DNA of 64,000 nucleotides. Origin: Candidatus Saccharimonadota bacterium. GTDB taxonomy: Bacteria > Patescibacteriota > Saccharimonadia > Saccharimonadales > UBA4665. The notes under the pieces were generated by a model. The model was given only the letters and a program-made list of their open reading frames with translations, searched no databases and was not told where the DNA came from. Both the position numbers and the translations under genes were made by a program. Positions within the stretch are counted from its first letter, which is position 1, and each line of letters opens with the position of its first letter. This document shows positions 1-64,000 of this stretch, piece after piece. Where the stretch lies: contig JAQGGT010000007.1 in assembly GCA_028289245.1 (NCBI GenBank), positions 103,491-167,490 of the forward strand, in the 5' to 3' direction.

Positions 1-1076
1 ATGGCTTGGTGTAGGCCTTCGTTGTAGCGGCGACCGGCTAGTAAACGACCAGTAAATTCATCGACAATAACGACTTCACCTTCGGTAGTAACGACGTAAT
101 CTTTGTCTCGGGTAAACAAGGCGTGGGCCCGCAGGGCTTGCTGCAAGTGATAGATGGTGCGAATGTTTTGTGAGCCGTACAGATTGTCGATGCCGAGGAT
201 TTTCTCGACTTTTTCGACACCATCGTCGGTGAGGATAACGGTTTTGCGCTTTTCATCGGTTTCGAAGTGCTTATCTTTGCGCAGTTGGCGAACGACTTTA
301 GAGAATTGGTCATAGGCCGTGCCGCTGGTGACACTGGGGGCGCTAATGATCAGCGGCGTACGAGCTTCATCGATCAAGATCGAGTCCACCTCGTCGACGA
401 TGGCGAAGTTCAGCTCGCGCTGGCGCAGCTGGTCTTCTTCACGCACCATGTTGTCGCGCAGGTAATCGAAGCCGTACTCATTGTTGGTACCGTAAGTGAT
501 GTCAGCGTTATAGGCGTCTTGGCGGGTGCACGGCTTAAGATGCTTGAGGCGCTCGTCGTCGTGCTCTTTGTTGATAAAATCCGGGTCGTAGATGAAGCTG
601 CGGTCGCCTAAAATCACACCGGTGGTCATGCCCATCCAGTTATAGACTTCGCCCATCCAGCCGGCATCACGCTGGGCCAGATAATCGTTGACGGTGACGA
701 CGTGGACACCCTTTTCGGTGAGGGCGTTTAGGTAAACCGGCGCCGTGGCGACCAAGGTTTTACCTTCACCGGTTTTCATTTCGGCCACATTGCCTTCGTG
801 GAGCACCATACCACCGATGAGTTGGACATCGAAGTGGCGCAAGCCGATGGAGCGCTCAGCCGCTTCGCGGATAACAGCAAAGGCATCCGGCAAGATAGTA
901 TCGAGCGACTCTTTTTTGAGGCGCTTCTTCAGCACCTCAGTTTGCTCTTTGAGCTGCTTGTCGGACATTTTTTTGTATTTGTCAGCCAGGGCATTGATGG
1001 AAACTACTCGTTTTCGGAGCCGTTTTACCGTTTTGGCCTGCGGGTCGCCGAGCATTTTTTTCAGAACAATATTCAT
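1..1076 (-). CDS. secA: Protein translocase ATPase SecA (N-terminal part; gene runs off the left edge)
   Basis: The minus-strand translation from ATG at 1076 gives about 358 residues of SecA, the ATPase motor of the Sec translocon, which pushes unfolded proteins through SecYEG. Visible motifs are the Walker A segment KTGEGKT near residues 101-107, the region around LRDNM, and the DEAD-type segment [15 protein letters not shown]. The gene continues past position 1, so roughly the C-terminal 500 residues are missing from the window. The start is supported by AAGAGGAAAAAG about 8 nt upstream and a TATACT -10 box further upstream. SecA clients in this window with signal or anchor segments include the pentapeptide-repeat protein and probably the giant surface protein. 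Confidence 0.96.
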
Positions 1077-1163
1077 GGATATCTTTTTCCTCTTACCAGT
1101 ATTAGAAACTCAACAAAGTATATAGCTAGTATAGCCGTTTTTTGTCTCTAATGCGACTCTAAC

Positions 1164-1565
1164 CTACACCTCTGTAAGCGGCTCTGGCGCCAGCTGGGCC
1201 TGGGCTCGGCCATTACGGGCAAAGCGAGCAAATAAGCGGCGGTGCATTTTACCGCTGTTGCGTTGGTCTTTGTACTTTTGCAGCTGGTGCTTTAGCTTGG
1301 CTTCAACAATATCCACGGCGGCATAAATGTTTAGCGTACTTTCAGTGATGTTAATAGTCTCGCCCGGCAAGTAAAAGGTCACTTCACAGGTGGCATGCTG
1401 CTTATTCTTAGCTTTACTTTCTTTGAGCTGCACCTCGGCATGAGCACTGGCGCGATTGTGCGCCGATAAATATTTATCGAGGTTGCCAATTTTTTTGGTG
1501 ACATACTTGCGAAGGCTGTCGTCTACTTCGGTGTGGACCCCACGAATCTCAAATTTCTGTAGCAT
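1164..1565 (-). CDS. hpf: Ribosome hibernation-promoting factor HPF/RaiA
   Basis: This 133-aa protein matches the HPF/YfiA family, which binds the 30S decoding region and silences ribosomes in stationary phase. It starts MLQKFEIRGVHTEVDDSLRK and has the usual beta-alpha-beta-beta-beta-alpha pattern, with the basic helix around residues 90-105. It lacks the C-terminal dimerisation domain of long HPF (about 180-190 aa), so it is a short form with a roughly 35-residue basic tail. AAGGAGAA lies just upstream of the start and TATACT about 40 nt upstream. It sits directly upstream of secA in the same direction, an order common in many bacteria. Confidence 0.93.
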   Translation of the reverse strand: MLQKFEIRGVHTEVDDSLRKYVTKKIGNLDKYLSAHNRASAHAEVQLKESKAKNKQHATCEVTFYLPGETINITESTLNIYAAVDIVEAKLKHQLQKYKDQRNSGKMHRRLFARFARNGRAQAQLAPEPLTEV

Positions 1566-1628
1566 CTTAGATTCTCCTTCACGTTACCCTTCCAGTATAA
1601 CGCCGTTTGCCTATAAAAACCCCGAAGT

Positions 1629-1724
1629 CATCAAAGCACATTAGCATATTGATACTTTGATGCGATCGTGGAGGCTCGGCAAAGTGATGTCATGATGCGA
1701 AAGCATCAATATGCTTTGATGCGG
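1629..1724. repeat. Pair of GCATCAAAG-type palindromic repeats
   Basis: The hpf-serS gap holds two small palindromes. The first pairs CATCAAAG with CTTTGATG about 27 nt apart. The second is AAAGCAT-CAAT-ATGCTTT followed by TTTGATGCGG. The same words recur at 19478-19515 and inside prmC at 26265-26342, so they form a dispersed repeat family in this genome. They may also act as transcription punctuation between serS and hpf. Confidence 0.75.
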
Positions 1725-1755
1725 AGAGATTTTTAGGAAACGAAGTGACTGAATA

Positions 1756-3054
1756 TCAGATCTGAGATTGGCCGCCCATGTAGGGACGCAGCACTTCAGG
1801 GATGGTGACGTGGCCGTCTTCCAGTTGATAGTTTTCGAGAATGGCTTTGAGAATGCGTCCCAGTGCGAAGGCGGTGGCATCATTGGTGTGCACTAGATCG
1901 AGACTGCCGTCTTGGCGTTTGGTACGAATTTTGAGGTCGCGCGACTGGTAGTCGGTGATGTAGTCGGCCGAGTGGGTCTCGCGGTATTTCCCCTGCGCCG
2001 GGAACCAGCAGTCGATGTCGACGCCGCGAGCGTTGGGTTTGCCAATGTCGGCGGTGCACTTATCGATCACGCGATATGGCAGGCCTATGTGCGCCACCAA
2101 GTATTCCTGGACGGCCACGGCTAGCAGGTGCTCGTCAAGTCCGGTCTCAGGAGTGCTGAAAACTTCCATTTCGAGTTTGTCGAACTGGTGCATCCGGAAA
2201 ATACCCTCGACATCCTTGCCGTAGGTGCCGGCTTCACGGCGGAAACTGGTGCTGTAGCCGATGTAACGAATCGGCAGTTCAGCTTCGGGCAAAACCTCGT
2301 TCCAGTACATCGTACAGAGGGAGTGTTCGGCACTGGCATTGAGCCAGAGGTCGTCCTGCTCAATTTTGTAGGTTACCTCTTCGGCATTGAGACGGGCGCT
2401 AGCCACATAGGGTTCGGTGCGGATGAGCGCCGGCGGCAACACCGGTCGATAGGGTTTGGCAACCAGGTTGAGATTATTTTCGTCGATGAGCGACTGGATG
2501 ATAGTTTCGTCGCCTAGCGTCGTAAAGACGTACTGGATAAGGGCAAACTGCAAGCGGACGAGGTCGCCCTTGAGGTAGGCAAAGCGGCTGCCGGCAACTT
2601 TAGCGGCCCGCTCTTTGTCGATGAGGTCCCACTGTTCGCCGAGCTCTTGGTCGTGCTTAGGGGTAAAGTCAAAGTGGGTTGGTTCACCGACGGTTTTGGC
2701 GACGACATTTTCGTTCTCATTGGCGCCCACCGGTACTATATCGAGCGGCATATTTGGCACCGCCCGGAGTGCAACTGCCAGTTTCTCCTCGATCAGACCC
2801 AAATCGGTCTCGAGATTGCCAAGCTCAGTTTTGAGCTGTCTGCCGGCGGCGATTTGCTCCTCGCTCGGCTTACCGGCCTGTAAACTGGCGGCCTGCTCGT
2901 TGCGGCGGCGGCGCAGTTCCTCAATCTGGGTCAAGCGAGTTTTGCGAGCGACATCGAGCTCCAAAAGTTCAGGGATGTTGACACTATAGCCCTTCTGGGT
3001 GGACTTTTCCGCGACCAGCTCGGCGTTGTCACGGATAAACTGAATATCTAGCAT
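1756..3054 (-). CDS. serS: Seryl-tRNA synthetase
   Basis: This 432-aa class II aminoacyl-tRNA synthetase charges tRNA-Ser. Residues 1-110 form the tRNA-binding coiled coil (charged heptads, many Glu and Arg). The catalytic core follows, with motif 2 around FRREAGTYGKDVEGIFRMHQF and a motif 3-like segment GRILKAILENYQ near the C-terminus; length is typical. The start is preceded by TATACT at 3061-3066, only 6 nt before the ATG, with no Shine-Dalgarno, so a leaderless mRNA is predicted. The palindromic repeats lie between it and hpf. Confidence 0.97.
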   Translation of the reverse strand: MLDIQFIRDNAELVAEKSTQKGYSVNIPELLELDVARKTRLTQIEELRRRRNEQAASLQAGKPSEEQIAAGRQLKTELGNLETDLGLIEEKLAVALRAVPNMPLDIVPVGANENENVVAKTVGEPTHFDFTPKHDQELGEQWDLIDKERAAKVAGSRFAYLKGDLVRLQFALIQYVFTTLGDETIIQSLIDENNLNLVAKPYRPVLPPALIRTEPYVASARLNAEEVTYKIEQDDLWLNASAEHSLCTMYWNEVLPEAELPIRYIGYSTSFRREAGTYGKDVEGIFRMHQFDKLEMEVFSTPETGLDEHLLAVAVQEYLVAHIGLPYRVIDKCTADIGKPNARGVDIDCWFPAQGKYRETHSADYITDYQSRDLKIRTKRQDGSLDLVHTNDATAFALGRILKAILENYQLEDGHVTIPEVLRPYMGGQSQI

Positions 3055-3071
3055 GTGATCAGTATACCCAA

Positions 3072-3992
3072 CTAGTTGCTCATTGACGAGAGGATGGCCG
3101 GCTCAATCACGGCAAAAAACAGGATGACGATAAATATCGCAAGTCCCAAGTAGGTCAGGCTGGCTGGGCGGCTTTCGCCGCTGACGAAGCCGCGGAACCA
3201 ATTTTCGCGGAGCGGCGTGGCGTCTTGGAGATCATTCGGGCGCCAGCTGACGGACTTGTGGTCGAATTCGTCGAGCAAGTCTTGGCCGAACTGGCGCATG
3301 GCCTTCAGGGCCGGCTCGGTGTATTGATTGCCTTTGGCAATGATGTACATTTTGTCACCGACGATCTCGATATCATAAGGCCGGCCGCCGTCGACAAGGG
3401 TCTGCATGACATCCGGCGCCAGGATCGATAAAGCGTCGATGTTCAGACCTTCCGGGGCGTATAATTTGAACGACTTATCGAAGTTGCCCTCTAGGCTGAT
3501 GCGTTGCGCGGCGGCGTAGGCGTAGGAGGCGCCGTTCTGCTGACCGTCCAGGAAGAGATGGGGGTATTTTTTGAGGTTAGTCAGCACCATGATAGTAAAA
3601 GTGAACGTGTGCTGGTATTTGTCGTTGCCGACGGTATATTTGTGCTGAAAGATAGTGGCCCAACTGTCGCGTAGCGGGATATCGTAGATGTAATCGTTGT
3701 CTTCGGAGTGGCCCATGCCCTGCAGCGCCGGTGGTGCCTGGCCGTAAAAATAATAGGGATTGGGCTGCAAATTGTTGGCCAACGCAAAATTCTCGATCCG
3801 CTTCGAGCGTTGCCAGCTAATCAGCCAGGCGACGATAAGAGCGTAAGCGATGGAGGTGTAGCCGAAGAATAGCAGGCCAATATCTCCATTAGAACAAGCC
3901 GCGATGACCGTCGGAATGTACAGCGATAGCGGCCATAAAAACATCTTCAAGTTCAGGCGAGTGTGGAGGGCTGAGTAATCGAGCGGCTTCAT
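3072..3992 (-). CDS. Membrane protein of unknown function
   Basis: This 306-aa protein has two hydrophobic segments near the N-terminus (about residues 15-35 and 38-60), a soluble domain of about 200 residues, and one C-terminal hydrophobic segment (about 280-300). I recognise no catalytic motif. The soluble domain alternates beta-strand-like and charged stretches, such as DVMQTLVDGGRPYDIEIVG. Its ATG overlaps the stop of the upstream nuclease gene by 4 nt (ATGA), so the two are translationally coupled and probably one operon. Function unknown. Confidence 0.8.
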   Translation of the reverse strand: MKPLDYSALHTRLNLKMFLWPLSLYIPTVIAACSNGDIGLLFFGYTSIAYALIVAWLISWQRSKRIENFALANNLQPNPYYFYGQAPPALQGMGHSEDNDYIYDIPLRDSWATIFQHKYTVGNDKYQHTFTFTIMVLTNLKKYPHLFLDGQQNGASYAYAAAQRISLEGNFDKSFKLYAPEGLNIDALSILAPDVMQTLVDGGRPYDIEIVGDKMYIIAKGNQYTEPALKAMRQFGQDLLDEFDHKSVSWRPNDLQDATPLRENWFRGFVSGESRPASLTYLGLAIFIVILFFAVIEPAILSSMSN

Positions 3993-4774
3993 GATTTTTT
4001 CTGGATGGCAGCGAGGGTTAGTTCGGTGCGCGCCCGAGCATAGCTGCAGTAATCGCAGGGGCCACCCATGGCTGCCTCGCCGATCGGCGGCATATCGTCG
4101 CTGTCCATGCAGGCCTTCATGCGGCCGAGGGTTGGCTCGACCCAGCTGTCATCGCCTTTGTAAGGGATGATTTTGGTGCGAAATTCGACTTTGTCATTGA
4201 AGGCATCGAGGTCAGCTCGGCCGTTCGTGTAGACAAAATAGCCGGTGTCCTGCACCGGGAGGCCGTTCTGGCGCAGCAGCCACTGGTAGACTTCCATTTG
4301 GCGCTTGTAGCTGATCTGCCAGTCGCTATCGATGCTAACCTCACGGTCTTTGGAGGTGGCTTTGTAGTCGACGACAATCACCTGCCCGTCCGGTGCCACC
4401 CATAAATCGTCGACGGCACCGAAAACGTGCAAGTTGGTCGGTGCATGGACGGCGATGACACCGACGAAGTTCTCGCGCCAGGTGTCGAGTTGGTCGTGCG
4501 CATAGGGAATGGCGTCGACCTTGTACTCCACCATCAGCGGGTGGGGCTCGCCCTTGGCGCGGTAACTGTCGAACTCTTTCTTGAATAATTCATCGATGGC
4601 TTTATTGATGTTGAACGGCGGGCTGCTCGGACGAGTAATTTTTTTGCGAACGTCGAGCCAGAAACAGCGCGGGCACTGCATAAACAGCTCGATTTTGGAA
4701 CGCGAGACTTTAAACGGCTCGGTTTGGCCGGGTTTATATGGTTGGGAGCGCTCGCGCCAGTATGCTTGTGCCAT
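3989..4774 (-). CDS. PD-(D/E)XK superfamily nuclease with putative Fe-S cysteines (Cas4/RecB-like)
   Basis: This 261-aa protein begins with a KIELFMQCPRCFWLDV-type segment and ends with GGPCDYCSYAR. That cysteine layout (one or two near the N-terminus, the rest near the C-terminus) is typical of the RecB/AddB/Cas4 nuclease group with an iron-sulfur cluster. The nuclease core is the segment with D in GAVDDLW followed by VIVVDYKATS, the PD-(D/E)XK signature, with Q and Y residues (KRQMEVYQWLL) further on as in the QxxxY motif. There is no CRISPR context, so a stand-alone DNA repair or processing nuclease is likelier than Cas4. The -10 box TATAAT at 4781-4786 ends 6 nt before the ATG: predicted leaderless. 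Confidence 0.82.
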   Translation of the reverse strand: MAQAYWRERSQPYKPGQTEPFKVSRSKIELFMQCPRCFWLDVRKKITRPSSPPFNINKAIDELFKKEFDSYRAKGEPHPLMVEYKVDAIPYAHDQLDTWRENFVGVIAVHAPTNLHVFGAVDDLWVAPDGQVIVVDYKATSKDREVSIDSDWQISYKRQMEVYQWLLRQNGLPVQDTGYFVYTNGRADLDAFNDKVEFRTKIIPYKGDDSWVEPTLGRMKACMDSDDMPPIGEAAMGGPCDYCSYARARTELTLAAIQKKS

Positions 4775-4777
4775 CAG

Positions 4778-5344
4778 CTAATTATACTGGGCCTGCAAGC
4801 AGAGATAGTAATCGTTGTTGTCTGCATCCGATTTGCTATAGTCGTAGTGACATTTGTTACCACTTTGATCGCTGCTGCTGCCACCGAAAATGTCATCGCT
4901 GCTGGTATAGAAACTGGGGCGCGCGGTGTGGCACTCGGTGCCCTTATGGTAGAAGTCTGTGAAATAGACCGATTGGCCGACAACGTCTGAGGTATTGAGG
5001 GTGCTGCCACTGTAATACGACTGGTACAGCGCATCGCCAGGATTAGTGCCAAAATCGGCATCGGCCTGGTAAGTGGCACAAAGTTTATACGTGTTATTGG
5101 AAATTTTTTGATAACTGACGGTACTCACTGTCCTATCGACGCCGGCGGCGCTGAGAGAATCGGGCACAGCCTGATGCTTGGTGACGTACCTATCAACCGC
5201 CGTGGCCGCAGCGGTGGCGGCTTTATAGGTAGCCTTGTCGTGTCGGGCCGGGCCGGCACTGAAGAGTGTTATCAACAGCGCCACGAACACTACGAGCCCG
5301 ATGGCGGCGAAGCCAAGTTGGTATTTGCGGAGCTTGTTTGGCAT
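4778..5344 (-). CDS. Single-pass membrane-anchored hypothetical protein
   Basis: This 188-aa protein has a short basic N-terminus, one transmembrane segment at about residues 10-30, and an exported Ser/Asp/Tyr-rich domain with four cysteines that could form disulfides outside the cell. No known domain is recognised. It follows the proline-rich membrane protein by 2 nt on the same strand. AAGGG, overlapping the upstream stop, may serve as a weak Shine-Dalgarno. The layout (anchor plus low-complexity exported domain) suggests an envelope protein, but the function is unknown. Confidence 0.78.
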   Translation of the reverse strand: MPNKLRKYQLGFAAIGLVVFVALLITLFSAGPARHDKATYKAATAAATAVDRYVTKHQAVPDSLSAAGVDRTVSTVSYQKISNNTYKLCATYQADADFGTNPGDALYQSYYSGSTLNTSDVVGQSVYFTDFYHKGTECHTARPSFYTSSDDIFGGSSSDQSGNKCHYDYSKSDADNNDYYLCLQAQYN

Positions 5345-5346
5345 AG

Positions 5347-6159
5347 CTAGCCCTTATGCTCGTCGCGCCAGTAGTATGCTAGAATCCCGCCGAAGACCAA
5401 GACAACCATCAACAAGCTAAAGAAAACGCGCACAAAACTGCCACCGCTTAAATCACCACCGAGAGCGGTAAAGACCGAGGTGAGCATGCCAATGGCCACG
5501 ATCAAACAGATAATAAAACTGACGATCTGAATAGACTGGGTGGTACGCCGCTTGGAGGCGTCAAGCGCCAGGGACGAATCGCTGAGCTCAGCATTTTTGA
5601 GACGCAAGAAGAGCCAGGCAAACACCGGCATCGTTATAAGCATCATGGCAACCGGGAATGACAGTGCCGAAAAGCTGAAGGCGCCATTAACGAAGGCGTC
5701 CAGCAACCATGACAAGCCGATAGCACTCATAAACAACACGATTGCCAAGAATACATACTCTACCCCATGCGGGCTATAGACTTGTATGACCGGCTGGGGC
5801 ATTAGGGACGCTGGGGCAGCCGCTGGCTGCTCATAGACCGGTGCGGGTGGCAGCGGCACGGCTGGTGCGACTGGTGCTGGCTCGTAGGCCACGGCTTGCG
5901 GGACATAGGCTGGATGGGGCTGGGGCTGCTGATGATGGCCATGGTGACCTTGGTGTTGCTGATGATGGTCGGGTTGCTGTTCGGGGGGCTGGGGCTGCTG
6001 GTCTGGCGCGGGCGCGGCTGACTGGTAGACATAAGCCGGGTCTTCGGCCGGAGCTTGTGGCTGATACATATCGGCCGGCGGCGCGATAAAAGGTTGTGGT
6101 GGCATTGGCGGCTGGGGCACTGGGCCCGGCTGCGGTTGTTGATATGGATCATCTTGCAT
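5347..6159 (-). CDS. Membrane protein with Pro/Gln/His-rich cytoplasmic N-terminus
   Basis: This 270-aa protein has residues 1-125 of low complexity, rich in Pro, Gln, His and Ala, including a run of His-Gln repeats. Four hydrophobic segments follow, in the region 132-265, ending in a basic tail YYWRDEHKG. A similar design (short domain plus P/Q-rich low complexity) appears in the DUF5663-like protein at 37540-38163. TAGAAT lies about 20 nt upstream of the start without a clear Shine-Dalgarno. It is the first gene of a two-gene unit with the exported protein downstream. Confidence 0.8.
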   Translation of the reverse strand: MQDDPYQQPQPGPVPQPPMPPQPFIAPPADMYQPQAPAEDPAYVYQSAAPAPDQQPQPPEQQPDHHQQHQGHHGHHQQPQPHPAYVPQAVAYEPAPVAPAVPLPPAPVYEQPAAAPASLMPQPVIQVYSPHGVEYVFLAIVLFMSAIGLSWLLDAFVNGAFSFSALSFPVAMMLITMPVFAWLFLRLKNAELSDSSLALDASKRRTTQSIQIVSFIICLIVAIGMLTSVFTALGGDLSGGSFVRVFFSLLMVVLVFGGILAYYWRDEHKG

Positions 6160-6218
6160 GGTGAGGGTACCCGTTTATTCTACTTGCAGAATAGCACGCT
6201 ACCGAGGCCGGCCACAAA

Positions 6219-7484
6219 TTACTTATGTATCAGCACGGCCAGCGTTTCGATGTGTGGCGTGCGCGGGAAGAAATTATAGATCTCGAACTGGGTGATCTCG
6301 TAATCTGCCTGGAGCAGCGCAAGGTCACGGGCCTGCGTAGCCGGATTGCAGCTAAGGTAAATGACTTTGGGTGGTGCCGCCTCGAGGATTCTGGCAGTGA
6401 CTTTGGGATGGAGCCCGGCGCGTGGCGGGTCGACGATCAGCGTGGCGTCGGCGGCGACGTAATCGAGTGCTGTTTCAGCCGTGGCTTCGACAACTTCTAC
6501 GGTTGTACCGGCGGCGTTGTGGCGCGCCATAGCCACTGAGGCCGGGTCGGTCTCGACGAGGGTTTTCGTGTGGCCAATCGCCAGCCCAATTGAGCCGACA
6601 CCACTGTAAAAATCAATATTTGGCCCCTGCCCGGCAGCTTCGGCAACCACCGCCACGGCCTGCTCAAAAACCGGCACATTGGCTTGGAAAAAGCCGATCG
6701 GGTCATACAACAGCGGCGTACCCAGAATTTCATCCTCGAGGCTAGTATCACCAAGCTCATACAACAATTTAGTGGGCACTGAAGCCGGGCTCTTGGGGTT
6801 AGAATGGTAGACGCGTAAGCCCTTGAGCTCGGCGGGCAGCGTCAGTTTGGAGAAAGTTTCGAGCTTAGTAAACAGCGCTGCTACCACCTGACCGTCTTGA
6901 GTACAGCGCACGATTAAGGTCTTTACGTCGCCGGCTCGGGTTTTGAGCGCCGTCAGTTGGCTGACAATGGCGTTGGCGGCGGCATCGATGGCCGGCATGG
7001 CCAATTTGCTGCCAAGTACAATCTGTTTACCATGACTGCCCCGCTGGTGCAGCGCCAGATGCATGCCGTCGTCATCTCCCCAGAAGGAGTATTCCATTTT
7101 GTTGCGGTAGTGCCAGACGCGGTCGTCGTGGACGGTGTCGCTCAGGCTGGGGAGGCTTACTTTCTCATGGGTAAAAAGCTCCTCGACGATAGCACGTTTG
7201 TAGCGGTTCTCGGCTTCGAAAGTCATGATTTGCCAGGGGCTGGTTGAGAGATAGTTGGCTTCTTCGGGCTCGACGCGGTCAGCCGATGGGTTGGCAACCG
7301 ATTCGGCGATAGCCTCGGCGTAGGAGCGCTTCTGCTTGATGACGCGGCCCTGCACCGTTTCGCCGGGTAATGCATTCCACACAAAGACCTTGCGGCCGTC
7401 GGTTAGCTCGCCGAGCGCCTGGCCACCATGGACCATTTTAGTGATAGTAATTGTTGCTAGTTCGGTGGGAAGTGTTTTAGGCAT
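6219..7484 (-). CDS. 23S rRNA (uracil-5-)-methyltransferase, RlmD/TrmA family
   Basis: This 421-aa SAM-dependent methyltransferase would make 5-methyluridine in rRNA or tRNA. Residues 5-60 look like a TRAM RNA-binding domain. The Rossmann methyltransferase fold follows, with FYSGVGSIGLAIG as the SAM loop. DPPRAGLHP is the motif IV region, and YLSCNPATQARDLALL carries the nucleophilic Cys. The CxxxxxCGGC iron-sulfur motif of E. coli RlmD is absent: the matching region reads YLSTSPWQ. This resembles the cluster-free RlmCD branch. TACAAT at 7491-7496 ends 6 nt before the ATG with a TGC extension, so it is predicted leaderless. Confidence 0.92.
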   Translation of the reverse strand: MPKTLPTELATITITKMVHGGQALGELTDGRKVFVWNALPGETVQGRVIKQKRSYAEAIAESVANPSADRVEPEEANYLSTSPWQIMTFEAENRYKRAIVEELFTHEKVSLPSLSDTVHDDRVWHYRNKMEYSFWGDDDGMHLALHQRGSHGKQIVLGSKLAMPAIDAAANAIVSQLTALKTRAGDVKTLIVRCTQDGQVVAALFTKLETFSKLTLPAELKGLRVYHSNPKSPASVPTKLLYELGDTSLEDEILGTPLLYDPIGFFQANVPVFEQAVAVVAEAAGQGPNIDFYSGVGSIGLAIGHTKTLVETDPASVAMARHNAAGTTVEVVEATAETALDYVAADATLIVDPPRAGLHPKVTARILEAAPPKVIYLSCNPATQARDLALLQADYEITQFEIYNFFPRTPHIETLAVLIHK

Positions 7485-7501
7485 CTGCCTATTGTAGCAA
7501 C

Positions 7502-9685
7502 TTATGCCAGCGGTGGGTGTAAGGTAAAGCCCTGCGGACCCGGTTTGCCGTCGGGCATGTCGTGCTGATTAGCTTTATAGAGCTTGTGGCGCCCGTGATG
7601 GCGGGCAATCAATACCACGGCTGCAGCGGCGCCCAAAAGCGCCACGGCAACACCGGCGATCAGCAACGTCACCGGCATGTCTTTGACGTCCTTGCCGGCA
7701 TCGATCGACTGCTGGGCGGAATCAATGTAACTATCGACTAAACGATGTGATGGAAAATCTTTTTGGACGATCGCAAACTGTTTGAGGGCCTTGCTGTAGT
7801 GGTTGGTGCTGTAATCGGAGAGGCCTTTCTCCCAAGCGACCTGGGTGTCACTATCAGGCTGGAGTTTTACGTTGTGAGACAAGGCAAGATTGCGAAAATC
7901 ATTGATGTCGCGGATGTAACTCTTAGCGGCATTACCGGACACACCATCGCTGTAGCGATAGGTCAGCAAGCCAATGGCAGTCCCATCGTCACCAATGGCG
8001 GGGCCGCCGCTATTACCGTGAGAAGCGTCGACATCGGACTGATAGAGCTTACCATTGCCGCCTGCCGCTTCGCGGATGGAGCTGATGGAACCGTCGGTCA
8101 CCGAGACGGAAAGGCTAGTATTATCGGTCAGCGAATTGTCAGCGTCGCCCGGAAAGCCAATCACCAGAATTTTTTCGTTTTGACGGGCGTCGGTACTGCT
8201 GAGGGTAATGGTAGGGGCGTTGTTGACATCAACTTTGATAAGCGCGACGTCACTCGAGCTAAAGCCTTTCGTTGGGTCAGCTACCGCCGTGTAGAGGTCT
8301 TTGGCGGCGTAGTCGGTACCAATAATTTTGGCGCGTTTAATGGTCTGGGTTTCTTGGCTGAATTTCCTCAGATCGTGGCTGGGCGGCGAGGCCATAAGCG
8401 CGGCTAAATCAGGTGCCGTACTGCCGATAGACACCATCGTCACCTGCTGTTGGTTGCTCAAACTGAGATCGGTGGCCGGCAAATCATAAATTTTGGCGAT
8501 GACCGACGCCAGTAGCGTTGGATTGTTCTCAACCTCTGTTACTTGGGCGGCCGTGAAGCCGGCATAGTTCTCTAAGAAGCCGGTCATAATGCTCTGGTCC
8601 GAAGTAATAATGTCAACCAAGGCGTCCTGCGCGGTATAGGTAACGACGTGCCCATTGGTGGCGATGTAACCATCCTTGCTGACGAAGAAGCCGCTGCCGC
8701 TCGAGCCGACGCACGATTCGTTAGTAACCGGTTGGCCACCGAGATTGAGTACACCGCAGGTAACACTATAAATTTTGACCACCGCCGGGCTCAAGGCATC
8801 CGATAAATAGCGGCTATCGATGGTCGTGGCGTCGCTCGCGCTGGCTTTAGGCAACGGCAACTTAGTGATATCGGTGCTGGCGCCCTGGACGCTCTGGTCG
8901 CCGTCGATAACCAAACTATTAATGACACTGGCGAAGCCCGAAGGTAAGCTAGAATCGCCGACTAAGCCTTGGAGTTTAATGCCAACGGCCCGGCCATGGC
9001 TAACCGCCGTCCAGACCACCGCATAACTAATACCGCCGCTGAACTTCGGCGTAAACTGATAGACCGTTTTTTGGACCGGCACACTATTGAGCGTTTCGGC
9101 CTTGGAACTCACGACGGTGGCATCGAGCTCAGTAGTAGCGGTGACTGGAAACAATTGGGCGGCCACAGCTGCCGGCGTCAGACCAACGTTAGCTGGCAGT
9201 GATTCGAGGCGCGTCAGCGCGTCGGCGTTCGGGTCGACTTGAATTTGCAGCTGGGTAGCAGCTTCAATCCGTGGCACGGTGCCCTTGCGCGGCTTGATAA
9301 CCACCGTTGTGAGCGGCTGTGTGGCCCGCAGCTCGGCTGGGGTGGCAGTGTGGGCAATACCTTTGTCGTCGACCCGGGTGGCCGCGACATCAAAACTGTT
9401 GGCGTCGAGCGCCAACCAGAAGCCGTAGCTCGAACGCAGCGTCGAGACACTGACTTGGGGTGTAGCCTGCTCCACGGGCGTGGCCGTGGGCTGGGTACGA
9501 CCAACCGCGATGCCCGCCTGGAGGCTCAGCGCCACCAGCACCAGCAGCGCCAGCGTCAGCAATACCAAATGCCGCCGACGATACGGCTTGCGGTGGTGCG
9601 CCTTAAGCACTATTGGCTTGGATTTTTTAATTTTTGTTTTGCCAACGACCGTGGCCGCTGACTGCCCACGCTCGGCCACAATCAT
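7502..9685 (-). CDS. Membrane-anchored trypsin-like serine protease (S1C-like)
   Basis: This 727-aa protein has a basic N-terminus, one transmembrane segment at about residues 38-60, and an extracellular N-terminal domain of about 250 residues. A trypsin-like protease domain follows. The catalytic triad is visible: His in YIATNGHVV, Asp in SSSDVALIKVD, and Ser in HGNSGGPAIG. A helical, TPR-like segment follows (DTQVAWEKGLSDYSTNHYSK), then a second transmembrane segment near residues 655-680 and a basic cytoplasmic tail. No PDZ domain is obvious, unlike the HtrA protein at 48660-49988. It probably processes or degrades envelope proteins; substrates are unknown. Confidence 0.88.
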   Translation of the reverse strand: MIVAERGQSAATVVGKTKIKKSKPIVLKAHHRKPYRRRHLVLLTLALLVLVALSLQAGIAVGRTQPTATPVEQATPQVSVSTLRSSYGFWLALDANSFDVAATRVDDKGIAHTATPAELRATQPLTTVVIKPRKGTVPRIEAATQLQIQVDPNADALTRLESLPANVGLTPAAVAAQLFPVTATTELDATVVSSKAETLNSVPVQKTVYQFTPKFSGGISYAVVWTAVSHGRAVGIKLQGLVGDSSLPSGFASVINSLVIDGDQSVQGASTDITKLPLPKASASDATTIDSRYLSDALSPAVVKIYSVTCGVLNLGGQPVTNESCVGSSGSGFFVSKDGYIATNGHVVTYTAQDALVDIITSDQSIMTGFLENYAGFTAAQVTEVENNPTLLASVIAKIYDLPATDLSLSNQQQVTMVSIGSTAPDLAALMASPPSHDLRKFSQETQTIKRAKIIGTDYAAKDLYTAVADPTKGFSSSDVALIKVDVNNAPTITLSSTDARQNEKILVIGFPGDADNSLTDNTSLSVSVTDGSISSIREAAGGNGKLYQSDVDASHGNSGGPAIGDDGTAIGLLTYRYSDGVSGNAAKSYIRDINDFRNLALSHNVKLQPDSDTQVAWEKGLSDYSTNHYSKALKQFAIVQKDFPSHRLVDSYIDSAQQSIDAGKDVKDMPVTLLIAGVAVALLGAAAAVVLIARHHGRHKLYKANQHDMPDGKPGPQGFTLHPPLA

Positions 9686-9739
9686 TTCCTCTGTTTTCTA
9701 TCCGTAAGCATAACCGAGAATTGGCTATGGAGCAAATGA

Positions 9740-10369
9740 TTATTTAGCGTTAAAGGTATCGATTGCGGCCCGCAACTCATCGACAGTATCGACGACAGCA
9801 AAGGTTTTGAGCTTACGCAGTACCGCCGGATCGGCGAAGCCCCAGGTCACAGCTATACACTCGACTCCCACCACCTCAGATGAACCAACGTCCCGAACTT
9901 CGTCACCAATATAGACGCAGTCGTGCGCCTCCAGCTTGTGCTTGGCCAGCAGCTTGCGCAGTGCTGGACCTTTGCCAAACATACCGACTTTGCCGCGGAC
10001 ATCGTCAAAATAATCATCAATATCGTATTCGCGTAAAAATTCGTGGATTGATGGCTCGATGTTAGAGCTAAGGATCATCATGCGGTAGCCTTGACGCCGC
10101 AGTTCACGGATTAATGGTGGCATCCCCGAAAATAACTCAACCGTATCGAGATGGCGCCGCATTGCTCGACGACCTCGCGTCAACAGACCCGGCAGCCGCC
10201 ACCAAGCAATCCCTAAGCGACGGGCCATGGTTAGCATCGAGAGGTGACGCATCGACTCCCGATCAAAGTCGGCGTTGTGGCGATGTTTACTTTCGCGCAG
10301 CAAAAAATCGAGCACAAAATCGTAACTATTGGCGATGGTACCATCAAAATCAAAGAGAATCGTCTTCAC
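9740..10369 (-). CDS. HAD-superfamily phosphatase (Gph-like)
   Basis: This 209-aa protein begins KTILFDFDGTIANS, which is HAD motif I with the nucleophilic Asp. Motif II is LSSN, motif III a Lys in GKGPALRKLL, and motif IV YIGDEVRDVGS. The C1-type helical cap lies between motifs I and II, as in phosphoglycolate phosphatase-like enzymes; the substrate cannot be read from sequence. It starts with GTG at 10369. A TACACT -10 box at 10377-10382 ends 7 nt upstream, so leaderless expression from a GTG start is predicted. It is divergent from msrA, and both promoters sit in a 71-nt gap. Confidence 0.9.
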   Translation of the reverse strand: MKTILFDFDGTIANSYDFVLDFLLRESKHRHNADFDRESMRHLSMLTMARRLGIAWWRLPGLLTRGRRAMRRHLDTVELFSGMPPLIRELRRQGYRMMILSSNIEPSIHEFLREYDIDDYFDDVRGKVGMFGKGPALRKLLAKHKLEAHDCVYIGDEVRDVGSSEVVGVECIAVTWGFADPAVLRKLKTFAVVDTVDELRAAIDTFNAK

Positions 10370-10440
10370 TGCTTGTAGTGTACAAGTTTTAGGTAAGATA
10401 ATGTACTTATTTTGGCGGCTGCTGTAGCTATACTGGGCCT

Positions 10441-10968
10441 ATGATTGAACTTGCCACGCTCGGCGGTGGTTGCTACTGGTGCTTAGAAGCTTTTTATCAA
10501 CGTCTCAAGGGTATTGAGAAAGTTATCTCCGGCTATGCCGGCGGCCATGTCGATCACCCAACGGTCAACCGCGTCTACGAAGGCGACACCGGCCACGCCG
10601 AAGTCGTCCAGCTCAGCTTCGACCCCTCAGTGATCACATACCGCGAGATCCTCGAGGTGTTTTTTGTGATGCATGATCCGACCACCCTCAATCGCCAAGG
10701 TAACGATATTGGCGACGAATACCGGTCAGTAATTTTTTATCATTCCGACGAGCAAAAAGCCATCGCCGAGGACATGATGGCAAATTTCGCAGCTCCGCTC
10801 TATCCGGATCCGGTTGTTACGCAGCTTGAACCAGTGCCGACCTTCTGGGAAGCCGACGAAACCATGCAAGATTACTACAATCGCAATCCGTATGCCGGTT
10901 ACTGCCAGGTAGTAATCGACCCGAAGATCCAGAAACTACGCAAGCAGTTCGCCGACAAACTTGTATAG
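10441..10968 (+). CDS. msrA: Peptide-methionine (S)-S-oxide reductase MsrA
   Basis: This 175-aa enzyme reduces methionine sulfoxide in damaged proteins. The catalytic motif GGGCYWCLEAF is at residues 8-18, with the nucleophilic Cys in GCYW. GYAGGHVDHPTVNRVYEGDTGHAE is the conserved substrate-binding stretch (residues about 31-54), and GYCQVVI near residue 155 holds the likely resolving Cys. No MsrB is fused or adjacent. TATACT at 10429-10434 ends 6 nt before the ATG and there is no Shine-Dalgarno, so it is a predicted leaderless mRNA. Confidence 0.96.
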   Translation: MIELATLGGGCYWCLEAFYQRLKGIEKVISGYAGGHVDHPTVNRVYEGDTGHAEVVQLSFDPSVITYREILEVFFVMHDPTTLNRQGNDIGDEYRSVIFYHSDEQKAIAEDMMANFAAPLYPDPVVTQLEPVPTFWEADETMQDYYNRNPYAGYCQVVIDPKIQKLRKQFADKLV

Positions 10969-10978
10969 GGCCGGTCGC

Positions 10979-11281
10979 CTACTCAGTGACCTCGACGCCG
11001 TGCCAGAAGGCTACGAAGTCCTTAAAATCTTTTTTGACCCGCTCCACGGAGCCGGCTTTCGGTTCAGGGTAGTACCAGATGGCGTCTTTATTGGTTTGGC
11101 CGTCCACGACGGCGTCGTAGTAGCTGGCCTCGCCCTTCCAGGGGCAAATGGTGTGGGTATTACTTGGGGCGATTAGCTCATGTTTGAGGGCACTTGGTGG
11201 AAAATACCAGTTACCTTCGATATAAATTAGGTCGTCTTTATCGGCTTCGGCCAAAACTTGGCCATTCCAGGTTGCTTTCAT
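10979..11281 (-). CDS. DUF427 domain protein
   Basis: This 100-aa protein matches the DUF427 family in size and pattern: MKATWNGQVLAEAD at the start, YFPPSAL, then HTICPWKGEASYYD and AIWYYPEP. The family folds as a small beta-barrel and its biochemical role is not established. It has an ordinary leader with AGGAGGAA about 9 nt upstream of the ATG and TATACT further upstream, unlike its neighbours. It is convergent with msrA, 10 nt from its stop. Confidence 0.9.
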   Translation of the reverse strand: MKATWNGQVLAEADKDDLIYIEGNWYFPPSALKHELIAPSNTHTICPWKGEASYYDAVVDGQTNKDAIWYYPEPKAGSVERVKKDFKDFVAFWHGVEVTE

Positions 11282-11335
11282 AATTAAAATTCCTCCTATA
11301 CATAGTATAGCGCGATGTGGAAGTAATGCGGCTGA

Positions 11336-12259
11336 CTACTGGTTGGTGGGCAGCACGAAGTCTAGCTCCGTGGCTTGACCGGATAGCGGCAAATACAGCA
11401 AATAGTCTTCGTCGAGTTCAAAGCTAGCCAGCGTCTCGGCGTCTGCTTCGAGCACGAGCGACAATCCCGTCTGGAGTGGGTGAAACGCATCGTCGGGTTT
11501 AACCGCCACGCCTTCGCGCATTTGTTTATGCAGCAGCGAGCCAAGCCCGCGGCAAGCCGCCTGCAATACCCTGCCCTCGACGGTTAATTGCCGCACTCTC
11601 TCGGGCGGTCCATACGGAACCGTCGCAAAGACGTAATCGGCTGTGGCCACCACGCCGCGGCCCAAAATACCACCATACTGTTGAGCCGTCATCGTCACTC
11701 CACTGATAAATGATTCGATAGCCAAGCGCTGATCGGCGGCATCTTGCCAGCGAAAATCACGACTCGAGATAAACTGCACTAGCTCTTCAGACTTACTGCG
11801 TAACTCTTGTTGGATGTGGAAGTTAGTCTCGGAAATGTTGCCGAATACATCATAATAGCGGCGGTCAGTTGGCGTCGCCGCCAGGTAGGTGTCCTGTATT
11901 CGGTGTTCGTCGTCCACGACGATATCTTTGCGGAATAAATAACTAATGACCGGTGGCAGTGTGCCATCTTTGCCAAATGGCACTACGCGAAAGCCCAGGC
12001 TCTCCCCACCATCAAAATCGATTACCGTTTCCCCCTGCAATTGGCCATTACACACTACGCGGCCGACGCCGCTAAAAGTACACTCCTTGCCATAGTGGGG
12101 CCACAGCGTATTAAGCTCTTCTTCGGCATTGGTAATCGTCGCATCGAGCTGGGGCTGACTGCCGGTTTGATGGGCCCGTGCAAGCTCATACTTCCAGTGA
12201 TTAATACGGTCGGATATCACAAGCTCCTCGTGGTTCGACTCGGGAAACGCCTCTGACAT
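11336..12259 (-). CDS. Hypothetical protein
   Basis: This 307-aa soluble protein is rich in Glu and Asp, with no signal peptide or membrane segment. The N-terminal 55 residues look helical (YELARAHQTGSQPQLDATITNAEEELN) and the rest mixes strands and helices. I recognise no family. TATGCT at 12266-12271 ends 6 nt before the ATG, so leaderless expression is predicted. Similar-sized unknowns at 21940, 23263, 26816, 32883 and 44632 share this promoter style and acidic composition. They could be lineage-specific, but I see no sequence similarity between them by eye. Confidence 0.78.
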   Translation of the reverse strand: MSEAFPESNHEELVISDRINHWKYELARAHQTGSQPQLDATITNAEEELNTLWPHYGKECTFSGVGRVVCNGQLQGETVIDFDGGESLGFRVVPFGKDGTLPPVISYLFRKDIVVDDEHRIQDTYLAATPTDRRYYDVFGNISETNFHIQQELRSKSEELVQFISSRDFRWQDAADQRLAIESFISGVTMTAQQYGGILGRGVVATADYVFATVPYGPPERVRQLTVEGRVLQAACRGLGSLLHKQMREGVAVKPDDAFHPLQTGLSLVLEADAETLASFELDEDYLLYLPLSGQATELDFVLPTNQ

Positions 12260-12295
12260 AGTGCTAGCATACCCTGAATTTTGAGGCTTGGCAAA

Positions 12296-12874
12296 CTAGC
12301 TGTTTTGGGCCTCGAGCTGCGCGCGACCGGCCTTCAGAAGCCGGGCCAGCCATAGCAGTTCGTCGTAGATTTTTGCCAGATTGCGGTCGTATCGCGCGCG
12401 CTGCGCAGGTACCATTCGGCCGGTTGCATCAAAAATATCTTGGACCCGCGGGAAGTAGAGATCCCAGCTCAATACCACTAAACCGGTTTCGCGTACCGCC
12501 GGTACTAGCGCTTCAACGGCCCGGACGCCGCCCCAGTTGCCATTGCTGGCGCCGGCTAAAGCTACCGGTTTGTGATTATAGGTTTGCAGTTCGCTGTCGA
12601 GCATGCGCTTGAGCGAGCCCGGGAAACTGTGGTTATACTCGGGGGTAATGATAAAAAATGCGTCGGCCGTCTGCGTAATTTCAGTGTAGCGCGGGTCTTT
12701 GCCCTCTGGATCGTTACCATCTCCTGGAAAATGAAAGTCGACCGGGTCGACAAAAATAATCTTCACCCCTGGTAGCTCGCGGCCAAATTCGGCGATGTAG
12801 TGAGCCGCTTTAATCGATTCGCGTTGAACGCGAGTAGTGCCGGCAAGTACCGCAATTGTTATAATGTCATTCAT
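12296..12874 (-). CDS. NADPH-dependent FMN reductase family flavoprotein
   Basis: This 192-aa flavodoxin-like protein begins with ITIAVLAGTTRVQRES, the phosphate-binding loop for FMN. It has FFIITPEYNHSFPGSLKRMLD (residues about 72-92), the hallmark of the FMN_red family, and GGVRAVEALVP further on. It would reduce quinones, azo compounds or flavin with NADPH. I chose the start at 12874: the -10 box TATACT at 12882-12887 ends 7 nt before it. The upstream in-frame ATG at 12880 would lie 1 nt from the -10 box. An open frame extends to 13096, but it overlaps the divergent gene and has no support. Confidence 0.9.
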   Translation of the reverse strand: MNDIITIAVLAGTTRVQRESIKAAHYIAEFGRELPGVKIIFVDPVDFHFPGDGNDPEGKDPRYTEITQTADAFFIITPEYNHSFPGSLKRMLDSELQTYNHKPVALAGASNGNWGGVRAVEALVPAVRETGLVVLSWDLYFPRVQDIFDATGRMVPAQRARYDRNLAKIYDELLWLARLLKAGRAQLEAQNS

Positions 12875-12929
12875 CTGCATCAGTATAGCGCTTTTTGGCT
12901 GCCCCATGATACAGTGAGAACAATCTACC

Positions 12930-13505
12930 ATGTATAGAGTTTCGGAGACATCACCATTTGAACGCTTGGGCCTACTTTGTCCTGCCGGTGGCGAAGCACT
13001 GACGGCTCTTACTGCGGAAATTGACCTTGTTGCCCCACCGGGTCGGGTTGAACCGCGCCGTTTTACCCCCGATGACGAGCAGGTCGACGGCGTCATGATC
13101 GCCGGTATGATGGATCTAAAATACTATGAGCTTACCGACCACTCCGTGCGCGCGGTTCAGAGCTTTTTAAGCGATACGGTGCCTAATTATAATGAATCAG
13201 TCTTAGGCACGGCGACCAGCTTTAGGGCTACCAAGCCTAAGAGCGGAGAAACGTATGGCGTCGTCGATTTTGACGCCTCGACCAGGCGCCACCTGCACAA
13301 TCTACACCGCGACACGGCCGCCGCCTTAGCCGAACTCGCTGGCGTAGAACCGGATAATGCCTTTGGTACCCAACATCGCGACCTGACTGTCTATTGGACT
13401 TCCAAGCGGGCAAACGAGGATCAACGGGCGGCGGCCCGTCATATTATACTTCGCGCCCTACCTTTTGCAGTTACGCTTGGCCCACCAATCGCTGTCAGCC
13501 GCTAG
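12930..13505 (+). CDS. Hypothetical protein
   Basis: This 191-aa soluble protein has no recognised domain. It has an acidic middle region and a short conserved-looking block HRDLTVYWTSKRANEDQ near residue 150. No Shine-Dalgarno precedes the ATG. A weak promoter is possible (TTGGCT, 18 nt, AACAAT, then 5 nt to the ATG), consistent with a leaderless start. It is divergent from the FMN reductase and nearly touches the convergent zincin gene (5 nt gap). Function unknown. Confidence 0.72.
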   Translation: MYRVSETSPFERLGLLCPAGGEALTALTAEIDLVAPPGRVEPRRFTPDDEQVDGVMIAGMMDLKYYELTDHSVRAVQSFLSDTVPNYNESVLGTATSFRATKPKSGETYGVVDFDASTRRHLHNLHRDTAAALAELAGVEPDNAFGTQHRDLTVYWTSKRANEDQRAAARHIILRALPFAVTLGPPIAVSR

Positions 13506-13510
13506 TTAGT

Positions 13511-13879
13511 CTATTCCAGCTCGTGGATACGGGTGTGATCGAGGCCATAGTAGTGGCCGATTTCATGCCAGAGGGTATGGCGAATTTCTTCCTGGAGTTG
13601 CTGCAGCGTCTCCGCGCGGTTGAGCAATGGCAATTTAAACAGCGTAATCCTATCGGGGAAGGTCGGTTCCCGGCCCTGGCGCTGACTCAGCGGCACGCCC
13701 TCGTAGAGACCGAGAAGCGTTTGGTCATGACGCAGCGCGAGTGTGGTGCGCTGGGCGGGCGTCGGCTGGTCTTCTAATAAAATCGCCACGTTCTGAATAT
13801 TTTTGACGTGCTCGCCCGGCAGGCTTTCCAGCCCAAGATTGATGAGTTCATGAAACTGCTGATCTGTTATATCTAACAC
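13511..13879 (-). CDS. Zincin-like metallopeptidase family protein
   Basis: This 122-aa protein has the zinc-binding helix HEIGHYYGLDH at residues about 106-116, giving the HExxHxxxxxH metzincin-like signature. It matches the small 'metallopeptidase family protein' (DUF1025/Zincin_1) group found in actinobacteria and CPR; whether the group has protease activity is uncertain. GTG at 13879 is the start. TATATT at 13887-13892, with a TGC extension, ends 7 nt upstream, so a leaderless GTG start is predicted. Confidence 0.88.
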   Translation of the reverse strand: MLDITDQQFHELINLGLESLPGEHVKNIQNVAILLEDQPTPAQRTTLALRHDQTLLGLYEGVPLSQRQGREPTFPDRITLFKLPLLNRAETLQQLQEEIRHTLWHEIGHYYGLDHTRIHELE

Positions 13880-13912
13880 TATACTAAATATAGCATAACC
13901 GTATTGGTTACG

Positions 13913-15454
13913 CTAGGCGGCTCCGGATTCGGCGGCGGGCTTGGGGGGATACAGCTCAGGGTAAATCGTTTTGGTGACTTCATCAACCTCGTACCGCAGC
14001 TGAGGGAACGGTACCCCTTCCCTGGCCGTCACGCCCTCAAAGATCCAAAATACCCGCTCGCTAAAGCCCCAGCCACAAGCGGGCGGCATGCCATACTCCA
14101 GCATCTCGATATAATCGATGTCGAGCATCATGGCTTCGTTATCACCAGCTTCACGCATAGCTTGCTGCTCTACGAAACGACTCAGCTGGTCGATCGGATC
14201 GTTGAGCTCACTAAAGCCATTGCCTAGCTCGGTACCAGCAATCACCGGCTGAAAACGCTGCACGGTATCTGGGCGGTCCGGATTTGTTTTGGATAACGGG
14301 CTAATAAAGGTCGGCGTATTAACCAGCCAAATCGGCCCGGCCACATCCTTGCGGATATTTTTCCAGAGTTTGTCGATACCGCGAGCCTTGTTTTCGGTCT
14401 GGGCTACCTCGAGCTTGTTGTCGGCGAGCGCCTGCTTGACTTCCTCAAGCGTACAATCCAAGGGATTAAGACCGTAGCGATTTTGAATAGTTTCCACATA
14501 GTCCCACTGCTCCCATTCTTTTTCGAGATTAACCTCGAATCCATTCAGTGTAAACTTGAGCGTGCCGAATGTCTGTGAAATAACTTGGCGATACATGTCG
14601 GTCATAAAATTGAGGCCATCCTGCCAGTTGGCATAGGCCCAGTACCACTCCATGGCGACGTGCTCCGGCAAATGCTCGTCGGAGTAGTTTTCGTTACGGA
14701 AGCGGGGGCCGATATCGTAGACCTTCTCGAAGCCAGCGCCCAGCAGGCGCTTGAGTGGCAGCTCGTGGCTGATGCGCAGGTAGAAATCTTGGTCGAGCGC
14801 GTCCATGTGCGTCACAAATGGGTTGGCGTCTGCCCCGCCGGTGGTGTGCTCCAGCACTGGGATATTAATTTCTAGGAAGCCGTGGTCGTTGAGGTACTGG
14901 CGAGTGAATGTCCAGAATTTGGAGCGGCGCACAAAGCGCTGGCGGACGTCCTCGTTGACGTTCATGTCGACGTAGCGGCGACGCAAACGCTCTTCTTTGT
15001 TCGTAAAGCCATCCTGCTTGGTGGGCATTGGACGCAGCGATTTGGTGAGTAGCCGTAAACGGCTGATCTCGACCGATTCTTCGCCGGTCTGGGTGCGCAT
15101 AACGCTACCAGTGGCCTCGACGAAATCACCATTATCGAGCAGCGCAATGTCTGCCAACAGTAATTCACTGTGCGCCCGATCGGCAGAAGCCGCTTCGTTG
15201 TGCCGCCAAACGAGCTGGAGCTCGGAGGCGCCATCGTCTTTGATAACAATAAAAGCGATCTTGCCAAACTTGCGGATAGAGACAATCCGTCCTACTACCG
15301 AGACTTCCTGCCCCTCTAGCTCAGCAAACTGAGCATGGACGTGCTCCACGTCGTGCGTGCGGTGGGCATCGGCCGGATACGGGTTTATACCGAGGGCTTT
15401 CAGATCTTCTAGTTTGCGGAGGCGCTCATCGCGGAGCTCTTTTAGGGTGGCCAT
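13913..15454 (-). CDS. lysS: Lysyl-tRNA synthetase, class II
   Basis: This 513-aa class IIb synthetase charges tRNA-Lys. Residues 1-150 form the OB-fold anticodon-binding domain (VSVVGRIVSIRKFGKIAFIVIKDD). The catalytic domain follows, with motif 2 in FRNENYSDEHLPEHVAMEWY and motif 3 near the C-terminus (GWGFSERVFWIFEG). Length is typical. TATAAT at 15463-15468 ends 8 nt before the ATG with no Shine-Dalgarno, so it is predicted leaderless. greA lies 23 nt upstream but has its own promoter and Shine-Dalgarno. Confidence 0.97.
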   Translation of the reverse strand: MATLKELRDERLRKLEDLKALGINPYPADAHRTHDVEHVHAQFAELEGQEVSVVGRIVSIRKFGKIAFIVIKDDGASELQLVWRHNEAASADRAHSELLLADIALLDNGDFVEATGSVMRTQTGEESVEISRLRLLTKSLRPMPTKQDGFTNKEERLRRRYVDMNVNEDVRQRFVRRSKFWTFTRQYLNDHGFLEINIPVLEHTTGGADANPFVTHMDALDQDFYLRISHELPLKRLLGAGFEKVYDIGPRFRNENYSDEHLPEHVAMEWYWAYANWQDGLNFMTDMYRQVISQTFGTLKFTLNGFEVNLEKEWEQWDYVETIQNRYGLNPLDCTLEEVKQALADNKLEVAQTENKARGIDKLWKNIRKDVAGPIWLVNTPTFISPLSKTNPDRPDTVQRFQPVIAGTELGNGFSELNDPIDQLSRFVEQQAMREAGDNEAMMLDIDYIEMLEYGMPPACGWGFSERVFWIFEGVTAREGVPFPQLRYEVDEVTKTIYPELYPPKPAAESGAA

Positions 15455-15477
15455 GGGTAGTAATTATAGGGGCCCGG

Positions 15478-15936
15478 CTACGCGATGTCGACTACTTCGT
15501 AGCTGGTGGTGTCGGCAGGGGTTTTAATCTCGACACTGTCGCCAATTTTTTTGCCGAGCAAAGCTTGGCCGATGGGTGATTCGTCGGAGATTTTGCCCTC
15601 GAGTGGGTTGGCCTCGACGGTGCCGACGACTTGGAACTCTTTTTTGCCCTTCGCACCTTTAAGCGTTACCTTAGAGCCAAGCTGGACTTTGGAGCCCGGC
15701 TTCGGGGGAGCGATGATTTCGACGTTCTGCAGAATGGCAGCCAACTCGGAAATACGGCTCTCGGTACGCTCCTGTTCGGCGCGGGCACTCTGGTACTCTG
15801 AGTTCTCGGCCAGGTCGCCGAGCTCACGAGCACTGCGAATAGCCTCGGCCAGATCGCCCCGTTTGCTAACTAGCAAATCGTGCTCGGCTTGTAATTCATC
15901 TACGCCCGATTGGGTAAGTCGAAATAATTTCTTCAT
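15478..15936 (-). CDS. greA: Transcription elongation factor GreA
   Basis: This 152-aa factor enters the RNA polymerase secondary channel and stimulates cleavage of backtracked RNA. The N-terminal coiled coil covers residues about 5-75, with acidic residues near its tip (AENSEYQSARAEQE). The C-terminal FKBP-like domain has GSKVTLKGAKGKKEF and LEGKISDESPIGQALLGK. It has a leader: AGGAGG about 10 nt before the ATG, and TATAAT at 15980-15985 with a TGG extension. Confidence 0.97.
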   Translation of the reverse strand: MKKLFRLTQSGVDELQAEHDLLVSKRGDLAEAIRSARELGDLAENSEYQSARAEQERTESRISELAAILQNVEIIAPPKPGSKVQLGSKVTLKGAKGKKEFQVVGTVEANPLEGKISDESPIGQALLGKKIGDSVEIKTPADTTSYEVVDIA

Positions 15937-15990
15937 TATGGGTGATTCCTCCTACTTGGTTACCCCCAGTTTCGCAGGTATTATACCAAA

Positions 15991-17250
15991 CTATTGGCTG
16001 GGGCTGACTACGTTTTGTAACAATGCATCTTCTGTAAGCTGCTGGGGCTCGCCGCCAACACGCGGCTGGAATTCAAATCGGCCGGCAGCCAGGGTTTTTT
16101 CGCTCACCACAACTCGGTATGGTATGCCCATCAGCTCGGCGTCGGCGAACTTCTGGCCCGGGCGAACATCACGGTCATCATATAGTACACTAACGCCCCT
16201 GTCGGTCAAGAGGTCGTAGAGGCGATCGGCCTCGGCTACCACTTTCGCGTCGGTACCCAGACTCGCCAGATACACCGTGCAAGGCGCCAGGGCCAGCGGC
16301 CAAACCAGGCCCTTGTCATCGGCGAACTTCTCGGCAACCACGCCCATCAGGCGGGTTATGCCGATGCCGTAGCTCCCCAGGTGGACAAATTGCTTCTCGC
16401 CCTGCTCATTAGTAAAGGCAAAGTCCATGTCTTCACTTTTTTGGGTGCCAAAGTTGAAAATATTGCCGACTTCGGCGGTCTTGACCTTTTCGAGCTCATC
16501 GCGAGCGATACCCAGCTTGGCCAGCGTAGCGTCATCGCTCACTTCTTCGTTGACGGCGATGTTTTTGCCGCGGTGGAGGTAAATAATGTCTTCACCCGCG
16601 TCACAGATGGTCTGAAACTCGTGGCTAAACTGCGTAAATGCCCCGCCGCTGGCAAAAGTGACGTAGGTGTCGCTGCCGATGCCGACGCGCTCGAAAACAC
16701 GGTTGTAGGCCTCGATGGTGGCCTGGTAGAAGGCTTCGTGCTGATCGGCGTCAGTGCTGCAGGAGTACATATCTTTCATGACGAACTCACGGCCGCGCAT
16801 AATACCACTTTTGGCCCGCAGCTCATTGCGCAGCTTGGTCTGGAACTGGTAAGCGTAGGCCGGCAGATCTTTGTAACTACTGACGTACTGCTTCATGGTT
16901 TCAACAATGGCCTCTTCGTGTGACCAGCCAAATCCAACTTCGGTGCCGTTTTTGAGCGCCGATTTGAACCAAACGTCGACAACTTCATCATCCCAACGGC
17001 CAGTGGTCTCCCAGAGCTCTTTGGGCTGCAAGCTGCTCATAATCAGCTCTTCGCCGCCGATGGCGTTCATCTCCTCACGTACAATGGCTTTTATGCGTTC
17101 GATCACCCGCAGGCCGAGGGGCAAGTAGGCGTAGACTCCGGCCATTTCTTTGTGGATAAAGCCGGCCTGGATCAGCAACTGGGCATTTCTGGACGTTTCG
17201 TCGGCGGGCAGGTTTTTGGTAGTTTTAGTAAAAAGTTTGCTTCGTCTCAT
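15991..17250 (-). CDS. proS: Prolyl-tRNA synthetase, short form without editing insertion
   Basis: This 419-aa class II synthetase charges tRNA-Pro. The N-terminal catalytic region is typical (LLIQAGFIHKEMAGVYAYLPLG; motif 2 near FQTKLRNELRAKSGIMRGREF). The C-terminal anticodon-binding domain begins at about residue 325 (LAPCTVYLASLGTDAKVVAEA). Bacterial ProS is usually about 570 aa because an editing domain of about 180 residues sits between motifs 2 and 3. Here the sequence goes almost directly from one to the other, so it cannot edit Ala-tRNA-Pro in cis. No stand-alone YbaK/ProX deacylase is seen in the window. No Shine-Dalgarno is obvious at the ATG. Confidence 0.95.
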   Translation of the reverse strand: MRRSKLFTKTTKNLPADETSRNAQLLIQAGFIHKEMAGVYAYLPLGLRVIERIKAIVREEMNAIGGEELIMSSLQPKELWETTGRWDDEVVDVWFKSALKNGTEVGFGWSHEEAIVETMKQYVSSYKDLPAYAYQFQTKLRNELRAKSGIMRGREFVMKDMYSCSTDADQHEAFYQATIEAYNRVFERVGIGSDTYVTFASGGAFTQFSHEFQTICDAGEDIIYLHRGKNIAVNEEVSDDATLAKLGIARDELEKVKTAEVGNIFNFGTQKSEDMDFAFTNEQGEKQFVHLGSYGIGITRLMGVVAEKFADDKGLVWPLALAPCTVYLASLGTDAKVVAEADRLYDLLTDRGVSVLYDDRDVRPGQKFADAELMGIPYRVVVSEKTLAAGRFEFQPRVGGEPQQLTEDALLQNVVSPSQ

Positions 17251-17373
17251 ATGATGGGTCTCGTTTACAGATTGGTAAGGTTTTTAGGCAATAGAAATAG
17301 TACGGCCAAGTGCCGGGATAGAAAACGAGCTGCACATCAAGTACGTCATTGTGCCTCTATTGTACGCTATCCC

Positions 17374-18129
17374 CTACCGGATAAACAACAGATAGAAGGC
17401 GACGCTGTTCTTTAAGGAGTGTAGCAGCATACTCGACCATAGCCCGCCCGTCTTCTCGCGCAGCGTTGCCAAGCAGAAACCGAGGATAAAGGTGTCGATA
17501 AAAGCGATCCACAGCGGGCCCCCGGATGATGCCCCATTGAGGTGGGCAGCCCCGAATAAAGCCGATGACAGTAGTGCCGAGACTAGATAGGGCGTGACTT
17601 TGCGGAGACTCGTATAGAGGAAGCCGCGGACCATAATTTCCTCGGCGATCGGTGGCAGCACCACCAGACTGATGAAGGTCAGCGTCAGCGCGACCGGGCC
17701 GCTGACCCCGTTAAAGCCAATATCCTGCTGCTGATCGACGTTGAGCCCCGGAAATACCCGTTTGCCGACATATGCAGCTACAAGAAAAATGATGTAATAG
17801 ATCGGTAACGTCAGGACCGCCCACCCGATGTCGCTAAACTTCGGGCGGCGCAGGCCGATATGGCTGAGTTTTGTCTTGAAGTGCCTGACAAATAGGAAGA
17901 TGGCACCGACCGACATGGCCTCAACCAGCAAAATATAGCTAAATTGAATGCCCGGCGAATTAGAAATCAGATCGGCAATCCGGGTGGCATCGTGGTAGCG
18001 CAGTTGCGCGTATACACTGATTAGCACGCCACCAATAATTTGGGTCACAAAAAACACCAGAATCAAATACACCGTGGCTAGAACCGGATTCCAGGTAACT
18101 TTGGTGGCGGGCGTTTGCTCTGCCTCCAT
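17374..18129 (-). CDS. CPBP-family intramembrane metalloprotease
   Basis: This 251-aa protein has six to eight hydrophobic segments. It carries the CPBP/ABI (CAAX protease and bacteriocin-processing) signature: EEIMVRGFLYTSLR at residues about 163-176, followed by GAAHLNG with the second metal ligand. In other bacteria, members process prenylated proteins, bacteriocins or self-immunity factors; the substrate here is unknown. It starts 2 nt after rseP's stop on the same strand, so two intramembrane proteases form an operon. Confidence 0.9.
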   Translation of the reverse strand: MEAEQTPATKVTWNPVLATVYLILVFFVTQIIGGVLISVYAQLRYHDATRIADLISNSPGIQFSYILLVEAMSVGAIFLFVRHFKTKLSHIGLRRPKFSDIGWAVLTLPIYYIIFLVAAYVGKRVFPGLNVDQQQDIGFNGVSGPVALTLTFISLVVLPPIAEEIMVRGFLYTSLRKVTPYLVSALLSSALFGAAHLNGASSGGPLWIAFIDTFILGFCLATLREKTGGLWSSMLLHSLKNSVAFYLLFIR

Positions 18130-18131
18130 GG

Positions 18132-19295
18132 CTAGCGCCGAATATCAACCACAGTTATAACAATAATTAATGTGACCAGTACTAAGAATCCTATCGCGTT
18201 GATGCGCTCTTCGAGCTTGTTACTCAGCGGCTTTTTGAAGATGCCGCGGGCGATGAGGGTGATCCACAGCTTACCGCCGTCCAGGGCTGGTATCGGCAAA
18301 ATATTCATAATCGCCAGGGTGAGCGAAATAATGGCAATGATCACCAAAATATACTGCCACCCAAGTGAGCTGCCGCTCTGCAGCAATAAGAAGATGCCGA
18401 CCGGCCCGGTTACCTGGCTACTGGCGGCCGACTGGCCATGCTGGCGGGCCTGCGTGTTTCCGGTAGCAGTGCCGGCGAAGATGCTACCAAGGCCAGCCAC
18501 CGCCTTGCCGAGCCCCTCGAAGGTCAACCCGGTGATCTGAGCGCTAAAGCCGACCGCCACCACCGGCGCCGACCACGTGGAGCGCTGGAGCGTAAATTCG
18601 GTTGGCACCACGCCTAGGTAACCCTTAGGGTTATCAGTATTTTGACTGGCATCGCGTACCGCTTTGGTCAGCAATGTAGCTTTGGCGGACTTAGTTTGGC
18701 CATTGTGGCTGTAGTGGACGGTGACCTGCTGGCCGGCATACTGTTGCGTGACATTCGGCAAGCTGTCCGAGTCGATAATGGTCGTACTCTTGCCTGGCGC
18801 GCTGATGCCGAGTAATTGGTCGCGCTGTTTCAGACCGGCCTTGGCGGCTGGCGATCCCGGTTCAACATAGGTGATTAGTACTTCGCGTTTGCTGATTTTG
18901 GTGTCGCTGGCGACGGTAAACTGGTTATCTACCAGTTTCGGCATACCAATGATGGCCAAAATGGTCAGCAGCACCAGCCCAATAACCAAGTTCATCACTA
19001 CGCCGGCCGCCATGATCTGGGTTTTAGCCCACAGGCTGGCGGCGCCAAAACTGCCCTTGGCAGTATCGCTATCGTGCTCGCCCTTAAGTTTGACGAAGCC
19101 GCCGAGCGGTAAGAGGTTGATCGTAAAGTCCCACCCGCCCTTCATACGCTTTTTGTACAGCCGCGGTGGGAAGAAAATGCCGAATTCTTCAGCTACCACG
19201 CCGTTACGTCGAGCGGCCACGAAGTGGCCAAATTCGTGGGCGACGATCAGGCCAATAAACAGCAAAATACCAATAACGAGCAGGACAACGGACAT
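18132..19295 (-). CDS. rseP: Site-2 protease RseP (M50)
   Basis: This intramembrane zinc metalloprotease of about 387 aa cleaves anti-sigma factors or signal-peptide remnants. Active-site motif 1 HEFGHFVAARRNGV is near residues 22-35, a PDZ domain is at about 125-215, and motif 2 NILPIPALDGGKL is near residue 330. I place the start at 19295: TATACT at 19304-19309 ends 8 nt before it. The alternative in-frame ATG at 19301 would be 2 nt from the -10 box. Confidence 0.94.
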   Translation of the reverse strand: MSVVLLVIGILLFIGLIVAHEFGHFVAARRNGVVAEEFGIFFPPRLYKKRMKGGWDFTINLLPLGGFVKLKGEHDSDTAKGSFGAASLWAKTQIMAAGVVMNLVIGLVLLTILAIIGMPKLVDNQFTVASDTKISKREVLITYVEPGSPAAKAGLKQRDQLLGISAPGKSTTIIDSDSLPNVTQQYAGQQVTVHYSHNGQTKSAKATLLTKAVRDASQNTDNPKGYLGVVPTEFTLQRSTWSAPVVAVGFSAQITGLTFEGLGKAVAGLGSIFAGTATGNTQARQHGQSAASSQVTGPVGIFLLLQSGSSLGWQYILVIIAIISLTLAIMNILPIPALDGGKLWITLIARGIFKKPLSNKLEERINAIGFLVLVTLIIVITVVDIRR

Positions 19296-19477
19296 GTTCA
19301 TCTAGTATATAGTGCTTGCGCTCACCCGCAAAGCTTCGCGGCCCGCTCAAGCGCTGATTTATTAAAACATTTAAGATTTGTCTCAGTTAGAGCGGCGATC
19401 ATGACTTGTTTTCATTCGAATCATCATGGCATCATCGCATATTCGCATTATCGCATCGCCCGCCTGGGCCATAAAAC

Positions 19478-19515
19478 CGCATCAAAGCATCAGTATGCCG
19501 ATACGCTTTGATGCG
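19478..19515. repeat. Palindromic GCATCAAAG repeat (REP-like hairpin)
   Basis: CGCATCAAAGC (19478-19488) is perfectly inverted as GCTTTGATGCG (19505-19515), making an 11-bp stem. The words CATCAAAGC and GCTTTGATG are the same as in the hpf-serS repeats and the repeat in prmC. The upstream stretch 19430-19465 is also rich in GCAT and CATC words and may be decayed copies. The rest of the 267-nt rseP-frr gap holds the rseP promoter and no gene. Confidence 0.8.
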
Positions 19516-19538
19516 CCGCGTTTGTAAGGGCCCACACC

Positions 19539-19559
19539 GCACGTCGCACGTCGCACGTC
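19539..19559. repeat. Three tandem copies of a 7-bp unit (GCACGTC)
   Basis: GCACGTC is repeated exactly three times just downstream of frr, and a partial fourth copy (GCA) follows. This is a small tandem repeat likely to vary in copy number between strains. Confidence 0.85.
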
Positions 19560-19568
19560 GCAGCGGTG

Positions 19569-20132
19569 CTAGAGAGACATAATTTCTTGTTCTTTGGCCT
19601 TGGCAGCGCCATCAACCTCAGCGCGGGCCTTATTCATGGCATCATCAACCTGCTTCTCGAAGCGTTTGGCGTCGTCTTCGCCGATTTCTTTGTCCTTTTT
19701 GGCCTTATCGATCGCGTCCATGGCGTCGTGGCGAGCTCCCCGCAGGCGGACCATGCACTCTTCCTGTTTTTGGCCGATTTGCTTGGCGATTTCGCGGCGG
19801 CGCTCTTCGTTAAGGGGTGGAATGGGGATGCGGATGACGCGGCCGTCGTCGGTTGGGTTGAGGCCGAGCTGCTGGTTGTTACGAATGGCGGTAACGATGG
19901 CTTGCAGGTTGCTTGGATCAAAGGGTGAGATCTGGAGTAGCTGGGCTTCGGGTGCGGTGACAGTGGCTAGCTGGATAAGCGGCATCGGCGCACCGTAGGC
20001 TTCGACGCTGACGCCGTCGAGCATGGCGGCGCTGGCTCGACCAGTACGCAATGACTTGAGGTCGGCGGCAAAAAAGTCGGCCGCCTGTTGAAACTTTGAT
20101 TGGGCTTGGGTAATAATTTGGCTCGGGTTCAT
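19569..20132 (-). CDS. frr: Ribosome recycling factor
   Basis: This 187-aa factor splits post-termination ribosomes with EF-G. It has the three-helix-bundle domain I with an inserted domain II: LRTGRASAAMLDGVSVEAYG near residues 28-47, and IPPLNEERRREIAKQI near residue 108. Length is standard. The leader has AAAGGATATTC before the ATG and TATACT about 40 nt upstream, so it is SD-led like tsf and rpsB further upstream. It belongs to the rpsB-tsf-frr translation group common in bacteria; here a 46-aa plus-strand gene separates tsf from frr. Confidence 0.97.
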   Translation of the reverse strand: MNPSQIITQAQSKFQQAADFFAADLKSLRTGRASAAMLDGVSVEAYGAPMPLIQLATVTAPEAQLLQISPFDPSNLQAIVTAIRNNQQLGLNPTDDGRVIRIPIPPLNEERRREIAKQIGQKQEECMVRLRGARHDAMDAIDKAKKDKEIGEDDAKRFEKQVDDAMNKARAEVDGAAKAKEQEIMSL

Positions 20133-20246
20133 GAATATCCTTTATTTCAGTTTTAGTATAACATTCCCTGTTATGTGCAAGAATTTTTACAATCAAACAC
20201 GCTCGACAAGCTTATGCTAAATATACGTAACAGTAAGGAGCGCATA

Positions 20247-20387
20247 ATGAACTTTACCGACAAAATTATGGAAAAACTTAACGCCCGCAGTAGCAACGAC
20301 TACATGTCGGACGATAAAGAGCAGCACACCAGCATGATGGGCCGTATGAAGGGCTCGCTGCAACGACTTAGGGGTAACCGCCACTAA
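20247..20387 (+). CDS. Small hypothetical protein, 46 aa
   Basis: ATG at 20247 has AAGGAG 7 nt upstream. The 46-residue product starts MNFTDKIMEKLNARSSNDY and ends MKGSLQRLRGNRH. It is Met-rich and strongly charged, with a basic C-terminus, and has no membrane segment. A strong terminator follows 17 nt after the stop. A good Shine-Dalgarno plus terminator makes a real gene likely. It lies between tsf and frr on the opposite strand. A basic tail of this kind fits RNA or ribosome contact, but that is a guess. Confidence 0.75.
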   Translation: MNFTDKIMEKLNARSSNDYMSDDKEQHTSMMGRMKGSLQRLRGNRH

Positions 20388-20403
20388 TCCCCTGCTCAAG
20401 CGC

Positions 20404-20433
20404 GAAAAGAGCCGCTTCAAAGCGGCTCTTTTC
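20404..20433. terminator. Bidirectional intrinsic terminator
   Basis: GAAAAGAGCCGCTT and AAGCGGCTCTTTTC form a perfect 14-bp inverted repeat with a 2-nt centre (effectively a 4-6 nt loop). A/T tracts lie on both flanks, so it can end both the 46-aa gene (plus) and tsf (minus). Confidence 0.93.
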
Positions 20434-20454
20434 ATAGCTTGCGGAGACGCTTAA

Positions 20455-21054
20455 CTAATCGTCGCGTTCGCCGAGAGCGATGCGGGCAAAGCGCCGAACA
20501 ACGATGTTCTCGTTGAGGCGGGCGTTGTGGTCTTTGACGAGGTCGCCAACAGTGATGTCGGGGTTCTTAATGTAAGGCTGGTCGAGCAGACAACGCTCGG
20601 CGAAGTGCTTCTTGACCTGGCCTTCGACTATTTTGTCGACCATGTCGGCAGGCTTGCCGTCGGCCAGGGCTTTTTCGCGGAATTCGGTGGTCACCTTCTC
20701 GGTTTCGGTGGCGGGAATTTGGTCGCTGCTGACGTAGAGCGGCGCGCTGGCGGCAATGTGCATGGCAACATCCTTGAGGAGTTCGCCAAAAATTTCGCCG
20801 CGGGCGACAAAGTCGGTCTCGGAGTTGATCTCGACGACGACGCCGATGCGGCCGTCGTGGTTGTAGGTGCCGATCAGGCCTTCGCGGGCTTCGCGCTCGC
20901 CGCGTTTATCGGCTTTGGTGAGGCCTTTTTTACGCATTGCCTCGAGGGCTTTATCGAAGTCACCGCCGACTTCGTCGAGGGCTTTTTTAGCGTCGGTCAG
21001 ACCGACACCGGTGAGGTCTTTGAGTCGCTTGATGGTTTCAATGTCTACTGCCAT
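20455..21054 (-). CDS. tsf: Elongation factor Ts (short form)
   Basis: This 199-aa nucleotide exchange factor for EF-Tu begins with a UBA-like domain (IKRLKDLTGVGLTDAKKALDE). The core segment HDGRIGVVVEINSETDFVAR is at about residues 70-89. At 199 residues it is the short type, lacking the second subdomain of the 283-aa E. coli protein. AAAGGAGTAA precedes the ATG. It follows rpsB by 5 nt, the classic rpsB-tsf operon. Confidence 0.97.
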   Translation of the reverse strand: MAVDIETIKRLKDLTGVGLTDAKKALDEVGGDFDKALEAMRKKGLTKADKRGEREAREGLIGTYNHDGRIGVVVEINSETDFVARGEIFGELLKDVAMHIAASAPLYVSSDQIPATETEKVTTEFREKALADGKPADMVDKIVEGQVKKHFAERCLLDQPYIKNPDITVGDLVKDHNARLNENIVVRRFARIALGERDD

Positions 21055-21059
21055 AAAAA

Positions 21060-21800
21060 TTACTCCTTTGTTTCTGCAGGTACGTCGGTTTTGTCTGCAA
21101 CTTCTTTTTTAACTTTGTTCTTGCCGGTTTCGATAGCCTGCTTGACGTAGTCAGCGATCAGCTGGATGGTCTTGATGGCGTCGTCGTTAGCCGGGATTGG
21201 ATAGCGGACCTGGCTTGGGTCAGCGTTGGTGTCGGTGATACCGACAATGGGGATGTGGAGCTTGTTGGCTTCGCGGACGGCGTTAGCGTCGTGGGTGATG
21301 TCGAAAACGACGACGGCGCCGACGCGGCTGTTCATATCCTTGATGCCGCCGTAGAGGCGGTTGAGCTCATTGATTTCTTCCTGGAAGCGCTGGACTTCGA
21401 GCTTGTTGTACTTGTTGGCTAACTCGCCATTAGCCATGCGCTCTTCGAGGCTCTTGAGGTGTTTAACACGGCCACCGATGGTGTTCCAGTTGGTGATCAT
21501 GCCGCCGAGCCAGCGCTCGGTTACAAACGGCATATTGGTGTCTTCGGCCAGTTTGCGGACGATATCCTGGGCCTGGCGCTTGGTACCGACCAGCAGCACT
21601 TGCTTGCCGGCAGCTGTCGTGTCGTCAATGAAGTTGAGAGCTTCTTCGAGATTGGCAACCGTCTTAGTGAGGTCGATGATGTGCGTACCATTGCGCTTAG
21701 AGTGAATGTACGGCGCCATTTTGGGGTGCCAGCGGCTGGTCTTGTGACCAAAGTGAGCACCAGCTTCTAATAATTGTTTAATGTCGACATCTGCCGCCAT
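21060..21800 (-). CDS. rpsB: 30S ribosomal protein S2
   Basis: This 246-aa protein is S2 by its start (VDIKQLLEAGAHFGHKTSRW), the segment VLLVGTKRQAQDIVRKLAE and ERWLGGMITNW near residue 95. It binds the 30S head-body junction next to S1. AAAGGA is 7 nt upstream of the ATG. It is the first gene of the rpsB-tsf operon and has a long leader. Confidence 0.97.
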   Translation of the reverse strand: MAADVDIKQLLEAGAHFGHKTSRWHPKMAPYIHSKRNGTHIIDLTKTVANLEEALNFIDDTTAAGKQVLLVGTKRQAQDIVRKLAEDTNMPFVTERWLGGMITNWNTIGGRVKHLKSLEERMANGELANKYNKLEVQRFQEEINELNRLYGGIKDMNSRVGAVVVFDITHDANAVREANKLHIPIVGITDTNADPSQVRYPIPANDDAIKTIQLIADYVKQAIETGKNKVKKEVADKTDVPAETKE

Positions 21801-21902
21801 AGTGTGTCCTTTCTCTTCGGATGGGTGCCCCGCCGGCCCTACACGGGTGACGATGGGGAGGATGTGATCCCAACCTGCTTAATTTGTGGTAACCCTATAT
21901 TA
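21801..21902 (-). promoter_or_regulatory. rpsB promoter and roughly 90-nt leader
   Basis: On the minus strand an extended -10 (TGT then TAATAT, 21897-21902) predicts a start near 21890 and a leader of about 90 nt. The leader is GC-rich near 21820-21845, with a GGGUGCCCC-type inverted element. Leaders of this length on rpsB often carry autogenous S2 control in other bacteria; here only the length and GC-rich hairpin potential are visible. Confidence 0.5.
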
Positions 21903-21939
21903 ACAGATGAGCTAAGAAGTTACAAGCCCGTTGCGACTG

Positions 21940-22650
21940 CTACTCCGTAAACATTTCGGCCCGGGCGACAGCTGCGGCGCCTGTCAGATACACCAACTGC
22001 TCGGCATGCGAACTAATAAATTGCGAGACCGGCTGGAACATATCTACACCCGGGCTAGCCTCCACATACGGAACTGCCAGCGTGAGTGGTTCGTACAGGT
22101 TGGTTGCTACTCGTGCACCAATCCTATGCCCAAGGTCCGGGCTGCTATCACTTGCTTTGAACCGTACCGCGGCGCGGATAAAGCGTTGGCGTTGGTCAGC
22201 CGTGCCATAGTTAAGTTCCTCAGCTCGTGCCACCATGGTATTAGTGGCGTAGGCTGCAATTAGTTGGCTCGGGATCTCAAGCGTCGGCTTGCGCGCCACA
22301 AAACCCGCCGAATAGGAGCCATCCATCATCTGTTCGTCACTCACACAGAGGTGCATGGCCATGACATCGGAATTGCCAGTTCGGAGCGCCGAAAACCTAT
22401 CAAGCAGGCGAATTAAAGGGCGCAACCGGGCTTCACGGCGACTTGGCTCTTCGGCTCCGATCTCTTGCAGCATAAAATGATAGTATTGGTCCTGCCCCTG
22501 CGACTCTGCTTCTACATCCCCCGAGGCCAGTAACGCGGCAAGATTCTCTTCGAAGTATGGCTGCTTGCACGCTATCTCAGCAGCAGCTGACCGGGGGACA
22601 ACCACGGCGAAATCCGGTTTATGAGAATTTGTGCCTACATCAATCCACAT
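21940..22650 (-). CDS. Hypothetical protein
   Basis: This 236-aa soluble protein is Ala- and Glu-rich, with no signal peptide or recognised motif. The C-terminal third contains a block with PVSQFISSHAEQLVYLTGAA. An extended -10 (TGG plus TATAAT, ending at 22659) lies 8 nt before the ATG and there is no Shine-Dalgarno, so it is predicted leaderless. It sits between rpsB and rpmE without operon links. Function unknown. Confidence 0.75.
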   Translation of the reverse strand: MWIDVGTNSHKPDFAVVVPRSAAAEIACKQPYFEENLAALLASGDVEAESQGQDQYYHFMLQEIGAEEPSRREARLRPLIRLLDRFSALRTGNSDVMAMHLCVSDEQMMDGSYSAGFVARKPTLEIPSQLIAAYATNTMVARAEELNYGTADQRQRFIRAAVRFKASDSSPDLGHRIGARVATNLYEPLTLAVPYVEASPGVDMFQPVSQFISSHAEQLVYLTGAAAVARAEMFTE

Positions 22651-22703
22651 TATTGCTGATTATACCATCTTTTACTTGTTGGTAAAGCTCCTCCGGCCCT
22701 CGC

Positions 22704-22732
22704 TTGACCGGATGGTAACAGAGGTGTATACT
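22704..22732 (+). promoter_or_regulatory. Promoter of rpmE
   Basis: TTGACC (22704-22709), a 17-nt spacer and TATACT (22727-22732) give a near-consensus housekeeping promoter. The leader is about 70 nt and carries AAGAGGAA before the rpmE ATG. Confidence 0.85.
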
Positions 22733-22809
22733 AGTCGAGATTAACCGTTGACTGCGGCGTCGCTCACCGCTAACCAACGTATTTTTAATGAGCAAGAGGA
22801 ACACCTGTT

Positions 22810-23205
22810 ATGAAAAAAAATTTGCACCCTAGCAATTACCGCCATGTCGTCTTCGAAGACCTCAACAACGGCGCCCGCATCCTAACCCGCTCGACCGTCG
22901 CCACCGACGAAACCACCAAATGGGATGACGGCAACGAGTACCCACTCGTCAAAGTCCACATCACCAGCTTTACGCACCCGTTCTACACCGGTGAAGAGCG
23001 CGTCCTCGACCTCGAAGGCCGCGTCGATAAATTCAAGGCCCGCGCCGCTGCCGGTGCTGCTGCCAAAGACAAGCGTGTCGCTGCTGCCCAGAAGGCCGCC
23101 CGCCGCACCGCTGCCAAGATTGAAAAAGCCGAAACCGTTGCGACCGCCAACAAGACCACAAACCCCAAATCAGGCACACCAAAAGCCACCGAAGCCAAAG
23201 CCTAG
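22810..23205 (+). CDS. rpmE: 50S ribosomal protein L31 with long basic tail
   Basis: Residues 1-80 match L31 (type B-like, no Zn-binding CxxC): [17 protein letters not shown], then [30 protein letters not shown]31 is normally 70-90 aa. This one is 131 aa because of a 50-residue tail rich in Ala, Lys and Thr, like histone-type tails, which probably lies on rRNA at the subunit bridge. AAGAGGAA is about 8 nt from the ATG, and a near-consensus promoter is at 22704-22732. Confidence 0.93.
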
Positions 23206-23262
23206 TTCTCTCTGTTACTCCTCTTGCAAACAGCATGAAAATGTTGTAATATTAGTTTAATC

Positions 23263-24249
23263 ATGGAACTTCACCCCCAAGCCGAACAAGATCGGCTCAC
23301 TGCCGAGATGAGAGAGCACATGCGTGCCTCAAGCGATTTGTTGCGTCAAATTGTCGCCAGCACTCTGCCGGCCGCGGAGTTGATCGGCGAGGAACGTCAG
23401 CTCGCTGCCCAAGTGGCCAGTGAGCGTGCTGATATCGAGCGCGGCGAAAACCAGGCCGCGAATGCCTGCTTTAAACGCTTTCATGCCACTCTACCGGTTA
23501 TTGAACTCGGTGATGACAAGCAATTAGTATTTCGCAACGACGACCTCGTAACGTTGCGCTTGATCGAAGCTACCGCGTTTGGTGGTATACGTGAACATAC
23601 CCATTACCCGAACGGCCACGACTTTGGTGGCGGCGGCTTCAGTATGCGTGTCCCAGGGTTTGTTGTCGGCCAGCGAACTATCAAGACTTTCGACGAAGCC
23701 CGGGACAGCCTGGTAGAAGTGCTGTTTGCGCCAGCATTGCCGCGCGAAGAAAGAAATACACGGCACGCAGACCTTGGACGCAGTGCCCTTTACTTCTCGA
23801 CCGGTCTAACATCCGTCTTAACTACCGCTCGTGCCCTCGACGTTCTGGAGGATTTAACAATCGAGCAGTCACGCCGACCGATCGACGAAACCAACGCCGA
23901 CACTTACCTCGACAAAGATGGCCGGCGGCGCTTACGCTTGGACTGGAATTGCTTACGCCGGACATCGAGTTGGGCTTCCGACCTAAAATCATTAACCCGT
24001 ACGCCGCGCACCGAACGCGGTGTTATCCGCCAGCAACGCGAACTTGTTGAGGGCATTCGTGCGGGGGGCTTACCCATAAATCCATATTGGGATAACCGCC
24101 TCATCGACCGCTCATCGGTCACCAAAGATATGATGCTCAACTACGACATGGCCTACCACTGTCAAAAACTTGCCATTCTCATTGGTGACGTCGCCGTGTT
24201 TGACGATGGCATGGGTAGCCTTGATGAGCAGTGGCGCCACGCCAGCTAA
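23263..24249 (+). CDS. Hypothetical protein
   Basis: This 328-aa soluble protein has a helical, charged N-terminus (residues 1-70). A central segment contains a glycine run (HDFGGGGFSMRVPG, about residues 118-131), and the C-terminus is Arg-rich. No family is recognised. A good promoter (TTGCAA, 17 nt, TAATAT) ends 10 nt before the ATG, leaving a leader of only 3-4 nt and no Shine-Dalgarno. It is probably monocistronic; prfA, 45 nt downstream, has its own -10 box. Confidence 0.75.
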   Translation: MELHPQAEQDRLTAEMREHMRASSDLLRQIVASTLPAAELIGEERQLAAQVASERADIERGENQAANACFKRFHATLPVIELGDDKQLVFRNDDLVTLRLIEATAFGGIREHTHYPNGHDFGGGGFSMRVPGFVVGQRTIKTFDEARDSLVEVLFAPALPREERNTRHADLGRSALYFSTGLTSVLTTARALDVLEDLTIEQSRRPIDETNADTYLDKDGRRRLRLDWNCLRRTSSWASDLKSLTRTPRTERGVIRQQRELVEGIRAGGLPINPYWDNRLIDRSSVTKDMMLNYDMAYHCQKLAILIGDVAVFDDGMGSLDEQWRHAS

Positions 24250-24294
24250 CTAGTCTTGCATACGCGCGCCGGCTTTTTTGATAGGATATAGACA

Positions 24295-25356
24295 ATGGAT
24301 AACAAAGAACAGCAGTACCGGGCCGAATTGGCCGAGCTCAGCGAGCGGATCGATTCCGACCCGTCAATTTACAGCGACCCAAGCTACCCCAAACTGGCCA
24401 AGCGCCGCTCGACCCTCGAAGACGTGGTAGGTTTGTTCGACGAGAAAGCCCGGCTGCTCAAGGCCCACGCCGAGGCCGAGGAGCTGCGTGGCGGCTCCGA
24501 CGCCGAGATGCGGCAAATGGCTGAGATCGAGCTCGAAGAGCTGGCCCCCAAAATTGAACAAAACCACGAGGCCCTAGTTACCGCCCTGACGCCACAAGAC
24601 CCCAACAACGAGCGCGACGTCATCGTCGAGATCCGGGCCGCTGCCGGCGGCGACGAGTCCAGCCTGTTTGCTGGCGAACTCTACCGGATGTACGCCCGCT
24701 GGGCCGAGAACCGCGGCTTTAAGCTAGAGATCCTCACCGAAAGCGCCAACGAAGTGGGTGGCTATAAAGACCTCACCTTCTCGATGAAAGGCGTCGACGT
24801 CTACAAATATATGAAGTTCGAAGCCGGCGTCCACCGCGTCCAGCGGGTGCCGACCACCGAGAGCCAGGGCCGCATCCACACTTCAACCGTGACGGTAGCC
24901 GTACTACCCGAAGCTGAAGAGGCCGAGATCGAGATTAACCCAGCCGACCTGCGGATCGACGTGTACCGCTCGGGCGGCCACGGCGGCCAATCGGTCAACA
25001 CCACCGACTCAGCCGTTCGCATCACCCACCTGCCCTCCGGCTTGGTGGTCTCCAACCAGGACGAGAAGTCGCAGATCAAAAACAAGGCCAAGGCCATGAG
25101 CGTACTACGGGCACGCCTGCTACAGATTAAAATCGATACCGAATCGGCCGCCCTGTCCGACGCCCGCAAAAAACTCATCGGCTCTGGCGACCGCTCCGAA
25201 AAAATCCGTACCTATAACTTCCCCCAGGACCGCATCACCGACCACCGCATCGGCTACTCACGCTCTAACATCCCCGCCGCCCTGGCCGGCGACATCGACG
25301 ATATCATCGATGCCCTCCAGGCCGCCGAATACGAATTACTATCCGAAGAAGCATAA
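24295..25356 (+). CDS. prfA: Peptide chain release factor 1
   Basis: This 353-aa RF1 ends translation at UAA and UAG. The catalytic loop [17 protein letters not shown] has the GGQ motif near residue 230, and the codon-reading loop is near [12 protein letters not shown] (about residue 183). TAGGAT ends 7 nt before the ATG, so it is possibly leaderless, although the AGGA inside it could also act as a weak Shine-Dalgarno. Genes in the window also end in UGA, so RF2 should be encoded elsewhere. Downstream prmC methylates the GGQ glutamine, a classic functional pair. Confidence 0.97.
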
Positions 25357-25874
25357 TGAAAACCCTGATTACTGGCTGGGCAGGCACTGGTAAAACCTCA
25401 ATTTGCCGCGAGCTCCGCGAACGCGGTTATAACGCCTTCGACGGCGATAAGATCCCCGGGCTAGCCGCCTGGCGCGACATCCAGACGCACCAACCAGTTG
25501 CCGTCGACACCACGAGAGCCATCGATTTCCAAACAGTTGACTGGATATGGGACCCGGTAGTGCTTGAGGAATTACTTGCCACCGATGATGACCTCTACCT
25601 CTGCGGCAGCGCGCGGGACGTCTTGAGCTTTTCAAAGTACTTTGGCCGTACCATAGTGCTATCGCTCGATCCAGCGTTGCAGACTCACCGGATCCTGACG
25701 CGAACAAATAATAACTATGGTAAGCATCCCGATGACCTGGCTGTGACGCTTCGCGGGCAAGCCATACTTGAAGCAGAAGCCCAAACTATCGGCGCAATAC
25801 TTATTGATGCCAGCCAACCACTTACAGCCATCGTCGACCAAGTTATATACCTCCCCACCCCCAACGCTTCTTAG
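25356..25874 (+). CDS. Small P-loop nucleotide-binding protein (kinase-like)
   Basis: This 172-aa protein starts [20 protein letters not shown] with the Walker A motif GWAGTGKTS at residues 7-15. It has AFDGDK, the layout of small nucleotide or metabolite kinases, and a later SLDPALQTHRILTR segment with lid-type arginines. The substrate is unknown. Its ATG overlaps the prfA stop by one base (TAATG), so it is translationally coupled. The prmC promoter lies just after its stop. Confidence 0.82.
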   Translation: MKTLITGWAGTGKTSICRELRERGYNAFDGDKIPGLAAWRDIQTHQPVAVDTTRAIDFQTVDWIWDPVVLEELLATDDDLYLCGSARDVLSFSKYFGRTIVLSLDPALQTHRILTRTNNNYGKHPDDLAVTLRGQAILEAEAQTIGAILIDASQPLTAIVDQVIYLPTPNAS

Positions 25875-25899
25875 TGCTCTCGTCTGCTATGCTAGTGGC

Positions 25900-26853
25900 A
25901 TGACTGTGGGAGATTTTATACAGGTCGCACAGCGTCGACTGGAGGCGGCCGGGATTGGCTCTGCTCGGCTGGACGTCTTGGTGCTCGTGGAGGACCAGCT
26001 GGGCCATGACCGAGCTTGGGTTTTGGCCCACCCGGAATATGAGTTGACGGCTAGTGACAAAAATGTGCTCGACGAGCAATTCGGCCGCCGGGTGAGTCAC
26101 GAGCCGCTGGCTCATTTGCGCGGACACAGCGAATTTTACGGCCGGAAGTTCGTAGTTTCGGCGGCCGTGCTACAGCCGCGGCCGGAAAGCGAAGCCATGA
26201 TCGAGGCCCTCAAAAAAATTGTATCCGACTGGCCGAGTGGGGTTCGCCTAATGCCGGGAGCCGCCGCATCAAAGCATCATGGCATTAATGCATCAGCGCA
26301 TCACACCCATGCATCAAAACAGCAAGATGCCATGATGCAGACGCAAAAAATACAAAAGGGTCTGCGGATCGCGGATGTAGGTGCCGGCAGTGGCGCACTG
26401 GGCATTACGGCGCAATTAGAGCTGCCGGAGGCCTCGGTGGACCTATTGGAGATTGATGAAGCCGCCCTGGCAGTTGCAAGAGCAAACGTTATAAATCACA
26501 CAACGGGTCAAAAAGTTATAAAAAGTGACTTGCTAGCGCAGTCGCCACAGGACTACGACATCTTACTGTGTAACCTGCCCTACGTGCCAGATGATTATCA
26601 AATTAATAGGGCGGCCAAGTTTGAACCACGAATTGCCCTATTTGGTGGACCGGATGGGCTAAATATATTTCGACAGCTTTTCGCTCAGCTCCAAATCGTT
26701 GAAAAAAAGCCGTTGTACATATTAATCGAGGCCTTTCCCGACCAACATGCTGCCATTAGCCATCTAGCTAGTGGCGAGAGCGGGTTGGGCTACCGTGTGA
26801 TAGCCACGGACGGCTTTATTGTTGTACTCGCCGCTCGCCCAATGAACGACTAA
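25900..26853 (+). CDS. prmC: Release factor glutamine methyltransferase PrmC with repeat-derived insertion
   Basis: This 317-aa enzyme methylates the GGQ glutamine of RF1 and RF2. The N-terminal helical domain has EPLAHLRGHSEFYGRKF, then VLQPRPESEAMIE. The SAM loop is IADVGAGSGALGI near residue 155. The substrate motif is normally NPPY but here reads NLPY (LLCNLPYVPDD). Between PRPESE and the SAM loop lie about 27 residues with unusual His/Ala/Ser content (ASKHHGINASAHHTHASKQQ), encoded exactly by a palindromic repeat. I start at 25900 because TATGCT (25888-25893, TGC-extended) ends 6 nt upstream; a longer open frame from 25768 overlaps the kinase gene. Confidence 0.93.
   Translation: MTVGDFIQVAQRRLEAAGIGSARLDVLVLVEDQLGHDRAWVLAHPEYELTASDKNVLDEQFGRRVSHEPLAHLRGHSEFYGRKFVVSAAVLQPRPESEAMIEALKKIVSDWPSGVRLMPGAAASKHHGINASAHHTHASKQQDAMMQTQKIQKGLRIADVGAGSGALGITAQLELPEASVDLLEIDEAALAVARANVINHTTGQKVIKSDLLAQSPQDYDILLCNLPYVPDDYQINRAAKFEPRIALFGGPDGLNIFRQLFAQLQIVEKKPLYILIEAFPDQHAAISHLASGESGLGYRVIATDGFIVVLAARPMND
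26265..26342. repeat. Palindromic GCATCAAAG-family repeat inside prmC
   Basis: The block begins CCGCATCAAAGCATC and contains a perfect 12-bp inverted repeat: GCATCATGGCAT (26274-26285) with ATGCCATGATGC (26327-26338). It shares words with the repeats at 1629-1724 and 19478-19515 and keeps the prmC reading frame open. Confidence 0.85.
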
Positions 26854-27505
26854 ACGGTGAGTCAGGCGGCAGGTCAACTGTCAGGGCGCCAAGGTTCTCG
26901 ATGACGTACTGCTGGTACTCGGTAAGGCCAAGCAGCTCGACCTTATCAGCAAGGACTGGCAGCGGCGTCGCATCCAGCAGACGTTCATGTCCCGCCACAA
27001 TGGAGGCAAACGAGTTATTGAGTGGTTCACTATAGAAGACTGCCTCAGCCGGGTCTTCCTTTGAACAAAAAACTGTTGCCAGCTGTCTCCGGGTTGCCGC
27101 AGAGGTAACACTGGGAGTCACTCGCCGGCTGCCGCCGAACGATGCATCTTCAGTTAGGATGCCGGCGGGAAGGCCACCAATAGTCAGTCGACCTAAAAAG
27201 TTGGGTAGCAGCATACGTAGGTCGGGTACACGGTCGGCCAGCAGCGCAAAAAATGGTAACTCGACCTGCAAGCGACGGGCCGCTTCGGTATGGCATCCGG
27301 GTAGACCAGTCTTGAAGCCTATGTGCAGCTGCCGGCGAGTGCTGGTGGCCTGGGCACTACGCCACGGCCGACCCAGCGGATGAAACTCAGTCGTGCTTCC
27401 CGTAGCCGTGGGCTTACCGAGCACGACACTAGCTAACGCTTGCTTATCGATCGCATTCAGGGTCCAAAAACTATGATCTATATATTCAAATTTGTTGCGC
27501 GTCAT
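26816..27505 (-). CDS. Hypothetical protein
   Basis: This 229-aa soluble protein has no recognised family. It has a segment with LLPNFLGRLTIGGLPAGIL in the middle and an acidic C-terminal half. Its 3' end overlaps the prmC stop by 38 nt in convergent orientation. TAATAC ends 8 nt before the ATG; GAGAG nearby could also serve as a weak Shine-Dalgarno. Function unknown. Confidence 0.72.
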   Translation of the reverse strand: MTRNKFEYIDHSFWTLNAIDKQALASVVLGKPTATGSTTEFHPLGRPWRSAQATSTRRQLHIGFKTGLPGCHTEAARRLQVELPFFALLADRVPDLRMLLPNFLGRLTIGGLPAGILTEDASFGGSRRVTPSVTSAATRRQLATVFCSKEDPAEAVFYSEPLNNSFASIVAGHERLLDATPLPVLADKVELLGLTEYQQYVIENLGALTVDLPPDSPFSRSLGERRVQQ

Positions 27506-27518
27506 AATCTCTCGTATT

Positions 27519-27549
27519 AAAAAGGGGAGGTTTTCCCCCTCCCCTTTTT
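27519..27549 (-). terminator. Intrinsic terminator after nrdJ
   Basis: AAAAAGGGGAGG (27519-27530) pairs with CCTCCCCTTTTT (27538-27549), giving a 12-bp stem. On the minus strand the stem ends in a T-run 24 nt past the nrdJ stop. The A-tract on the other strand lies at the 5' end of the hypothetical gene at 26816-27505. Confidence 0.92.
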
Positions 27550-27572
27550 GTAGTACTAGCTAGTATAGCAGA

Positions 27573-30359
27573 CTATGAGCAGCCAGTGGTCGAGCCACAG
27601 CTAGAGCAGACATAGCAGCTGCCGGAGCGCTGGGTCTGGTTGCCACAGTTGTAGCACAGTGGTGCAGTGCTATCACCGACGGTCATTTTAGCATCGGCGG
27701 TAGGCATGGCTGGAGCTTCGCTGACGGCTGGGGAGGCTGGAACAGCCTCGGCAACAGTCTTGGGAGCGAGAGCCGGCTCAGCGATTGGTGCGGGCTCTTC
27801 AATCAGCGACACCTGGGTGGTTTCGAGCGGCATGTCGTCGAACGAGGCGAGGCCGAGTTCGAGACGGTCGTCGAAGCTGAGGTAATCGAGTGCCAAACGG
27901 CGGACGATGTAGTCGGTGATCGAACTGGCGGTACGGATTTCCTTATCGTCGGTAATGCCGCTGGGCGCAAAGCTGGTACCACGGAGCGTCTTGACGTAGC
28001 TCTTGAGTGGGACACCAAACTGTAGACCGTGGCTCACGCTGACGGCGAAGGAGTCCATCAGGCCGGACAAGGTGCTTCCCTGCTTGGAAACGTTGATGAA
28101 CAGCTCACCAGGAGTGCCATCTTCGTACTCGCCAACGGTGAAGTAGCCTTCGAGGTCAGAAATTTCGAACTTGTAGGTGCGGCTGTTACGAACCCGTGGC
28201 AGGCGGCGACGGACAGCGCCCTTGACGACAATGCGGTCGTCGATGGCTGGAGCGGCTTCGAGGGACTTCTCGGAACCTTCCTTCTTAGCCATGCTGAGCG
28301 GTTGGGCCACTTTACAGTTGTCGCGGTAGATGGCAACAGCCTTGAGACCCATTTCCCAAGAATCGATGTGGATCTGCTCGATGTCTTCGACGGTAGCTTC
28401 CTCGGGCATGTTGACCGTCTTAGAGATGGCCCCGGATAGGAATGGCTGCACAGCGGCCATCATCTTGACGTGACCGAGATAGTGAATCGAGTTGTCACCC
28501 ATCGAGCAGGCAAAGACGGCTTCGTCTTCTTTCTTGAGGTGCGGAGCGCCCAGGATGGTCTTTTCGACGTCGATGTAAGCCACGATTTCGTCGACTTGGG
28601 ATGGCGTGTAGCCCAGGGCCTTGAGAGCGCGTGGGACGGTCTGGTTGACGATGGTCATAGTACCGCCACCAACGAGCTTCTTCATCTTGACCAGGCCGAG
28701 ATCTGGCTCAATACCAGTGGTGTCGCAGTCCATCATCAGGCCGATGGTGCCAGTGGGAGCCAGCACGCTAGCTTGGCTGTTACGGACACCGAATTGCTCG
28801 CCGAGTTCGACGGCTTCGTCCCAGGCGCTGGCGGCGGCATTGAGGAGATCTTCGGATACCAGGCCAGCATCGATTTTAGAGACTTCTTCGCGGTGCTTGC
28901 GCAGTACGCGCAGCATGCCGTCACGGTCTTTGTGGAAACCGGCGAACGGTCCGACCCGGCCGGCCAGCTTAGCGCTAGTCGCGTAGGATTGGCCGGTCAG
29001 CAAAGCGGTGATGGCGGCAGCAATGGCGCGGCCTTCGTCGGAGTCGTACGGCAGGCCGAGGGCCATCAATAGTGCGCCAAGGTTGGCGTAGCCGATACCC
29101 AGCTCGCGGTAGGCCTTGGCCGTCTTACCGATGCTTTCGGTGGGATACTCGCTGTAGCCAACCAAGATTTCCTGGCCGGTAAACATGATTTCTACAGTGT
29201 GGATGAAGGATTTGATGTCGAAGCTGCCATCGTCGTTTAGGAACTTGAGCAGGTTGAGACTAGCCAGGTTACAGGCCGAGTTGTCGAGGTGCATGTACTC
29301 GGAGCACGGGTTGGATCCATTGATGCGGCCGGCTTTGGGCGTGGTGTGCCACTCGTTAATGGTGGTGTCAAACTGCATACCAGGATCGGCACACTCCCAG
29401 GCAGCTTCGGCAAACTGGCGGAATAAAGCGCGGGCTTTAACCGTCTTGACGACGCGGCCATCGGTGACGGCCTTGAGGTCCCAGTTTTCATCATTTTTGA
29501 CAGCCATCATGAAGTCGTCGGTAACACGCATGGAGATGTTGGCGTTCTGGTACTGGATGCTGAAGGCGTCCTTACCGTCGAGGCTCATATCCCACCCAGC
29601 TGCCTGCAGATCGCGGGCCTTGCGCTCTTCGAGCTTTTTGCTGTCGATGAACTCTTCAATGTCAGGGTGGCTAGCGTTTAAGATAACCATCTTAGCGGCC
29701 CGGCGGGTCTTGCCGCCACTCTTAATAGCACCGGCGCTGGCGTCGGCACCGCGCATGAAGCTGAGCGGACCGCTGGCAGTACCAGCCGACTTGCCGAGGG
29801 CTTCTTTAGAAGATCGGATAGTGCTGATGTTGATGCCGGAACCAGAACCGCCCTTAAAGATCATGCCCTCTTCGACGTACCAGTTGAGAATGGCTGGCAT
29901 GGTGTCTTCGACGCCGAGGATGAAGCAAGCGCTGGCCTGCTGGGCTCGGTCTTTGGCACCGATGTTAAACCAAACTGGTGAGTTAAATGATGCCCGCTGG
30001 GTAGCCAAGATGTACTTGAGCTCTTCACAGTAATCTTCGGCCTCGAGTTCGGTCGCAAAGTAGCCCTCTTGCAGGCCCTGGCGAGTGATGGTGTCGGCGA
30101 CACGGTCGATCAAGTGCTTCAGGGAGCTTTCGCGGTCGGCATCGCCGGGAGTACCGGTAAAGTACTTCTGAGCCACAATGTTGATGGCATTAAGCGACCA
30201 GCCCTCCGGGAACTCAACGCCGAGCTGCTCGAAGACGTTCTTGCCGGTGCCTGGGTTGGTAATAATTGAATCACGCTTTTCCCACTTCAGCAGATCGTAG
30301 GCTTTGCTCTTTTTTGGCGTGAACATGCGCTGCACACTCAAAGTTGTTACTTGTCCCAT
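27573..30359 (-). CDS. nrdJ: Class II (adenosylcobalamin-dependent) ribonucleotide reductase
   Basis: This enzyme of about 928 aa makes deoxyribonucleotides from ribonucleotides using a B12 cofactor. Core motifs include FNSPVWFNIG, GGSGSGINISTIRSS, NPCSEYMHLDNSACNLASLNL (active-site Cys, Asn and Glu) and APTGTIGLMMD. The last 30 residues form a Cys-rich tail (CYNCGNQ...CYVCSSCG) that binds zinc or carries the redox cysteines. I start at MGQV (30359); a GTG 15 nt further up overlaps the Shine-Dalgarno GAGGGGAAC. A TATAAT lies about 45 nt upstream. No cobalamin biosynthesis genes are seen, so B12 would have to be scavenged. Confidence 0.96.
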   Translation of the reverse strand: MGQVTTLSVQRMFTPKKSKAYDLLKWEKRDSIITNPGTGKNVFEQLGVEFPEGWSLNAINIVAQKYFTGTPGDADRESSLKHLIDRVADTITRQGLQEGYFATELEAEDYCEELKYILATQRASFNSPVWFNIGAKDRAQQASACFILGVEDTMPAILNWYVEEGMIFKGGSGSGINISTIRSSKEALGKSAGTASGPLSFMRGADASAGAIKSGGKTRRAAKMVILNASHPDIEEFIDSKKLEERKARDLQAAGWDMSLDGKDAFSIQYQNANISMRVTDDFMMAVKNDENWDLKAVTDGRVVKTVKARALFRQFAEAAWECADPGMQFDTTINEWHTTPKAGRINGSNPCSEYMHLDNSACNLASLNLLKFLNDDGSFDIKSFIHTVEIMFTGQEILVGYSEYPTESIGKTAKAYRELGIGYANLGALLMALGLPYDSDEGRAIAAAITALLTGQSYATSAKLAGRVGPFAGFHKDRDGMLRVLRKHREEVSKIDAGLVSEDLLNAAASAWDEAVELGEQFGVRNSQASVLAPTGTIGLMMDCDTTGIEPDLGLVKMKKLVGGGTMTIVNQTVPRALKALGYTPSQVDEIVAYIDVEKTILGAPHLKKEDEAVFACSMGDNSIHYLGHVKMMAAVQPFLSGAISKTVNMPEEATVEDIEQIHIDSWEMGLKAVAIYRDNCKVAQPLSMAKKEGSEKSLEAAPAIDDRIVVKGAVRRRLPRVRNSRTYKFEISDLEGYFTVGEYEDGTPGELFINVSKQGSTLSGLMDSFAVSVSHGLQFGVPLKSYVKTLRGTSFAPSGITDDKEIRTASSITDYIVRRLALDYLSFDDRLELGLASFDDMPLETTQVSLIEEPAPIAEPALAPKTVAEAVPASPAVSEAPAMPTADAKMTVGDSTAPLCYNCGNQTQRSGSCYVCSSCGSTTGCS

Positions 30360-30469
30360 AATTGTTCCCCTCACTTCTTGGACCAGTTCTCAACCGGTCT
30401 TATATTATATTTGGTTTTTTGACTATCCATTAGCGCTTTCTTATGCGCGCGTTATTTGAGCGTCTGGCG

Positions 30470-30958
30470 CTAACCTTTGACCTCTTGTTCTTCGTGTGCA
30501 ATATGTTTGCCTTGCCGAACGTTGGTAAGTTCGCGCTCAAAGCTGGCAATGTCCTTGAATCGGCGGTAGACACTAGCGAAGCGCACATAGGCGACTTCGT
30601 TGAGTGCTGCCAGCTGGGTCATGACTAACTCTCCAACTTTCGAGGATGGCACTTCGGTCTCGCCGCAGTCGTATAAGTCTTGCTCAATCTGATTGATGAC
30701 TTTTTCGAGCTGCAAACTAGTAACCGGCGTTTTTTCGCAGGCCCGATACAGGCCGGCCAACAACTTATTGCGGCTAAAGAGTTGCCGGGTGCCATCGTTT
30801 TTGACGACGATGAGCTGCGGCCGCTCGATTCGTTCATAGGTTGTGAAGCGCTGTCCACACGCGTTACACATACGTCGGCGGCGAATTGCCTGGCCATCGC
30901 TCACATCGCGAGACTCAATAACCTTGATGTCGTCGCTGGAGCATTGGGTGCATTTCAT
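30470..30958 (-). CDS. nrdR: Transcriptional repressor NrdR
   Basis: This 162-aa repressor of ribonucleotide reductase genes has an N-terminal zinc ribbon with CTQC and CNAC pairs (residues 3-6 and about 31-34). An ATP-cone domain (residues about 46-136) senses dATP. It lies directly upstream of nrdJ on the same strand, its expected target. GGAGGAGG sits just before the ATG. The 110-nt gap to nrdJ contains a TATAAT, so nrdJ can be transcribed separately. Confidence 0.96.
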   Translation of the reverse strand: MKCTQCSSDDIKVIESRDVSDGQAIRRRRMCNACGQRFTTYERIERPQLIVVKNDGTRQLFSRNKLLAGLYRACEKTPVTSLQLEKVINQIEQDLYDCGETEVPSSKVGELVMTQLAALNEVAYVRFASVYRRFKDIASFERELTNVRQGKHIAHEEQEVKG

Positions 30959-30990
30959 GCTGCCTCCTCCATGGGTTACCGGCAGAAACG

Positions 30991-31034
30991 AGAGGCTACG
31001 AAAGCAGGCTTTTATACATAAGCCTGTAGCGTCT
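30991..31034. other. Hairpin in the ftsZ-nrdR gap
   Basis: Nested inverted repeats AGAGGCTAC/GTAGCGTCT and CAGGCTT/AAGCCTG form a stem of about 16 bp with an 8-9 nt loop. It lies 32 nt upstream of nrdR. It lacks a clean T-run, so it may be a leader structure of nrdR or a weak ftsZ terminator. The remainder of this 281-nt gap is AT-rich with no gene. Confidence 0.5.
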
Positions 31035-31239
31035 CATTCTACTTTTACCCATTTTTATTTACTGTGCTATTTAAATGTACTAGCCCCTCGGAGTGGTGCA
31101 GTACGTCCAAACTGGTCGCGCATCCCCTCTATATAGCGTCTAGATCCATTACTATAGCCCTAGCAGTAGCGCTTTGCAAGCCGAATTTATCACAATTTGT
31201 TGTATTTTTTGGCGATGATTTTACAGCGTATAACAGGGG

Positions 31240-32580
31240 TTATTCGGGGCTGTCTTGCTCGTCTTTGGGCTTGTCATCCTTGCTACGCTTAGCTAAGCGG
31301 CGCAGGAATGAGGGCTTCTCTAGGTCATCCTCGGTGTGGCTGGTGATGATATGGGCATTTGGTTCATCGTCGTGATTACTGTCGGTCTCGTGACTATCGA
31401 GACTAAAGCTGGAAGTAGCTTCTTCTTTTTCTTTGTCCTCTTCTTTATCGCTATCGATGCTCCAAATGTTGGGCATTGGCGTATCGCTGCTGAAATCGCT
31501 GGCAGGCTGCTCGTTGTCGAGGTTCATATCGAGGTTAGCCATGGCTTGGTCGTCCTGAGGAGCGCTGAGCGGCGTGGCCGTAACGGCTGGTGTGGCGGGC
31601 TCTTCGGCGCGCTTACCATAATAAGAGGCGTCAAAGCCGGTAGCTACAACGGTGATGATGACTTCGCCATCAAGGTCGGGGCTGATAGTAGCACCAAAGA
31701 TAATGTTGGCTTCTGGATCAGCGGCGGTGGTGATAGTCTCGGCGGCGGCGTTGATTTCGTGCATCGACAGGTCGTTGCCACCGATGACATTAAACAAGAT
31801 GCCGCGTGCGCCATCGATGGATACCTCGAGTAACGGCGACTCAATGGCCTGCTTGGCGGCCTCGATAGCGCGATCTTCGCCGCTGGCGCGACCGATGCCC
31901 ATTAAAGCCGAGCCGGCATTGCTCATGACGGCTTTGACGTCGGCAAAGTCGAGGTTAATAAGACCGTGGACGGTGATCAGGTCGGAAATACCCTGAACGC
32001 CCTGGCGCAGAACATCGTCGGCGACTTTGAAGGCTTCCATGAGCGGGGTCTGGCGGTCGATGGTCTGTAGCAGCCGGTCGTTAGGAATAATAATGAGTGT
32101 GTCGACGGCTTGGCGTAGCTGGTCGATAGCGAGGTCGGCGTTCTTGCGGCGCTTCTCACCCTCAAAGGCAAATGGCTTGGTGGCAAAACCGACCACCAGA
32201 ATGCCGGAGTCGCGGGCAATCTGGGCCACCACGTGGCCGGCGCCAGAACCGGTACCACCGCCGGCACCAATAGTTACGAAGACCATATCGGCGCCTTCGA
32301 TGGCTTGGCGGATTTCGTCGGACGATTCACGGGCGGCTAGTTCACCGACGCTCGGGTCGGCGCCAGCGCCGAGGCCGCGGGTGGTGTCTTTGCCGATGTG
32401 GATTTTGCGACTAGCTTTGGAGTGGTGCAATGCTTGGGCATCAGTATTGACGGCGATAAATTCGACGCCCTCAATCCCCGCATCAACCATGCGGTTGATG
32501 GCCGCGCCGCCGGCACCGCCGACGCCGATTACCTTAATTTGTGCAAATGTCTCGATTGCTGGTTCAACGACTTGTGGCAT
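31240..32580 (-). CDS. ftsZ: Cell division protein FtsZ
   Basis: This 446-aa tubulin-like GTPase forms the division ring. The nucleotide-binding signature [11 protein letters not shown] is near residue 110, and [13 protein letters not shown] is at residues about 17-29. The core ends near residue 325. A roughly 90-residue acidic linker follows, then a conserved tail peptide [10 protein letters not shown], which normally docks FtsA, ZipA or SepF. Unusually, about 16 charged residues follow the tail peptide. AAGAGGATGAC precedes the ATG. No ftsA or other division gene is adjacent. Confidence 0.97.
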
Positions 32581-32617
32581 GTCATCCTCTTAATTAGAAC
32601 TACCCTGTTATACAAGC

Positions 32618-32646
32618 AGTATACCCCACGTAATTTAGTTCAACAA
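32618..32646 (-). promoter_or_regulatory. Promoter of ftsZ
   Basis: On the minus strand, TTGTTG (32641-32646), a 17-nt spacer and TATACT (32618-32623) predict a transcript starting near 32611, with a leader of about 30 nt ending in a Shine-Dalgarno. The rest of the 302-nt gap to the divergent gene has a small GC-rich inverted repeat (GGCGGAATCCGCC, near 32700) and no ORF. Confidence 0.75.
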
Positions 32647-32846
32647 ATGTGATCGGGAAATTTTGTGGTTTCGGGTGCCCCGGCTGGCCATTTTTGGGGC
32701 GGAATCCGCCGCGTTCGAGCGGCCGCCAAAAAGCCTATTGTACAATTTATTTGCTCAATTTAACAGATACGGACCCTGCTGGCTGAGTTAGTGTCATGAT
32801 GGCACATAGGCAGTTTTTAACTGAGTCAAAACTGTAGCCCAAACTA

Positions 32847-32875
32847 TTGACGTATAGGTCTTAAATATGCATAAT
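32847..32875 (+). promoter_or_regulatory. Promoter of the 32883 gene, predicting a leaderless mRNA
   Basis: TTGACG (32847-32852), a 17-nt spacer and CATAAT (32870-32875) are followed after 7 nt by the ATG at 32883. Transcription should start at or next to the A of the start codon. Confidence 0.8.
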
Positions 32876-32882
32876 AATATCA

Positions 32883-33632
32883 ATGGACGAGACTGCTGCC
32901 GAGCTGGCAAAAGCTAATGTACAATTTTTTGCCGAAGAGTTCGGTCCGCTTTATGAGGGCATGCGCCGCGACCTGATTGGCGCCCTGGCCATCGAGAAGG
33001 CCAGCTTTGCCGACTTGGTCGCCAAAGAAGAGAGCGAACGCGCTAACGGCGCCCTCATCCGGGGCTTGGTAGATGCCCTACCGGCCGAGAGCAAACCGCC
33101 GCTGGATCACCCCCAAGATATAACTAGGGCGAAAGGCACCTACGGCACCTTCAAGCCGCAAGATGAACTGCAGGCTCACGGTATTTTAAGCAACGTTATA
33201 TGGTTGAGTACTTACAAGCAAGAATATGCTACGTATAGGCGGTATACCTTATATACGCCGTGTTATGTCGTCGGCGCCTCCGACAAAAGCTATCTTCTGG
33301 CCGCTACATCCTCTACGAAAACCGATGCCCGAATATATGAATTTACACCGAGCCGGCGCCAGCGCAAAAAAATTGCCGAAGTCATGGCAGGTTTCGACCG
33401 CCCGATGAGCCCAGAGACTATGGCTGCTATCTTCGACAAGCAGACCCTGTCTATGGTTATCGCTCCGTCGCCACAAGGTGTAATGGAGTTCTTTGAGCCG
33501 GCTGAGTTTGGTTCGGAGGCGCTGACGACAGTTTCTGACGCCATGCTGGCCGAATACAATGTGATCCACCACCTCAACCGCCTGGCCGGCATCTTCTCTC
33601 AAGAGCAAGCTTTGATTGATCTCTTAGGTTAG
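32883..33632 (+). CDS. Hypothetical protein
   Basis: This 249-aa soluble protein is of unknown family. The N-terminal half is helical and acidic (ETAAELAKANVQFFAEEFGP). A region with ARIYEFTPSRRQRKKIAEVM is basic and might contact nucleic acid. The C-terminal part returns to helical (VIHHLNRLAGIFSQEQALIDL). No Shine-Dalgarno is present; its promoter ends 7 nt before the ATG. It lies between ftsZ (divergent) and priA (same strand, own promoter). Confidence 0.78.
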   Translation: MDETAAELAKANVQFFAEEFGPLYEGMRRDLIGALAIEKASFADLVAKEESERANGALIRGLVDALPAESKPPLDHPQDITRAKGTYGTFKPQDELQAHGILSNVIWLSTYKQEYATYRRYTLYTPCYVVGASDKSYLLAATSSTKTDARIYEFTPSRRQRKKIAEVMAGFDRPMSPETMAAIFDKQTLSMVIAPSPQGVMEFFEPAEFGSEALTTVSDAMLAEYNVIHHLNRLAGIFSQEQALIDLLG

Positions 33633-33711
33633 TGCTCGCGCTTCGTTAAGAAATTATTAAATTTGACCATAAAATTTGGGAGGCTGCCAGCAAAGCCGCT
33701 ACACTTAAGGC

Positions 33712-35646
33712 ATGTACTATTACTTTGTTTGGGTCCGGAGCAATCGCTACCACGGTAAAGAAGCACTCACCTATAGCCACGAGTCCGTCATCAAAACCGG
33801 TTCGCTCGTAGAGGTGGAGATGCAGCGCGAGGTGGTGATGGGCGTAGTTACCGGCGCCACGGCCGAACCGCGCTTTAAGACTAAGCCGATCCGCACCGTC
33901 TATAAGCTGCCGCCGATTCCGCAGCACCTGCTGCAAGTTACGCTGTGGCTGCAGAGCTACTACCCCGCACCGCTGGGGATTATCAGCCAGCAGCTGGTAC
34001 CGGCGGCCTTTAGTGAGGCGGTGCTCGCCAAACACGAGCTACCGCAGTTTGCACCGCCCGACCCGAGCAGCCTGCCGCCGCTGACCGCCGAGCAAACCGA
34101 TGCGCTCGCTGCCATGCAAGCCCGCAATAGTTACCTTCTGCACGGCACAACCGGCAGCGGTAAGACGCGTTTATACATTGAGCTGGCTCTGCAGACGATT
34201 GCCGCCGGCAAGTCGGCGCTGATTCTGACGCCCGAGATCAGCCTGACCTCGCAGCTGGCTGCGAACTTCCAGAAGATCTTTGGCAGCCGGGTATTAGTGC
34301 TGCATTCCCAGCAAGCGCCCGCCGAGCGTCGTCAGGCTTGGCTAACAAGCCTGCGTACCGACCAGCCACTGATCATTATCGGGCCACGCTCTGCCCTGTT
34401 TAACCCGGTCCGTAAGTTAGGCTTGATCGTACTGGACGAGGCCCACGAGGCGGCCTACAAGCAGGAGCAGGCGCCGCAGTACCAAGCTGGTCGGGTGGCA
34501 GCCCAGCTGGCGGTGCTCACCGGCGCCAAGCTGGTGCTCGGCTCGGCTACCCCATCGGTCAGCGATTACTTTTTGGCCCTGCAAAAGCAGCGGCCAATCA
34601 TCGAGCTACGCCATCTGGCACGCGGCGAGCTCCAGCCGACGTCGATGAATATCATCGACATGCGTGAGCGCAGCCTGTTTTCGCGCTCGCCATATTTGAG
34701 CCAACCGCTCATCGAAGCTGTCCAAACCGCCCTGCAGCGCGGCGAGCAGACTATTTTGTACCTCAACCGCCGCGGCACCGCCCGGATGGTGCTCTGTGAG
34801 CACTGTGGCTGGCAGGCTGACTGCCCCCACTGTGATCTACCCCTCACCTATCACGGTGACCGCCACGAGCTGCGTTGCCACAGCTGCGACTACCACGCTC
34901 CGGCGCCCTCCAGCTGTCCCGAATGCGGCCATCCGTCTATCTTATTTAAGACGGCCGGCACCAAAGCCATCGTCGAAGAAGCCGAGCGGCTGTTTCCGCA
35001 GGCCCGGATTGCCCGCTTCGACACCGACAACGTTCGGGCCGAGCGCTTTGAGCAGCACTACGAAGCCATCACGCGCGGCGAAGTCGACATTTTGGTAGGC
35101 ACGCAACTGCTGGCCAAAGGCCTCGATTTACCGAAGTTAAGCACACTCGGCGTCATCCTGGCCGACACCAGCTTATACATGCCCGATTTCTCAGCCGAGG
35201 AACGCACCTATCAGCTACTCAACCAAGTGCTTGGCCGGGTTGGCCGCGGCCACGTCGACGGCCATGCCTTTGTACAAACCTACCACCCTGAGCACCCGCT
35301 GATCGGCTTCGCCATTCGCGACGATTACCAGGCCTTTTACAACTACGAGATCGCCGTCCGCAAGCAGTTTCTGTTCCCACCCTTTTGCTTCATGCTCAAG
35401 CTGTCCTGCCGCCGGGCCAGCGTGGCCGCCGCCGAGAAAGCCGCCAACAAGCTCCGCGAGCTGCTCGAAACTGGCGGCTATAAAGTCCGCGTCGAGGGCC
35501 CGGCCCCATCGTTTTACGAGAAGCTGCAGGGCAAATTCCAGTGGCAGATCATCGTCAAAGCCGTTGAGCGCGGCGAGCTGCTACGCATCATCGCCGACCT
35601 TCCCGCCAACTGGTCGTACGATATCGACCCCGTCGACCTGCTGTAG
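33712..35646 (+). CDS. priA: Primosomal replication restart helicase PriA
   Basis: This 644-aa SF2 helicase reloads the replisome at collapsed forks. Residues 1-105 form the 3'-DNA-binding domain. Walker A is TTGSGKTRLYIELALQTI near residue 145, and motif II is VLDEAHEAAYKQEQAPQY, the PriA-type DEAH. A zinc-binding block has eight cysteines between about residues 361 and 405 (CEHCGWQADCPHC, RCHSCDY, CPECG). The C-terminal helicase lobe has LVGTQLLAKGLDLP. TACACT at 33700-33705 ends 6 nt before the ATG, so it is predicted leaderless. Confidence 0.97.
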   Translation: MYYYFVWVRSNRYHGKEALTYSHESVIKTGSLVEVEMQREVVMGVVTGATAEPRFKTKPIRTVYKLPPIPQHLLQVTLWLQSYYPAPLGIISQQLVPAAFSEAVLAKHELPQFAPPDPSSLPPLTAEQTDALAAMQARNSYLLHGTTGSGKTRLYIELALQTIAAGKSALILTPEISLTSQLAANFQKIFGSRVLVLHSQQAPAERRQAWLTSLRTDQPLIIIGPRSALFNPVRKLGLIVLDEAHEAAYKQEQAPQYQAGRVAAQLAVLTGAKLVLGSATPSVSDYFLALQKQRPIIELRHLARGELQPTSMNIIDMRERSLFSRSPYLSQPLIEAVQTALQRGEQTILYLNRRGTARMVLCEHCGWQADCPHCDLPLTYHGDRHELRCHSCDYHAPAPSSCPECGHPSILFKTAGTKAIVEEAERLFPQARIARFDTDNVRAERFEQHYEAITRGEVDILVGTQLLAKGLDLPKLSTLGVILADTSLYMPDFSAEERTYQLLNQVLGRVGRGHVDGHAFVQTYHPEHPLIGFAIRDDYQAFYNYEIAVRKQFLFPPFCFMLKLSCRRASVAAAEKAANKLRELLETGGYKVRVEGPAPSFYEKLQGKFQWQIIVKAVERGELLRIIADLPANWSYDIDPVDLL

Positions 35647-35707
35647 TTTGGGACTCGGCGGGACTTAATGTACATAGCAACTACGTTTGATACAAAGTTC
35701 CTGGGCA

Positions 35708-35980
35708 ATGAAAGTACAGACGTCAATGCGCCTTGAGATAGAGTTAAAAAAAGATGCCCAAATTCTTGCCGATCAGATGGGAATCGATTTCACAAAGTTG
35801 GTAGAGCTATTACTGCGCCAAGCGGTCAAGGAACGCGGGGAGTTACTCGCTAGTTTGCGAGAGCATCCTGCTCGTATGAGCGACGCCGAACTCATGATAA
35901 AGACACGTCAGCTCAACGGTGAAGCGCACGCCCGCTGGTGGCGGGAACAAAAAAATGTCATCGGGCGAAAGCTGCATTAA
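35708..35980 (+). CDS. RelB/DinJ-like ribbon-helix-helix protein (orphan antitoxin-like)
   Basis: This 90-aa protein has RLEIELKKDAQILADQMGI followed by DFTKLVELLLRQAVKERG, which fits the beta strand plus two helices of RelB/DinJ-type DNA-binding antitoxins. The C-terminal 40 residues, where such proteins usually wrap the toxin, are basic and end WWREQKNVIGRKLH. No toxin (RelE, YafQ, MazF) is adjacent: priA lies upstream and def downstream. ATG at 35708 is chosen; a longer frame with a TTG start has no extra support. Confidence 0.65.
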   Translation: MKVQTSMRLEIELKKDAQILADQMGIDFTKLVELLLRQAVKERGELLASLREHPARMSDAELMIKTRQLNGEAHARWWREQKNVIGRKLH

Positions 35981-36037
35981 GAGAGCCAGTCAAAACAGGT
36001 GACGTAAGGAGTTATTTCGGGTATAATCGGTGAGAAT

Positions 36038-36616
36038 ATGACCAAAGACGACATCATTGCCCTGCCAAACACGCATTTACGCCAGAAGTCGGAGCGGGTC
36101 GGCATTATTACGCCGGAGATCCTGCAGATTGTGGCCGACATGGAAGCGGCTACTATCAATTGGGACGAAAGTCGCGACCATGAGGTTGGCGTGGCGCTGG
36201 CGGCGGTGCAGATCGACCGGCTCTATAAAATTGTGGTGGTCCGCAACAATTACGACGATAAAAGCGACCACACGTTTACCGCTTTTATTAACCCGGAGAT
36301 CACTAAATTCGAGGGTAAGCTGGAGGCGGATTTTGAGGGCTGTTTGAGCGTGCCGAATGTGTATGGCAAAGTGTCGCGTTACAGCAAAGTGAAGGTCAAG
36401 GCACTCAACATCGAGGGTCAGGAGTTTCGGGTGACGGCCGAGGGCTTCTTGGCGCGGATTTTTCAGCACGAGATCGACCACACGAACGGTATTGTTTTTA
36501 TCGACCACATTCGGGATGATCCGGAGGCATTTTATCGCCTGCAAGACGATGGTCAGCTCGGAAAAATCGACTACGACCAAGTACGCGAGGACGCTGAGCT
36601 ATGGCCAGCCGACTGA
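36038..36616 (+). CDS. def: Peptide deformylase
   Basis: This 192-aa metalloenzyme removes formyl groups from nascent N-terminal Met. The three signature motifs are visible in slightly altered form: VGVALAAVQID (motif 1, usually GxGLAAxQ), EGCLSVPNVYG (motif 2, Cys metal ligand) and FQHEIDHTNGIVFIDHI (motif 3, HExxH). TATAAT ends 10 nt before the ATG, with GGTGAG between, so the leader is only a few nt. It overlaps fmt by 16 nt, pairing deformylation with formylation. Confidence 0.95.
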   Translation: MTKDDIIALPNTHLRQKSERVGIITPEILQIVADMEAATINWDESRDHEVGVALAAVQIDRLYKIVVVRNNYDDKSDHTFTAFINPEITKFEGKLEADFEGCLSVPNVYGKVSRYSKVKVKALNIEGQEFRVTAEGFLARIFQHEIDHTNGIVFIDHIRDDPEAFYRLQDDGQLGKIDYDQVREDAELWPAD

Positions 36617-37539
36617 GCGAGGAGCCGATTGTCTTTTTGGGCAGTGGGCCGGTGGCGGCCGCTAGTCTGCGCTTGCTGGCGGAGCATTTTATCATTGAGG
36701 CGGTGGTTACCAAGCCGCAGCCGGAGCACCATAAAGCGACGTTCCCTGTCCTGGCCGCGGCCACCGAGCTGGGTCTGCCGGTGCGCACTACCAGCAACAA
36801 GGCCGAGCTGTCGGAGCTGATGGCCGCAAAACCATTTACCAGTCGCCTCGGCGTGGTGATCGACTACGGTATTATCATCGCCCAGGACGTTATTGATTAC
36901 TTCCCGATGGGCATCGTAAATAGCCACTTTAGCCTGCTGCCTGAATGGCGTGGTGCCGATCCGATCACCTTCAGCATTTTGAGCGGCCAGGAGCGGACCG
37001 GCATCAGCTTGATGCTGATTGTGGCCGCGCTCGATGAGGGCCCGCTGCTCAAGCAAGTCCCCTACACGCTGCCGCATGGTATCACCACGCCGGAACTCAC
37101 CGACCAATTGGTCAAGCTGAGCGATCAAGCGCTGGCCGACACGCTGCCCGGCTACCTGACCGGTGACATCACGCCTCAGCCCCAGCTAGAAGCCAGCATT
37201 TTGGACGATAAGACGCCTACCTACTCGCGCAAGCTCAGCAAACAAGACGCCGTGCTCGATTATAATAAAACCGCCCTGGAACTAGAGCGCGAAGTCCGGG
37301 CTTTCGCTGGTTGGCCGCGCAGCCGGACGCGCATTGCCGATATCGATGTGGTGATAACGGCCGCTCACGTCGAAGACGGCGAGGGCGCGCAAGGCGCTCT
37401 ATGGCTCGGCGACAAGAACTTTGGCATGTATTGCCAAACTGGCGTGCTGGTCTTTGACCGCCTGATCCCAGCCGGCAAAAAAGAGATGGATGCCGCGGCC
37501 TTTCTGGCGGGCTATCGGCCGAGCCAAGACTTAACCTAG
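36601..37539 (+). CDS. fmt: Methionyl-tRNA formyltransferase
   Basis: This 312-aa enzyme formylates initiator Met-tRNA using 10-formyl-tetrahydrofolate. The catalytic block is GIVNSHFSLLPEWRGADPITFSIL near residues 101-124 (Asn, His and later Asp of the formyltransferase fold). The C-terminal OB-like domain begins near residue 210 (TYSRKLSKQDAVLDYNKTA). It starts inside the end of def (16-nt overlap, different frame), a common def-fmt pair. No separate promoter is visible. Confidence 0.95.
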   Translation: MASRLSEEPIVFLGSGPVAAASLRLLAEHFIIEAVVTKPQPEHHKATFPVLAAATELGLPVRTTSNKAELSELMAAKPFTSRLGVVIDYGIIIAQDVIDYFPMGIVNSHFSLLPEWRGADPITFSILSGQERTGISLMLIVAALDEGPLLKQVPYTLPHGITTPELTDQLVKLSDQALADTLPGYLTGDITPQPQLEASILDDKTPTYSRKLSKQDAVLDYNKTALELEREVRAFAGWPRSRTRIADIDVVITAAHVEDGEGAQGALWLGDKNFGMYCQTGVLVFDRLIPAGKKEMDAAAFLAGYRPSQDLT

Positions 37540-38163
37540 CTAGACGGCGGGTCCAGCTGGTGGCTGCTGACTAGGGTACTGCGGCTGAACGGGCTGTGGT
37601 GGTTGATACTGGGGTTGGGGCGCCGGGGCGTATTGCTGCGGCTCAGGCGGAGCGGCGTAGGGCTGCGCCGGCGCAGGTGCCTGTTGCGGTTGGTAGCCAG
37701 GGTCACCCTGTGGCGCCGGTTGTGGTGGCTGATATGGCTGGGGCGCCGGTGCGTATTGCTGCGGTTGTGGTTGCGGAGCGTATTGCTGGGGCGCCGGCGG
37801 GGCATATTGCTGCGGAATGGCGGCTGGTTGCTGGGGCGGCAGCTGGGCTTGCTGCTGACTAGCGACTAAAATCTGTGGCGCCGAAGCGGCAACTTCGGCT
37901 CGGAGCTTGTCGAACTCTTCTTGGACAATGTCTTTATAATTAGGAAAATTCGTTTCGAGCCATTTGAAGGCGCCGGCATCGTCCTTGGCCTCGAAGTAAC
38001 GCTCAAACTCGTCGAGCTGCTCGTTAGACATTTGGTCGGCTAGGCGCATACCGACACGCATCTCGAGCGTCTCGTAAATATGCTTGAGCAGGCTGTTTTT
38101 CTCGGCGTCCGGCAGGCCGCCAAGCCCGATCTCCTGAAGTAAGTTGTCATCAATCTTTAACAT
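37540..38163 (-). CDS. DUF5663-like protein with Pro/Gln-rich tail
   Basis: This 207-aa protein has an N-terminal domain of about 95 residues: LQEIGLGGLPDAEKNSLLKH, then QMSNEQLDEFERYFEAKDDAGAFKWLETNFPNYKDIV. That pattern fits the DUF5663 domain common in CPR genomes. The remaining 110 residues are Pro, Gln, Ala and Tyr repeats with no fold expected. The function of the family is unknown to me. TACAAT at 38172-38177 ends 8 nt before the ATG, so it is predicted leaderless. The stop abuts fmt's stop convergently. The hammerhead cassette array begins just upstream. Confidence 0.8.
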   Translation of the reverse strand: MLKIDDNLLQEIGLGGLPDAEKNSLLKHIYETLEMRVGMRLADQMSNEQLDEFERYFEAKDDAGAFKWLETNFPNYKDIVQEEFDKLRAEVAASAPQILVASQQQAQLPPQQPAAIPQQYAPPAPQQYAPQPQPQQYAPAPQPYQPPQPAPQGDPGYQPQQAPAPAQPYAAPPEPQQYAPAPQPQYQPPQPVQPQYPSQQPPAGPAV

Positions 38164-38210
38164 ATGCTTCCATTGTACACTATGACCCCCGTGGGGCGCT
38201 TGCTAGAAAA

Positions 38211-38264
38211 TTCGCTTTCGCTGTTTACAGCTCATCAACACGACTAAAAAATTCGTGGAGCGAA
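38211..38264 (-). ncRNA. Hammerhead ribozyme 1 (type III), C3-to-U variant
   Basis: Read on the minus strand from 38264: stem III strand UUCGCU, cleavage nucleotide C (38258), then stem I CACGA/UCGUG with a 9-nt loop. The core reads UUGAUGA (38238-38232), followed by stem II GCUG-UAAA-CAGC, GAA, and closing strand AGCGAA. All three stems pair fully. The first core base is U where hammerheads require C3, a position that pairs with G8 in the active fold. This copy is therefore probably slow or inactive unless the U-G wobble is tolerated. Predicted cleavage is between 38258 and 38257. Confidence 0.85.
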
Positions 38265-38350
38265 TATGACAAGCAGACATTGGGTTTAGGAAGAAAGCAC
38301 ACGAGGATCCGTGACAACCGTAGACCAATGCCTACTTGCCAGATTCGCTC
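38258..38350 (-). ncRNA. Structured 3'-UTR element E1 (long hairpin)
   Basis: The minus-strand RNA from 38350 to 38258 folds as GAGCGAAU pairing with AUUCGCUC. A single C-U mismatch follows, then UGGCAAG with CUUGUCA and a further 10 bp, for about 25 bp in total. The stem is capped by a domain of about 40 nt containing a CACG-GAUCCU-CGUG hairpin. Several pairs are G-U only on the minus strand, which points to selection on this RNA strand. It starts 11 nt after the stop of the 140-aa gene. Its terminal base is the hammerhead cleavage nucleotide. Confidence 0.85.
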
Positions 38351-38361
38351 GGGGGTACGAG

Positions 38362-38784
38362 CTACAGGTACTGGCCGTACTGATTGGCGGTGGCGATGGG
38401 CTGGGCCGGGTTGGCCATGATGCGAAGGGTGAACGTGTCGTCGTCGATGGGGAAGCCGGGGATCTCGGCGTGGTCGAAGCCATGGGTGGCCTGACCGAGC
38501 AGCTCGTCGGAGAGCTCACCGTTGAGCCAAAGCACCACCGCGTGCTCTGCCGAGATGTACACCATGGCGATCTGCTTGCTGATGCCCTTGTTGCGATCCT
38601 CCTTGATGCAGGTGCGGATGCGGTCGAAGATGGTGTTGTTCTGCACGCGCACCGCCATCCTGGCTTCGTTGTCGAGAACGCCGGTGAAGCGCAGGCCGCC
38701 GGGCGTCTTGTAGCCGGTGAAGCCGAAGAAGTTGACGCTGAACTTGTCGTGCGTGAACTTGGACCTGTGGTGGTCGACGGTCAT
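38362..38784 (-). CDS. Cassette 1 protein, unknown function (140 aa)
   Basis: This 140-aa soluble protein begins MTVDHHRSKFTHDKF and has a central region with IRTCIKEDRNKGISKQIAMVY and a segment AVVLWLNGELSDELLG. It contains one Cys and no membrane segment. I recognise no family. The start has GAGGAGAAGGG upstream. It has its own extended -10 promoter (38948-38953), a hairpin leader, and a 3' E element plus hammerhead, so the coding strand is well supported despite an open antisense frame. Confidence 0.8.
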   Translation of the reverse strand: MTVDHHRSKFTHDKFSVNFFGFTGYKTPGGLRFTGVLDNEARMAVRVQNNTIFDRIRTCIKEDRNKGISKQIAMVYISAEHAVVLWLNGELSDELLGQATHGFDHAEIPGFPIDDDTFTLRIMANPAQPIATANQYGQYL

Positions 38785-38850
38785 GGGACTGCCCTTCTCC
38801 TCATCGGCGGAATGCCTCCAAGCACCGCTTGGTTGTGTGCTCCTAATAAG

Positions 38851-38898
38851 ACACAAGATGAGATGCCAAAGCTTATGCGCTGGCATCTCACCTCGTGT
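38851..38898 (-). promoter_or_regulatory. Cassette 1 leader hairpin
   Basis: ACACGAGGTGAGATGCCA pairs with TGGCATCTCATCTTGTGT as minus-strand RNA over 18 bp; the two differences from perfect symmetry are G-U wobbles. The loop is 12 nt. Cassettes 2 and 3 have different sequences with the same fold and the shared foot ACAAGATGA. A smaller hairpin CCAAGC-GGT-GCTTGG lies between it and the Shine-Dalgarno. Confidence 0.8.
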
Positions 38899-38899
38899 T

Positions 38900-38956
38900 T
38901 GTCTACTTGTCAAAGTGCTTCGGAGTAATCTCTCACAAAACAGTAGTATTCTAACA
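38900..38956 (-). promoter_or_regulatory. Cassette 1 promoter and 13-nt anti-E motif
   Basis: The extended -10 is TGT then TAGAAT (38948-38956). The early leader has a GUUUUGUGAGAG segment, the CGAAGCACUUUG mini-hairpin, and UGACAAGUAGACA (38912-38900). This last motif can pair with UGUCUGCUUGUCA in the 3' strand of E1 through 13 pairs, one of them G-U. Confidence 0.75.
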
Positions 38957-39015
38957 TAAAGAGTAAAAAATACAATACTTCGGCAGTACGTATCCTAAGG
39001 TAAGAGTTGGTTTGG

Positions 39016-39067
39016 TTCGCTTTCGTCCTTGAGGACTCATCAGCACGACTTACATTCGTGGAGCGAA
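39016..39067 (-). ncRNA. Hammerhead ribozyme 2 (type III), intact core
   Basis: Read on the minus strand from 39067: UUCGCU, cleavage nucleotide C (39061), stem I CACGA-loop-UCGUG, then CUGAUGA (39043-39037). Stem II GUCC-UCAA-GGAC, GAA and closing strand AGCGAA follow. Every conserved core nucleotide of the hammerhead consensus is present (C3 U4 G5 A6 N7 G8 A9, G12 A13 A14, A15.1-U16.1, H17). All three helices are perfectly paired (5-6 bp, 5 bp, 4 bp). Predicted self-cleavage is between 39061 and 39060, at the base of E2. Confidence 0.95.
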
Positions 39068-39154
39068 TATGACAAGCAGACATTGGGGTTTAGGAAGAAA
39101 GCACACGAGGATCCGTGACAACCGTAGACCAATGTCCACTTGCCATAGTCGCTC
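39061..39154 (-). ncRNA. Structured 3'-UTR element E2 (long hairpin)
   Basis: It has the same fold as E1 and is nearly identical over about 95 nt. The outer stem is GAGCGA/UCGCUC, then the single C-U mismatch, UAUGGCAAG with CUUGUCAUA, and UGGACAUUGG with CCAAUGUCUG. The mismatch lies two positions nearer the base than in E1, yet total stem length is unchanged. It begins 6 nt after the stop of the 105-aa gene and ends at the hammerhead 2 cleavage site. Confidence 0.88.
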
Positions 39155-39160
39155 GGGGAG

Positions 39161-39478
39161 CTAGCGGTGGAGCTTGACGACCGGGATGTACTTGGTGTCG
39201 GCGGGGCTGACGTAGCTGGGCTCCTTCTCGGGAGACCAGGTCGCGCCGGGCGGAACCCAGACGTGGAAGCCGTCTCTCGTCAGCTTGATGCGCATCTCGA
39301 CGCTACCGTCGGGCCGGTCCTTGATGGAGTACTTCGGGTGAAGCCAGCACTGACGGTCGGCATCGACCCACATGCCCCAGGGGACGATGTACGCGGTCTG
39401 GCCGGTGGTCATGCTGTCGACGGTCGGCGCCTCGAGGTCTTCGGGAAGGGTGGCTTGGCGGTTGCTGTGCAGAAGCAT
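39161..39478 (-). CDS. Cassette 2 protein, unknown function (105 aa)
   Basis: This 105-aa soluble protein is rich in Pro, Trp and charged residues (VPWGMWVDADRQCWLHPKYS, VEMRIKLTRDGFHVWVPPGA), which suggests a small beta-rich fold. No family is recognised. ATG at 39478 is preceded by AGAGAGG. A longer in-frame extension exists, but it runs through the leader hairpin and lacks a Shine-Dalgarno. It is flanked by its own promoter and hairpin leader upstream and by E2 plus hammerhead 2 downstream. Confidence 0.78.
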   Translation of the reverse strand: MLLHSNRQATLPEDLEAPTVDSMTTGQTAYIVPWGMWVDADRQCWLHPKYSIKDRPDGSVEMRIKLTRDGFHVWVPPGATWSPEKEPSYVSPADTKYIPVVKLHR

Positions 39479-39545
39479 GGCATACCTCTCTTGGGTGGAA
39501 GTGCCGGATAGTGTGAGGGTGTCGAGCGGGTGTTTTCTTACTTTT

Positions 39546-39594
39546 ACAAGATGAACTGCGAAAACGCGCTCAGCGTACTCACAGTTCATCTCGT
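39546..39594 (-). promoter_or_regulatory. Cassette 2 leader hairpin
   Basis: ACGAGATGAACTG pairs with CAGTTCATCTTGT as minus-strand RNA (13 bp, one G-U) around a 23-nt loop that holds its own small inverted repeat. Compared with cassette 1, the upper stem sequence is different but still complementary, so the pairing rather than the sequence is kept. Confidence 0.8.
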
Positions 39595-39597
39595 ATC

Positions 39598-39657
39598 TGT
39601 CTGCTTGTCAAAGTGCTTTGGAGGAACACGCCTCAACAAAACACTAGTATTTTAACA
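39598..39657 (-). promoter_or_regulatory. Cassette 2 promoter and 13-nt anti-E motif
   Basis: The extended -10 is TGT plus TAAAAT (39649-39657). In the leader, UGACAAGCAGACA (39610-39598) is the exact 13-nt reverse complement of UGUCUGCUUGUCA in the 3' strand of E2. It is preceded by the CAAAGCACUUUG mini-hairpin shared with cassette 3 and, nearly, cassette 1. Confidence 0.78.
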
Positions 39658-39697
39658 TAAAAGCTTTAAAAAAGCAATATCTCAGCACCGGTGATGG

Positions 39698-39751
39698 TTC
39701 GCTTTCGTCCTCGCAGGACTCCTCAGTACAACTATGCGTTTGTAGAGCGAA
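39698..39751 (-). ncRNA. Hammerhead ribozyme 3 (type III), variant with compensatory stem I
   Basis: Read on the minus strand from 39751: UUCGCU, cleavage nucleotide C (39745), stem I UACAA-loop-UUGUA, then CUGAGGA (39726-39720). Stem II GUCC-UGCGA-GGAC, GAA and closing strand AGCGAA follow. The core has G at position 7, which is not conserved in hammerheads. Stem I differs from copies 1 and 2 (CACGA/UCGUG) on both strands, so base pairing is preserved by paired changes. Predicted cleavage is between 39745 and 39744. Confidence 0.93.
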
Positions 39752-39830
39752 TATGACAAGCAGACATGGGGTAGGAAAACACACGAGAATCCGTGACCTA
39801 TGAACCAATGTCCACTTGCCAGATTCGCTC
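39745..39830 (-). ncRNA. Structured 3'-UTR element E3 (long hairpin)
   Basis: The outer stem GAGCGAAU/AUUCGCUC, C-U mismatch, UGGCAAG/CUUGUCA and UGGACAU/AUGUCUG are as in E1 and E2. The apical domain is shorter and differs in sequence, but keeps the CACG-GAUUCU-CGUG hairpin and has an extra UAGG/CCUA pairing. It begins 27 nt after the stop of the 93-aa gene and ends at the hammerhead 3 cleavage site. Confidence 0.85.
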
Positions 39831-39857
39831 GTCAGGCATGATGCCTTGAGTCCACCG

Positions 39858-40139
39858 CTAGGACTGGGAGCGTTGGGCTTCGAGCTCGCACTCGAGTTCG
39901 GTGATGCGCTCGCGCAGTGTGTTGATCTCCTGCTGAGTGGCTGCTTGCTCACACTCGTAGTCTCGGCGGTCGTACTTATCGTAGTGCTCCTGGGGCGCAC
40001 CGATCGGCTCATTGGTCGTCCAGACAAAGAAGCTGCCATTGCAACCCGGTCGGGCACACGCAAAGCCGCTCTTCGTTCCACGCTCCCAGTACTCCGCGCC
40101 TTCGCGCAGGTGTCGCTTGAACTTCAGATGACAGTTCAT
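39858..40139 (-). CDS. Cassette 3 second protein, zinc-finger-like (93 aa)
   Basis: This 93-aa protein has an N-terminal region with Cys and His residues (MNCHLKFKRHL, then FACARPGCNGSFFVW), reminiscent of a small zinc finger. It continues into a strongly charged helical C-terminus (TQQEINTLRERITELECELE) that should form a coiled coil. No family is recognised. AGGGAGAAC precedes the ATG. It lies 10 nt after the 167-aa gene, in the same transcript. Confidence 0.78.
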   Translation of the reverse strand: MNCHLKFKRHLREGAEYWERGTKSGFACARPGCNGSFFVWTTNEPIGAPQEHYDKYDRRDYECEQAATQQEINTLRERITELECELEAQRSQS

Positions 40140-40149
40140 GTCGTTCTCC

Positions 40150-40653
40150 CTAGAAGAGGTAGGCGGTGTGCCTGGCTTGCTCGAGCTGGCTGCTGAGTCG
40201 GTCGATGGTGGCGTTGAGGTTGTTCCGCTGGCGGAGCTCGATGAGCATGGCGTCGATGTTCTCGACGAACTGCGCACGGCTCGGGTTCGTGATGAACGCG
40301 GGCTTGGTGAAGGCGTCGTCGCCGAGGGTGGTGGCGAACCTGATGTCGTCGTCCAGCACCTGCTTGATCTTGCCCAAGACATCCCAAAGGACGTCCTGCA
40401 GGGTGAAGATCTCGGGGGCTTGAACCATGAAGCCAAACTGGCCGTACATCGTCTGAAGACCGCTGAGGGTCTCGAGCGCATCGATCAGCTGGTTGCCGAT
40501 AGGCGTGAACGGATCATCTCCACCGCGCTCTCGCAACCAGCTGGCGTTCACATAACTGCCGGGGGAACCGTTTTGCATGAGCTTGGCATCCAGGTGGAAA
40601 GTGACTTCCGGGCTTTGGATGTAGCGCAGTTGCAGCATAACATTTGTAGCCAT
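40150..40653 (-). CDS. Cassette 3 first protein, unknown function (167 aa)
   Basis: This 167-aa soluble protein starts MATNVMLQLRYIQSPEVTFH. The N-terminal 50 residues look beta-rich, and the remainder is helical with a C-terminal coiled-coil-like stretch (DAMLIELRQRNNLNATIDRL). No family is recognised. GAGGAGAGA lies upstream of the ATG at 40653. Two overlapping antisense frames exist but lack start signals. Confidence 0.8.
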   Translation of the reverse strand: MATNVMLQLRYIQSPEVTFHLDAKLMQNGSPGSYVNASWLRERGGDDPFTPIGNQLIDALETLSGLQTMYGQFGFMVQAPEIFTLQDVLWDVLGKIKQVLDDDIRFATTLGDDAFTKPAFITNPSRAQFVENIDAMLIELRQRNNLNATIDRLSSQLEQARHTAYLF

Positions 40654-40729
40654 GGCAATACTCTCTCCTCAAATTTGGCGGGGCTGCCTCTCGCGGAGCG
40701 AGCGTGTGTATTCCTTACACACAAGATGA

Positions 40730-40777
40730 GGCTGCATGGCCGATAAGCCGTTATAGGCCGCGGAGTCTCATCTTGTG
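40730..40777 (-). promoter_or_regulatory. Cassette 3 leader hairpin
   Basis: CACAAGATGAG (40730-40740) pairs perfectly with CTCATCTTGTG (40767-40777). An inner GGCC/GGCC pairing caps the structure around GATAAGCCGTTATA. The foot ACAAGATGA is shared with cassettes 1 and 2, and the upper part is unrelated in sequence. Confidence 0.8.
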
Positions 40778-40782
40778 CTAAT

Positions 40783-40845
40783 TGTTTGCTTGTCAATGTG
40801 CTTTGGAGGATCACCTGAGTGCCTCAACAAAACAACGCTATTTTA
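40783..40845 (-). promoter_or_regulatory. Cassette 3 promoter and 13-nt anti-E-like motif
   Basis: The -10 is TAAAAT (40840-40845). The leader has GUUUUGUUGAGG, the CAAAGCACAUUG segment, and UGACAAGCAAACA (40795-40783). That is one base short of full complementarity to the E3 strand UGUCUGCUUGUCA (an A-C mismatch). Confidence 0.7.
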
Positions 40846-40883
40846 TAATAAAACTACTTAAAGAGCAATTCTTATGGTCTAGG

Positions 40884-40972
40884 GTGAAGATGACAAGCAG
40901 ATATGGGGTCGAGGGGAGCATCACGGAAGCCGTGAACCTAGGTTTGCACCCATAGCCACTTGCCAGCTTCAC
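40884..40972 (-). ncRNA. Structured 3'-UTR element E4 (no hammerhead attached)
   Basis: As minus-strand RNA: GUGAAG/CUUCAC, C-U mismatch, UGGCAAG/CUUGUCA, then UGG and UAUGGG with CCCAUA and UCUG around one mismatch. The cap has a UCACGG-CUU-CCGUGA hairpin. The outer stem sequence is completely different from E1-E3 but still paired, and the position of the C-U mismatch is kept. It begins 8 nt after the stop of the 81-aa gene. No hammerhead core follows; the next 38 nt lead straight to the cassette 3 promoter. Confidence 0.82.
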
Positions 40973-40980
40973 ACTTGGTG

Positions 40981-41226
40981 CTATTCCCCCCTACGCCACG
41001 AAGCCACGAACGCGATCAGGCGCCAAAGGACGCAAGCGAGCCAGACCGGAACGGTGATGAACCACAGTGCGCCCAAGATACCGGCGACCACTGCGGCATC
41101 GGTGTTGTCATAGCTCGGGTCGTACAGCGGGCCAAAGTCTCTCGCGAACTGGTTCTCGAGCTTGATCTGAACGGTGCTAGCCGTGAGCACGAACATCACG
41201 CCGTAGATGAGCCAGAAGTGGTTCAT
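40981..41226 (-). CDS. Cassette 4 second protein, small membrane protein (81 aa)
   Basis: This 81-aa protein has two predicted membrane segments (about residues 5-22 and 47-72), joined by an acidic loop (ENQFARDFGPLYDPSYDNTD) and ending in a basic tail WRRGE. Its ATG overlaps the stop of the 64-aa gene (ATGA), so the two are translationally coupled and may form a heteromeric complex. Size and topology would fit a holin or small accessory subunit, but there is no sequence evidence for either. Confidence 0.78.
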   Translation of the reverse strand: MNHFWLIYGVMFVLTASTVQIKLENQFARDFGPLYDPSYDNTDAAVVAGILGALWFITVPVWLACVLWRLIAFVASWRRGE

Positions 41227-41417
41227 GACGGGACCCTCTTGGTCTCCTGCCGATCCATCAGGATCACGGCGAGAGTGAAAAGCCCTCCTGACACGAGCAG
41301 CAAAACGAGTGGATCTTTCCAGGCACCCTTCTCGTAGGAGTCGTCGATGCGGACGGCGATGAAACCGCAAAGGTTCCACAGCACTACCAGCGTGAGGGCT
41401 ACGATCGGTTCGAGCAT
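41223..41417 (-). CDS. Cassette 4 first protein, small membrane protein (64 aa)
   Basis: This 64-aa protein has two membrane segments (about residues 4-22 and 37-55) and a short charged loop. The start at 41417 has AAGGGTAGG upstream. A second ATG 5 nt further up is in another frame. It is coupled by a 4-nt overlap to the 81-aa membrane protein. No family is recognised. Confidence 0.75.
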   Translation of the reverse strand: MLEPIVALTLVVLWNLCGFIAVRIDDSYEKGAWKDPLVLLLVSGGLFTLAVILMDRQETKRVPS

Positions 41418-41434
41418 GGCATGGCCTACCCTTC

Positions 41435-41486
41435 TATCTGCTTGTCATGTTTTGGAGAAAGTCTCTCTCAAAACAGAGGTATCTTA
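41435..41486 (-). promoter_or_regulatory. Cassette 4 promoter and co-varying 13-nt anti-E motif
   Basis: The -10 is TAAGAT (41481-41486). The leader has a CUCU-GUUUU-GAGAG hairpin, then UGACAAGCAGAUA (41447-41435). This is the exact reverse complement of UAUCUGCUUGUCA in E4. E4 differs from E1-E3 at this base and the leader differs in step. No long leader hairpin is present. Confidence 0.78.
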
Positions 41487-41526
41487 CAATGTTTCAACAG
41501 AAAAGGCAACGCCCATGGTACGCAAG

Positions 41527-41650
41527 AGCGAACGCTGTAGCGGAGTGCAGCTTGGGATGAATCGCGAGCACTAAGCGGAGCCGTACTGATGGTACGGTGG
41601 AGCGCAGCGCGGAGTGATTCGCCCGAGATGTGCCCGCTACAGCGTTCGCT
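41527..41650. repeat. Long imperfect inverted repeat spanning the end of infB
   Basis: AGCGAACGCTGTAGCGG (41527-41543) is perfectly inverted as CCGCTACAGCGTTCGCT (41634-41650), which contains the last codons and stop of infB. The centre has a second stem CCGTAC/GTACGG around TGATG, and the arms between are partly complementary (GGGATGAATC versus GATTCGCCC). The whole 124 bp can fold as one long hairpin. It may be the infB terminator or a boundary element of the cassette array. Confidence 0.82.
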
Positions 41651-43409
41651 GGATGGCTTCGCGGGTGAAGACTTCTATGTGATCGCCTTCGAGAAGGTCG
41701 ATGCGCTTGGTAGTAGTGAAGCTGAGGCCGCACATCTCGCCCTCGAAGACTTCTTTGGCTTCCTGCGGACCGCGCTTGAGGCCAGTGATTTCGACTTCGC
41801 CGAGGACTTCTTTGTCTCGGGTGACGCGAGCTAGGGCTGGGGCGGTCAGTTTACCCTTGGTGACTTCGCCGCCGCAGATGACAGCGGTTTTGGTCGTGTT
41901 GAAGATACCGCGGACGACTAAGCGGCCGAGGTCGTGCTCGACGATTTCGGGACGTAGCAGGCCAGAAAGACCAGTTTTGACGTCGTCGATCAGCTCGTAA
42001 ATGACTTTGTAGAGGCGAATGTCGACTTTGTCGCGGGCAGCTTGCTGGCGGGCGCTCGAGGGCAACTCGATGTTGAAGCCGTAGATGATGGCGCCGGCGC
42101 TTTGGGCGAGGTGGAGGTCGTTTTCGTTGATGGCACCGACACTGGAGCTGACGACGCGGACGGCGACTTCGGTGGTATCGAGGGCTTTGATACTATCAAT
42201 AACAGAGGTCAGCGAGCCTTGGACATCGGCTTTGACGATGACGTTGAGCTCTTGGACTTCATTGTTGCGGTTGATCAGGCGGATCAGTTCGCTGGAGCCG
42301 ATGTTGTTGCGGCTGCCGACGTTCTTTTCGTTGGCGCTGGTGGTCGACTGGTTGCGGGCGGCCTTTTCGTTGGGCACAGCCTGGAACTCGTCACCGAATT
42401 CCGGCAGCGTCTTGAAGCCGGTAATGGCTACCGGTGTTGACGGCAGCGCTTGTTTGAGCGGCTTGCCATCGGTGGTTTCGAGGTTGCGAATTTTGGCGTA
42501 GCTCGAGCCGGCCACCACGAAATCGCCAGGCTTAAGGGTACCGGCTTCGACGAGAGCGTGGGCAACGGGGCCCCGGCCCTGCTCGACATGGGCTTCGATA
42601 ATGAGGCCGCGAGCCGGCACATCGGTATCGGCTTTGAGCTCTTCGACATCGGTGACCAGAATTACCATGTCCAGCAACTCAGGAATGCCCTGCTTGGTTT
42701 TGGCCGAAACTGGCAACACGGGCGTGTCGCCACCCTTCCAGCCATCCCACATCAGGTCTTGCTCGGCGAGCTCGCTATACAGGCGGTTGATGTCGGCGCC
42801 GTCTTTATCCATTTTGTTGGCGGCAACGATGATTTTGACCCCCGCCTTGCGGGCAAAGCGGATGGCCTCGATAGTTTGGGGCTTAATGCCGTCGTCGGCG
42901 GCCACGACAATGATGACGATATCAGTTAATAAGGCGCCGTGCTCGCGGATGGCAGCAAAGGCTTCGTGGCCGGGAGTGTCGAGGAAGGTGATTTTGCGGT
43001 CGCCGTGCTCCACCTGATAGGCCGAAATGTGCTGCGTGATACCGCCGGCTTCGCGGTCGACGACGTGGGCGCCACGAATGGCGTCGAGCAGGCTGGTTTT
43101 GCCGTGATCGACATGTCCCATCACAGCCACGACTGGCGGGCGTGAAGGCGCGCCCGCACTGGCCTCGGCCTTAACGCGAACAGCCGGCGCCGAAGCGTCG
43201 ACGGTGCTCTTGCTCAGCTGGACACCGAGCTGGAGCTCCTCGACGATAATCTCAGCGGTATCGAAGTCGATCCGCTCGTTAACGGTCGCCATAACGCCGT
43301 TCTTCATCAACTCACCGATTAAACGTGAAACCGGAATCGATAAACGCTCGGCCAGAGTGCCGACAGTAATCATGTCTTCGATTTCGATGGTAGTAATATC
43401 TTCTGCCAT
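41637..43409 (-). CDS. infB: Translation initiation factor IF-2 (short form)
   Basis: This 590-aa GTPase brings fMet-tRNA to the 30S subunit. After about 90 residues with an IF2_N-like segment (TVGTLAERLSIPVSRLIGELMKNG), the G domain shows GHVDHGKTSLLDAI (G1), DTPGHEAF (G3) and NKMDKD (G4). The C-terminal fMet-tRNA-binding domain ends IEVFTREAIQRTL. It lacks the long N-terminal extension of the E. coli protein (890 aa). It lies 100 nt downstream of rpsA with no strong Shine-Dalgarno. Its 3' end forms one arm of a long inverted repeat. Confidence 0.97.
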   Translation of the reverse strand: MAEDITTIEIEDMITVGTLAERLSIPVSRLIGELMKNGVMATVNERIDFDTAEIIVEELQLGVQLSKSTVDASAPAVRVKAEASAGAPSRPPVVAVMGHVDHGKTSLLDAIRGAHVVDREAGGITQHISAYQVEHGDRKITFLDTPGHEAFAAIREHGALLTDIVIIVVAADDGIKPQTIEAIRFARKAGVKIIVAANKMDKDGADINRLYSELAEQDLMWDGWKGGDTPVLPVSAKTKQGIPELLDMVILVTDVEELKADTDVPARGLIIEAHVEQGRGPVAHALVEAGTLKPGDFVVAGSSYAKIRNLETTDGKPLKQALPSTPVAITGFKTLPEFGDEFQAVPNEKAARNQSTTSANEKNVGSRNNIGSSELIRLINRNNEVQELNVIVKADVQGSLTSVIDSIKALDTTEVAVRVVSSSVGAINENDLHLAQSAGAIIYGFNIELPSSARQQAARDKVDIRLYKVIYELIDDVKTGLSGLLRPEIVEHDLGRLVVRGIFNTTKTAVICGGEVTKGKLTAPALARVTRDKEVLGEVEITGLKRGPQEAKEVFEGEMCGLSFTTTKRIDLLEGDHIEVFTREAIQRTL

Positions 43410-43509
43410 TTCTTAATGCCGATACTTTCTGGCCGAAGCCTTTACGTTAATTGTCTACGGTGAGTGCGGACTGAAGCCAGCAACGCAGCAATGTGCAGTA
43501 GCCGGAAAG

Positions 43510-44577
43510 CTACTTCTTGGCTTCTTTGAGGCTCAAGGCGATCTTGCGGTTGTCGGTGTCGATGTCGAGCACCTTGAACTGCTTCTTTTCGTTCAGCTGG
43601 AACAGCTGCTCTGGGTCGACGGTCTCGTCGTCGCTCATTTCGGAGACGTGGACCAGGGCTTCGACGCTCGGGCTGAGTTGTACAAAGGCGCCAAACGGGG
43701 TGATGCGGGTGACTTTACCGTCGACGACATCACCTTTTTTGAACGACTTAACTTCGCTGAGCCAGGGATCTTCGAGCATCTGCTTGAGGCTGAGGCTGAG
43801 GCGATCTTTGTCGATAGCGATGATCTTAGCTTTGACGGTGTCGCCAACTTTGACGTAGTTGCGAGGATTGTCGACGCGTTCCCAAGAAATCTCGGAAATG
43901 TGGATCAGACCCTCGATACCGTCGACATTGACGAAGGCGCCAAAGTCGATCACACCGGTAATAACGCCTTCGACGGCGTCGCCAACCTTGAGCTCGGCGA
44001 AGCGAGCCTGCATGTCGTCTTTAACGGCTTCCTTCTCAGAGAAGATCAGCTTGTTGTCCTTGCGGCTGACGTCAAGGATGCGGACGCGCAGTACCTGTTG
44101 CGTCAAGGCGTTGAGCTTCTGCAAGATCTCATCCTTATCGGCACCAGAGACGCGGGGGTAATGGCCGGCGGCCAGCTGGCTAACCGGCAAGAAGCCACGG
44201 ATGCCTTCCAGCTCGACGAGCAAACCGCCACGGTTGGCGTCATACGGCGTCACTTCGACGATTTCTTGGGCGTCGAAGAGGCGCTGGACTTCGTCCCAGC
44301 CGCGGTCTTTGACGGCGCGTTTCATGCTGAGCAGCGCGTGGCCCTCTTCCATCTCTGGATCGATGACACTCACCGTGATGCTCGTGCCCTCTTCTAGGGC
44401 TTGGCCATGGCCGATTTCGCGGCGCATAACGACGCCGACGCCGCGGGCGCCGAGGTCAACCCAGACTTCATTTTTGCGGACCGAGGTAATGACTCCCTCG
44501 ATGACATCGCCGGTAGCGAGGCCATTCAGTTCGCTGCCCGCAAGCAGCTCGTCCATCGTTAGTGTAGTTTTTGGCAT
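43510..44577 (-). CDS. rpsA: 30S ribosomal protein S1 (four S1 domains)
   Basis: This 355-aa protein has four OB-fold S1 repeats: about residues 20-90 (GDVIEGVITSVRKNEVWVDLG), 105-170, 193-262 (VEGVITGVIDFGAFVNVDG) and 280-350 (VDGKVTRITPFGAFVQL). E. coli S1 has six. S1 helps mRNA binding to the 30S, mainly for structured leaders. The start has AAGGAGG about 10 nt upstream. Its presence matters here because the cassette mRNAs carry long hairpin leaders. Confidence 0.95.
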   Translation of the reverse strand: MPKTTLTMDELLAGSELNGLATGDVIEGVITSVRKNEVWVDLGARGVGVVMRREIGHGQALEEGTSITVSVIDPEMEEGHALLSMKRAVKDRGWDEVQRLFDAQEIVEVTPYDANRGGLLVELEGIRGFLPVSQLAAGHYPRVSGADKDEILQKLNALTQQVLRVRILDVSRKDNKLIFSEKEAVKDDMQARFAELKVGDAVEGVITGVIDFGAFVNVDGIEGLIHISEISWERVDNPRNYVKVGDTVKAKIIAIDKDRLSLSLKQMLEDPWLSEVKSFKKGDVVDGKVTRITPFGAFVQLSPSVEALVHVSEMSDDETVDPEQLFQLNEKKQFKVLDIDTDNRKIALSLKEAKK

Positions 44578-44631
44578 TTTTCAGGTGCCTCCTTTGTAGT
44601 GTATTTCCTGCTCTCACAAGATTACCTACAA

Positions 44632-45654
44632 TTATAGCCGATTTTGATCTGTTAGTAAACCCACAACCCCTGAGCCGGCACGCAGCCGCTGGGAGCCGGT
44701 GGTGAGTGTATATACCCGCTTGTACGCCGCGCGGAAGGCTCGGGTCGAATACGGTACCGCTTGCAGCGTACGGTACAAGCCCGGCTCCAAACTATTTAGG
44801 AGGCGCGGGAATAATCGCAGCGCCGCTACCCGAGTTTCCGGCAAGGTTGTCGCTACCAACAGCGTCGTAAAGTCATCTTGGGTAATTTCACCGCGTCGTG
44901 CGAGTGCCCAGCCAATCAGCTCGAAGGCGTAGCCGTCCGGGCCAGAAACTTTAGTGAAGTGCTGGTAGCGCATGGGAATTTCTAGCGACGGTAGGTCATG
45001 GCTCTGGGGCTCCAAGCGCGCCTGCTCGCCGCTGGGATCATAGAGACCAGCAAGATACTCGGCGCTAGCTTCTTCAAAGAAAGCACCGAGCGGGCGCCCG
45101 CGTTTGTGCACCTCAAAACCAGAACGATACGCCATATAGCTGCCACGTGGTTTGGCTCCCTCTCGAAGCACGCAGCGGGTCGTCCAGTTCGTAGCACTAT
45201 GCACCAGCTCATGGATAATAATCCGCGTTACCGCCGGGCTGCCGTGCGCCGATTCATAGAGTCGTTGGATTTGCCGATTATACAGGTAGATCGTGTTGTG
45301 GAACGGAAAGCTTTCGCCAAAAGCCGACGGCTTCCCACCGGCGCTGAGGCTCTCGTGATCGATCAAGTGCATGGTTGCCGTGGAACTGAGACCCAGCGTG
45401 CCAATAAAGGCGTACGCCTCACGCCGGCAAGCCTCCAGCCAAGCCGGCATGTCCCGACCATAGTCTCGAATTGTTTCGGCCGCTTCCGCTCGCTGTTTGG
45501 CAGCTGAGCGCTGATAAAATTCGGTATGTGTTTGGAATTTGTCGGCGTCGCGTTCGGCGGTAATTTGGATGCCGTTGACATCGTAGAATTCGGTGACGAA
45601 TGGTGACTCGTCCATCTGCAAAATATACTGTTCCATCCGAGGCCCCACAAGCAT
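44632..45654 (-). CDS. Putative zincin metallopeptidase, unknown family
   Basis: This 340-aa protein has HELVH in the segment VTRIIIHELVHSATNW (near residues 143-158) and FFEEASAEYLAGLYDP about 55 residues later. This gives the HExxH...E arrangement of gluzincins. There is no signal peptide or membrane segment, so a cytoplasmic or non-classically exported enzyme is implied. The N-terminal 100 residues are helical. Two close in-frame starts exist (MLVGPR and MEQYIL); no Shine-Dalgarno separates them. Protease activity is inferred from the motif only. Confidence 0.75.
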   Translation of the reverse strand: MLVGPRMEQYILQMDESPFVTEFYDVNGIQITAERDADKFQTHTEFYQRSAAKQRAEAAETIRDYGRDMPAWLEACRREAYAFIGTLGLSSTATMHLIDHESLSAGGKPSAFGESFPFHNTIYLYNRQIQRLYESAHGSPAVTRIIIHELVHSATNWTTRCVLREGAKPRGSYMAYRSGFEVHKRGRPLGAFFEEASAEYLAGLYDPSGEQARLEPQSHDLPSLEIPMRYQHFTKVSGPDGYAFELIGWALARRGEITQDDFTTLLVATTLPETRVAALRLFPRLLNSLEPGLYRTLQAVPYSTRAFRAAYKRVYTLTTGSQRLRAGSGVVGLLTDQNRL

Positions 45655-45755
45655 TAATGGCTTAAGTATGGTATACTATGGTAATAACTTCAAAACAAAT
45701 ATCTCTTGCGTAACAATGTAAACTAATGCCCTTACCGGCAGAATTAGGAGTAAGC

Positions 45756-46394
45756 ATGCCTCAAGGAGTACGCGAAAACATTTTGGATCTCGGCAAAGCT
45801 GTAGTGCTCAACGCCCCGCAGCTGTTCATTGATGTTGATGTGGAGGCCGACGGGATCGCCGGCCACGGCTCGATGTTGTCTATCGGCGCCCAGAGTCCGA
45901 CGGGCGAATCGTTCTATTCCGAAATTAAACCGTATAGCGAAGATTTCTTACCCGGTAATCGCGAATTCTGCGAAAATCACGGCTTACAGCGCGAGCGCTT
46001 GCTGCGCGAAGCGCCGGAACTGAGCGTGGTCATGTTTGGCCTCCACAACTGGACCACCGAGCTCCGCGCCAGGCACGGCAAGCGAGCCGTTCTCACCGCT
46101 TTTAACGCCGGGTTCGACTGGGCCCATGTCGACCTTGGCTTTGTCAAAGCCGGGTTCATCGAAAATAATCCCTTCGGCGTCGCGCCGTTCGACCTCAAGT
46201 CACTCGCCACCCAGCTCAACGGCAACTGGGACTGGAGCAAGACCCGTAAAAGCCAACTACCCCGGGCTATCGTGCCGGACGGCGACTTCACGCACCATGC
46301 CCTAGAAGATGCCCAGTACCAACAAAAAATCCACTTTGGTATGGCCGGCTTGCTCGGCCAAAGCGCCTATTTGGGCATCGCTCAGCGCGTCTAA
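45756..46394 (+). CDS. DEDDh 3'-5' exonuclease (DnaQ/RNase T-like)
   Basis: This 212-aa nuclease has the three exonuclease motifs: FIDVDVEADG near residue 23 (acidic pair), TAFNAGFDWAHVDLGF near residue 111, and THHALEDAQYQ near residue 178 with the catalytic His and Asp. The RNase H-like fold would trim DNA or RNA 3' ends; which one is unclear. I start at 45756, where TTAGGAGTAAGC gives a good Shine-Dalgarno; an in-frame ATG 30 nt upstream lacks one. Confidence 0.88.
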   Translation: MPQGVRENILDLGKAVVLNAPQLFIDVDVEADGIAGHGSMLSIGAQSPTGESFYSEIKPYSEDFLPGNREFCENHGLQRERLLREAPELSVVMFGLHNWTTELRARHGKRAVLTAFNAGFDWAHVDLGFVKAGFIENNPFGVAPFDLKSLATQLNGNWDWSKTRKSQLPRAIVPDGDFTHHALEDAQYQQKIHFGMAGLLGQSAYLGIAQRV

Positions 46395-46412
46395 GAGTGC
46401 TACACTAGGCGC

Positions 46413-47219
46413 ATGTATCTGGGGGTCGATATTGGCGGAACAAAGACACTGCTAGCGGTGTTAAATAACGACGGCGTCATCCGCGAGTCTAGAAAGTTCC
46501 CGACACCCAAAACCTACGATAACTTTTTGCTGGAGCTGCGTCACGCCGCCCTGCAGCTGGAACACCGAGAATTCCGGGCCGCCGGCGTAGCCGTTCCCGG
46601 CGTACTGGACCGCCGCCACGGCCGCATACGGAACCTTGGTAACCTGGGCTGGAAGAATGAGAACATCCTGGCCGACTGCGAAAAAATTTTTGACTGCCCG
46701 GTGGTCATTGAAAACGACGCTAATCTCGGCGCGCTTTCCGAATCCAAGCTCCAGCCAGCCGACAAAAAAATCCTCTACATTACCATCAGTACCGGCATCG
46801 GTACGGGCGTTACCTACGACCGACAGCTGGTGCCGGCACTGCTCGACATCGAAGGTGGCAACATCGAGCTGCCCTTCCGCAATCAACTCCGGGTCTGGGA
46901 GGATTTTGCCTCCGGCCGGGCCATCTATCAACACTTTGGCAAAAAAGCCGCCGACATCACCGACCCGGCCGCCTGGAAATACATTGCCCGCAACCTGGCC
47001 CTCGGCTTTTTTGAGAATATTGCCGTCGTGCAGCCGGATTTGATCATCATCGGCGGCAGCATCGGCACCTACTACGACCGCTACCACAAGTTTTTGGCCG
47101 ACGAACTTAAAAAGTACGAAACGCCAATGGTGCCGCTGCCGCGCATTATCCAAGCTAAACGACCCGAAGAGGCTGTCGTCTACGGCTGCTACGACTTGGC
47201 GAGGTTGCACTATGCCTAA
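46413..47219 (+). CDS. ROK-family sugar kinase (glucokinase-like)
   Basis: This 268-aa protein has the N-terminal phosphate loop YLGVDIGGTKTLLAVLN, then VAVPGVLD, VVIENDANLGAL with the catalytic Asp region, ISTGIGTGVTYD, and IIIGGSIG near the C-terminus. It should phosphorylate glucose or an amino sugar with ATP. The zinc-binding CxCGxxGC motif of many ROK proteins is not present. TACACT at 46401-46406 (TGC-extended) ends 6 nt before the ATG: predicted leaderless. It overlaps the downstream zincin gene by 8 nt. Confidence 0.9.
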   Translation: MYLGVDIGGTKTLLAVLNNDGVIRESRKFPTPKTYDNFLLELRHAALQLEHREFRAAGVAVPGVLDRRHGRIRNLGNLGWKNENILADCEKIFDCPVVIENDANLGALSESKLQPADKKILYITISTGIGTGVTYDRQLVPALLDIEGGNIELPFRNQLRVWEDFASGRAIYQHFGKKAADITDPAAWKYIARNLALGFFENIAVVQPDLIIIGGSIGTYYDRYHKFLADELKKYETPMVPLPRIIQAKRPEEAVVYGCYDLARLHYA

Positions 47220-47712
47220 GCTCGCCACATTGCTGACTCGGTTGCAGGCCGCCTTTCCGGAGCTGCGCTTTACGCCCGGCGAACAGTTCTGCTGGTCGCC
47301 CGAGAGCGGCGAAGTCATCTACCGCGCCGAAGCCAGTGGCCCCGAACCCCTGTGGTCCCTGCTCCACGAAACCGGCCACGGCTTACTCGGCCACACCGCC
47401 TACAAAGCCGATTTTGAGCTGATCCGCATGGAAATGGCCGCCTGGACCAAGGCCCGCGAGCTCGGCCAGCGTTTTGGCGTCGCCATCGACGAAGATCATG
47501 TCCAAGACTGCCTCGACACCTACCGCGACTGGCTCTACAAGCGCAGCATTTGCCCCAAATGCGCCACCAAATGCCTCCAACAGGACGACTACGCCCACTA
47601 CTACTGCTTCAACTGCCACACCTCCTGGCGCGTCAGCACCTCGCGCTTCCGCCGGGCTTATCGCTCGACGCACGGCGTCCGCCAACCAGCCGTCTTCCGC
47701 GATCGGGCCTGA
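47212..47712 (+). CDS. IrrE/ImmA-like zinc peptidase fused to a zinc ribbon
   Basis: This 166-aa protein has SLLHETGHGLLGH (residues 43-55), an HExxH motif, followed by IRMEMAAWTKARELG, matching the HExxH...E layout of ImmA/IrrE-type metallopeptidases. The C-terminal 60 residues contain CPKCATKCLQ...YYCFNCHTSW, a zinc ribbon that could bind nucleic acid, ending in an Arg-rich tail. It overlaps the ROK kinase by 8 nt and is probably co-expressed. ImmA/IrrE relatives cleave repressors, so a regulatory protease is plausible. Confidence 0.75.
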   Translation: MPKLATLLTRLQAAFPELRFTPGEQFCWSPESGEVIYRAEASGPEPLWSLLHETGHGLLGHTAYKADFELIRMEMAAWTKARELGQRFGVAIDEDHVQDCLDTYRDWLYKRSICPKCATKCLQQDDYAHYYCFNCHTSWRVSTSRFRRAYRSTHGVRQPAVFRDRA

Positions 47713-47721
47713 GCATCCCGA

Positions 47722-47769
47722 GGGACGGGGCCGTAAGCCCGCTTCGCGGCTTACTCTGGGCTTAGTCCC
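47722..47769. repeat. GC-rich palindrome (family with 48578-48637)
   Basis: GGGAC...GTCCC encloses GTAAGCC-CGCTTCGC-GGCTTAC. The word CTCTGGGCTTA (47754-47764) recurs inverted as TAAGCCCAGAG at 48588-48598. It follows the stop of the zincin gene by 9 nt and may act as a terminator. The remaining 130 nt to the next gene hold only that gene's -10 box. Confidence 0.7.
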
Positions 47770-47903
47770 CCGGGCCACTCAGGCCCAATCGCGCACCCAC
47801 TCGATGTTGCCGATAACCATCAATGCATACATCACCTCTGTTAGGTGTGTCTTACATAGGTATTGCGGTGAACTAATGGAGTAAGTTTGTTACAGTAATT
47901 CAC

Positions 47904-48521
47904 ATGAGCGAGTTTTACTTTCAAGCCCCGACCCCAGAGGAAACATCCGCAGCCTACAAAGATATGACCTTTCAAGATTTTAAGCAGCTAGATGATGAAG
48001 CGGTCGAAGCTCTGCGCGTCCAGGAACGTGATGAATGGTTTGCCGCCTGTGCCGCGCACAGCCTTTTTGAATCTGAGTGGCAGGCTGCTCTTAAGAAAAG
48101 CAATACCTTCAGCAGGTTCATGGAGTGGCGTCGCTTTGGTGTGCCGGACCGTGATATGACTGATGAAGAATTTTTGGCCAGAATGAAACACTACATCGAT
48201 GTACGCAGAGACGCCGACCATACGTACGGCGAGCTCTCACCTGCCGACACCGAACATCTCACGCCAGCCGAGCGGCAGGTGACTTTATTTGCGATGGAAG
48301 ATGCCAGTAACAGTTATTCGGCGCAGCCGGATATAGATGTAAGCAGCTCGGTGCGTATTGCAGGAGAGAGACTCGGCGTTACGTATGACGACCTAGTTAA
48401 AAAAGGCGTTCTAGCACCCTACGAGATGCCGTCAAACGTGGTATTCAAAGGCAGCACTGGCTACGTCCTAGCCGGCAAGTTTGCCACCCACGTCTTAGTA
48501 ACAAGTTTCGGCGAGGAATAA
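47904..48521 (+). CDS. Hypothetical protein
   Basis: This 205-aa soluble, acidic protein is of unknown family. It is helical in the first 110 residues (DFKQLDDEAVEALRVQERDEW). The C-terminal part has VRIAGERLGVTYDDLVKKGVL, which resembles a small helix-turn-helix-like segment but is not diagnostic. TACAGT (47891-47896, TGT-extended) ends 7 nt before the ATG with no Shine-Dalgarno, so leaderless expression is predicted. Confidence 0.76.
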   Translation: MSEFYFQAPTPEETSAAYKDMTFQDFKQLDDEAVEALRVQERDEWFAACAAHSLFESEWQAALKKSNTFSRFMEWRRFGVPDRDMTDEEFLARMKHYIDVRRDADHTYGELSPADTEHLTPAERQVTLFAMEDASNSYSAQPDIDVSSSVRIAGERLGVTYDDLVKKGVLAPYEMPSNVVFKGSTGYVLAGKFATHVLVTSFGEE

Positions 48522-48577
48522 GACAACCCCCTCACTGCAAATGCGGCGAGGGAGACAAGGTGGCCGAATCCAAGTGA

Positions 48578-48637
48578 CCGGGCAGACTAAGCCCAGAGCA
48601 GCCCAAGCGAAGCGTGGGCTGCGGTGCTGTCTGCCGG
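48578..48637. repeat. GC-rich palindrome between two convergent genes
   Basis: CCGGGCAGAC (48578-48587) pairs with GTCTGCCGG (48629-48637), one base bulged. CAGCCCA (48599-48605) pairs with TGGGCTG (48615-48621) around AGCGAAGCG. It sits between the convergent hypothetical gene and htrA, where it could end transcription from both sides. It shares an 11-nt word with the palindrome at 47722. Confidence 0.75.
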
Positions 48638-48659
48638 GGCGATTGGATCGGGCGCCGAC

Positions 48660-49988
48660 CTAGCTGCTGGGCTGGGTAGTAAGCGTAGCCTCAGCGGTGA
48701 TGGTCTTACCATCGCGGAGGATCGTCAGCGTCACGCTGTCGCCAGGCTGGTACTGGCCGAGCAGGCTGATGAGGGTGTTCTTGTCATCGATGGCTTTGCC
48801 GTTCACCTTGGTGATGATGTCCTTCTCTTTGATGCCGGCTTTGTCAGCCGGACTGCCGCTGATGACGGCCGGTTGGGTGGCATCGGTGCTAGGGGCGACG
48901 TAGGCGCCGGTGTTGGTGCTCAAGTTGTACTGCTTGGCGAGCGAGCTATCGAGTAGGACGTAGCGCACCCCGAGGAATGGCCGCTGGAATTTGCCGGTCT
49001 TGAGAACTTGGGTGATGAGTCCCTTCACGTCGTTAATGGGAATCGAAAAGCCGATGTTTTGGGCGTTATCGCCGGCGACGGCAGTGTTGATACCGATGAC
49101 TTGGCCGTTTAGATTGACCAGCGGACCGCCAGAGTTGCCTTCGTTGATGGCAGCATCGGTTTGGAACAGGTTGCTGAGGCTCTCGGAGTCACTGGAGGAG
49201 GCGTCGCTGGAGCCGGAATCGCCGGCTACGACGCTACGGCCGTACCCCGAAATAATACCGGAGGTAACGCTGTTCTGGAACTCGCCGAGGGCGTTGCCGA
49301 TGGCCACGACGTCATCGCCAACTTCGACTTTGGATGAATCACCGATACTGGCTGGAGTTAGCTTGTGGCCCTGAGTATCGTCGATCTTGAGGAAAGCGAT
49401 GTCCAGGCTGTCACTGTCGGCAGTCCGGCCAATGACCGAGACTTTATCGAGTTCGGTGCCGTCGCTCAGCGTGACATTAACATCGGTGGTGCCGTCAGGG
49501 ATAACGTGGCGATTGGTAATAATAATGCCGCTGCTGGACAGAATAATGCCGGTACCGGCGGCTTCGCCGGCCTGGCTTTGGGTGCCGCCAAATAACTGTG
49601 CATACGGGTCGGTGGTGCCACTGGAAGCGGTATAGGCTACGGTGATGCTGACCACGCTGGGACCGGCACTCTTGGCGATTTGGTTGATGAGCTGGCTTTG
49701 GCTGGTAACGACTTTCTTTTCGCTGCTGAGCGTGCCGCCGAGTACGGTGGTACCGCGATCGTGAGACTCGATGTAGCCGCCGAGTCCGCCGCTCAATAGC
49801 GCCACCAACAGGAAGGCGACGGCTAGCGAGCCGGTGCGGAAGCGCTGTGAGCCCTGCATACGACGCCTACGGGCGTGCAAGGCGGCGAAGTTGATGATCG
49901 GGCCGTCCGGGTGGGTAGAAACAGTATGTAAGGGGGCTGCCGGCGTTACTGGTGCCACGGGTGGTAATTTTTTTTCGACTTCTGCCAT
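48660..49988 (-). CDS. HtrA/DegP-family serine protease with PDZ domain
   Basis: This 442-aa protein has a cytoplasmic Pro-rich N-terminus, one transmembrane segment (about residues 50-70), and a trypsin-like protease domain with His in IIITNRHVI, Asp in SLDIAFLKID and Ser in EGNSGGPLVN. One PDZ domain (about residues 335-435) has VISGSPADKAGIKEKDIITKVNG. It degrades or refolds damaged envelope proteins. GGAGAA lies near the ATG, and TAAACT 13 nt upstream could be its -10 box. It differs from the PDZ-less protease at 7502-9685. Confidence 0.94.
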   Translation of the reverse strand: MAEVEKKLPPVAPVTPAAPLHTVSTHPDGPIINFAALHARRRRMQGSQRFRTGSLAVAFLLVALLSGGLGGYIESHDRGTTVLGGTLSSEKKVVTSQSQLINQIAKSAGPSVVSITVAYTASSGTTDPYAQLFGGTQSQAGEAAGTGIILSSSGIIITNRHVIPDGTTDVNVTLSDGTELDKVSVIGRTADSDSLDIAFLKIDDTQGHKLTPASIGDSSKVEVGDDVVAIGNALGEFQNSVTSGIISGYGRSVVAGDSGSSDASSSDSESLSNLFQTDAAINEGNSGGPLVNLNGQVIGINTAVAGDNAQNIGFSIPINDVKGLITQVLKTGKFQRPFLGVRYVLLDSSLAKQYNLSTNTGAYVAPSTDATQPAVISGSPADKAGIKEKDIITKVNGKAIDDKNTLISLLGQYQPGDSVTLTILRDGKTITAEATLTTQPSS

Positions 49989-50004
49989 GGGTTCTCCGCT
50001 TAGT

Positions 50005-50760
50005 TTAGACGATATTGGTGCCCCAGTCCGAGAAGACTAGGACGACGGCGACGATGGCCAGCATAATAAAAATAAACTGCCGGCGTACGCCGATACTCAA
50101 ACGATCTTTGTGGTCGAGGTAATACAACGAGGCCAGTCCATAGCCCAGGGCGCTGAGCAGCAAGGCCGGTTGGGCTACAAAGCCGTAAAACAATAGCCAG
50201 TGCCCTAGTATCCAGGCTAGCGCCGCTCCAAAATAGCCCCAGAGATACGACAGTAATCTGGCGTAGGTCTCGTTGAAGGCATCAAAGAAGTGACGAGCAG
50301 CCAAGAAACAAATCAGGCCGGTGATAACCGTTAGGCCGTACAAGGGTCCATCCGGCCACACGACGTACAGCGCCATCAGCCCACACAGTTGTCCGATTGA
50401 GGCTTGCACCGAGGTCGCAAACAGTCCGCTGGCTGGCTTGACGTAAATCAGCCAGCTGCCGTACAGGACTACGAACAGCAATTGAATGGCCGCTGAGTTT
50501 GCATTCTCCACCATAAAAAGAACAATTGAGATGCCAACGATGATGTCGACGGCGTTGGCGCGGACATTGGCCGCCCAGAACCGCGGTCGCACCGCTAACA
50601 TTCTCCACTTACTTAACACCACAACGCTGAGCGCCAGCTGAACGAATTCTAGCCGGACCAGCACAAATACTAGCACCGGTAGAATTACCAGGAGCGCGAT
50701 GTGGAATAGATTGGAGAAGCCGCTGGTGGGCTTAACCTTAGTTAGTAGTGGCTTCATCAC
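50005..50760 (-). CDS. Polytopic membrane protein, unknown function
   Basis: This 251-aa protein has about eight hydrophobic segments in nearly continuous series and short charged loops. There is no transporter or enzyme motif I recognise. It overlaps the end of the LCP gene by 23 nt, so the two are translationally linked and may work together in envelope polymer assembly. htrA follows 16 nt downstream. Confidence 0.8.
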   Translation of the reverse strand: MMKPLLTKVKPTSGFSNLFHIALLVILPVLVFVLVRLEFVQLALSVVVLSKWRMLAVRPRFWAANVRANAVDIIVGISIVLFMVENANSAAIQLLFVVLYGSWLIYVKPASGLFATSVQASIGQLCGLMALYVVWPDGPLYGLTVITGLICFLAARHFFDAFNETYARLLSYLWGYFGAALAWILGHWLLFYGFVAQPALLLSALGYGLASLYYLDHKDRLSIGVRRQFIFIMLAIVAVVLVFSDWGTNIV

Positions 50761-52423
50761 TTCCTATTATGATAACAAAGTCTGCGACGCCTGGCTGTAT
50801 TGATGTGTCGGGCAGCGTGGTTTGCGCTTTGACGCCATAGCGCTGCTCCAGATAGTTTTTGGTATATTTCTTAGTTGGGTTGAGGCTAATAACTTTCGTC
50901 TCGGAGTAGTCATTGGTGGGCGCATTACCGGTACCAATGACGTTGTAACCGTAGGATTTAAGGGTGTTTGCGGCAGTAGTCGCCTCCCCTGCTACGGTAG
51001 TGCCGTTGAGCACCAAGACACTAGCGTTTTCATTGAGCAAGTAAGGATCTTTAATCTGGCTGCGAACATACGTCTGAATAGCGCTGTACTCAAACTGGCC
51101 GGCCTTCGGCTGCACAACCGATTGGCCGTTGATGTTGGCAGTGGTGACATAGCTATTCCCCTCTTGAGCCAAGCTGATGGAGGTGATGTTGCTGTTATCG
51201 ATATCTTTGATGATGCTATACATCCGGCTGGCGTCAGACAAGCTGAGGTCCGACTGGGCGTTGTCGCCAAAGGCGCTGAATAAGCCCGAGATTTTAACCG
51301 GATTGCTCAGCGTACCGGCCGTTTTAACCTTTTCTTTGAGGGCCAGCAGCAGGGCGCGTTGGCGCTCGGCCCGCGCGAAGTCGCTGGAAGTCTCTCGAGA
51401 CCGGGCGTAGATCAGAGCCTCCTTCCCATCCATCTGTTGGACGCCGGCTTTGGCCAGCACCGGATTCCAGTTATTTTCCCAAGCCATTGTCGGGTCAACC
51501 AAATCACTGGGCACGTTGACAGTCACCCCACCGACCGTATCGACAGCCTGCTTGAAGGCGCTAAAGTCGACGAGCATGTTGTAGTGAATCGGCAGGCCAA
51601 CGACTTCTTCGACGGTCTGATCAATCTGGCTAAAACCAGCCTGCACCGCTTGCTTATTGGACATATCATCGCTGATATGACCGAGCGCCTTATACTTGCC
51701 GGTTTCCCAGGCAGCATTAATCTTCATGGTGCCGCCGTTTACCTGCACCCAGAGGTCACGCGGCAAGCTGAGGAGCGTGGCCTTATGGTTGACCGGGTCA
51801 ATACTGGCCAGCATCAGGGTGTCGGTGAGGTCGGGGGCTTCGTGGTCACCGCCACCGCGACCGAGCAGCAAAACGTTGATGCGGCCGTCGCCTTCGCCCT
51901 TGAGCAGCGTGGGATCGACGTTTTCTCTGAGGGCCGCGGCCGAAGCCTTGCCGCCACCAAAGACTTTTTTGGCCTGGAAGTAGCCTTGCGAGAACAAAAC
52001 ACCACCGAGACCAATAACCATAATAAGGATCACCGCCACGCTGCGGAAGGCCCAGCGCCGGAAGGCGATCCAGCGACTGCGATAAATTTTGAGCCGCGAG
52101 CTTTTCTCAGGGCTGGCATCGCCCGGCAGGCCCATGTCGATGCGCAGCAACTTCTTGGAGCGGCCGGCGGCACCAGGCGCAGGAGCCAGTGGTTGCGGTG
52201 AGTGCTCCACAAAGCCGGGCACCAAGGGAATATGTACGGGCGCCGGTTGCATTGGCACAATTGCAGGCGTCACAGGAGCAGTAATCGGCGCTCGCGGCTG
52301 CGCTCCCATCGTCGGAGCGGCCTGAACCCCTCGACTAACGGAACGTGGGGGGTTACGTCGAAAATCATCTACTATTTGGCGTTTGTTGTTTGTTTCACGC
52401 CGCTTAAATCGCGTGCTATCCAT
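50738..52423 (-). CDS. LytR-CpsA-Psr (LCP) family phosphotransferase with LytR_C domain
   Basis: This 561-aa protein has a cytoplasmic Pro-rich N-terminus (about 120 residues), a transmembrane segment (about 128-152), and an extracellular LCP domain. LCP hallmarks are DTLMLASIDPVNHKATLLSLPRDLWV, DFSAFKQAVDTVGGVTV and ALIYARSRETSSDFARAERQ, with the polyprenyl-phosphate-binding arginines. The C-terminal 100 residues match LytR_C (ASVLVLNGTTVAGEATTAANTL). LCP enzymes attach glycopolymers to peptidoglycan or surface proteins, which points to a Gram-positive-type envelope. AAAAGG precedes the ATG; TACAAT lies 15 nt upstream. Confidence 0.94.
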   Translation of the reverse strand: MDSTRFKRRETNNKRQIVDDFRRNPPRSVSRGVQAAPTMGAQPRAPITAPVTPAIVPMQPAPVHIPLVPGFVEHSPQPLAPAPGAAGRSKKLLRIDMGLPGDASPEKSSRLKIYRSRWIAFRRWAFRSVAVILIMVIGLGGVLFSQGYFQAKKVFGGGKASAAALRENVDPTLLKGEGDGRINVLLLGRGGGDHEAPDLTDTLMLASIDPVNHKATLLSLPRDLWVQVNGGTMKINAAWETGKYKALGHISDDMSNKQAVQAGFSQIDQTVEEVVGLPIHYNMLVDFSAFKQAVDTVGGVTVNVPSDLVDPTMAWENNWNPVLAKAGVQQMDGKEALIYARSRETSSDFARAERQRALLLALKEKVKTAGTLSNPVKISGLFSAFGDNAQSDLSLSDASRMYSIIKDIDNSNITSISLAQEGNSYVTTANINGQSVVQPKAGQFEYSAIQTYVRSQIKDPYLLNENASVLVLNGTTVAGEATTAANTLKSYGYNVIGTGNAPTNDYSETKVISLNPTKKYTKNYLEQRYGVKAQTTLPDTSIQPGVADFVIIIGSDEATTN

Positions 52424-52570
52424 ACCTTTTGTACCCCTATTGTATCGTGATAATGCTTATTAGTAAACCCCTGCCATCACCCCCATTCGCCGGCGGATTA
52501 CAAGAAATAGCTGTATAAAACACAAATCCCCGCTCGGCGGCGAGGTGATGTCTGTTATAGTTGTACTGAT

Positions 52571-53275
52571 ATGGATCAAGATTTTCGGCCCGGCCAACCC
52601 AAACCAACTCCGACCCCCGCCGGCACTCCAAGCCCGGTCACGCGGCCTACCACTAACGGACCGACCATCACCAAACAAAAAGACAATGAACCCTCCGGGT
52701 TTCACGACTTTTTATCCACCATCGGCATCTTGGCGCTGGCGCTGGGCGTGGCGCTCTTATTAATAGGCTTTGTGTTCCGGACCTACCAGGTCGATGGCCG
52801 CAGCATGGAAACCCAGCTCCAAAACGCCGACAAGTTGATCATCTGGAAAGTACCGCGCACCTGGGCCAAGATCACCGGCCACGAATACATCCCCGCTCGC
52901 GGTGACATTATTGTCTTCCAGGAATCCGGCCTCAGCGCCTATGGCCAAGAAGACAGCAAGCAGCTCATCAAGCGTGTCATCGGTCTACCAGGCGACCGGA
53001 TTGTCGTGAAGGATGGTAGCATCACTGTCTATAATAACGCGCATCCAAGCGGCTTCCAGCCCGACAAAACTCTCGAGTACAACAAAGATGGCCACATCCC
53101 TACCACCTCTGGTCAAGATATCGATGTCACGCTTAAAGCCGGCCAACTCTACGCCTGCGGCGACAACCGCCCCGACTCACTCGACTCCCGCACTTTTGGT
53201 CCAATCAACGCTAGCCAAGTCATCGGCAAGATGGTGATGCGCGTCTTCCCGCTCAACAAAGCGGAGCTGTTCTAG
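52571..53275 (+). CDS. lepB: Signal peptidase I
   Basis: This 234-aa membrane protease removes signal peptides. One transmembrane segment (about residues 52-74) is followed by YQVDGRSMETQLQNAD with the catalytic Ser, and SKQLIKRVIGLPGDRIVV with the catalytic Lys, then GDNRPDSLDSRTFG (box E). The N-terminal 50 residues are Pro-rich and cytoplasmic. TATAGT ends 9 nt before the ATG, leaving at most 2-3 nt of leader. Its stop overlaps the parB stop (4 nt, convergent). Confidence 0.96.
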   Translation: MDQDFRPGQPKPTPTPAGTPSPVTRPTTNGPTITKQKDNEPSGFHDFLSTIGILALALGVALLLIGFVFRTYQVDGRSMETQLQNADKLIIWKVPRTWAKITGHEYIPARGDIIVFQESGLSAYGQEDSKQLIKRVIGLPGDRIVVKDGSITVYNNAHPSGFQPDKTLEYNKDGHIPTTSGQDIDVTLKAGQLYACGDNRPDSLDSRTFGPINASQVIGKMVMRVFPLNKAELF

Positions 53276-54141
53276 CCGAGGGCGTCAATGATTCTTTGGA
53301 GATCTTCGTCGGTTTTAAAGCCGATCTCCAGTTTGCCACCCTTGGCGGTGCGCTTGATGTTGACGCTGGCGTTGAGCCGCTGGCCTAAGGCCTTGGTGGC
53401 CGGCGTTTCGGTCTGGACTCGTTCGCGGGCAGCCGGTACTGCTTTGACGCCTTGCTTCAGCCCGGTGACGTAGCGCTCGGCCTGGCGGACGCTCCAGCCA
53501 TTATCTTGGATGGCTTGTAATAAAGAGGCCTGCTGATCCGGTTGGCCTTTGAGCGCTAAAATCGCCCGGGCGTGACCTTCACTGATTTTTTGTTCGGTCA
53601 GGGCTTCTTGGGCCTCCGGCGACAGCTGCAATAGGCGCACCATATTATTCACGGTACTCGGCGCCTTGCCGAGCCGCTTGGCGATCGATTCGTAGGCCAC
53701 CGAAAATTGTTCGTGCAGCCGCTGCAAGCTGATGGCCTGCTCAAGCGGGCTGAGGTCGACCCGCTGGACGTTCTCCACCAAGGCAATCTCAAGGTGTTCC
53801 AGCTCCTTAAGCGTCCGAACAACTGCCGGTACCTGCTTGAGACCAGCCAACTGGGCCGCTCGCCAGCGGCGCTCGCCGGCAACGATCTGGTAGCCGCCTT
53901 TGGGGAGCGGCCGCACCACTAACGGCAGTAAGATGCCGTGTTCTTTTATCGAATCTGCCAGTTCCTGAAGGGCCTTGGCATCAAAATGACGGCGCGGCTG
54001 GTCGGCGTGAGGCGTGACCTCGCCGACGGCCAGCTTCTGAATTCGCTCATCGCTATCTGTGAGCAGCAGCGACGTGTCATAGCTTTGCGGCAGCAAAGCA
54101 TCAAACCCTCGCCCCAGCCCTCGTTTTGGTGTTTGGCTCAT
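53272..54141 (-). CDS. parB: Chromosome partitioning protein ParB
   Basis: This 289-aa CTP-dependent clamp spreads from parS. The N-terminal ParB/Srx-type domain has VVRPLPKGGYQIVAGERRWRAAQLAG with the GERRWRA motif. A helix-turn-helix follows (YESIAKRLGKAPSTVNNMVRLLQL, about residues 146-169), then the C-terminal dimerisation domain. TATATT (54148-54153, TGG-extended) ends 6 nt before the ATG: predicted leaderless and separate from parA. I found no full parS site in the window. Confidence 0.96.
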   Translation of the reverse strand: MSQTPKRGLGRGFDALLPQSYDTSLLLTDSDERIQKLAVGEVTPHADQPRRHFDAKALQELADSIKEHGILLPLVVRPLPKGGYQIVAGERRWRAAQLAGLKQVPAVVRTLKELEHLEIALVENVQRVDLSPLEQAISLQRLHEQFSVAYESIAKRLGKAPSTVNNMVRLLQLSPEAQEALTEQKISEGHARAILALKGQPDQQASLLQAIQDNGWSVRQAERYVTGLKQGVKAVPAARERVQTETPATKALGQRLNASVNIKRTAKGGKLEIGFKTDEDLQRIIDALG

Positions 54142-54186
54142 GCCTAAAATATACCACGCTTGGCAGCTACCGGTACAGGGTTAGGC

Positions 54187-54954
54187 TTAGCTCAGCCGGT
54201 CTTTGAGCTCTTTGCCGAGCGCCTTGTAGGCACGGGCACCTTTACTCCACTTGTCATGCTCAAATATTGTGCGACCATAGCTTGGCGCTTCGGCTAGGCG
54301 AATGTTACGCGGGATGACGGTTTTACAAAGCTTGTCGCCAAAATATTTCTGGACTTCGTCGCGGACATTTTCGCTCAGGCTAGTGCGTTTGTCATACATC
54401 GTCAGTACGATACCGAGCAGCTCCAGTTGGGGGTTGGTAGAATGTTTGACGGCTTGAATGGTGTTGAGCAGCTGACTTAATCCTTCGAGCGCGTAGTATT
54501 CGGCTTGGACCGGGATGAGCACTAGGTCGGCGGCCGACAGCGCGTTGATGGTCAGCAGCCCGAGCGACGGCGGACAATCGATCAGCACGTAGTCGTGGCT
54601 AGCGGTCTGCAACGCTTGGCGCAGTGCGTACTCGCGGCGGTCGCGACTGACGAGGTCAATCTCGGCACCGGCTAGATTGGGATTGCTCGGCAGCACAAAC
54701 AAACCAGAGACCGAGGTCGGTTGTAGGCCGGCGGCCAAAGGTTGCGCGTCGCACAATACGTCGTAGGCCGTAATGGCGTGATCCTTTAAGACGCCCAGGC
54801 CGGAGGTGGCGTTGCCTTGCGGGTCGAGGTCCACCAGTAGCACCGAGGCGCCGCCGGCAGCTAACTGGGCGGCAACGTTGATGGTGGTCGTGGTTTTGCC
54901 AACGCCACCTTTCTGGTTCACCACGGCAATAATTTTTTGTGTTGTCTTACGCAT
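54187..54954 (-). CDS. parA: Chromosome partitioning ATPase ParA (Soj)
   Basis: This 255-aa deviant Walker ATPase has VVNQKGGVGKTTTTINVAAQLA at the N-terminus (KGGVGKT with the signature Lys), DLDPQGNATSGLG, and YVLIDCPPSLGLL. It drives ParB-DNA segregation on the nucleoid. TATAAT ends 11 nt before the ATG, so the leader is about 4 nt. It lies 45 nt upstream of parB. parAB loci are usually near the replication origin. Confidence 0.96.
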   Translation of the reverse strand: MRKTTQKIIAVVNQKGGVGKTTTTINVAAQLAAGGASVLLVDLDPQGNATSGLGVLKDHAITAYDVLCDAQPLAAGLQPTSVSGLFVLPSNPNLAGAEIDLVSRDRREYALRQALQTASHDYVLIDCPPSLGLLTINALSAADLVLIPVQAEYYALEGLSQLLNTIQAVKHSTNPQLELLGIVLTMYDKRTSLSENVRDEVQKYFGDKLCKTVIPRNIRLAEAPSYGRTIFEHDKWSKGARAYKALGKELKDRLS

Positions 54955-55079
54955 GTCTGAGGTCTATTATAGCGCACTCCCCTGCCCCTTAGTAATTTGC
55001 AAATGTAGCCATGTAGTACTAGCCGTATAGTACTACTTAACAGAGGTCCCCTACCCACTCGGAATGGAGGCATAACAAA

Positions 55080-55104
55080 AGCCTCCGGTTTGGACCCGGA
55101 GGCT
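55080..55104 (-). terminator. Intrinsic terminator after the 40-aa gene
   Basis: AGCCTCCGG (55080-55088) pairs with CCGGAGGCT (55096-55104). On the minus strand the hairpin is followed by TTTTG. It lies about 70 nt past the stop of the 40-aa gene; nothing else is seen in that gap. Confidence 0.82.
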
Positions 55105-55173
55105 GGTGGTTCATGCGTCTCTCAAACGATGAAGAGGGGGTGGAGGCTTGTGTGTACGTGTAACAGAGGGGGC

Positions 55174-55296
55174 TTAGGCGAATTTAAAAGCGGGATCGCT
55201 CAAAATCATTTTGCGAAGCAGCTCTTGTTGCCTGCGCTCGTGCATCGAGAGCTGCTTAAGTAATCTGTCGTCTTGTTTCTTTTTGTCTTTTTTCAT
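55174..55296 (-). CDS. Small charged protein, 40 aa
   Basis: This frame from ATG 55296 to TAA 55174 encodes a 40-residue, Lys/Gln/Arg-rich peptide (begins MKKDKKKQDDRLLKQLSMHE, ends SDPAFKFA) that should form one amphipathic helix. AGAGAAAAC precedes the ATG, a promoter lies at 55441-55470, and a terminator follows, so this looks like a true small gene with a leader of about 138 nt. No family is recognised. Confidence 0.72.
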   Translation of the reverse strand: MKKDKKKQDDRLLKQLSMHERRQQELLRKMILSDPAFKFA

Positions 55297-55440
55297 AGTT
55301 TTCTCTGTTTATTTGTTTTGTGGTTTTTGTGTTCTCGGAGCACGGGTAACTTATGAGCTACGGGCGCTGGGCGATGGGGGGCTTTTTTGGCTTTTCATGT
55401 GTTTTTGGGGAAGCTTTTTGTTTGCTAACTTACTGGGTTA

Positions 55441-55470
55441 AGTATACCCTGCTCTGACCGCTGTTGTAAA
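55441..55470 (-). promoter_or_regulatory. Promoter and long A-rich leader of the 40-aa gene
   Basis: On the minus strand TTTACA (55465-55470), an 18-nt spacer and TATACT (55441-55446) form a promoter. The predicted RNA starts near 55434, so about 138 nt precede the small ORF. The leader is strongly A-rich (T-rich on the plus strand, 55290-55430) and otherwise holds no ORF I can support. Confidence 0.65.
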
Positions 55471-55500
55471 GGAGTTTTTGCGCAGTTGAACACAATTTTT

Positions 55501-55518
55501 TTATCCACCTGTGGATAG
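55501..55518. other. Palindromic pair of DnaA-box-like sequences
   Basis: TTATCCACC and, on the other strand, CTATCCACA overlap head to head (TATCCAC-CT-GTGGATA). Each is one mismatch from the DnaA box TTATCCACA. The site lies in the 331-nt gap beside parA and next to a T-rich stretch. Two boxes alone do not define an origin. Confidence 0.4.
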
Positions 55519-55627
55519 GCTTGCATTGAGCGGTTTTGGTGGTAAAAAATTGTGGTACAGCCGGCGCTTGTTATTCTGCGCTAAGCGGTTCGCGGCCCAG
55601 CGAAATATGCTATAATTTTGATACCAT

Positions 55628-56566
55628 TTGGAGGGTAGTATCAAAAAGCAACTGTTGGCATTCTTTGCCATACTTGTAGTGTTAAATGCAGGACTTGGTT
55701 TGCTTTGGATCGAGCGCCAAGCACCAAGCAAGCCCAAGCCAGTTCCCGACCAATACCCACTGCTCGAAAAAACGCTCGGCGAAACCAACAGTGATAAGCT
55801 GATCAACTTCGACCCGTTACGGACGCAGATCAACGACTATTTTAGTACTAACATTAAAGTACCCTACAGCTTCTACCTAGAATATCTGCCGACCGGTACC
55901 TCGATCCGGGCCGAGAGTGACGATGGCGGTCTGGTAGGCGCTTCCCTACTTAAGCTCCCGATTACTATGGACCTCTATAAGGCGGACGAATTAGGGCGGC
56001 TTAACCTTGACGACACCGTAACCATTAAGCAAGAATGGCTCGACTCCAACTTTGGCGACCTCTACAAACAAGGTGCCGGGACCAAAATTACCCTCCGCGA
56101 GGCGGCCCGCCAGACATTGCAGTACTCTGATAACACCGCCCTCAACACCGTTTACGCCTACGCCAGCCAGGCCATTCCGGCAAGTGAAAGTGCTATTAAC
56201 GAGATCGACGCGCCGTTTAGCGTCACCCCCACCAAAGAAGTTAAAATCACCGCCAAGTCCTACGGCTCGATCTTAAAGTGCCTCTACTACTCCTGTTACG
56301 ACACCCCCGATGACTCCCAAGCCATACTCAATATCCTGACGCACGGCGATAGCTATGGCCGGATTGAAGCTGGCGTGCCCTCCACCGTTAAGGTGGCCCA
56401 CAAGATTGGCACCTTTTCCAACCAGACCGAGAGCGATTGCGGTATTATCTACATCCCCAAGCGTCACTACGTCTTTTGCATGATGGTCAACGAGGCCGAT
56501 CCGGCCGCCAGCAATGCCATCAAAGACGTCTCGGCGTTGGCCTACCAATACATCCTCAACCGCTAG
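55628..56566 (+). CDS. Class A beta-lactamase-related serine hydrolase (membrane-anchored)
   Basis: This protein of about 312 aa has an N-terminal transmembrane anchor (about residues 8-26) and an extracellular serine hydrolase domain. The SxxK motif is in GASLLKLPITMDLYK (near residue 103), SDN is in LQYSDNTALNTVYA, and the KTG-like triad is in KVAHKIGTFS. It could be a penicillin-binding hydrolase or a beta-lactamase-like protein acting on peptidoglycan. The start is unclear: the frame opens with TTG at 55628, while the Shine-Dalgarno GGAGGG at 55630-55635 points to ATC at 55640. An extended -10 (TGC plus TATAAT, 55608-55616) is present. Confidence 0.85.
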   Translation: MEGSIKKQLLAFFAILVVLNAGLGLLWIERQAPSKPKPVPDQYPLLEKTLGETNSDKLINFDPLRTQINDYFSTNIKVPYSFYLEYLPTGTSIRAESDDGGLVGASLLKLPITMDLYKADELGRLNLDDTVTIKQEWLDSNFGDLYKQGAGTKITLREAARQTLQYSDNTALNTVYAYASQAIPASESAINEIDAPFSVTPTKEVKITAKSYGSILKCLYYSCYDTPDDSQAILNILTHGDSYGRIEAGVPSTVKVAHKIGTFSNQTESDCGIIYIPKRHYVFCMMVNEADPAASNAIKDVSALAYQYILNR

Positions 56567-56661
56567 CCTCAGCCACTACGTGTACACGAATTCTTAAATG
56601 TGAGTTCATGAAATTCAAAATGCTTATTGTTATACTGCGGGTACTAACTAAGGAGGGTTGT

Positions 56662-57555
56662 ATGACCAACATATTGGGCGCGTCTCGCGCTACCTACAAA
56701 AAGCTCGTAATCGCCACATTCGGCGTGATGGCAGTGTCTGCACTTAGCGTTACGATCACCTCCGCGGCGATCCCGGATACCAACACCGGTGTCATCACCG
56801 CCTGTGTCGATACCAGCGCCCCCGATAAGGGTAATATCCGGGTCATCAATGCCACCAATCACACCTGTAAAAACAACGAGAAAACCCTCAAGCTCAACTC
56901 GGCTAGCACCGGGCAATACATCAGTAATTTTGCAAACTCGAACCTCGCCTCGGCATACATGAACAATCGAAACTTCGCTGGCGCCGACTTCTCTGGTGCG
57001 GCCATGCTCAACACTCATGTCAATGCCTCAGACTTTAGCAACGCTAATTTTACCGGCGCAGACGTTACTAATCTTGACGGAGGGACCGACTATCCGGCTA
57101 ATGCCCCCACTACAAATTTCTCTGGCGCGAACTTCACAAATACAACTTTCGACGATCCCCGGTTTATCAAATCAAACATGACTAACACGATTTACAGAGG
57201 CGCTACTATAGACTTTGAGATCTACGGCTTTATGGATGCTAACGCCAGCGGTGCTAACTTCGAGGGCAGCCACTTTAGAGACGACATCACTTTCTCCGCC
57301 GGTGCTGCCTCCACTTTCCTCAACACCAACTTGACGAACGCCAGCTTTAAGGATGTCGCCCTGCCCCGCGTAACATTCACTAACGTCAATGTTACGGGTG
57401 CGAACTTCACGGGCGCCCAGTTTAAAGACGGGAATATTCAGGGGTCAGACTTCTCTGGTGCTACGCTGACGGGCGCTACCTGGGACAACACGGTGTGCTC
57501 CGATGGCACCAACAGCAACGACAACGGCAACACCTGCATCGGTCACCTCAACTAG
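56662..57555 (+). CDS. Secreted pentapeptide-repeat protein
   Basis: This 297-aa protein has a signal peptide (basic MTNILGASRATYKKL, then a hydrophobic core to about residue 36). A short domain with two cysteines follows, then about 150-200 residues of pentapeptide repeats of the A(N/D)(F/L)xx type, such as ANFTGADVTN and GANFTGAQFK. These form a right-handed quadrilateral beta-helix. TAAGGAGGG 5 nt before the ATG fixes the start at 56662; the open frame extends much further upstream without support. It is probably a surface or secreted protein of unknown role. A terminator follows. Confidence 0.85.
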   Translation: MTNILGASRATYKKLVIATFGVMAVSALSVTITSAAIPDTNTGVITACVDTSAPDKGNIRVINATNHTCKNNEKTLKLNSASTGQYISNFANSNLASAYMNNRNFAGADFSGAAMLNTHVNASDFSNANFTGADVTNLDGGTDYPANAPTTNFSGANFTNTTFDDPRFIKSNMTNTIYRGATIDFEIYGFMDANASGANFEGSHFRDDITFSAGAASTFLNTNLTNASFKDVALPRVTFTNVNVTGANFTGAQFKDGNIQGSDFSGATLTGATWDNTVCSDGTNSNDNGNTCIGHLN

Positions 57556-57576
57556 GCGTCCGATAAAAGCGTATGG

Positions 57577-57600
57577 CAGCCCACTTCGGTGGGCTGTTTT
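57577..57600 (+). terminator. Intrinsic terminator with UUCG tetraloop
   Basis: CAGCCCAC-TTCG-GTGGGCTG followed by TTTT lies 22 nt after the pentapeptide-repeat gene stop. On the minus strand it is also 21 nt past the stop of the giant gene, so it sits between two convergent genes. Confidence 0.93.
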
Positions 57601-57620
57601 AGTGCCCTGCTCCGCCCCTG

Positions 57621-60600
57621 TTATTGGGCGATGAAGTAGTCGAAGCTGTAGCTGGTGTTGGCGGCCGGCGTGCCGGTAAGGGCGAAGTTGAAGCCGGTGG
57701 CATCTTGGCTGGTTGGGTAGACGAGCATCGGTGCACTCTTACCGTCGGCGGGGCTGATGACGATGCGTGGGCGCTTACCAAAGGCCTTGCTGAAGGTCAG
57801 GTGCAGCATATCGCCGGCAGTTGGGGCGACCACTGACGGCTTGGTCGGGTCGGCGGCGTCACCGGTAGTGATGGTGACTGTACCAGCGGTGTCGTTACCG
57901 TCGACGCTGACCGATGAGTTACTATTGCCGGCGGCTGGCAGGACCTGGAGGGTTGGGGCGTTGCCGGCGGTGATGAAGTGACCGTTGACCTGGAGGTCGT
58001 CGACTTCGGCCAGGCCGGTAACCTTAAGGCCGTTGCCAACGGTCAGGTGGCCGCCAATGGTGGCGTCGCCGGTGACGGTCAGCGTCTTGATAGTGGCCAG
58101 GTTACCGACGTTGATGTCATCGGCAGTCATGGCGCCGTTGACGGTCAGGGCGTTGAGCGTAGCGCTGTTAGCCTGGATGTTGTCTGGATCTGGGGTCCAG
58201 AAGCCAGGGTTGATCATGACCTGGACGGTGCCGTCAGAGTCGGTGGCGCTCAAGGCGTAACCGATAATTTCGCTGGCCTTAGTGGCCTTGGTGGCAACAC
58301 CGTTATTGTCAGAGGCCAGCGCGTCACCAGAGCGAATAACACCGTTAGCCACATTAACCTTAACTGGAACCTGGCCAGTAAGAGACACGAGCACGTTGTA
58401 GCTAGCGTAATTTGCGTCACAGTTGGTGTCATCAGGATTGCAGATAGGGCCATTACCGACAAAACCTGGGTTAGTTGAAATAACACCAACAGGAGTGTTG
58501 CCATTACTGCGGACTACTGTGTTGTCACTGCCGCCGGCTGCTAGACTGACGACGTCACCAGCCTGTGGCAGGTCAGATGGGCTTGCGCGGAAGTACTCAG
58601 CATAGTCCGCGTTGGCGGTGTTAAAGGAGACGTTTAAGTTGTTAGTAGTCTTCACCGTACCCGCAACAGTGCCATCGTTGCGAGCAAATCCAAGATAGTT
58701 GTTAGTCGCAGTACCGGTGTTGGGTCGACCCATCAGTTGGATAAGGAGACCATTACTGGTGTTAGCTGTGGTAGAGGTGTTCTGAATGCGGGCAACGTAG
58801 TTGGTGTTTTGGGTATTGATGACATCAAGGGCGTAGGTAGCCGTACCGGCAGAACCGACGCGCAGGGTACCGGCCACAGCACTGTTACCCGTAATGTTGG
58901 CGGTACCGGCGATAACGGTGTTACCGGTGGCACCGGCGACGGTGAACTTGTTGGTGTTGATCGTCAAATCGTTGGCGCCGGTGATGGCCACGTCATTTCC
59001 GAAGCTGGCGCCGTTGGCGGTGAGCTTGCCGCTGATATCAAACTTGGCAACCGTGGTGCCAGGATCGCTCAGGCTGGTTCCATAGACATTCAAGCGCATC
59101 AGATCGGCAGTCTGGCCGTTAGAACCACGGACCAGCGTAGTGACAACGTCTTGACTAGTACCGGCCAACGAGACAATGGCACCGCTAAGTGGCACGCCGA
59201 GAGAACCGACTGAGAAGGCGTTGTAGGAGAAAAGGTTCTGATAGAAGCTGTTGTAGCCCGCCTTTACTGTGCCGGTGCTGTCCTCAATGGCGAATGGTTT
59301 ACCGCTACTCGCCGTCTGAGCGCCAGGAGCCCATTGGATCACGAGGGCATCTTGAGTGAGCGAGCTGGCAGCAATCAATACGTCAGCATTAGCATCGGCA
59401 GTGGTCGGCGTATTGACACTGAGAAGGTTGGCTGGTGTCAGGTTACCAAACCCGACATTACCCGTCACGGTGAGAATGCCGCTAATGGTTGCAGTGGTTG
59501 CGCCTGAGTCCTGCGCGTAAATAGAGTTACCGAGGGTGGTGCCGCCGGCGTTGTTAAACACTGGCAAGGTGTACTGGGTGCCGCTACCGGTGATGCCGGT
59601 GGCACAAGCCGTCCAGGTCGGTGCGCCAGTGCCACCGGAGATGAGACACTGGCCACTGGTGCCGGCGGCGCTAACACTGAGGACACCAGATGCACCGCCG
59701 TAGACGATGCCACCTTGGGTGGCACCAGTCAGGGTCAGTGTCTTGCCACTGGCGACGATGACGTTACCATTAAGCGTCACTGTACCGGTGCCAGAAGTAA
59801 ACTGGGCACTACCACTCTGCACGAAGTTGCCACTGGCGGAGATACCGGTAGCACCGCTACCACCGTTAAGGGTCAGGACCCCGGTACCATTGCTGCCTAC
59901 CGTGAGACCACCATTGGTGGTCTGGACGCCGACCGTACCGGTAGCGCCACCGAAGTTCAGAGCCGTGGCACTAAAGGTGTTGGTGTTGTAGGTGCCGCTG
60001 GCGCTGATGGCACCGCCGAGACTGATGGCGCCGGCACCAGTGCCGGCGTTAATCGTAACCGTGCTGGCAGCGGTGGTATTGCCGATAGTGATGGTGCGGG
60101 CACCAGTGGCAGTACCAAGGGTAATGGCGGTAGTACCGGCAGCACTGGAGTTAATATTGATAGCGCCGCTGTTAGTCAGGCTTGGCGTGGTAACACTGGT
60201 AGTACCGCTCACTGACGGTGAAGTAACCGCAGTGCTGGCGCTGAGCGTGCCACCAACGGTAGCCGTGGTACCACTCTGAGTGATGATGGAGTTGCCGATG
60301 GCGCCAGCGGCGGTGTACATGGCGATGGTGTTGGCAGTACCAGTGCCGGTGGTAGCACAGTTCACCCAAGTAGGAGCACCAGTACCGCCAGAAGCGAGAC
60401 ACTGGCCACTAGTACCAGCGGTAGTAACAGCCATAGCCGTGGTACCAGAAGCGTAAATGACGCCGCCCTGGGTGAGCGAGGTCAGGCCGGTGCCGCCCTT
60501 GTTGACGGCGATGGTGTTACCGTTCCAGGTACCAAGGTAAGTACTGCTGGCGTTGCTCATCGTGACAGCACCACTAAGTGTTAGAGCGTTGCTGTAGGTG

Positions 60601-63600
60601 CCGCTCAAACCAACTGATTGTAGTACGCCACTACCGTTAATGATCGGTGTGGCGCCAGTGGCCAAGATGTTGTCCCAACCGCTGCCAACCTTGATGGCAT
60701 CCTCAGTGGCACCAGTCGAGGAGCCAAATAAGCTGTCGATCAAGAGGCCATTGGTGTCAGAGGCAATAGTAGTACCCGGACCATTGACCGTCAACCGTAA
60801 GGCGCTGGCGGTGCCGCCGGCAGCTGAGTTGCCGTTGAGCATGTTGACGGTGATGGCGCCGTTATTGTTGCCAGAGGCTGGAGCCGTGTTCCAGTTGAAT
60901 AACAGACCATCGACAGCATCGCCCGTAGGAGCGGTAGCTGCCGTGTTAGTAATAACCCACTGGCTGGCCGTGCGCGGTGCGGAACCCGAAGTAGTAACGC
61001 TGTACTGGTTGGCGGGGCCCATGGTGTAGATAGCGCTACCACTCGATTGGTTGTAACCAGTGATGTTTTGGATCACGCCAGCACTGGTAAGTCGAGTATT
61101 GCCACCAGTTAAGAGATCACCGCTGACGCTTAAGTTGGCTACGGAACCACCACTGTTGGTAACCAGTAAGGTGGTAGCGGAAGCATCCTTAAGGTCCAAG
61201 GTAGTGGTGCCAGCGGCGGTGCGTTGGAGGGTGCCGAGGTTAGTAGTAACGGTACCGCCGGAGCTGGTAGCGTTGAGGGCCGGGGTGACAACACTAGTAC
61301 CGAAGTACCCTGTGCGCCAGGTGGCGCCGGTAGTACCGAGGTCGTAGGTGTTGCTAACCGTCCCCGACAGCGTCTGGTTCACCGAAGCGATGTTCTGCAA
61401 AATACGGCCAGAGGTGATGACCGAAGAAGCGCCGACGTTGTAGCCCGAGGTAGCGCTGGCAGTACCGGTAATAGTCAGAACGCTACCGCTTTGGGCGAGG
61501 ATGGAATCACCGAGTGTGGTACCAGAGCCAGTGTAGACAGGCAAGGTGCCGGCCGTGCCGCTGCCGGTGATCGAGCCAGCAGAACAGCTGCCGAACGATG
61601 GCGCCGCGCCGGTGTTGCCGACAAGACACTGGCCAGTGGTGCCAGCAGCGGTGATACCGACTGCGCTGGTACCGTTGCCGAATACGACGCCGTTCTGAGT
61701 CAGCGTGGTGGCACCAGTGCCGCCGTGAGCGACATCGATGGTATTACCTGCCCAGGTACCGGCGTAGCTGTTACCGCTGTTGTTAAGTGTCAGTGAATTA
61801 GTGTAGCTGCCGCTGAGGGCGTAGCTCTGGAGAATGCCCGTGCTGTTGAGGATAACACTGTTGGTAGCACTGTAGACTAGTAGGTTATCCCAGCCACTGC
61901 CGATTTCGAAGGCATTTTCGCTGGCCGTACCAGTGGACGAGTTGGCAAGATTATCGATGGAGATACCGACCGTGTCCGAGTTGACAGCACCGCCGGCACC
62001 GGTAGCAGCGATGCGTAGGCCCTGGGCCTGACCAGCGGTAGCAGTATTGTTGTTGAGGACGTTGATACGCTGGGCACTCGAGGTATTACCCGTGGCCGGC
62101 TTGGTATTCCAGGTGAGCTGTAAGGCGTTGATGCCATCAGCGGTTGGCTCTTGCCCTGCGACGTTAGAGATAGCAGCCAAGTCGGTGGTGCGAGCGGCTG
62201 CGCCAGACGAGGCGATATTGAAGGTACCACCAGCCAGTTGGTTGAAGGTGGCGCCGGCAGTGCCGCTATTGAAGATCAGGCTGGTGGCGCCAAAGGAGTT
62301 GCCGACGGTGATAGTTTTAGCTACTGAAGCACTGACACCGATGTTAATGGCGGTAGTGGTCAGGTTGCCGAGGTTGAGGGCGCCAGTAGTACCTGGTTCC
62401 ACGCTAAGCGCAGTAGCGGCGGCAGTCTGGATGGTAGGCGCCTGGACGGTAGTAGCAATGGCTGTGCCGGCGACGGTAACAGAGCTGGTTCCCTGCTGGG
62501 TAATGATCGAGTTACCGAGGGCGCCGGCGCCAGTGTACATGGCGATGGTGTTAGCCGTGCCGGTAGCAGTCGTAGAACAGGTAACCCAGGTTGGAGCCGC
62601 TGTACCGCCAGAAGCCAGACACTGGCCACTGGTGCCGGCGGCAGTAACGCTCAGGACACCGCTGGCGGCGCCATAGGCGATACCACCCTGGGCAATACCG
62701 GTCAGGGTCAGGGTCTTACCACTAGCTACCGTGACGTTACCGTTAAGGGTGACGGCCCCGGAAGCGGTGGTGAAGGTGCCCGTACCGGCGGCCTGGGTGA
62801 AGTTACTGTTGGCAGCAATACCGACGTTGCCGGTGAGGGTAATCGCCGTGGCACCGGTACCACCGGTGATGTTAACCGTGCTGGCAGCCGTGGTGTTGCC
62901 AATGGTAATGGTGCGGGCACCGGTAGTGGTGCCGATAGTAATAGCGGTCGTAGCTGCAGAAGACGAGTTAATGTCAAGGACACCGGTGGCCAGCAGGCTC
63001 GGGGTGGTAACACTGGTGGTACCGGTGATAGCCGCACTGTTGAGGGCGGTGTTAGCGCTCAGTGTACCGGCCACCGTGACGGTGGTACCACTCTGGGTAA
63101 TGATGGAGTTACCGAGGGCGTTGGCGCCAGTGTACATGGCGATGGTGTTAGCCGTGCCGGTAGCAGTCGTAGAACAGGTAACCCAGGTTGGGGCACCGGT
63201 ACCACCGGAGGCCAGACACTGGCCACTAGTGCCGGCGGTAGTGACGGCCATAGCTGTGGTACCGGAAGCGTAAATGACGCCGCCCTGGGTCAAAGTAGTG
63301 AGGCCGGTGCCACCCTTAGCGACAGCGATGGTACCACCGTTCCAGGTGCTGGCGGCGTTACTGATGGTAACGGTACCGCTCAGCGTCAGGTTATTGCTGT
63401 AGGTACCGGTCAGCGCAGCGTTGCCCAGGACACCAGTACCAGTAATGATCGGCGTCGTTCCATTGTAGCTCAGGATGTTATCCCAGCCCGTGCCAACTTC
63501 GATGGCATTTTCGTTCGCAGTACCACTTGAAGCGCTCGTCAGGGGGTCGATTGACAGACCAACGGTGTCGGAGTTGATAGCACCACCGGCACCGGTAGCG

Positions 63601-64000
63601 ACAATACGGAAGCCCTGGACTTGGCCGCCCGCAGCGGTGTTTGCGTTGGTAACGTTGACGCGGGCGCCACTACTCTGGTTAGTGCCGGTTGGTTTGCCAA
63701 ACCAAGTGACCTGGATGGCGTTCACACCGTCAGCGGTTGGGGCGGTAGCACTCGTGTTTTGCAGGGTCATCATATCAGCCGAGCGGGCAACGGCGCCCGA
63801 GGTAGAGTAAGCAGCAGTGTTGCCTGCTCCCAGCGCAATCGTCTGGCCACCACTAGTCTGGTCGTAACCAGTAATGTTACCGAGCGCACCAGCATTGCTG
63901 AGGCGCTGCGTTGTACCGGTAATCAGGTTGCCAGCGGTGAGCGTTAGATCACCAGCCGTGATGGTAGCACCTCCGGAGGTGACGGTGAGGCCGGTACCGA
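57621..64000 (-). CDS. Giant repeat-rich surface protein (5' end beyond window)
   Basis: The frame covers at least 2,120 residues and continues past 64000 without a start, so an internal Met at 63773 is not the real start. The product is rich in Gly, Thr, Ser, Ala and Asn with very few charged residues. It is built from repeats such as GTSGQCLASGGTGAPTWV, followed by NTIAMYTGANALGNSIITQ. The C-terminal 450 residues are different: an ADYAEYF block (as in phage-tail-associated autoprocessing or peptidase G2-like regions), then a beta-rich terminal domain ending SYSFDYFIAQ. This fits a phage-tail-fibre-like or adhesin-type surface filament for host contact. Export would need a signal outside the window. 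Confidence 0.85.
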   Translation of the reverse strand, partial: GTGLTVTSGGATITAGDLTLTAGNLITGTTQRLSNAGALGNITGYDQTSGGQTIALGAGNTAAYSTSGAVARSADMMTLQNTSATAPTADGVNAIQVTWFGKPTGTNQSSGARVNVTNANTAAGGQVQGFRIVATGAGGAINSDTVGLSIDPLTSASSGTANENAIEVGTGWDNILSYNGTTPIITGTGVLGNAALTGTYSNNLTLSGTVTISNAASTWNGGTIAVAKGGTGLTTLTQGGVIYASGTTAMAVTTAGTSGQCLASGGTGAPTWVTCSTTATGTANTIAMYTGANALGNSIITQSGTTVTVAGTLSANTALNSAAITGTTSVTTPSLLATGVLDINSSSAATTAITIGTTTGARTITIGNTTAASTVNITGGTGATAITLTGNVGIAANSNFTQAAGTGTFTTASGAVTLNGNVTVASGKTLTLTGIAQGGIAYGAASGVLSVTAAGTSGQCLASGGTAAPTWVTCSTTATGTANTIAMYTGAGALGNSIITQQGTSSVTVAGTAIATTVQAPTIQTAAATALSVEPGTTGALNLGNLTTTAINIGVSASVAKTITVGNSFGATSLIFNSGTAGATFNQLAGGTFNIASSGAAARTTDLAAISNVAGQEPTADGINALQLTWNTKPATGNTSSAQRINVLNNNTATAGQAQGLRIAATGAGGAVNSDTVGISIDNLANSSTGTASENAFEIGSGWDNLLVYSATNSVILNSTGILQSYALSGSYTNSLTLNNSGNSYAGTWAGNTIDVAHGGTGATTLTQNGVVFGNGTSAVGITAAGTTGQCLVGNTGAAPSFGSCSAGSITGSGTAGTLPVYTGSGTTLGDSILAQSGSVLTITGTASATSGYNVGASSVITSGRILQNIASVNQTLSGTVSNTYDLGTTGATWRTGYFGTSVVTPALNATSSGGTVTTNLGTLQRTAAGTTTLDLKDASATTLLVTNSGGSVANLSVSGDLLTGGNTRLTSAGVIQNITGYNQSSGSAIYTMGPANQYSVTTSGSAPRTASQWVITNTAATAPTGDAVDGLLFNWNTAPASGNNNGAITVNMLNGNSAAGGTASALRLTVNGPGTTIASDTNGLLIDSLFGSSTGATEDAIKVGSGWDNILATGATPIINGSGVLQSVGLSGTYSNALTLSGAVTMSNASSTYLGTWNGNTIAVNKGGTGLTSLTQGGVIYASGTTAMAVTTAGTSGQCLASGGTGAPTWVNCATTGTGTANTIAMYTAAGAIGNSIITQSGTTATVGGTLSASTAVTSPSVSGTTSVTTPSLTNSGAININSSAAGTTAITLGTATGARTITIGNTTAASTVTINAGTGAGAISLGGAISASGTYNTNTFSATALNFGGATGTVGVQTTNGGLTVGSNGTGVLTLNGGSGATGISASGNFVQSGSAQFTSGTGTVTLNGNVIVASGKTLTLTGATQGGIVYGGASGVLSVSAAGTSGQCLISGGTGAPTWTACATGITGSGTQYTLPVFNNAGGTTLGNSIYAQDSGATTATISGILTVTGNVGFGNLTPANLLSVNTPTTADANADVLIAASSLTQDALVIQWAPGAQTASSGKPFAIEDSTGTVKAGYNSFYQNLFSYNAFSVGSLGVPLSGAIVSLAGTSQDVVTTLVRGSNGQTADLMRLNVYGTSLSDPGTTVAKFDISGKLTANGASFGNDVAITGANDLTINTNKFTVAGATGNTVIAGTANITGNSAVAGTLRVGSAGTATYALDVINTQNTNYVARIQNTSTTANTSNGLLIQLMGRPNTGTATNNYLGFARNDGTVAGTVKTTNNLNVSFNTANADYAEYFRASPSDLPQAGDVVSLAAGGSDNTVVRSNGNTPVGVISTNPGFVGNGPICNPDDTNCDANYASYNVLVSLTGQVPVKVNVANGVIRSGDALASDNNGVATKATKASEIIGYALSATDSDGTVQVMINPGFWTPDPDNIQANSATLNALTVNGAMTADDINVGNLATIKTLTVTGDATIGGHLTVGNGLKVTGLAEVDDLQVNGHFITAGNAPTLQVLPAAGNSNSSVSVDGNDTAGTVTITTGDAADPTKPSVVAPTAGDMLHLTFSKAFGKRPRIVISPADGKSAPMLVYPTSQDATGFNFALTGTPAANTSYSFDYFIAQ
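59640..63260 (-). repeat. Five dispersed copies of the GQCL-APTW repeat in the giant gene
   Basis: Copies of the DNA word GACACTGGCCA (minus-strand residues GQCL) with neighbouring TSG and PTW codons occur near 59646, 60398, 61626, 62618 and 63214. Each copy carries two cysteines (SGQCL and the later TWVTC or equivalent) about 14 residues apart, in a protein otherwise almost free of Cys. The copies near 62618 and 63214 agree over a long stretch and look recently duplicated. Confidence 0.8.

What the first reader, a model, noticed from the sequence alone, without database searches (positions are those of the whole stretch)
38211..39751. Three type III hammerhead ribozymes punctuating an array of small gene cassettes
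The minus strand carries three full hammerhead folds at 38211-38264, 39016-39067 and 39698-39751. Each has stems I, II and III paired around the CUGAUGA / GAA core, and each lies in the 3' UTR of a small gene just before the next gene's promoter. Copy 2 has every conserved core base. Copies differ in stem I and stem II with paired changes, which is strong evidence of selection on the RNA. Hammerheads in bacteria are mostly reported singly, often in prophage-like contexts. A regular one-per-cassette use in a CPR-like genome is, to my knowledge, undescribed.
Basis: partly seen in the sequence, partly recalled or inferred. Interest (0 to 1): 0.95.

Follow-up and report, generated by a model that had tools for sequence, protein, structure and literature searches.

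The report
Mobile gene cassettes ending in ribozymes
A bacterial genome, likely from the Saccharibacteria, holds 29 hammerhead ribozyme sequences behind different genes, most of them predicted to cut their gene's messenger RNA just after a hairpin, in a standard cassette that likely moves between genomes.

Summary
Three type III hammerhead folds lie on the minus strand at the stated places; the middle one has every core base, the one at 38211 has C3 changed to U. They are 3 of 29 model matches in this genome, 25 with canonical core and stems, with covariation. The hairpin's last arm is also a stem III strand. The 5' segment pairs better with its own 3' arm than with swapped ones (score at least 27 in 34 of 80 vs 13 of 480). 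The leader was found in 9 of 15 hammerhead-positive and 0 of 25 negative genomes. One window cargo recurs in the same frame in another Saccharibacteria genome beside other genes. Gene-punctuating hammerheads were already known in prophages (PMC3088659). Best reading: mobile gene cassettes whose mRNA 3' ends are likely made by self-cleavage. Nothing was tested in the laboratory; the mover is unknown.

The parts
39016..39067 (-). hammerhead of cassette 3, canonical core; predicted cut between 39061 and 39060
   Evidence: (Rfam RF00008, 37.8 bits, below gathering)
39698..39751 (-). hammerhead of cassette 2, core CUGAGGA (N7=G, a free position); predicted cut 39745/39744
38211..38264 (-). hammerhead of cassette 4, core UUGAUGA (C3 to U), probably impaired; predicted cut 38258/38257
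39061..39154 (-). 3' hairpin of cassette 3, closes flush at the predicted cut and shares the stem III 5' strand with the hammerhead
   Evidence: z -8.3; L022
39745..39830 (-). 3' hairpin of cassette 2, flush at the predicted cut
   Evidence: L029
38258..38350 (-). 3' hairpin of cassette 4, flush at the predicted cut
   Evidence: L027
40884..40976 (-). 3' hairpin of cassette 1 (ends by eye); no hammerhead match follows
   Evidence: sequence; repeat families D2 and D5; no R1 match
39598..39644 (-). leader hairpin plus 5' pairing segment (39598-39610, TGACAAGCAGACA) of cassette 3, perfect complement of its 3' arm
   Evidence: R2, 59.9 bits; this leader is one of R2's rows; L022
40783..40835 (-). 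leader hairpin plus 5' pairing segment of cassette 2 (one mismatch to its 3' arm by eye)
   Evidence: 52.8 bits
38900..38943 (-). leader hairpin plus 5' pairing segment of cassette 4 (one G-U in 13 pairs)
   Evidence: 38.1 bits; L027
41435..41476 (-). leader hairpin plus 5' pairing segment of cassette 1 (perfect complement of its 3' arm by eye)
   Evidence: 25.6 bits, E 0.0027
39161..39478 (-). cargo gene of cassette 3 (105 aa, no Pfam); 63% identical cargo in the same frame in locus L173
38362..38784 (-). cargo gene of cassette 4 (140 aa); only itself found in the protein search
40150..40653 (-). first cargo gene of cassette 2 (167 aa); four relatives besides itself in the protein search
39858..40139 (-). 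second cargo gene of cassette 2 (93 aa)
40981..41235 (-). second cargo gene of cassette 1 (84 aa; weak PHROG match to a membrane protein)
41223..41417 (-). first cargo gene of cassette 1 (64 aa)

Best explanation
The hammerheads are the last part of a standard gene cassette, repeated as an array here, whose messenger RNA is predicted to cut itself after a 3' hairpin and so likely makes its own 3' end apart from the next cassette or host gene. Shown by sequence: the order promoter-like box, bulged leader hairpin, 5' pairing segment, gene, 3' hairpin, type III hammerhead; covariation in the hammerhead, in the leader and between the 5' segment and the 3' arm; the strand shared by hairpin and stem III; the same frame with different genes, and one cargo in the same frame elsewhere. 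Inferred: transcription runs through the hammerhead; it cuts after C17; the upstream product snaps shut into a hairpin ending at the cut, which would block religation and 3' exonucleases; the 5' segment would pair with the same 3' arm, opening the hairpin and freeing stem III, most plausibly while a ribosome at the stop codon holds the hairpin's 5' arm open, which would couple cutting to translation and leave a 5'-3' panhandle. The unit likely spreads horizontally, by a route not identified.
For: Hammerhead; canonical core and three stems in 25 of 29 own-genome copies and 45 of 52 copies from relatives. Hairpin: z -8.3 for one predicted mRNA 3' end; one of the last three bases before the cut is paired upstream in 20 of 27 own-genome sites and 37 of 76 of all sites folded (no shuffled control); sense strand folds better than antisense in 51 of 81, Wilcoxon 3e-5, against 30 of 81 control windows inside genes. 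Exclusive folds: the stem III strand is mostly held in the upstream hairpin at minimum energy in 17 of 28 own and 18 of 45 other cassettes; forcing the hammerhead fold costs a median 5.6 kcal/mol in G000. 5'-3' pairing: own score at least 27 in 34 of 80 vs 13 of 480 swapped; shuffled-arm p<=0.05 in 36 of 80; by eye also in three cassettes that the leader model found and R1 did not. Leader: same bulged shape in 26 of 31 folded (my count), covariation on ten chosen rows; found in 9 of 15 hammerhead-positive and 0 of 25 negative genomes. Stop codon a median 15 nt before the hairpin, at most 20 nt in 47 of 73 (automatic gene picks). Mobility: 0 of 5 other same-genus genomes have a copy; no R1 match at the infB-DUF5663 junction of six relatives; four cargo pairs shared between genomes among 80 proteins; the L173 cassette resembles cassette 3 up to the hammerhead's end but has other neighbours.
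Against: No activity or RNA data. The copy at 38211 has a changed core. In 7 of 28 own and 14 of 45 other cassettes the minimum-energy fold already contains stem III, so no switch is needed there. The 5'-3' pairing was not significant in 44 of 80; two-gene cassettes are partly missed by that test window. The pairing has no sense-strand preference (13 vs 17, 7 ties), so it does not by itself prove RNA over DNA. Leader hits cover 14 of 29 own-genome hammerheads (my count), and 6 of 15 hammerhead-positive genomes show none. The sigma-70 scan does not list the promoters read by eye. Some cassettes lack a hammerhead match. No mobility enzyme was identified.
Confidence: 0.58

Rival explanations
1. 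The complementary 5' and 3' segments are terminal inverted repeats of a DNA element, and the hammerhead is a hitch-hiker or a relic. A transposase or recombinase would act on the DNA ends.
For: Inverted repeats frame many cargo genes (p<=0.05 in 36 of 80); they match within a cassette and differ between cassettes and remain by eye where no hammerhead is matched; the pairing shows no RNA-strand bias; the distribution is patchy.
Against: The repeats lie inside the shared unit: leader on one outer side and hammerhead on the other are conserved too. The 3' hairpin has sense-strand bias. No candidate enzyme in the two families searched (PF00589, PF00078); transposase families were not searched.
Confidence: 0.17
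2. An RNA-copying cycle: hammerheads cut tandem transcripts into unit lengths, the panhandle aids ligation into circles, and reverse transcription returns cassettes to the genome, as in retrozymes.
For: Arrays with one ribozyme per unit in three of four window cassettes, complementary ends; reverse transcriptases in 2 of the 6 hammerhead-rich genomes searched.
Against: The two enzymes are of different kinds, retron VI-like and DRT/group II-like, and 4 of 6 hammerhead-rich genomes have none, two of them incomplete. Each unit has its own leader. In two cargo pairs similarity ends 2-5 nt past the hammerhead, not at the cut site.
Confidence: 0.06
3. A new integron-like system: the 3' hairpins act as attC-like single-stranded DNA sites and a tyrosine recombinase shuffles the cassettes.
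For: Arrays of small unknown genes each ending in an imperfect hairpin; one tyrosine recombinase in G000, which passes the XerA model that NCBI titles 'tyrosine recombinase/integron integrase' (231.6 against 220 bits).
Against: Cassette-free relatives have a similar single recombinase; it scores best against XerC and XerD and far below the integron-integrase cut-off (137 against 265 bits). Cassettes are dispersed over 6 of 7 contigs. The hairpin is biased to the sense RNA strand.
Confidence: 0.06
4. Prophage remains: hammerheads process long phage transcripts, as described for prophages, and the cassettes are phage morons.
For: Published precedent (PMC3088659); unknown cargo; one weak PHROG moron match among six window cargo.
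Against: No DNA match of the array in 50,697 phage or 72,556 plasmid records; one strict leader pattern is absent from viral contigs; the single viral hit of the hammerhead pattern belongs to a different, type I-looking arrangement; the array sits between host genes infB and DUF5663.
Confidence: 0.1

Closest known systems
Clustered hammerheads flanking single genes in prophages (Perreault et al. 2011, PMC3088659; passages seen)
   Same: Several hammerheads, each beside a gene of varying identity, thought to cut transcripts into gene-length mRNAs.
   Different: Here each cassette has its own leader and promoter-like box, the ribozyme shares a strand with a 3' hairpin, the predicted mRNA ends are complementary, copies are dispersed over the chromosome, and no phage genes were evident at the window array.
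Hammerhead_3 (Rfam RF00008)
   Same: Core, three helices, open stem III.
   Different: All three window copies fall below the gathering cut-off; the stem III strand competes with an upstream hairpin.
Integron gene cassettes with attC sites (recalled)
   Same: Arrays of small unknown genes, each ending in a structured hairpin; cargo varies in a constant frame.
   Different: No protein over the integron-integrase cut-off among the PF00589 hits of G000, own leaders, dispersed copies, hairpin biased to RNA.
RAGATH-10 RNA (Rfam RF03147)
   Same: Weak match of the 5' UTR hairpin region of two window cassettes (29.1 and 24.8 bits).
   Different: Below the 41.2-bit cut-off; found at E<=0.01 in 1 of 60 genomes, G000 itself, although 23 of 60 carry hammerheads.
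Retrozymes and other hammerhead-bearing circular RNA elements (search listings only, PMC7761336, PMC11722881)
   Same: Hammerheads at unit boundaries of mobile units (recalled).
   Different: Here protein-coding bacterial genes with leaders; no consistent reverse transcriptase.

Membership tests
Hammerhead ribozyme, type III | Core C3 U4 G5 A6 N7 G8 A9, G12 A13 A14, A15.1-U16.1, H17 | tested here: met
   Met by 2 of 3 window copies and 25 of 29 genome copies; 38211 has C3 to U
Hammerhead ribozyme, type III | Three helices supported by covariation, stem III open | tested here: met
   11 of 16 pairs with two-sided changes; slid controls at most 4
Hammerhead ribozyme, type III | Rfam RF00008 score over the gathering cut-off | tested here: not met
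   0 in the window at gathering; best 37.8 against 48.5. This is a curation threshold, not a feature of the fold
Hammerhead ribozyme, type III | Self-cleavage at H17 | not testable with these tools
   needs transcription in vitro or RNA-seq of cyclic-phosphate ends
Integron / gene cassette | Integron integrase (IntI) | tested here: not met
   one tyrosine recombinase in G000, 137 against 265 bits for integrase_gron; it does pass the XerA model
Integron / gene cassette | attC R'/R'' boxes (RYYYAAC...GTTRRRY, recalled) | not tested
   no attC model was run; not seen by eye
Prophage gene-punctuating hammerheads | Prophage context | tested here: inconclusive
   window array: no phage or plasmid DNA match, 1 of 6 cargo with a weak PHROG, flanks infB and DUF5663; the other loci of the genome were not scanned for phage genes
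RAGATH-10 | Score over 41.2 bits | tested here: not met
   29.1 and 24.8 bits in the window, 33.5 best in the genome
Retroelement / retrozyme-like | Consistent partner reverse transcriptase | tested here: not met
   2 of 6 hammerhead-rich genomes, of different kinds; an enzyme supplied from elsewhere is not excluded

The most novel reading that the evidence does not exclude
A self-contained mobile mRNA module of Saccharibacteria: any gene placed in the frame is given a promoter, a bulged 5' cap-like hairpin, complementary ends that close the mRNA into a panhandle, and a ribozyme that cuts its own 3' end only when translation opens the hairpin. The unit of horizontal transfer would be defined by RNA structure at both ends, a kind of gene cassette not described before.
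Probability: 0.3. Interest if true: 0.92.

Novelty: new variant of a known kind. Interest (0 to 1): 0.74.

Why it matters
What prokaryotic hammerheads do is called an open question in PMC6155905 (passages seen). Here are dozens of natural replicates with different genes in one frame, and some versions without a hammerhead match, so a role in mRNA 3' end formation can be tested directly. It would also be a new way to package and spread single genes in small-genome bacteria, and standard annotation (Rfam gathering, Pfam) sees almost none of it in this window.

Tried and rejected
Rfam at gathering finds nothing; RAGATH-10 looked promising but was not found in the other 59 genomes. Integron: not supported. 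Reverse transcriptase cycle: hits in 2 of 12 genomes, different enzymes. Phage or plasmid origin: no DNA matches; two viral contigs share only 25 residues with a cargo and carry no R1 match. Cargo function: of six window cargo none has a Pfam match over its cut-off, one a weak coiled-coil-type match (one was tested as a longer frame); of ten others one is over the cut-off (DUF2807) and one weakly below (DUF6524); no PADLOC match for the six window cargo; one AlphaFold model, mean pLDDT 66.6, which I judged too poor to search. Exact insertion ends: the junction in relatives is too diverged to place them. The leader alignments misplaced the hairpin in many rows and were not modelled. Dropped before counts: 8 of 84 sites (2 of 29 own-genome) by strict core or stem pattern, and locus L069 was left out, 1 of 82 sites, 8 of 81; one search used the 81.
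Full report
Observation. The window is G000:C6:103491-167490 of a 1.22 Mb, 7-contig genome. The three minus-strand hammerheads are real in sequence and place. Rfam at curated cut-offs is silent; relaxed, it finds only 39015-39068. A 16-copy alignment from this genome shows 96.8% of cells paired and two-sided changes in 11 of 16 pairs, against at most 52.7% and 4 pairs for slid partners; one of the five measures (further pair types) is not above its shuffles. Selection on the RNA fold is well supported. The copy at 38211 has C3 to U.

Scale. Model R1 finds 29 copies in the genome at E<=1, 27 of them at 44 bits or more, on 6 of 7 contigs; 150 of 541 first-look candidates were scored. Of 60 genomes (own included) 23 have a copy at E<=0.01; the five other genomes of the same genus have none. 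In an even sample of 379 genomes of the phylum 35 have a match at E<=1e-6, all but G000 with one to three (stricter filters). A cassette-type hammerhead pattern in named genomes hits 12 loci, 11 titled Saccharibacteria or Saccharimonadia. I infer that the host is of that group; no call names it.

Anatomy. Reading the flanks gave a frame. (a) A -10-like box, read by eye; the tool's sigma-70 scan lists none of them in the window. (b) A leader hairpin with a 1-3 nt bulge on its 5' side, stem-UU-GAG...CUC-C-stem: this shape in 26 of 31 leaders folded, by my count, with covariation on ten rows chosen because they align well (96% paired, 5 of 10 pairs with two-sided changes). (c) A segment, often TTTGACAAGCAGACA or a variant. 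(d) In several cassettes another hairpin before the ribosome site. (e) One or two small genes; 15 of 16 tested cargo proteins have no Pfam family over its cut-off. (f) A hairpin of roughly 80-130 nt whose inner part often has a small stem and a pyrimidine-rich side. (g) A type III hammerhead.

The 3' hairpin and the hammerhead share a strand: in the window the hairpin's 3' end is the 5' strand of stem III. In cassette 3 the predicted mRNA 3' end is a hairpin flush with the cut (z -8.3). By a loose test (one of the last three bases before the cut paired upstream) this holds in 20 of 27 own-genome sites and 37 of 76 overall, without a shuffled control. The sense strand folds better than the antisense strand in 51 of 81 cases (Wilcoxon 3e-5), the reverse of control windows within genes, 30 of 81, which points to RNA. 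By energy, at least half of the stem III strand is held in the hairpin in 17 of 28 own and 18 of 45 other cassettes, while 7 and 14 show the hammerhead stem instead.

The 5' segment is complementary to the hairpin's 3' arm in the same cassette. Examples: GACAAGTAAACAGAGA with TCTCTGTTTACTTGTC; GACAAGCAAGGATAG with CTATCCTTGCTTGTC; AGAGTGGAAACTAC with GTAGTTTCCATTCT. On 80 distinct cassettes from G000 and relatives, own pairs score at least 27 in 34, swapped pairs of dissimilar arms in 13 of 480; shuffled-arm p<=0.05 in 36 of 80. In three cassettes found by the leader model but without an R1 match the complementarity is there by eye. The duplex has no strand preference (13 against 17, 7 ties), so DNA-level repeats remain possible.

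Co-occurrence. The leader model R2 hits 9 of 40 genomes at E<=0.01; all nine are among the 15 of those 40 that have hammerheads, none among the 25 that have not; six hammerhead-positive genomes show no leader. In held loci it finds leaders upstream of 14 of the 29 own-genome hammerheads (my count).

Mobility. The array stands between infB and a DUF5663 gene. Of seven relatives searched I read the junction in six: G001, G002, G004 and G007 have only a short spacer and G003 and G005 carry other genes; none has an R1 match there. Among 80 cargo proteins (one automatic pick per cassette) four pairs are shared between genomes, each gene lying just upstream of a hammerhead. The clearest is the window's 39161-39478 cargo: a 63% identical protein in locus L173 of Saccharibacteria isolate RYN_410, with leader, 5' segment, hairpins and hammerhead in the same order. 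Similarity runs in pieces from the -10 region (alignment) to 4-5 nt past the hammerhead and stops (blastn); the neighbours are an HxlR regulator and a DUF520 gene instead. That cargo was found in none of the 59 other relatives searched. Two cargo proteins were sought in 5.8 billion proteins: one has four relatives, one none besides itself (a word-based search that misses distant kin).

Mechanism. I take the module to be a 3' end maker and insulator. Precedent: hammerheads punctuating prophage genes cut in vitro (PMC3088659, passages). The new step, inferred, is the competition: hairpin or hammerhead, with the 5' segment able to take the hairpin's 3' arm. The stop codon lies a median of 15 nt before the hairpin (at most 20 nt in 47 of 73 with a hairpin, of 79), within reach of a ribosome (footprint recalled), so translation could open the hairpin. 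This step is untested. Some hammerheads are followed closely by an ordinary terminator-like hairpin (L042, L043), which fits processing before termination.

Rivals. DNA inverted repeats of a mobile element; an RNA-copying cycle; an integron-like system; phage morons. No protein over the integron-integrase cut-off, no consistent reverse transcriptase and no phage match were found; transposase families were not searched.

Literature. Searches for hammerhead ribozyme with integron, Patescibacteria (15), attC (16), Saccharibacteria (53), gene cassettes (94), for ribozyme with candidate phyla radiation (66), for RAGATH (11) and three broader ones showed no account of such cassettes in the listings. 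I saw passages of PMC6155905, PMC6154101 and PMC3088659, not whole papers. The library is partial.

Noticed in passing
L132:11789-12530 (IMGVR_UViG_3300020042_006915): A viral contig has hammerhead-like motifs after three consecutive genes (R1 24.4, 18.8 and 12.1 bits), looking like compact type I forms (GGTTAA CTGATGAG ... TTAACC); a separate gene-punctuating use.
   Followed up: partly
L187:5243-5380 (G000 C4:82742-82879): Two convergent cassettes end tail to tail with a terminator-like hairpin between their hammerheads; the second one has core C3-G8 replaced by U3-A8.
   Followed up: no
L173:1840-1990 and 2850-2975: By eye, the cassette in this genome sits between long imperfect inverted repeats (TTCTTTGCTGCGTCAAAGAACC...), as if inserted in the middle of a palindromic element.
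   Followed up: no
window:38163-41637 (infB-DUF5663 junction): In same-genus genomes this junction is nearly empty (G001, G002, G004) or holds other single genes (G003, G005), so it looks like an insertion hot spot.
   Followed up: partly
window:40660-40735 and 38792-38867, minus strand: 5' UTR hairpin region resembling RAGATH-10 below cut-off; GATGAG occurs before and after a CTCATC, so the ribosome site could be masked in one of two folds.
   Followed up: partly
L182:1676-2524 (G000 C7:90250): Retron type VI-like reverse transcriptase (PADLOC RT_VI best), apparently unrelated to the cassettes.
   Followed up: partly
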